Below, piece after piece: positions 1-20,572 of a stretch of DNA of 20,572 bases. A program made the position numbers and the translations under genes. Source of the stretch: a virus. The stretch lies in IMG/VR virus record IMGVR_UViG_3300025133_000739, positions 1 through 20,572 of that record; one strand, 5' to 3'. How positions within the stretch are numbered: position 1 is the stretch's first letter; each line of letters begins with the position of its first letter. Under the pieces are notes generated by a model. The model was not told where the DNA came from. It ran no database searches and saw only the letters and a program-made list of their open reading frames with translations.

Positions 1-1
1 G

Positions 2-1288
2 CGGTCTTGGACAGGTGACGAGACTGGTGCTAGTGATGATTTACCTGCAACCAGACAGTCTGGAGAGGTTCCAACCAGCAGCACCCTTACAGAATCTTCC
101 GCTGACCACTGGCAAGCAGTAAGCGGTAATTGGTCAGAGAATTCAGGGACACCAGTAGACGTTCGCGCTTATGGGGCAAAATTACAGTTTGGCGAGCTTT
201 GGGAATGGGAATTTACCCCTGTAGGTAAATCTTACGTCATGGCCGTATGTATGAAGAGTGACGGCTCCATTACCTATGACTCTTCTGAAGATTGGAATAA
301 CCATATGCGTATCATATTCGATGCCAACGACGACGACGTTGATTTCGAGTGGTCATGGAACGCAGGCAGCCACAGCACCGTTGACAGCCTTACAGGACTC
401 GGGGGAGATTCTGACGATTACCGTACAGGGTTCTTGGTGTGGGACCACGTTGCTCAAAGGATGCACGTATGGGCTAAGGCTGGTAGTAATCCTGCTCTGT
501 TCAGCTTAGACAATGTTGCTGACTTAGCTGTATCAGATACCGGATGGCGTAGCGGTGGCTTTGCATGGCGAGATGACCACAAGCACGTAGCACAGATGAT
601 GCTGGAGTTTGACGCGCTGCCAGAGGATTGGCAAGCACAGGCGTTATGGTGCCACGAGCAATGGACATCCGGTAACAAATCACTGCCACCAACATGGGGG
701 CAACACGCCAAGACAGCAGGGGAAATAATTTCTGAGTCAGCACCGACAGACCTGCGCACAGGGAGCGAGTGGGAGGGATATGCTTGGTATAAAAACTCGG
801 TGACGTTTGGCACTTATGATGGCATACCGCCCAGTTTAATCGGGACTATATTTGTTCCTGATATAGACGCTGCAAAAGATGCGACCATTACTCAGGCAAT
901 ACTGACAGTTAGGGTTAGCGGAGCCACCACTGTTGGCTCAGTACATGGCACAATAAATGTGCGGGCAGTTAAGGAAGGCGTTCCGACAATGATAACCGAG
1001 GCTAACGAAGCTACAGAAAAACCATCTGTACACATAGCGGCGGGTAATGTCACCGTTGGCAGTGTGGTTGATTGCTCTGACTGGGTTGCTGGCGAGGCTT
1101 ACGGAATTGATGTTACTGACATAGTTCAGGAACTGGTTCAGGAAGCAGACTGGGACGGTTCTGGAATCCAATTCTATTTAGAACCAGACCCCGCATGGCC
1201 TAATAATGATTTGATTAACTTGGACGTAGCGTGGCTGAATCCCGCAGTAGGCGTAGTCATGTACCTCAAGTACTCGGATAGCTACTAA
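2..1288 (+). CDS. Tail fibre/adhesin-like virion protein, 5' end missing
   Basis: The frame is open from the left edge, so the visible 428 residues are the C-terminal part of a longer protein. The ATG at 239 is internal, because in-frame codons continue upstream without a stop. The sequence is acidic and rich in Ser, Thr, Gly and Trp, without membrane segments. The first two thirds resemble a lectin-like beta-sandwich (aromatic and Asp-rich strands). The last ~165 residues, from about base 788, resemble the DNRLRE/CBM-like beta-sandwich modules of surface proteins: alternating hydrophobic strands, then a segment of the type VTDIVQEL followed by W-x-G-S-G-I-x-F. I infer a receptor-binding or virion surface role. 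It lies 7 bases upstream of the packaging module, where circular phage maps often end their late region. The exact family is not recognised. Confidence 0.6.
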   Translation, partial: RSWTGDETGASDDLPATRQSGEVPTSSTLTESSADHWQAVSGNWSENSGTPVDVRAYGAKLQFGELWEWEFTPVGKSYVMAVCMKSDGSITYDSSEDWNNHMRIIFDANDDDVDFEWSWNAGSHSTVDSLTGLGGDSDDYRTGFLVWDHVAQRMHVWAKAGSNPALFSLDNVADLAVSDTGWRSGGFAWRDDHKHVAQMMLEFDALPEDWQAQALWCHEQWTSGNKSLPPTWGQHAKTAGEIISESAPTDLRTGSEWEGYAWYKNSVTFGTYDGIPPSLIGTIFVPDIDAAKDATITQAILTVRVSGATTVGSVHGTINVRAVKEGVPTMITEANEATEKPSVHIAAGNVTVGSVVDCSDWVAGEAYGIDVTDIVQELVQEADWDGSGIQFYLEPDPAWPNNDLINLDVAWLNPAVGVVMYLKYSDSY

Positions 1289-1295
1289 TATACCA

Positions 1296-1670
1296 ATGAC
1301 TGAAGCAAGCGTGGAGAGGCGGGAAGACGGCACGTTCCAGAAGGGAGTGTCCGGAAACCCCACAGGCAGACCCCCGGGCAAGAAGAACCACCTAACGGGG
1401 CTGAAGCAGGACCTTGAGATTGCTGTTCGTGAGAACATGAGCAGTCGGAAGGTCCAAGCAATTGTGGATACAATGTGCCAGAAGGCCATTGAGGGAAACG
1501 TTGGTGCTGCTAAGCTAATTCTTGACAAAGTTATTACAAACGCCCGAGATGCCGAAGAGGTACAGGGCGGAGATTCAGGATGGACGTTTGTTATTAAGAA
1601 CGTCACTGTCCAGAAAGAAACCCCCGATGATGGGGATATTATAGATGTAACACCAGAGGTAAATGAATAA
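1296..1670 (+). CDS. DUF5681 domain protein, candidate small terminase subunit
   Basis: This is a 124-residue protein. Residues 14-31 carry the DUF5681 signature, a short basic Gly/Pro stretch of the form FQKGVSGNPTGRPPGKKN. A helical region (about 34-85) and an acidic tail follow. DUF5681 proteins commonly sit immediately upstream of a large terminase and are taken as candidate small terminases that recognise the packaging site. That role is inferred here from position. The ATG at 1296 lacks a strong Shine-Dalgarno and lies 7 bases after the preceding stop, so translation may be coupled. The stop overlaps the next start by one base (TAATG). Confidence 0.72.
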   Translation: MTEASVERREDGTFQKGVSGNPTGRPPGKKNHLTGLKQDLEIAVRENMSSRKVQAIVDTMCQKAIEGNVGAAKLILDKVITNARDAEEVQGGDSGWTFVIKNVTVQKETPDDGDIIDVTPEVNE

Positions 1671-1840
1671 TGTCTACAGGCGCAAGCAAAGACAAGCAGA
1701 ATGCTGACACTACTCAGGCGAGTGGTGGAAACCTAGTAGGGAAGGCTCCTAGCGCACCAGTGCGCAAGCCCGACACTCTGGGTACCAGATCATTCCAGCC
1801 AGACAACCAGAGCACGTCTCGTGGTAAGGGCACTACGTAA
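1670..1840 (+). CDS. Small hypothetical protein, 56 aa, disordered
   Basis: This short frame begins with an ATG that shares one base with the preceding TAA and ends with a TAA that shares one base with the next ATG. The product is hydrophilic, rich in Ser, Thr, Gly, Lys and Gln, with no predicted hydrophobic core. It is probably disordered or a small accessory of the packaging complex. Support comes from the two TAATG junctions and from filling an otherwise empty gap between two recognisable packaging genes. Residues 8-10 (DKQ) and a late NQST motif recur in the next ORF, which has the same length. No family recognised. Confidence 0.55.
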   Translation: MSTGASKDKQNADTTQASGGNLVGKAPSAPVRKPDTLGTRSFQPDNQSTSRGKGTT

Positions 1841-2010
1841 TGAGTAAGCCCAAGGCCGAGGATAAGCAGCGGTCTGGTACTAAGGACATTACGCTCGACA
1901 CAGCTAAGCAGCGCCTTCGAGGCAGAGCTAAGCAGATCGAGGATGCCATAAATGGGGCACAGGGTATCAAAGCCCGCCGCAAGAACCAGAGCACTGATAG
2001 TAACCAGTAG
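1840..2010 (+). CDS. Small basic hypothetical protein, 56 aa
   Basis: The ORF starts at the TAATG overlap with the previous 56-codon frame and stops 22 bases before the large terminase. The product is rich in Lys, Arg and Gln. Its middle (residues 19-47) looks like one amphipathic basic helix, compatible with nucleic-acid or protein contact near the terminase. It shares DKQ at residues 8-10 and NQST near the C-terminus with its neighbour, so the pair could be diverged duplicates, though the similarity is too short to prove it. Function unknown; a packaging accessory is only a positional inference. Confidence 0.55.
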   Translation: MSKPKAEDKQRSGTKDITLDTAKQRLRGRAKQIEDAINGAQGIKARRKNQSTDSNQ

Positions 2011-2019
2011 GTTCTGAGG

Positions 2020-2030
2020 GGAGAGAGGGA
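2020..2030 (+). promoter_or_regulatory. Purine-rich ribosome binding site of the large terminase
   Basis: A GGAGAGAGGGA tract lies just ahead of the ATG at 2033. It is one of the strongest Shine-Dalgarno-like sites in the window and fixes the terminase start. The same GGGAGA core recurs before 5485, 18692 and, on the - strand, 20283. Confidence 0.6.
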
Positions 2031-2032
2031 GT

Positions 2033-3415
2033 ATGGAGTTTGAGGTGTCGTTACACCCCGGGCAGGCCGCGTTGTATAACTCGGAAGCCCGATTCAAAGT
2101 CTGTGCTGCTGGTCGCCGCTTTGGCAAGAGCCACTTCGCCTGCGTAAAGCTGGGTGAAATGGCAATGATGTCGGAGTGGAAGGGATACAAACTCTCCCTT
2201 GAAAACCCTGTCTACTACGTAGCACCTACCTTCGATCAGGCTAAGCGTGTTATGTGGCCCAAGATGAAAGCTATCTTTGGCTATGAGAAGCAGGGTGGGC
2301 TTATTCGTCGTGAGAATGTTAACGATGGGTGGGTAGAGCTGGTATCGGGTAGGCGTATCTTCATTAAGGGTGCGGATAACCCAGATAGTCTTCGTGGTGA
2401 AGGCTACCATTACGTCGTACTCGATGAGTACGCTGACATGAAGGCCAACGTGTGGGACGAGATCATTGACCCCGCACTCATGGACGTAGAAGGAGCAGCC
2501 CTATTCATAGGGACGCCGAAGGGTAAGAACCACTTCTACAAACTCTTCATGGGAGCACTGGAGCAGAACCCCGGGTTCGACCAGTGGGAAGCGTTCCATT
2601 TCAAGAGTATGGACAATCCATTCCTGTCTCGTAAGGAACTGGATCGAATTATGACTACATCGAATCGCCCAATGGAGGTGATTCGTCAGGAAATTGAAGC
2701 TAGCTTCCTCTCCGGAGGAGGTAAGGTACTCAAGCCAGAATGGTTTGACGTTGTGGACAGACTACCCTCCGGGGGGCTTGGTGCACAGTCAGATGGGTTT
2801 GGGAACGCGGTAATAAGCAACGACCAGCTTACAGATGGTCACTTCTACATCACTGTGGATCTAGCTGGGTTTAAGAAGGCAGACCGTAAGTATTCGCGTC
2901 TGGATGAGACCGTCATCTCAGTGACCTACGTAACGCCGGAGGCGTGGTATGTCGTTGACATGCAGCACGGACGGTGGGATGTCAGGGAAGTTGCTCTCCG
3001 CATAGTACGCACCTGCTCGCAGTTCACCGGGGCAAGGTTAGGAATTGAAAAGGGCGCACTGATGAACGCCGTTGGCCCGTACCTCGAAGATGAGATGCGC
3101 AGGTTCAATCGGTACATCACACCCGAGCCACTGACCCATGGTGGTACAAAGAAAATTGATCGTATCGTAGCTGCTCTGCAGGGACGTGGTGAGCGTGGCC
3201 GGATCAAGCTACTGAACGATACGTGTAAGATGTCGAAGTCGAAGGAGCTGTGGAATCAGCATTTCTTGGATCAGGCAGCAGACTTTCCAGACCCACTAGC
3301 ACATGACGATCTGCTGGACGCATTAGCTTACGTAGACCAGATGGCTACAGTCAGCTACGTGTCAGAGCACGACATAGAAGAGTGGGCACCGTTGGACTTG
3401 GACTCAGGATACTAA
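2033..3415 (+). CDS. terL: Terminase large subunit (packaging ATPase/nuclease)
   Basis: This 460-residue protein is the motor that translocates DNA through the portal and cuts the concatemer. Residues 27-33 (GRRFGKS) are a Walker A variant typical of terminases. Residues 128-132 (VVLDE) are Walker B with the catalytic Glu, and 159-162 (IGTP) form the coupling motif. The C-terminal half fits an RNase H-like nuclease: D276 in a VDLAG strand, E339 in LGIEKG, and the acidic HDDLLDAL at 424-431. The length is normal for Terminase_6-type large subunits and no key residue is missing. It is preceded by a strong purine-rich ribosome binding site. The portal gene follows after three bases. Confidence 0.95.
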   Translation: MEFEVSLHPGQAALYNSEARFKVCAAGRRFGKSHFACVKLGEMAMMSEWKGYKLSLENPVYYVAPTFDQAKRVMWPKMKAIFGYEKQGGLIRRENVNDGWVELVSGRRIFIKGADNPDSLRGEGYHYVVLDEYADMKANVWDEIIDPALMDVEGAALFIGTPKGKNHFYKLFMGALEQNPGFDQWEAFHFKSMDNPFLSRKELDRIMTTSNRPMEVIRQEIEASFLSGGGKVLKPEWFDVVDRLPSGGLGAQSDGFGNAVISNDQLTDGHFYITVDLAGFKKADRKYSRLDETVISVTYVTPEAWYVVDMQHGRWDVREVALRIVRTCSQFTGARLGIEKGALMNAVGPYLEDEMRRFNRYITPEPLTHGGTKKIDRIVAALQGRGERGRIKLLNDTCKMSKSKELWNQHFLDQAADFPDPLAHDDLLDALAYVDQMATVSYVSEHDIEEWAPLDLDSGY

Positions 3416-3418
3416 TTC

Positions 3419-5464
3419 ATGTCAGTTAATCTTCCTACATCTGGTAATCAGGTACTTGTAGATTCCCCAGACGTTGCTCAGCAGGACGACAGAGCAGTGC
3501 AGGGAAACCAGCTAACGAGCTGGTTGATTGCCCGAGCGGTACCGTGGGAGGCATTCCGCGACAGAGGGTATAGCAACAGATGGGGTGAGTATTGGAGAAT
3601 GTGGCGTGGTATGTGGGCCAGTGAGGACCGCAACCGCTCTTCTGAGCGATCACGCTTAATTGCTCCAGCACTTGCACAAGCTATCGAAATGTCCGTCTCA
3701 GAAATTGAGGAAGGGCTATTCGGTAAGGAAGTGTGGTTCGACGTACCGGACAACATTGAAGATCAGGATAAGAAGGATGCTACGGCAGCCCGAGATCAGC
3801 TGATCGAAGATTTTGATATGGTTAACCTTAAGGACAACGTAAGTGAGTCCGTACTGGTGGGGGCCATTTATGGCACGGGTATCGTAAAGATAAACGTGGA
3901 AGTGGTAGAAGACAAGCAGATGGCTCGTGACGATGTTACGAAGAAGCTGTCAGCTAAAGGTGACGAAAAGGTTGTAGTATCTGTGGAGTCTATTCGCCCA
4001 GATGAGTTCATTCCGGACCCATCAGGTAGGACTATCCAAGAGATGCTAGGATGTTTCCACCGTGTGCAGAAGCCCCTTCATAGTGTACTGGAGAAGATTG
4101 AGCTAGGGATTTACAACAAGTCAGCTCTCCCTCTGGTGAGTGGCACGGCCACTCCTCTGAGCAGCAACAACGCTATAGATCAGCATGATCCACAGGCGGT
4201 GCTCAGTGACGGGGATTCGGATACTGTAGAGATACTGGAGTATCACGGCAAGGTTCCCCTCAACTTACTTAATGAAGCAATTGCTAACCGCACACCACTG
4301 GATGAAGTTATCTCCAGCGATGTGGCACAGCGTCCGGATTCAGATCAGGGACCCATGGTCGAAGCGATTGTTACGATAGCGAACAACAGTGTTCTGCTAC
4401 GAGCTATGATTAACCCCTTCGTGATGAAGGATCGCAGCATCATAGCGTACCAGTTTGAAAAGGTTCCCGGGAGGTTCTGGGGCAGAGGTGTCGCGGAAAA
4501 GGGATATAACCCGCAGAAGGCTCTTGACGCGGAGCTACGCTCGCGCATTGACGCCCTCGGGTTTATCTCATCTCCTATGATCGGTATTGACAGTGGACGA
4601 GTACCCCGTGGGTTCAAGATGGAGGTCAAGCCCGGGAAGGTTTGGCTGACACAGGGACCACCGAACGAGGTCATCCGTCCTGTCGAGATCGGTAATCTCC
4701 AGCAGGCTACGTTTAGTCAGGCTACGGAGATGGAACGAATGGTGCAGATGGGTACAGGCGCGTTTGACACCGCCTCGTCTATCAAAGCACAGAAGGGTGA
4801 AGGCGGGGCTGCTAACACGAGCCTAATGATGGGTGCGTTTGTTAAGAGGTCAAAGCGTGCGATTCGCAACGTGAATGATAACCTCCTAGTGCCAGTCATC
4901 ACCAAGTCTATGTGGCGGTACATGCAGTTTGCACCTACCCGCTACCCACAGGACTACAAGTTTTTAGTCAAGCCTACGCTGGGCATCGTTGCCCGCGAGG
5001 TAGAAGCCATCCAGCTAACGCAGCTGATGGGTATGCTCCCACAGGAGTTCCCACAGGTTAACTTAGCTATCGCACAGGGAATCATTGAGCTGTCAGCTGT
5101 CCACAACAAGGGACAGGTAATGGCAGCACTTGAAGCTGCTCTAGCTCCTCCTTCCGAGGAAGAACAGCAGAAGCAGAAGAAGATGGCCGACGTGCAGTTT
5201 GAAGCGGAGATCGCTCAGGCGCAGGGTGCCCTTCTGGACAACCAGAAGACCATGGCAGAGATGCGCAAGATCCTAGCCGAAGCTGAGGTTGCTAGCCGCG
5301 AGGCAGACGTTTCCGAAGAGAAGGTTCGACAGGAACAGCAGCGTATCCAGATTCAGGTTGGTGAGCTTATTCAGCTCGAAACACAGAATCGTATCGCTAT
5401 GAAGCGACTGGCCCTGCAGGAGAAGCAGCTGGACCAGAAGGCGAGACAAGCAGACAGTTCATAA
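3419..5464 (+). CDS. Portal (head-tail connector) protein
   Basis: This 681-residue protein directly follows the large terminase. The N-terminal ~560 residues form the expected portal body, mixed alpha/beta, with an early W-rich segment (residues ~30-65) of the kind seen in portals. Residues ~575-681 are almost entirely Gln, Glu, Lys and Ala, a long predicted coiled coil, reminiscent of the C-terminal helical barrel in P22-type portals. The length exceeds T7 gp8 (about 536). The start at 3419 has AGGA nine bases upstream. As a dodecameric ring it would dock the terminase and then the tail adaptor. The assignment rests on length, position and overall composition. Confidence 0.88.
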   Translation: MSVNLPTSGNQVLVDSPDVAQQDDRAVQGNQLTSWLIARAVPWEAFRDRGYSNRWGEYWRMWRGMWASEDRNRSSERSRLIAPALAQAIEMSVSEIEEGLFGKEVWFDVPDNIEDQDKKDATAARDQLIEDFDMVNLKDNVSESVLVGAIYGTGIVKINVEVVEDKQMARDDVTKKLSAKGDEKVVVSVESIRPDEFIPDPSGRTIQEMLGCFHRVQKPLHSVLEKIELGIYNKSALPLVSGTATPLSSNNAIDQHDPQAVLSDGDSDTVEILEYHGKVPLNLLNEAIANRTPLDEVISSDVAQRPDSDQGPMVEAIVTIANNSVLLRAMINPFVMKDRSIIAYQFEKVPGRFWGRGVAEKGYNPQKALDAELRSRIDALGFISSPMIGIDSGRVPRGFKMEVKPGKVWLTQGPPNEVIRPVEIGNLQQATFSQATEMERMVQMGTGAFDTASSIKAQKGEGGAANTSLMMGAFVKRSKRAIRNVNDNLLVPVITKSMWRYMQFAPTRYPQDYKFLVKPTLGIVAREVEAIQLTQLMGMLPQEFPQVNLAIAQGIIELSAVHNKGQVMAALEAALAPPSEEEQQKQKKMADVQFEAEIAQAQGALLDNQKTMAEMRKILAEAEVASREADVSEEKVRQEQQRIQIQVGELIQLETQNRIAMKRLALQEKQLDQKARQADSS

Positions 5465-5484
5465 ATAGTTTGGGAGAGGTAGCT

Positions 5485-5802
5485 ATGGACACAATGGAAG
5501 TATTAAAGAATCTTGACGACAATCAGACGGACCGCTACATGAAGCTGGAACGTGTGTTTGAGTCAGATGGGTGGCCACTTCTTGAGGAGTGGTTTACTCA
5601 AAAGGCAGAAGTTGCGCGTCAGCGTGCAGCCCATGCCAACTCGTGGGACGAGAACCGCATAGCAGTCGGGCAGGAAGGAGCTTACACAGAGCTTGTAAAC
5701 CTGCGTGATTCCACTATGCAGCAGTTCGAGGTAGCGGCAGAAGCTAACTTGGACCGAGAGCAGGAAGATGAAGAAGACGAAGCTATAGCTCACCAAAGCT
5801 AA
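5485..5802 (+). CDS. Small acidic protein of the head module
   Basis: The product has 105 residues. A TTG 15 bases upstream is in frame, but GGGAGAGG at 5472-5479 sits five bases ahead of this ATG, making 5485 the likely start. The N-terminal half has a Gly-Trp centred segment (SDGWPLLEEWF) and the middle is helical. The last 15 residues are nearly all Asp and Glu. Small helical proteins with a Gly-Trp motif between portal and scaffold are common in podoviruses and roughly conserved in position, but their role is undefined. It ends one base before the zinc-ribbon ORF. Confidence 0.75.
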   Translation: MDTMEVLKNLDDNQTDRYMKLERVFESDGWPLLEEWFTQKAEVARQRAAHANSWDENRIAVGQEGAYTELVNLRDSTMQQFEVAAEANLDREQEDEEDEAIAHQS

Positions 5803-5803
5803 C

Positions 5804-6061
5804 ATGCCACTCTACGAATTCACCTGTAACCTCTGCGAGCACGAACACACTCAGCTGGTCAAAATGGGCACACAAGCCCACGACTGTCCAGAGTGTGGCG
5901 GTAACTCAAGGAAAGTAATCCGAACTGCACCTAATATTGATTGGGGAGCAATGGGGGCACAGAAGAATGTGTCACCGGAGTTCATTGATCGGTTTGAAAA
6001 GGTGCACAAGGAGGAAGCGGCAAGGGAACGTAAGCTAGAAGAAAGTAACGGTCCCCCGTGA
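5804..6061 (+). CDS. FmdB-type zinc ribbon protein
   Basis: This 85-residue protein starts MPLYEF and has two CxxC knuckles: C8/C11 and C28/C31, the usual spacing of the FmdB putative regulatory zinc ribbon. A charged helical tail follows (about 50-85). The family is found in bacteria and in many phages, often near head genes, but its phage function is not established. Zinc binding is inferred from the four cysteines. The ATG follows the previous stop by one base, suggesting translational coupling. Confidence 0.85.
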   Translation: MPLYEFTCNLCEHEHTQLVKMGTQAHDCPECGGNSRKVIRTAPNIDWGAMGAQKNVSPEFIDRFEKVHKEEAARERKLEESNGPP

Positions 6062-6112
6062 AGACATATCCAATTAGCCTAAATCCCTAACGGGACGGTA
6101 AAGGAGTAAATT

Positions 6113-6976
6113 ATGGGAAACGATTCAGTCGTAGACCTTGGAAACGATTCAAGTGATTTAAGCAGTGTTGTGCAAGACCTGCAGGCTGCCACCGAGCAGC
6201 CAGTAGCAGCAAACACCGCTGAACCTGCCAACCAGAACTCCCCAGAGGGCGGTAAGCCCGACTGGATTGAGGACAAATTCTGGACAGGGAACGTCGAGGA
6301 ATCCGCAGGTAAGCAGCATGACTCCTACAAGAGTCTGCAATCAGCTTACGGACGCATGGCCAACGATCTTGGTAGCCAGCGTAAACTGACGGATCAAGTA
6401 CTCGGCATGAAACGTGAGGACGACTTACATCGTAACACACCAGAGCGTGTTCAGGTTGAAGGTGCGGACCTTCTGGACAAGCCAAACGAGACTCTTGACG
6501 CCTACATCGAGCCAAAACTCAGTGAGTCAAATTCGCAGATGAATGAGCGTCTTGGAGCAATGGAAACAGCACTGGCACAGCAAGCCTTCGTAGCAGCACA
6601 TCCCGATTACAATGACATTGCTAATGATCCCGCGTTTTCTACGTGGGCTAATGGCTCGCCATATCGGGCAACTGTATCTCAGAAGGCCGTGCAGGGAGAC
6701 TACGGTGCAGCACATGAGTTGCTATCAGAGTGGAAACTACGTAAGCAAAGCGATCAGTCTGGTAATCAGGCTGCTGAGCAAGCTGGTGGTGACGACGTTG
6801 ATGCAGCGCGTGCAGCTGGACTGGAGAGTACCGCATCCGGTCAGTCAACTGGTTCCGGCAAAGTATACCGCAGAAGTGATCTTATCCGCCTGAAGCTGGA
6901 GAAGCCTGATGTTTATGAGGACGCCAGATTTCAGGACGAGATCTTGAAAGCGTATGCTGAGGGTCGCGTTAAGTAA
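6113..6976 (+). CDS. Capsid scaffolding protein
   Basis: The product has 287 residues, is acidic and largely helical, and is encoded immediately before the major capsid gene. Residues 48-85 match the head of many podoviral scaffolds: a P-x-W-I-x-x-K-F-W segment, then Y-K-S-L-x-x-A-Y. The centre is Gln/Ala-rich and likely disordered, and the last 25 residues are a charged amphipathic helix of the type that binds coat protein. AAAGGAG eight bases upstream supports the start. It would guide shell assembly and leave before DNA fills the head. Confidence 0.85.
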   Translation: MGNDSVVDLGNDSSDLSSVVQDLQAATEQPVAANTAEPANQNSPEGGKPDWIEDKFWTGNVEESAGKQHDSYKSLQSAYGRMANDLGSQRKLTDQVLGMKREDDLHRNTPERVQVEGADLLDKPNETLDAYIEPKLSESNSQMNERLGAMETALAQQAFVAAHPDYNDIANDPAFSTWANGSPYRATVSQKAVQGDYGAAHELLSEWKLRKQSDQSGNQAAEQAGGDDVDAARAAGLESTASGQSTGSGKVYRRSDLIRLKLEKPDVYEDARFQDEILKAYAEGRVK

Positions 6977-7002
6977 CCCCCAATGATTAACCCCAATTAA
7001 CC
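6973..7002 (+). repeat. Short tandem ATTAACC motif before the capsid gene
   Basis: ATTAACC occurs at 6986-6992 and 6996-7002, with a related GTAACC at 6974-6979, in the 46-base gap between scaffold and capsid genes. The regular 10-base spacing, about one helical turn, could suit a protein binding site. It could also be chance in an AT-rich spacer. Confidence 0.3.
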
Positions 7003-7022
7003 ACCACATAGGATAATTAGCT

Positions 7023-8027
7023 ATGGCTTTTGAAAACACAAATGCTATTGTGGCTAATGCCGCTGTTGATGCCGCGTTTATTCCAGAGTTATGGAGTGAC
7101 GAGGTAGTAGCTGCCTACAAGAAGAACCTTGTGTTCGCTAACCTTGTTCGTAAGCTCAATCACAGAGGCAAGAAGGGCGACACGATTTATCTGCCGCAGC
7201 CTTCACGGTCACTTGCAACCCGCCGTTCAAGCACAACTACACCTTACACGGTTAGTGTTCTTGCATACGCGGATGACACTCGTATCACAGTGCCGATTGA
7301 CAAGCACACAGAGTACAGCAGACTGTTCGATGACTTCGCACAGACTCAGGCTCTGGAGTCGCTTCGTCGCTTCTTCACTGATGATGCTGGCTATGCCATC
7401 TCACAGGCCACTGATACTGACCTGATTAACGAGCAGCTTGCCGTTTCATTCAGCACACTGGCATTCGATACTACATCGTATGACAACTACCAGCTGATTG
7501 ACAGTGATACCTCTGTTTACGTCGCTAACTCAGCGATTGACGGAGCAGGCGCTGACGTTGCTGCACTTGGTACCAGCTACGCTGCCATCGCTGATGCGGG
7601 CATCCGTGCCGGTATCCGTAAGCTCGACGTAGCTGACGTACCAATGGCTAACCGCCACTGGGCTATTCGTCCTGAAACAAAGGAAACCCTGATCGGTCTG
7701 CCTCGTTTCACGGAAGAAGCATTCGTTGGTGAGCGTTCTGGCTCAAACAGCATCCGTAACGGACTGGTAGGTGACACCTATGGTGTTGGAGTTTACGTTA
7801 GTAACCAGATTCCTCAGATTGAGTCAACATCTGGTGACGACGACGTAGCTGGACAGGCTTCACTGCTGTTCCACTCCGACGCTGAAGTGCTTGTCGAGCA
7901 GATGGGTGTTCGTACCCAGCGCCAGTACAAGCAGGAGTTCCTTGCTGACCTGATGACCGCTGACGCGATCTACGGTGTTAAGAACATCCGCACAAGCTCT
8001 ATCGTGCCGATCTTCTCTACAAGCTAA
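7023..8027 (+). CDS. Major capsid protein
   Basis: The product has 334 residues and directly follows the scaffold gene. The N-terminus begins with a short Ala/Asn-rich arm. A segment rich in basic residues (about 38-65, NHRGKKGDTIYLPQP) is typical of capsid N-arm/E-loop regions. The rest alternates beta and helical stretches consistent with an HK97-like fold, and no membrane or enzymatic motif is visible. AGGA lies nine bases ahead of the ATG. The hairpin just downstream suits a gene that needs far more product than its followers. HK97 fold is an inference from family context. Confidence 0.9.
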   Translation: MAFENTNAIVANAAVDAAFIPELWSDEVVAAYKKNLVFANLVRKLNHRGKKGDTIYLPQPSRSLATRRSSTTTPYTVSVLAYADDTRITVPIDKHTEYSRLFDDFAQTQALESLRRFFTDDAGYAISQATDTDLINEQLAVSFSTLAFDTTSYDNYQLIDSDTSVYVANSAIDGAGADVAALGTSYAAIADAGIRAGIRKLDVADVPMANRHWAIRPETKETLIGLPRFTEEAFVGERSGSNSIRNGLVGDTYGVGVYVSNQIPQIESTSGDDDVAGQASLLFHSDAEVLVEQMGVRTQRQYKQEFLADLMTADAIYGVKNIRTSSIVPIFSTS

Positions 8028-8047
8028 GGATACACCCCTAGCAAGTT

Positions 8048-8078
8048 GGGACTGGCCTTCGGGCCAGATCCCTTCTTT
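8048..8078 (+). terminator. Intrinsic terminator after the capsid gene
   Basis: A perfect six-pair stem, CTGGCC with GGCCAG, closes on a TTCG tetraloop (8052-8067) and is extended by GGG/CCC at its base. A T-rich tract, TTCTTT, follows. It lies 20 bases after the capsid stop. The T-run is interrupted, so partial read-through into the tail genes is likely. Confidence 0.75.
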
Positions 8079-8086
8079 AAGTACCT

Positions 8087-8100
8087 TACCCGTGAGGGTA
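8087..8100 (+). promoter_or_regulatory. Second small hairpin after the capsid gene
   Basis: TACCC pairs with GGGTA around a GTGA loop, and TTTAAAAAAG follows. It could support the upstream terminator, protect the 5' end of the downstream mRNA, or be an RNA processing site. It stands just 5' of the AAGGGA ribosome binding site of the next gene. Confidence 0.4.
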
Positions 8101-8121
8101 TTTAAAAAAGGGATATAACCA

Positions 8122-8703
8122 ATGGCACAAGACAGACGGTACGCAAGACTGAAGCACGCCCATCCCGGGTGGCGCGATATTATCGGTCCTGTTGATATTC
8201 CGTCTACCGGAAGTAACAAGCCAACATTGACCACCGTTGGGTCTGGGCCGTTTAAGCTCTGGGCCTTCGGCGTAGGTAACATGGCACAGTTTATATTTCA
8301 TGTGCCCCATGACTTCGACCCGTCTACTGACTGGTATATCCATACACATTGGAAGCCTTCTGGCACAGATGCAAACGCCGTTGTTTGGCAGTGGACGTAC
8401 TCGTATGCTAAGTCGCATGACCAAGAAGCCTTTGACCCAAACGGGACTGTAATTAGTGGGACTCAGGATATAAACGCCACCCCTGAGGCGTACAGGCACT
8501 ACACCACGGAGTCAGATCCGATAAGTGTAGACATCTCGGAGCCGGACGGTCTCATCATAGTGAACGTAGAACGCATAACTAACGGTACCACACCTCCCGG
8601 GTCAAACGAAAACGGTGATGATATCCTCATGCTTACGACTGATATACATTATTGGAGTACAGGCGTTCCTACTCCTAACAAAGAACCTAACTTCTACGTG
8701 TAA
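8122..8703 (+). CDS. Beta-rich virion protein following the capsid gene
   Basis: The product has 193 residues. Aromatic-rich strands, such as H-x-P-H-D-F at about 60-66 and W-Y-I-H-T-H-W at about 71-77, resemble a widespread phage beta-sandwich family with a H-x-H-W signature, usually annotated as a structural protein of unknown role. There is no signal peptide, membrane segment or catalytic motif. It follows the capsid terminator, with AAGGGA eleven bases ahead of the ATG, and precedes the tail adaptor. A head decoration or neck-associated role is inferred. A tail appendage is an alternative. Confidence 0.65.
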   Translation: MAQDRRYARLKHAHPGWRDIIGPVDIPSTGSNKPTLTTVGSGPFKLWAFGVGNMAQFIFHVPHDFDPSTDWYIHTHWKPSGTDANAVVWQWTYSYAKSHDQEAFDPNGTVISGTQDINATPEAYRHYTTESDPISVDISEPDGLIIVNVERITNGTTPPGSNENGDDILMLTTDIHYWSTGVPTPNKEPNFYV

Positions 8704-8718
8704 CCTAAGAGACAGTTA

Positions 8719-9429
8719 ATGGCCGTAACATTTCTACAACTGACGAACCGCGTACTACAGGTACTGGGTGAGGATGAGATTACTGTCGGCGTGACCGAGA
8801 TCTCGGATACGTACCAGAAGCTCGTCGCCACGTTCGTTAACCAGATCAAAGAAGAGGTAGAGGATTCGCATAACTGGCGGAAGCTCCGCCATAGTGTGGA
8901 CGTGACGGTAACAGCAGGTAGTAACACTGCAACCATCACGGGTACCAACGAACGAAGCAGACTCCTGCGTGAGTACGATCCTATTTCAGGGATAGAACGC
9001 CCACTGGTAGTTGACGTTACCACTCCGGATCAGGAGTTCCCAGTAAGAGAAGCGGACCTATCACGGCTGCTTTACCTGACTGACGCAAGCACAGTCACAA
9101 ACTCGCAGTACAGTTCCCAGTTCGCTATTGACGACAGTAGCGGGGATACACTTGACCTATACGTGTACCCATCTGCGGTGGTTAACCGCACATACCGCGT
9201 GAACCTAATTACGCCGCAGGAACGTATTGCCTTCGACGCCCCCCAAACTGCTATCACTGTCCCGGTTCGTCCTATCGAGCTAGGAGCTTTGTGGTACGCG
9301 CTAGAAGAGCGCGGAGAGGAGCTGGGCGTGAGTGGCGTATACTCAGAACAGAAGTACCGCAAGGCACTTGATGATGCTATCGGTACAGATGCGGCGGATC
9401 AGGGTGGCTACAACTTGGTGCCAGTCTAA
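8719..9429 (+). CDS. Tail adaptor / tail tubular protein A-like
   Basis: The product has 236 residues. The N-terminus (T-F-L-Q-L-T-N-R-V-L) and the following helices, then beta strands around residues 50-160 and a helical C-terminus, match the pattern of podoviral adaptor proteins (T7 gp11/P22 gp4 role) that bind below the portal ring. The assignment is by fold pattern and position, not sequence identity I can verify. It ends in a TAATG overlap with the nozzle gene. Confidence 0.75.
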   Translation: MAVTFLQLTNRVLQVLGEDEITVGVTEISDTYQKLVATFVNQIKEEVEDSHNWRKLRHSVDVTVTAGSNTATITGTNERSRLLREYDPISGIERPLVVDVTTPDQEFPVREADLSRLLYLTDASTVTNSQYSSQFAIDDSSGDTLDLYVYPSAVVNRTYRVNLITPQERIAFDAPQTAITVPVRPIELGALWYALEERGEELGVSGVYSEQKYRKALDDAIGTDAADQGGYNLVPV

Positions 9430-10982
9430 TGACGGCACAGTTACAGCCTGTCAATCTGGTTGCCCCGGGTTTCCGTGGGCTTAACTTAGCACAGGCGGGG
9501 TCTATTCTGTCCCCGGAGTTTGCCACACAGGCGGAGAATTGCCGCGTAGACAAGGCAGGTAGGCTAGCTGCGCGTAAAGGCTACAGTGACATAACCAGCA
9601 CAGACATTACTGCCAACGCCCCGGTAAAGACCCTGTTTGACTACAGACAGAAAGACGGCACTGTTGAGCTTATCGTGGCGTGGGATGGTGGAATAGCCAA
9701 CGACGCTGCTGACCCCGAGGGTAACGATATCTCCGGAGCGGTCACTGACGCAGATGGACGCTGGTGGTTCCAGAACTTTAACGACAACGTGTATGGATTT
9801 CAGGACGGCCTGACTCCGGTTGAGTACACGGGTGCTGGAAACTTCACAGCCATTACCGCCGTCTCAGGCACACTGCCTACGAGCACGCGAGGGGTGGCCC
9901 TAGCAGCCTTTGGTAGGCTGTGGGTACTGGACACTGACGGGCAGACTATAAAGTACAGTGCTCTCCTAGATCCCACACGGTGGGCTACGGCTGACGGTGG
10001 AGGGAGCATTGACATGACCTCCGTATGGGCGGAGGGAATGGACGTTGTGACGGCCATCTCCGCGTATAACGGCCAGCTCGTGGTATTTGGTGAGCGGCAC
10101 ATTATCTTCTGGAGTGATGGGCAGGGTGGTCAGCTCGGTATTCAGCCTAATGACATGTACGTTAACGACGTTGTTACGGGCACAGGATGTCTTACACAGT
10201 GGAGTGTGCAGTCGGTAGGTGATACTGACATGCTGTTCCTCGGACGTAACGGTGTACAGAGTATAGTACGAGTAGTTGAATCAGCCTCGAACCCAGTTAG
10301 ATCCCTATCAAAGAACGTCCGTAACGACATTCTCGATAAGGTTATCCCTCTCACAGATATTGATACTATCAGCAGTACATATAACCCACTGGATGGGTTC
10401 TACTTGCTGACGATCCCCGGGGATACCACGTTCTGCTTTGACCAGAGATACCCATTCCGAGATGAGGAGGGGGATCTACTGAACATTATAACTACGTGGA
10501 GTCTTGCTCCCGTCGCGTGGCTGACCCGCGAAGAGACCTTTGATCTGTATCTCGGGGATACGTTTGGTGTTGGAACATACCGCACTAACTCTCTGGATGG
10601 TACGGAGACCTTCAGGTTTGTCTACCAGTCCCCATGGCTGCAGCTTGGTGAGCAGTTTGCCGACAGGCTTAAGCTACTCAAGAGAATTGGGTCAATCCTT
10701 TTCGTAAACAATGACACAGAAATTGTTTACAGATGGGAAGTGGACTTCGACGTTGGATCACTCCGCAGTCGCTCAGTCAGCGTAGATGCTGACGCTACCT
10801 CCGAGTGGGGGCTAGGCGAGTGGGCAGAAGATGAGTGGTCTGGTGGACTTAGCCTACGTATTATTAAACTGCCAGCACGTCAGACTGGACAATACTTCCG
10901 CCTCGGAGTAGAGGCTGATATATCTGGAGAGTTTGCTATACAGCAGCTTGAACTATTTACTAAAATCGGAAGACTTGCATAA
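9429..10982 (+). CDS. Tail nozzle / tail tubular protein B-like
   Basis: The product has 517 residues, beta-rich throughout. The opening segment contains F-R-G-L-N, then a stretch ending in R-x-A-A-R-K-G-Y, typical of podoviral nozzle proteins (T7 gp12/P22 gp10 roles) whose sequence begins with a list of gene-product strands before a propeller-like body. Repeated W/F-G-D/Y turns support a beta-propeller, which I infer. One-base overlaps link it to both the adaptor and fibre genes. The nozzle would close the tail tube until ejection. Confidence 0.75.
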   Translation: MTAQLQPVNLVAPGFRGLNLAQAGSILSPEFATQAENCRVDKAGRLAARKGYSDITSTDITANAPVKTLFDYRQKDGTVELIVAWDGGIANDAADPEGNDISGAVTDADGRWWFQNFNDNVYGFQDGLTPVEYTGAGNFTAITAVSGTLPTSTRGVALAAFGRLWVLDTDGQTIKYSALLDPTRWATADGGGSIDMTSVWAEGMDVVTAISAYNGQLVVFGERHIIFWSDGQGGQLGIQPNDMYVNDVVTGTGCLTQWSVQSVGDTDMLFLGRNGVQSIVRVVESASNPVRSLSKNVRNDILDKVIPLTDIDTISSTYNPLDGFYLLTIPGDTTFCFDQRYPFRDEEGDLLNIITTWSLAPVAWLTREETFDLYLGDTFGVGTYRTNSLDGTETFRFVYQSPWLQLGEQFADRLKLLKRIGSILFVNNDTEIVYRWEVDFDVGSLRSRSVSVDADATSEWGLGEWAEDEWSGGLSLRIIKLPARQTGQYFRLGVEADISGEFAIQQLELFTKIGRLA

Positions 10983-12631
10983 TGCCAACATATACACAAA
11001 CTACGTTATTCGGCCCTAAGGATGGACTGACAACAGGCAACCCGCTCAAGCTCATCCGAGGGACTGAGATTGATACGGAGTTCAACGCCATCGCGGTAGC
11101 CATCGGCAACGCGCAGGATGACATCGGGCTGAACATTGCTAATGGGATCTGCCAGCTAGATTCTGGTGCCCTTGTGCTACCTGCACAGCTACCTCTTGCC
11201 ACAACCTCCGCCATCGGTGCACTTGAGACGGCCACGTCCGGGGAAGCGGATGCGGGTACTGCTAACGACAAGATTATGACTCCGCAGAAGCTGAAGCAGG
11301 ATTCGTTTCTTGCTGGGTGGGACGCCACGCTTGGCGCAGTCACAGCTACTACACTGGCAGGTACCCTGACGGGTAACGTCACTGGTAATCTTACTGGTAA
11401 CGTAACCGGGGATGTAGTTGGCGGCCTGACAGGTAACGTGATCGGTAACGTAACTGGTGACTTACTCGGTGACGTTGTAGCGGGGACAACGGTTCTGGAT
11501 ACTACGGGGGTAAATGTCGGGGCCAGTAATATTGTAATGGCCTCACATGTATGCAGTATTGCGACTGCAACAACTACCATTGCTTCCTCTGTCCTCTCCC
11601 TATCAGGTTCATCAGTATTCATACTGCAGGGTGAGGTGGGTCTGGTCGCAGATAACACCGCATCTGATGTAGACGCCCTTACCGTCAAGGACTTAGGAGC
11701 CGGTAGCGCATCTCGCCTAACAATCACACAGCCTATGGGCACCGACGACATCGAGTTTCGCGACGGTGCTGGTAATCCAGTTATCACCATTGATAACGAT
11801 GGGGGTTCTGAAGTAGTAGATCTTGCACAGATTCCCACAATTGCTGGGGCAGCGTTCCCCGGGGTGGACGGATACCTTAAGGGGCTGCAGCTAGCGAATA
11901 ACCTGACAACACCACTGCTGGAGATTGACGTAACGGTAGGCGCGGCAGCGGACTCTACTGGGGCATCTGTCTTAGCTGGTGCTGCAGATACTAAGTCTCT
12001 TAACTCCACATGGAGTGAGGGTGGCCTAGGCGGGCGAGCTTCTGCTATATCACGCACGGCTGACACATGGTACAGATTCTTTATCATTGGTAAGGCCGAT
12101 GGTACAACAGACTACGGGTTTGATTCCGTAGCAAACGATGATGCTGCATCCCTACTGGCAGACGCCACAGGGTACACCCTGTACAGGCAGCTTGGTTGGA
12201 TTCTTACTAATGGCAGTTCCAACATCATTGCCTTCCGTCAGCAGGGGGATACATTCTTGTGGGATGTCGTTCAGAATGACTTAAGCACGACTACTACACA
12301 CACGTCTGCGTCTCTCCGCACCCTATCGGCTCCGCCTGACGCAGATAACGTGCGGGCTAACTTTGTCCTATTTGGCCTAGGGGACCAGACCCCATCCAAC
12401 ACTAGTACCAGAGTGATGGTAACTGCCACTAGGCAGACGGACACAGCCCCCTCCGGTTACGTGTCTACTCAGATAATCCGAGGGCATAACGAAACCTATC
12501 TGGAAAATGATGTACGGTATGAGCTTCCTATGGATACCTCAAGCCAGATCCGGGTTCGTTGTGAGAACACCAATTATCAGTACGCGCTGACCACATTTGG
12601 GTGGGAAGATACGCGGGGACGGTTACTTTAA
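10982..12631 (+). CDS. Tail fibre protein with xTGN repeats
   Basis: The product has 549 residues. The N-terminal ~110 residues include an A-L-E-T-A-T-x-G-E-A-x-A-G-T segment (about 80-95) common to phage fibres, probably the virion-binding part. Residues 129-165 are nine four-residue units of the form (L/V)-(T/V/I/L)-G-(N/D/G). Residues ~290-549 resemble a frequent C-terminal beta-sandwich of phage tail proteins: W-Y-R-F-F near 363 and Y-R-Q-L-G near 401 with a G-D ending near 421. It lies between nozzle and membrane-protein genes. It is likely trimeric and involved in receptor contact, which is inference. GGAAG eight bases upstream marks the start. Confidence 0.8.
   Translation: MPTYTQTTLFGPKDGLTTGNPLKLIRGTEIDTEFNAIAVAIGNAQDDIGLNIANGICQLDSGALVLPAQLPLATTSAIGALETATSGEADAGTANDKIMTPQKLKQDSFLAGWDATLGAVTATTLAGTLTGNVTGNLTGNVTGDVVGGLTGNVIGNVTGDLLGDVVAGTTVLDTTGVNVGASNIVMASHVCSIATATTTIASSVLSLSGSSVFILQGEVGLVADNTASDVDALTVKDLGAGSASRLTITQPMGTDDIEFRDGAGNPVITIDNDGGSEVVDLAQIPTIAGAAFPGVDGYLKGLQLANNLTTPLLEIDVTVGAAADSTGASVLAGAADTKSLNSTWSEGGLGGRASAISRTADTWYRFFIIGKADGTTDYGFDSVANDDAASLLADATGYTLYRQLGWILTNGSSNIIAFRQQGDTFLWDVVQNDLSTTTTHTSASLRTLSAPPDADNVRANFVLFGLGDQTPSNTSTRVMVTATRQTDTAPSGYVSTQIIRGHNETYLENDVRYELPMDTSSQIRVRCENTNYQYALTTFGWEDTRGRLL
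11366..11476 (+). repeat. Degenerate 12-base repeat coding for xTGN units
   Basis: About nine consecutive 12-base units code for LTGN/VTGN/VTGD-type tetrapeptides (fibre residues 129-165). Codons vary between units, so selection has kept the protein period rather than the DNA. Such repeats are frequent in phage fibres and may act as a rod or linker. Confidence 0.8.
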
Positions 12632-12632
12632 T

Positions 12633-13190
12633 ATGAAGTGGCTCCCAGTACAGATAGCTGCGTGGATTGTAGCACTCCCCTACATAGTGGTAGGCAAGGT
12701 GCTATCCCTACCCATGGCAGCCATTGGCATGGCCACCGGCTGGCCGAAGGTGTGCTGGCCGTGGGACGCTAAAACGTCACCGACTGACCCTACCCCGGAG
12801 GCGTGGTGGTGGAAGTCTGGTCACTGGTCGCTGAAGCTGGGCAGAGCGTTCTCAGAATGGTGGTGGAGATCCGTGCGTAACGGGTTCTCGAACGGGGCAA
12901 GGTACGCACTACGCTCGTGCAGACCAGAGGATCTGGTAAGCCATGTGACCCCCGGGTCAGTCCACTACAAGGGACCAATCGAGAAGTCGTACCCTCGGTG
13001 GGATAACCCTCCTAACTACGTAGTTAGATACCAGTACGACAAGTCCCGACCATGGTTGGCGCGTTACACCTACACTAGGTTTGGTATCAGTGGGGGACGG
13101 TACTTCCTATTTTACGTAGGGTTTAAAGTAGACCGCACTAACGGCATGGGTTACTCGCTAAGGATTGGCGTGTTCCGTGATGAAGTATAA
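12633..13190 (+). CDS. Trp-rich membrane-associated protein, function unknown
   Basis: The product has 185 residues. A TTG 36 bases upstream is in frame but would lie inside the fibre gene, so the ATG one base after the fibre stop is chosen. Residues ~4-36 are hydrophobic with a Pro/Gly break, likely one or two membrane helices. The middle (about 45-80) has clusters such as WPWD, WWWK and WWWR, unusual for a soluble protein. The C-terminus is beta-like and basic/aromatic. I do not recognise the family with certainty. Similar Trp-rich small membrane proteins occur in phages. It may act on the inner membrane or in virion assembly. Confidence 0.7.
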   Translation: MKWLPVQIAAWIVALPYIVVGKVLSLPMAAIGMATGWPKVCWPWDAKTSPTDPTPEAWWWKSGHWSLKLGRAFSEWWWRSVRNGFSNGARYALRSCRPEDLVSHVTPGSVHYKGPIEKSYPRWDNPPNYVVRYQYDKSRPWLARYTYTRFGISGGRYFLFYVGFKVDRTNGMGYSLRIGVFRDEV

Positions 13191-13223
13191 TAATCATAAA
13201 CAATAATGAAAAAGGGAAACATT

Positions 13224-13445
13224 ATGACACTTAACCCTCAGCAGACTGCTGATCTGTCAGCGGCTGCATCTGCAGGGCTTGCCACAGCGACATGGATAGC
13301 CGAATTAAATGCCCTGCTACAGTTGGGCGCAACAATCGTAGCCATCGTGGCCGGTGCGGGAGCAGCATGGTGGCACATAGAAAAAGCAATTTCAGCTCGT
13401 AGGGAGAGACTACGTGGGAATGAAAGTAAGGGCCGCAGGTTATAG
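13224..13445 (+). CDS. Small one-TM protein, class II/III holin-like
   Basis: The product has 73 residues. The ATG at 13206 is rejected because AAAGGGA at 13211-13217 is the ribosome binding site for the ATG at 13224. One membrane segment (about 31-50) is preceded by a neutral N-terminus and followed by a strongly basic tail with several Arg. This resembles the short single-TM holins such as T7 gp17.5 in size and layout. It overlaps the following gene by 32 bases. It could also be an internal virion membrane protein, since it lies far from the endolysin. Confidence 0.6.
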   Translation: MTLNPQQTADLSAAASAGLATATWIAELNALLQLGATIVAIVAGAGAAWWHIEKAISARRERLRGNESKGRRL

Positions 13446-13875
13446 CGATGTAGATAGGATAGCAGATCTCGGAGACGAGTTCTGGGGGCAGACAGTTTAC
13501 GCAAAGCAGGGAGCCGTGTATCACGGCGAACAGGCGCGTAAGTTTCTTTACCAGATTATCAACAACGGCATTGTTCTTGTAGCCGAGGACGACGATGGGG
13601 TGCAGGGGTTCATACTCCTCGCTATCGTACCCATCCCATGGTGCCTCGACGCGCTGACAGCTACGGAGCTGGCATACTACGTTACCCCGGAGAAGCGTAA
13701 AGGTGGAGCGGGCATACGCCTCCTGCGGGAGGCGGAGAATGTAGCAAAAGACCGGGGCATAAAATACATAAGCATGGCTCACGTAAATAGCGTGGACCCT
13801 GCTACCCCAGAGAGTGTGTACACACGACTTGGGTATTCTAAAACAGAGACGTTTTTTAGCAAGGACTTAAAGTAA
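13414..13875 (+). CDS. GNAT-fold acetyltransferase, T7 gp13-like position
   Basis: The product has 153 residues from a GTG with AGGGAG seven bases upstream; an ATG six bases later is the alternative. GNAT features are visible: beta strands at residues ~53-57 and 65-71, a strand E-L-A-Y-Y-V at 85-90, and R95-x-x-G98-x-G100, the acetyl-CoA pyrophosphate-binding motif, followed by a helix. T7 gp13 is an internal virion assembly protein with an acyltransferase-like fold, and this gene occupies the same place directly before three internal proteins. Whether it is enzymatically active or structural is not known; the intact motif favours cofactor binding. Confidence 0.8.
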   Translation: MGMKVRAAGYSDVDRIADLGDEFWGQTVYAKQGAVYHGEQARKFLYQIINNGIVLVAEDDDGVQGFILLAIVPIPWCLDALTATELAYYVTPEKRKGGAGIRLLREAENVAKDRGIKYISMAHVNSVDPATPESVYTRLGYSKTETFFSKDLK

Positions 13876-15647
13876 TGGCAGGATCAGCGATAGGCGCAGT
13901 TGTAGGTGGGGGACTTTCCCTTCTCGGAGCGAGTAAGCAGGCGTCCGCCACGCGTGACGCTAGTCGGCAGATGACCACAGAGCTTAGTCTCCCTACTCTA
14001 CTATCACCGGGAGGTGGTATCACTGGGTTAGGCGAGCTATACCCTAATGCGGGGAGTACTACCGGAGGTTCCCTTCTGGCGGGGCTTACGGGCGCTTCGG
14101 GTGCCATTCCTCCCAATGGGAGTGGCATGTTCACCCCCGCTGGTAGTCTTGCAGTAGACCCTAACACACTGCCTCCGGGTGTAGACCCGAATGCGGTAGC
14201 TGCCGACCCCGAGGGGTACCAGCAGTGGCTAGCGCAGCAGCAGGCACAACAGTTCGCAGCAGATGGTAGTGTTGCCCTACCCGGGGGGGCGGTCTTTGGC
14301 TCTCCTACTCCTACTGCACAGCCGGAGGCTCCGGAACGAGCACCCCGCAGACCCAGTGGTGGTGGTGGTGGAAGTCCCCTGCGGCGATTCGTAGAGGGGG
14401 GGCTTGGCATGATTGATAGAAACAGAAACCCAAGTGAACCCGGACCAGAAACCATGATAAGTGGTATCCCGGGGCTGGGTAACAACGCCTTTGCTCCTTA
14501 CGCGGGCAAGGAAACCCTGATGAGTTCGCTGGGGGACCGAGAACCTGCACGAGCAGGGCTGGTTGACTTCGCAAATATGAAGCTACTCGACGCAGGCTAT
14601 GGCCACGACGCGCTTCCCGGCAATGTGCAGGATGCTGATAGCATTGCTCAGCAGCAGCTTCTTGACCCACTTCACACGGGGGCAGAGCAGGGACTTAACT
14701 TACTATCCGGTACTGCGGGTGTTGCCTTAGGTGGTAACTTCCAGCAGTTTGGAGACAGATTAACAAATGGATTCCGTGAGGGATTTTCAGGACAGGCATT
14801 TGACGCATCGGCAAACCAGATGGGGATTGCTAACTCATCACCTCAGGCAGCTACAGACGCAGCGTTGGCTAACTTTCGTGCGCAGGCTATGCCTGAGAAC
14901 CAGCGTGCTGCTAATAGTGCTCTTAGTCGTCTCTTCTCGACTGGTCGCCTTGGCACTACAGGTGGGGCCAATCAGTACGGGCGTCTGGTTGAAGCACAGG
15001 ATCGTCAGGATCTTCAGTTCCAGCAGGCAGCCCTGAACGAGGGACGAGCAGTGCAGAGTCAGGCAGCTAACCTGTCTACTGGTTTCCAGAATCAGGGTAC
15101 AGTTAACACCAGCCTTGGTGAGCAGCTACTGTCCGGAGCATACTCCCGCTTTGGTGACACCCTTGGCCTTGCTGGGGACCTTAACCAGAGTCGCTTCACA
15201 CGCGGAGCTGCAGCTGCAGACTTCGGACGTGCAGGTGCTCAGACGAATCTTCAGAACCAGATCGGTCTTTCCGGACTGGGACAGCAACTTCAGGGAGGTG
15301 ATCTTACTCTGGCGTTACAGGCGCTGCAGGGGGAAGGGGCGCTACAGCAGCAGAGTCGTGACCAGATTGCTACCGCGCTTAACGTGGGTGTTTCACAGGC
15401 TAATGCCGAGATCGGTGCTGGGTCCAACCTAGCCGCTCTGGCACAGAACCCGAACTTTGGTGCGAGTCCCCTGACAGCAATCGGGGGGGCTATCGCTAAC
15501 AACTCAGGTAGCATCGGCAACTTCTTCAGCAACCTAGGAAGTACACCATCCACTAACATCGGTGGTACGGCGGCACCTCTGGTACCCACAAGCAACTTCA
15601 GTAACTTTAATTTAGCAGACGGGTCTACGTACTCGCCCTTCGGCTAG
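13875..15647 (+). CDS. Internal virion (DNA ejection) protein, gp14-like
   Basis: The product has 590 residues. The first ~25 residues are Gly/Ala/Val-rich and hydrophobic (MAGSAIGAVVGGGLSLLGA), as in podoviral ejection proteins thought to form the outer-membrane pore. The rest is low in aromatic residues and rich in Gly, Gln, Ala and Asn, with a long Gln-rich helical stretch at about 340-520. T7 gp14 is much shorter (196 aa), so this is an expanded version or only an analogue. The start is a one-base overlap after the GNAT stop, with AAGGA nine bases upstream. The assignment rests on position and composition. Confidence 0.7.
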   Translation: MAGSAIGAVVGGGLSLLGASKQASATRDASRQMTTELSLPTLLSPGGGITGLGELYPNAGSTTGGSLLAGLTGASGAIPPNGSGMFTPAGSLAVDPNTLPPGVDPNAVAADPEGYQQWLAQQQAQQFAADGSVALPGGAVFGSPTPTAQPEAPERAPRRPSGGGGGSPLRRFVEGGLGMIDRNRNPSEPGPETMISGIPGLGNNAFAPYAGKETLMSSLGDREPARAGLVDFANMKLLDAGYGHDALPGNVQDADSIAQQQLLDPLHTGAEQGLNLLSGTAGVALGGNFQQFGDRLTNGFREGFSGQAFDASANQMGIANSSPQAATDAALANFRAQAMPENQRAANSALSRLFSTGRLGTTGGANQYGRLVEAQDRQDLQFQQAALNEGRAVQSQAANLSTGFQNQGTVNTSLGEQLLSGAYSRFGDTLGLAGDLNQSRFTRGAAAADFGRAGAQTNLQNQIGLSGLGQQLQGGDLTLALQALQGEGALQQQSRDQIATALNVGVSQANAEIGAGSNLAALAQNPNFGASPLTAIGGAIANNSGSIGNFFSNLGSTPSTNIGGTAAPLVPTSNFSNFNLADGSTYSPFG

Positions 15648-15658
15648 GGGCTTATACC

Positions 15659-16987
15659 ATGGCTAATTTCGCAGGGTTTGAAATTGAAACTCCTCAGGAG
15701 ATGCTTACGCGTCTTAACGCCCAGCGGGCGAAGATCATGTCTGGCAACGACGTTAACGCGATTAACTTCGAGGCGACAGATGGCATCCTGAAAGCAATCT
15801 TTGGCGATCCGGAGAAGGAGCTAGCTGGGTCAAGAACAGATGCAGCTACTGCAGCGTTTGCAGACACTGAGCAGATGGAAGGGGAAGATGATATTGCTTT
15901 CCGCCAGCGTCAGGTGCAGACATTCTTCGACGAGGTTAAGCACACAGACCCAGCCCTCGCTGCACAGGCAGCCGAGGAGCTTACGTCTATCCAGAACGAA
16001 AGGGTAGAACGTGACATGCTGATGTCGCAGGAGGAGCGTCGTAAGAGTAACGAGCAGAGATTAGCAGATCAGGAACGGGACAGACAGGAAGATCGTTCGC
16101 GTAAGAACGTGTTCAACAACCTTGGCTACGCATATGACAGACGCACAGGCAAGGCTACTGCGTTCAACCTGTCCACTCCAGAGGGTAAGGCTAAGCTGGT
16201 CGAGGCGAGCAAGAACCCAGATACCACAGTGCTAACTCGTGAAGAGATGGCAAACATGGACGAGCGCAAGGCACGAGAAGCTGACTCCCGTTACTGGAAC
16301 AACAGTGACCGGAGTGAGAAGATTGGTACCTACGAGGCTACGTTTGACTCCTACAACAGAGTAGGACGTATGATGGAGATCGTCGGTACAGAGCCTGACA
16401 CCCTGACAACTGTCGCGGGTATTGAGAAGGCTATCTCAAACCTTGAAGCTGAAGTTGGCGCTTTCGAGAATGCTACTGGTGCAGACCTTACCATGATCGA
16501 GAAGTGGCGCGGTAGACTGAAGCAGGAAGTTGACGCAGCTGCGCGAGCACGCGGTGTTACTGACTCCATGCTACTTAGCGTAGCGTACTCATGGGCCAAG
16601 GCCAAAGACCCGGGTGGTCGTCTGTCCGATAAGGACTTGGACTTAGCTATCCAGATGGTTGGTGGTAAGAACGCTAACCCCACTATCTTCGCACGTACAG
16701 TGCTTGAAGAAATGGAACTCCAGTCTAAGAAGCTGGAGGATGGGGCTGAGTTGTGGAATGAGGACCCTAGCTTCCGTAAGTCTATAGATGGCAGACTGCT
16801 GGAGAAGGCACACACCATGCTCGGAGAGAAGCGAGAAAATCTACGTGGCGTAGTGAGACAGCACCTACCAGAAGCAGAGTACAACGAGATTGTGCACGGT
16901 ATTCCAGCTAAGCCAGCGGGCGTGACCCCACAGGTAAACCCTGAGAATGGCCCAGCACAGATCCGAATTAAAGGGATTGATTACTAA
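15659..16987 (+). CDS. Internal virion protein, second of three
   Basis: The product has 442 residues, mostly charged helix. Residues ~95-150 are a strongly charged coiled coil (Glu/Arg/Gln-rich). No signal peptide, membrane segment, transglycosylase (E-x-S) or other catalytic motif is seen. By order it corresponds to T7 gp15 or P22 ejection-protein position, and probably contributes to the periplasmic conduit. AGGGG nine bases upstream of the ATG supports the start. Homology to any named family cannot be verified by eye. Confidence 0.65.
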   Translation: MANFAGFEIETPQEMLTRLNAQRAKIMSGNDVNAINFEATDGILKAIFGDPEKELAGSRTDAATAAFADTEQMEGEDDIAFRQRQVQTFFDEVKHTDPALAAQAAEELTSIQNERVERDMLMSQEERRKSNEQRLADQERDRQEDRSRKNVFNNLGYAYDRRTGKATAFNLSTPEGKAKLVEASKNPDTTVLTREEMANMDERKAREADSRYWNNSDRSEKIGTYEATFDSYNRVGRMMEIVGTEPDTLTTVAGIEKAISNLEAEVGAFENATGADLTMIEKWRGRLKQEVDAAARARGVTDSMLLSVAYSWAKAKDPGGRLSDKDLDLAIQMVGGKNANPTIFARTVLEEMELQSKKLEDGAELWNEDPSFRKSIDGRLLEKAHTMLGEKRENLRGVVRQHLPEAEYNEIVHGIPAKPAGVTPQVNPENGPAQIRIKGIDY

Positions 16988-18258
16988 TGGCAGAGATGAA
17001 GGTATATGTTGACGGTGTTCCTTTTACTGTGGATGCGGAAGCGACCCCGGAAGAAGTGACTGCTGTCCTTGAGCAGCGAGTTGCGGAAGACCCGAGTCTT
17101 ATTGACAAACGGCGTGAAGCCCTTGGTCTCGATGAGGACCAGTTCACACACTTTGTAGAACAGAACAAGCTACACCTTGCTCGCGCTGCGGAGTTTGAGC
17201 AGCAGGCAGAGAAGTACAAGAACAGCGTACCGGAACTCTCTACACCAGAGAAGTTCTTCGTGGGTGCTGGGCAGACATTCTCCAGCCTCTTCAACGGGGC
17301 ACAGCAGCTGTTCACTGGCGACGAGGGAGACAAGGTAATTGCTGCTCGTGAAGCACACGAGAAGGCTCTGTTCGCCAAGCTGGACGATCAGGGTATTGGC
17401 CCCGAGGACCTAGGGCAGATGGCTCCGGAAGTTGTGGCTTTCCTTGGTGGTGGTGGACTGGTTTCCTTCGCTGCACGAGGGGGTGCCTTAGGCGCACTGG
17501 CTCCTACGTCAGGTGATCCCGAAACGGGAACAAAGGAACGCGTACACAGCTCACTGGCTGGTGGGTTACTGTCCATGGCAGGCCCTGCGGTGGCTAAGTC
17601 CACTGGGGCTTTCTTTAACCTGAGTAAGAACGCAGGCATGGGACTGGTAAAGACGCTAGCACGCTGGGCGGGCAACAAGGGGGGTGCTCCTGCGGGAGTA
17701 GCTCAGACTGTGGGTGAAGCCATGGAGATGCAGGCTAATACAAACCCTGCCATTCGTGAGCTAGGCGAACTTGCCCTCAAGCGGACAACTGAGATTGTCC
17801 AGCGCATGAATACCTTTGGTAAGACAAACACGGTCAAGGAGCTGGTTAACGGTTCACTGACGAAGAGTGTCAGGGAGATAGGCGGGCGTAATGTTCTGGA
17901 CATGAACCAGTTCAACAGGCAGCTCATGCTACTGTCCGACTCCCAGCTAGCCAAGGGGGCAGGCAAGGACTTTGGTCGTATGCTATCCTCCTTACGGAAT
18001 ACGTTCACAGAGATTGGTAAGATCGCAGAACTGACACCTCAGCAGGCACAGGTCGTGCTGGAAGGTATCACTACGTCGCCACAGGCAGCTGTGCTGGCTA
18101 AGCAACTTGCCAAGGCAGCATCACCAGAAGCTAAGACTCTTATCCTGCAACAGATTATGAAGCTAGCCAAGTCAGCACCTCGTGCTGCTACCGCTGCAGC
18201 TGGTAAGCCTGCGGGGGAAAGTGTAGCTGAAACATTCGGTGGTGGTGGAGGGTTCTAA
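16987..18258 (+). CDS. Internal virion protein, third of three, with glycine-rich membrane segment
   Basis: The product has 423 residues. Residues 1-35 form a small beta-grasp-like module (VYVDGVPFTVDA then a helix), common at the N-termini of phage internal proteins. A glycine-rich hydrophobic region near residues 145-175 (FLGGGGLVSFAARGGALGAL) may insert into the membrane. The remainder is helical. It sits in the T7 gp16 position but lacks that protein's lytic transglycosylase motif. TAATG overlaps link it to the genes on both sides. Role inferred as part of the ejection machine. Confidence 0.65.
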   Translation: MAEMKVYVDGVPFTVDAEATPEEVTAVLEQRVAEDPSLIDKRREALGLDEDQFTHFVEQNKLHLARAAEFEQQAEKYKNSVPELSTPEKFFVGAGQTFSSLFNGAQQLFTGDEGDKVIAAREAHEKALFAKLDDQGIGPEDLGQMAPEVVAFLGGGGLVSFAARGGALGALAPTSGDPETGTKERVHSSLAGGLLSMAGPAVAKSTGAFFNLSKNAGMGLVKTLARWAGNKGGAPAGVAQTVGEAMEMQANTNPAIRELGELALKRTTEIVQRMNTFGKTNTVKELVNGSLTKSVREIGGRNVLDMNQFNRQLMLLSDSQLAKGAGKDFGRMLSSLRNTFTEIGKIAELTPQQAQVVLEGITTSPQAAVLAKQLAKAASPEAKTLILQQIMKLAKSAPRAATAAAGKPAGESVAETFGGGGGF

Positions 18259-18680
18259 TGCACGTCTGGGGGAGAGGGTCGCAGCGTGAGCTGAGCACGA
18301 TCAATCCTATCTTAGTGGAGATCGCTGAGAAAGTTTTACAGATCCGTGACATCACCGTGATACAGGGACATCGTGACGAGGGTACGCAGAACCGCTACTA
18401 CTCGCAGGGTGTATCCAAGGTCAAGTGGCCATACAGTAAACACAACACTTACCCAAGTAAGGCTCTCGACGTACAGCCTTCTCCTTACGTGGAGGAGACA
18501 TTACGCGAGGACCTAACCTACATAGCAGGATTGTTTGTAGGGGTAGGTGCACAGATGGGACATAAATTACGCTGGGGAGGAGACTGGGATCGTGATGGTG
18601 AGACAGCAGATAACGGCTTTGATGATTTGTTTCACATTGAGCTTGACGATGAATCCATACCCGAAAGCGAGACTTCCTAG
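18258..18680 (+). CDS. Endolysin, M15-type L-alanyl-D-glutamate endopeptidase
   Basis: The product has 140 residues. It cuts the peptide stem of peptidoglycan to lyse the cell. The VanY/M15C zinc-peptidase set is visible: S60-x-H62 followed by D71 (zinc ligands H62 and D71), then D123-x-x-H126 (catalytic Asp and third zinc ligand), matching the H-x-D and D-x-x-H layout of T5 endolysin. W106-G-G-D precedes an Asp-rich loop, D109-x-D111-x-D113-G-E115, possibly calcium-binding. There is no signal peptide or cell-wall-binding domain, so it needs a holin for export. The start has GGAGG six bases upstream. It is the first gene of the lysis trio. Confidence 0.92.
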   Translation: MHVWGRGSQRELSTINPILVEIAEKVLQIRDITVIQGHRDEGTQNRYYSQGVSKVKWPYSKHNTYPSKALDVQPSPYVEETLREDLTYIAGLFVGVGAQMGHKLRWGGDWDRDGETADNGFDDLFHIELDDESIPESETS

Positions 18681-18691
18681 GGAGAATAAGT

Positions 18692-19114
18692 ATGAACATA
18701 TTTGGATTGATAACGAAGGCGGTGGGTCCGGTCACAGAGTTGATCGACTCCTTGCATACCTCCGAGGAGGAGAAGCTGCAAGCAAAGGCTGCACTGCTGA
18801 AGATGGAGACATCTTTTGTGGGCCACGTACTGGCCCTAGAGAAAGCTACGCTTGAGGCACAGTCGAGTGTCATCATACAAGAAGCGAAGGCAGACAGTTG
18901 GCTGACCCGGACATGGAGACCACTATTGATGGTATGGTTCGCTGGCCTCGCTGGTGCTCACTGGATGGGACTTACTCCCGCCACGTTACCGGCAGAGACA
19001 GTCGCGGACCTATTCTTTATTGTGAAACTAGGCATAGGTGGGTACGTAGGTGGCCGCTCGGTAGAGAAGACAGTACCAGCTGTGATCGAGGCGCTGAAGA
19101 AGCGTAGCGAATAG
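18692..19114 (+). CDS. Holin, gene-transfer-agent three-TM type
   Basis: The product has 140 residues. The N-terminal half is an amphipathic helix with a charged stretch. S69-W-L-T-R-T-W-R-P77 matches the conserved motif before the first membrane helix of the GTA_holin_3TM (PF11351) family. Membrane segments lie near residues 78-95 and 105-122, and a basic tail follows. It would permeabilise the inner membrane so that the endolysin next to it reaches the wall. AGGGAG lies eight bases upstream of the start. The last base of its stop overlaps the GTG of the next gene. Confidence 0.88.
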   Translation: MNIFGLITKAVGPVTELIDSLHTSEEEKLQAKAALLKMETSFVGHVLALEKATLEAQSSVIIQEAKADSWLTRTWRPLLMVWFAGLAGAHWMGLTPATLPAETVADLFFIVKLGIGGYVGGRSVEKTVPAVIEALKKRSE

Positions 19115-19401
19115 TGGTAATACCTGAGGAATTCTATCTGGCAGGACGTAGGTGGAAGGTAATCATCGCAGACCTTAACGGGGAAGAGATGGGATTATGT
19201 GATACCAACACCTGCACGATAAAGTTGGACTCAGAGAACGAGGATGAGGAGATGGAGGATACGTTCTTCCATGAGCTTATCCACGCAGTAAAATATACTT
19301 TAGGGTGGAAGGATAATAAGAAGAATCACCATGAGTGTGATTCCCTAGGTGGGATCATAATGCAGTTTACAAATACTAAAAAGGGCCAGCTACTCTCGTA
19401 G
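19114..19401 (+). CDS. Small HExxH metalloprotease candidate
   Basis: The product has 95 residues, translated from a GTG that shares one base with the holin stop (TAGTG), so it is probably reinitiated from the lysis operon. An HELIH zinc-binding motif sits in a helix near residues 53-57, followed by a second acidic cluster (H-H-E-C-D, with a possible third ligand Glu) about 17 residues later, as in gluzincin-type peptidases. Size and layout resemble the minimal SprT-like or ImmA/IrrE-type cores. Target unknown: could process a virion protein, a host factor or aid lysis. No signal peptide. Confidence 0.75.
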   Translation: MVIPEEFYLAGRRWKVIIADLNGEEMGLCDTNTCTIKLDSENEDEEMEDTFFHELIHAVKYTLGWKDNKKNHHECDSLGGIIMQFTNTKKGQLLS

Positions 19402-19409
19402 CCAGCCCT
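19382..19409 (+). promoter_or_regulatory. Hairpin over the metalloprotease stop
   Basis: AGGGC and GCCCT enclose GCTAC and GTAGC, separated by a symmetric CA/CA internal loop, with a TCTC loop. The stop codon lies in the 3' arm. It could stabilise the 3' end of the lysis mRNA or act with the terminator 17 bases downstream. Confidence 0.5.
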
Positions 19410-19425
19410 CTCGATCTCTCCCACT

Positions 19426-19459
19426 GGGGCGTAACGTGTAATGGCGACGCCCCTTTTTT
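19426..19459 (+). terminator. Strong intrinsic terminator of the rightward late operon
   Basis: A perfect seven-pair GC-rich stem, GGGGCGT with ACGCCCC, encloses a 14-base loop and is followed by six T residues. The T-run serves the + strand. On the - strand the stem is present but no T-run follows, so it is only weakly able to stop the convergent operon. Confidence 0.85.
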
Positions 19460-19880
19460 ATATCCCCAGTTTCTTCATGGTTGGCTTCAGCCAGCTGTTA
19501 ACTGCTGCCTGCAGTTCCTCCACTGCGTTGCGGGCAGTCTTGGTAGTCCACTCTGCAGCTGCTCTCACTGCTGCAGATGCTTGTGGCTTCCTATCCGGCC
19601 TACGCCGGACCTCATACCGCTGCATATACGCGCTGTACTCAATCTGCAGATCAGGATCTAGGTGCACAGCTCTCTGCATATCACCCCGCTGAAACTCCAG
19701 CTCGTCAATCAGCACTGACCCCCCGGGAGGTATCCCCCTTAACTTGTCTGGCAGGGCAGGAGGGGGAGCGGACGCCCCACCCCCTATGCCCCGGTTACGC
19801 CAGTGGTATTGCTCCGAGGACTGCAGCTGTTGCTGTTGCTGGAGTCCCTGTAGTGCCTTGGCCAACTCACTCCTAGCCAT
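19458..19880 (-). CDS. Gln-rich hypothetical protein, last gene of the convergent cluster
   Basis: The product has 140 residues. A longer start nine codons upstream would overlap the previous gene, so the ATG four bases after the previous stop, with AGGAAG upstream, is chosen. A run of glutamines (residues 13-18) is followed by a Gly/Ala/Pro-rich linker (about 30-50), basic stretches such as VRRRPDRK, and an Ala-rich helical C-terminus. No membrane segment or known motif. Its stop overlaps the T-run of the opposing terminator. Function unknown. Confidence 0.6.
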   Translation of the reverse strand: MARSELAKALQGLQQQQQLQSSEQYHWRNRGIGGGASAPPPALPDKLRGIPPGGSVLIDELEFQRGDMQRAVHLDPDLQIEYSAYMQRYEVRRRPDRKPQASAAVRAAAEWTTKTARNAVEELQAAVNSWLKPTMKKLGI

Positions 19881-19884
19881 TAGA

Positions 19885-20283
19885 TCACTCTTCCTGAGGG
19901 AAGGCATTCGTCAACGCGACGTTGACATCAGGCAGGCGTGCAAGCAGCTCAGTGTACATATCATTCGAGCGGTCAATCTGCTTCTGCAGAGTTTCTTCCT
20001 GCTTCGTGCGGTACTCGTCCCTGACCTTGGCTACTTCCTTATCCTTCTCCCGCTCCAGCTTGACTTCCTTCCTGCTGTGTTCAACTGCCAGCTGCTCCTC
20101 ACGGATCTTCACGTTGTGAGCGATCAGTTCATCAGCCAGTCGGTGTTCCTGCTTGAGGTCCTTGATCTGTGTTTCCAGATCTCGTTTCTCATCCCGCAGG
20201 TTATCAACGTCGTGTAACAAGTCTTCCACAGAACTTGTCACAGAACTTGTATTTTCTGGTGCTGCTTTCCAAAACCAATCCAT
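19885..20283 (-). CDS. Coiled-coil hypothetical protein
   Basis: The product has 132 residues. Residues ~15-105 are a near-continuous charged helix (Glu, Lys, Arg, Asp with periodic Leu/Val), predicted as a coiled coil. The N-terminus (MDWFWKAAP) is aromatic and may contact membrane or virion. The start overlaps the upstream stop by one base (TAATG on the - strand) behind GGGAGAG. Coding style matches the other phage genes, so the cluster is probably phage-encoded rather than a host fragment. Function unknown; oligomeric scaffold or regulator are possibilities. Confidence 0.65.
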   Translation of the reverse strand: MDWFWKAAPENTSSVTSSVEDLLHDVDNLRDEKRDLETQIKDLKQEHRLADELIAHNVKIREEQLAVEHSRKEVKLEREKDKEVAKVRDEYRTKQEETLQKQIDRSNDMYTELLARLPDVNVALTNAFPQEE

Positions 20284-20483
20284 TATTCTCTCCCTTTACC
20301 CCAAGGCTTTATGCCCTGATTACGATACCGTTCAACTTCCAACTGAGACTCTACCCGTGTGGCCAGTCGTTTGATCTTGGCCATGGCCTCACCTAGATCC
20401 AGAGGGCCATCATCAGAGTTAAGAAACTGACCCCACTGGGCTACCTTATCAATCTGTTCTATCAGCTCACTACGAGTGCCCAT
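20283..20483 (-). CDS. Small hypothetical protein, 66 aa
   Basis: The product has 66 residues, helical and charged, with a Gly/Lys/Arg-rich basic C-terminus. AGGAG seven bases ahead of the ATG gives strong start support. The start lies inside the frame of the upstream partial gene, overlapping by 22 bases, and its stop overlaps the next start by one base. It is too short to place in a family. Confidence 0.6.
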   Translation of the reverse strand: MGTRSELIEQIDKVAQWGQFLNSDDGPLDLGEAMAKIKRLATRVESQLEVERYRNQGIKPWGKGRE

Positions 20484-20572
20484 TTAAATGCTCCTGCTGT
20501 AATTGTCCCAGCCAACCCACCTACGGTGGTGGCATGTCCATCATCCCACTCGGGGTGGCCCTTATACTCCCC
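20462..20572 (-). CDS. C-terminus of an unidentified small protein, cut by the window edge
   Basis: An open frame enters from the right edge and codes for 36 residues before a TGA. The end contains a Gly/Ala/Thr/Val-rich stretch (residues ~15-35 of the visible part) that could be a membrane helix. It overlaps the start of the next - strand gene by 22 bases, a common arrangement in this genome. The N-terminus lies outside the window, so identity is unknown. Confidence 0.45.
   Translation of the reverse strand, partial: GEYKGHPEWDDGHATTVGGLAGTITAGAFKWALVVS

Follow-up and report, generated by a model that had tools for sequence, protein, structure and literature searches.

The last gene of the lysis operon

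The stretch of viral DNA analysed here, hereafter the window, comprises positions 1 to 20,572 of IMG/VR record IMGVR_UViG_3300025133_000739 (20,572 nucleotides). Near its end lie an endolysin gene, a holin gene and a small gene encoding a zincin candidate, followed by a hairpin (Table 1). The TAG stop codon of the holin (19112-19114) shares its G with the GTG start codon of the zincin gene, giving a TAGTG junction with a 1-base overlap. Homologues often start at the equivalent place, where IP.. corresponds to residues 3-4, and this common N-terminal position supports the GTG start. The 95-residue zinc peptidase candidate of the preliminary description stands as an open reading frame. The hairpin downstream has a 7-bp outer stem (GGGGCGT...ACGCCCC) followed by six T, with a predicted energy of -16.4 kcal/mol and a z-score of -2.7, and the genes 3' of it lie on the opposite strand. 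Taken together, these features place the zincin gene at the end of the operon, as had been proposed. The proposal that the gene falls outside the standard holin-endolysin-spanin set likewise holds; what ends this lysis operon is a conserved zinc-peptidase candidate.

Table 1. Features at the end of the late/lysis operon, in window coordinates.
Feature	Position	Strand	Basis
M15-type peptidase endolysin	18258..18680	+	phrog_465 E 2.3e-24; PF13539 only under cut-off
Holin, GTA_holin_3TM family	18692..19114	+	PF11351 45.0 bits (cut-off 24.8); phrog_3427 E 3e-31
95-aa minimal zincin candidate (HELIH, phrog_1233)	19114..19401	+	ORF; phrog_1233 E 2.5e-13; AlphaFold2 pLDDT 87.7, pTM 0.81
HELIH, putative zinc-binding/catalytic motif (H53, E54, H57; residues 53-57)	19270..19284	+	Relatives' alignment
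H72, candidate third zinc ligand	19327..19329	+	Relatives' alignment; ligand role inferred
Intrinsic terminator of late/lysis operon	19426..19459	+	Sequence; predicted fold

A second IMG/VR contig (42,656 bases) also contains this region, differing from the window at 1 of 7,313 bases; it represents the same virus and is thus not independent evidence. Among the gene-like open reading frames of at least 50 aa in this longer record, the zincin gene is the sole one with an HExxH motif. Its G+C content by codon position (48/29/55%) is lower than that of the flanking genes.

Family membership, zinc site and predicted fold

The window protein matches the profile of phrog_1233 over residues 3-85 of its 95 residues. 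In PHROGs v4 this is an unnamed, function-unknown family of HExxH phage proteins of about 100 aa. By sequence comparison the window protein is a remote yet clear member: it shares with the family its size, the HExxH motif, residues G27, I36, T50 and A58 and the position of its start, and differs in having H72 where most relatives have Glu and in adjoining a holin gene. In a Pfam search it came close to two entries, both under cut-off (SprT-like PF10263, 25.1 vs 25.6 bits; DUF6782, 23.0 vs 27), and gave no match to PF06114 (Peptidase_M78/IrrE) at E <= 5.

Relatives had to be reached in steps. In single-sequence scans, the window protein recovered from IMG/VR no virus other than its own and drew no match in the GTDB set, and tblastn against 50,697 phage records returned one distant match, whose protein, used as a query, found 56 records. 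Eight named phages were examined, namely this first distant match and seven more of the 56 records. A DNA pattern scan of IMG/VR for the HExxH region yielded at least 120 stretches, and an eight-protein profile at E <= 1e-6 gave, among the matches listed, 103 loci, made up of the window, the eight named phages and 94 pattern-derived loci. All 75 aligned proteins (the window protein and those of 74 of the 94 pattern-derived loci listed) hit phrog_1233, and 27 of the 75 match PF06114 at E <= 0.01. One further candidate, L192, was left uncounted as its family match spans only 33 positions within a 205-aa frame.

The putative zinc site is conserved throughout. Residues H53, E54 and H57 are invariant in all 102 relatives among the matches listed, the motif being imposed by the DNA pattern for 94 of them. 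A motif-blind search with patterns that avoid HExxH gave 34 loci, and once the partial loci L263 and L264 were omitted, HExxH was present in 32/32 relatives examined. At alignment position 72, about 15 positions further on, 90 of these 102 listed relatives have Glu, 10 have His and 2 have some other residue; an exchange of Glu and His is expected for a third zinc ligand. The window protein thus has both elements (H53, E54, H57 and H72), and the zinc-peptidase assignment withstood the comparison that could have overturned it, the ligands being retained even where the search was blind to the motif. In one subgroup with 15 distinct DNA sequences, 40 codon variants are synonymous and 9 non-synonymous, an excess which indicates that the protein of that subgroup is under selection. 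From these patterns we infer that the window protein would bind zinc and act as a protease.

A structure prediction for the zinc site, suggested in the preliminary description, was made by AlphaFold2 with a 75-sequence alignment. It gave a confident zincin-fold model of four strands, an HExxH helix and a second helix bearing H72. On this model the window protein is a minimal zincin whose nearest folds are IrrE/PprI, CapP and Spartan. In Foldseek, the best solved structures, each with a weak E-value, were PprI with ssDNA (E 0.014) and Spartan (E 0.039), and a profile search agreed, with E 1.5e-4 for Spartan and E 4.5e-4 for IrrE. Predicted viral structures gave 18 matches at E <= 0.001; most of these are phage proteins without a name and about 100 aa long, and some carry the label SprT-like or peptidase. 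VIA-align 2 superposed the model on IrrE/PprI (3dte, Z 8.8, rmsd 4.9 over 90 residues; 8sln, Z 8.4, rmsd 2.8 over 85), CapP (7t5t, Z 7.4, rmsd 3.9 over 91) and Spartan (6mdx, Z 6.3, rmsd 3.5 over 88), Z values of 6-9 that may mirror just the arrangement common to zincins and are no proof of membership in these larger families.

Each of these comparisons brings out differences as well. The window protein shares the HExxH helix and fold of SprT-like proteins, yet it scores 0.5 bit under the Pfam cut-off and has 95 aa against the 183 residues of the solved Spartan chain. The model resembles the peptidase-domain fold of IrrE/PprI and CapP (Peptidase_M78), an arrangement common to several zincin families, whereas the PF06114 match is missing and the protein is too short to accommodate PprI's HTH and GAF-like domains. 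Selecase, abylysin and jannalysin (4qhg, 4jiu, 4jix) resemble it in being zincins with one domain and roughly 105-110 residues, at Z values near 5, but rmsd values reach 5-7 A in most rows and none of the three matched the window protein in phmmer or profile searches. Generic zincin rows (astacin, clostridial collagenase, neurotoxin light chains, anthrax lethal factor) have only the motif or fold in common with it and were set aside. So was the sole phmmer match against the PDB below E 0.05, an ESCO1 acetyltransferase chain (E 0.011) that is no peptidase; the nine other matches of the window protein all had E >= 0.24.

Genomic position of the family and its relation to lysis

The position of the phrog_1233 gene varies between phages. 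In the named phages, relatives adjoin the gene for the terminase small subunit, lie near a repressor gene, are flanked by minor head and scaffold genes, or occur among nucleotide-metabolism genes. Two loci come from podoviruses that, judging by their virion genes, are related to the window virus. In one (L150), the zincin gene overlaps the start of TerL by 4 nt, and TerL and portal are 39% and 37% identical to those of the window; a scan with a relative of this zincin added just that record itself. In the other (L115), the gene follows a tail-fibre-like open reading frame and overlaps a 94-aa one, with a major capsid protein 44% and a portal 35% identical to the window's. The gap before TerL in the window itself holds two other short reading frames, which do not encode HExxH and do not represent a zincin in that place.

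A wider survey took the nearest same-strand open reading frame on either side of the gene at 95 loci among the matches listed. An upstream neighbor was found for 82 and a downstream neighbor for 85, of which 84 were scanned; the window's own downstream side, which abuts opposite-strand genes, was left out. The TerL family phrog_2 accounts for 12/82 upstream and 8/84 downstream neighbors, against 3/94 random genes of the same loci, while metallophosphoesterases of phrog_221 occur seven times upstream and three times downstream and an ERCC4-type nuclease three times upstream. These counts cover the 25 commonest families, so that lysis matches with a single member could go uncounted. The surveyed loci are not independent: at 50% identity they fall into 43 clusters including the window's (94 loci forming the other 42). 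Across these clusters, packaging, head and nuclease/phosphoesterase genes are frequent neighbors.

The preliminary description had also suggested that the protease belongs to the lysis machinery or replaces a missing lysis function. Eighty loci with an M15 endolysin like that of the window were inspected, one of which is the same virus and some of which end at contig ends; the family gene adjoins the endolysin in 0/79 of the others. One M15 locus (L090) has a weak family match (E 1.3e-5), which lies about 2.3 kb off on the opposite strand. Another, L020, whose M15 endolysin is the closest relative (51% identical to the window's), carries a different HExxH protein (HEVSH, 211 aa, L020:5916-6551, + strand) about 0.5 kb downstream of the endolysin. 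The family gene is likewise found in 0/10 other loci with a related holin (eight of 18 named records and two IMG/VR loci). No membrane segment is predicted in the window protein, the highest 19-aa hydropathy being 0.52, and thus it cannot be a spanin; no N-terminal signal was apparent by eye. Among the literature matches listed, no paper reports that phage lysis cassettes contain a comparable small HExxH protein. One parallel is a phage-derived metalloprotease tied to lysin sensitivity in Listeria (PMC8235301), which differs in being a secreted metzincin with a TIMP-like inhibitor partner; the likeness is one of description.

Adjacency to a lysis gene was seen in 3/43 clusters, namely those of the window, of L111 and L201 (one cluster) and of L149. 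The second of these shows an arrangement of its own, in which one or more small hydrophobic open reading frames, a lysozyme, the zincin and a metallophosphoesterase overlap (L111:6407-8105, - strand; L201:2426-4465, + strand); the order in L201 is lysozyme, small hydrophobic open reading frame, phrog_1233 gene with an overlapping GTG, and phosphoesterase. In the third (L149:198-3293, - strand), a terminase-like open reading frame, a 168-aa open reading frame and an endolysin whose N-terminal stretch is hydrophobic precede an overlapping phrog_1233 gene; this endolysin is missed by the lysozyme-motif regular expression. The zincin gene overlaps the end of the endolysin in both L111 and L149. 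Three downstream matches to an 'endolysin' family (phrog_9589) are doubtful, since the one examined, in L109, fits a baseplate hub/tail lysozyme far better.

If 2 lysis genes per about 55 genes are assumed, the chance of at least three lysis-adjacent clusters among 43 is about 0.2, and binomial P values range from 0.12 to 0.42 under three assumed rates, so that 3/43 is near a rough chance expectation. The comparison with phage lysis loci thus revealed no conserved association with holin or endolysin. The reading of the gene as a lysis component rests on one position, and in a family without constant position it is unsupported. That it adjoins the holin gene is probably a coincidence and not the sign of a new lysis device.

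Likely role and competing interpretations

The interpretation we favor, as a rather likely one, is that the product is a small zinc peptidase of phrog_1233, cytosolic and with a single domain, rather than a dedicated lysis protein. Its gene would be a mobile accessory one that by chance took the last place in the late/lysis operon, and the likeliest substrate of the peptidase would be a DNA-bound or regulatory protein. In zincins, the Glu of the HExxH motif activates a zinc-bound water for peptide cleavage. The GTG start would couple translation to the holin stop, so that the zincin would be made late, and the HExxH/His site would then hydrolyse one specific cytosolic protein of phage or host. 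The substrate class is suggested by the resemblance of the fold to IrrE/PprI, CapP and Spartan and by the terminase, nuclease and phosphoesterase neighbors. According to PMC10904395, PprI is activated by ssDNA, as is stated for CapP, and the response of PprI requires its C-terminal GAF-like domain. PMC5127644 describes Spartan as a metalloprotease that depends on DNA, and phage Loki encodes a SprT-like protein within its replication module (PMC5313236). The domain by which PprI responds to ssDNA is missing in the window protein, which makes the DNA-linked substrate the weakest step. In addition, DNA-linked neighbors are common in phages generally, which counts against the argument for a DNA-bound substrate.

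An alternative possibility, doubtful on present evidence, is an IrrE/ImmA/CapP-like regulator protease that would inactivate a repressor of the host or of a competing phage, or a defense regulator, late in infection. This would accord with IrrE/PprI and CapP as the best solved structures and with the PF06114 matches of other family members, and PMC7824862 proposes that SprT-like peptidases of jumbo phages act on host proteins; however, the window protein shows no trace of PF06114 down to the threshold used and carries His instead of Glu at position 72, and no HTH partner gene was recognised adjoining it. That the protease processes a protein of the virion or of its morphogenesis (portal, scaffold or internal virion protein) is unlikely. 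Late location and the TerL, minor head and scaffold genes beside relatives agree with such a role, as does, by analogy, the proposal that another, uncharacterised zincin serves virion maturation in jumbo phages of group 1 (PMC7824862), but some relatives have repressor genes as neighbors or lie in early regions, and a virion role would not be anticipated there.

It is quite unlikely that the protease times or assists lysis, being produced along with the holin and determining when lysis begins by cleaving the holin itself, a product resembling an antiholin, or a protein of the inner membrane or envelope. The overlap with the holin stop, the final place in the operon, the two further clusters beside a lysozyme, in which the L201 gene directly follows a small hydrophobic open reading frame, and the fact that PHROG and Pfam profiles recognised no spanin among the three lysis-operon genes all point in that direction, but near-chance adjacency, the absence of the family gene beside M15 endolysins and related holins in other loci, and the lack of a membrane segment weigh against it. 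A broader form of the same idea, in which phrog_1233 zincins were repeatedly recruited in unrelated phages (window; L111/L201; L149) as translation-coupled holin or lysozyme partners, acting as proteolytic lysis timers on a cytosolic or inner-membrane target, seems to us a long shot. Least credible is the view that this operon-end gene is decaying or its product catalytically dead: this exact protein was found in one virus only and its G+C lies below that of the flanking genes, but the ligands are intact, the fold is predicted with confidence and the second contig of the same virus is nearly identical, so that decay would be very surprising.

The accessory zinc peptidase favored above has consequences beyond this virus. 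It gives the widespread but unnamed family phrog_1233 a likely biochemical class, that of minimal zincins with folds near those of IrrE/PprI, CapP and Spartan, and an active-site test on one member would be meaningful for many phages. The fluid position of the family also argues against inferring a lysis function from one location. Should the lysis-adjacent cases prove functional, they would add protease-controlled timing of lysis.

Three other genes of the virus deserve mention. In the late structural region of the window, positions 13414-13875 (+ strand) encode a GNAT acetyltransferase (PF00583, 35.6 bits, cut-off 20.7). Positions 10982-12631 (+ strand) encode a tail-fibre-like protein that contains a series of TGNVTG-type repeats and has no Pfam match. 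The 42.6-kb record of the same virus (L002:9366-9602, - strand) further encodes a 78-aa TatA-like protein (PF02416, 27.3 bits, cut-off 21), a phage-borne homologue of a Tat-translocase component.
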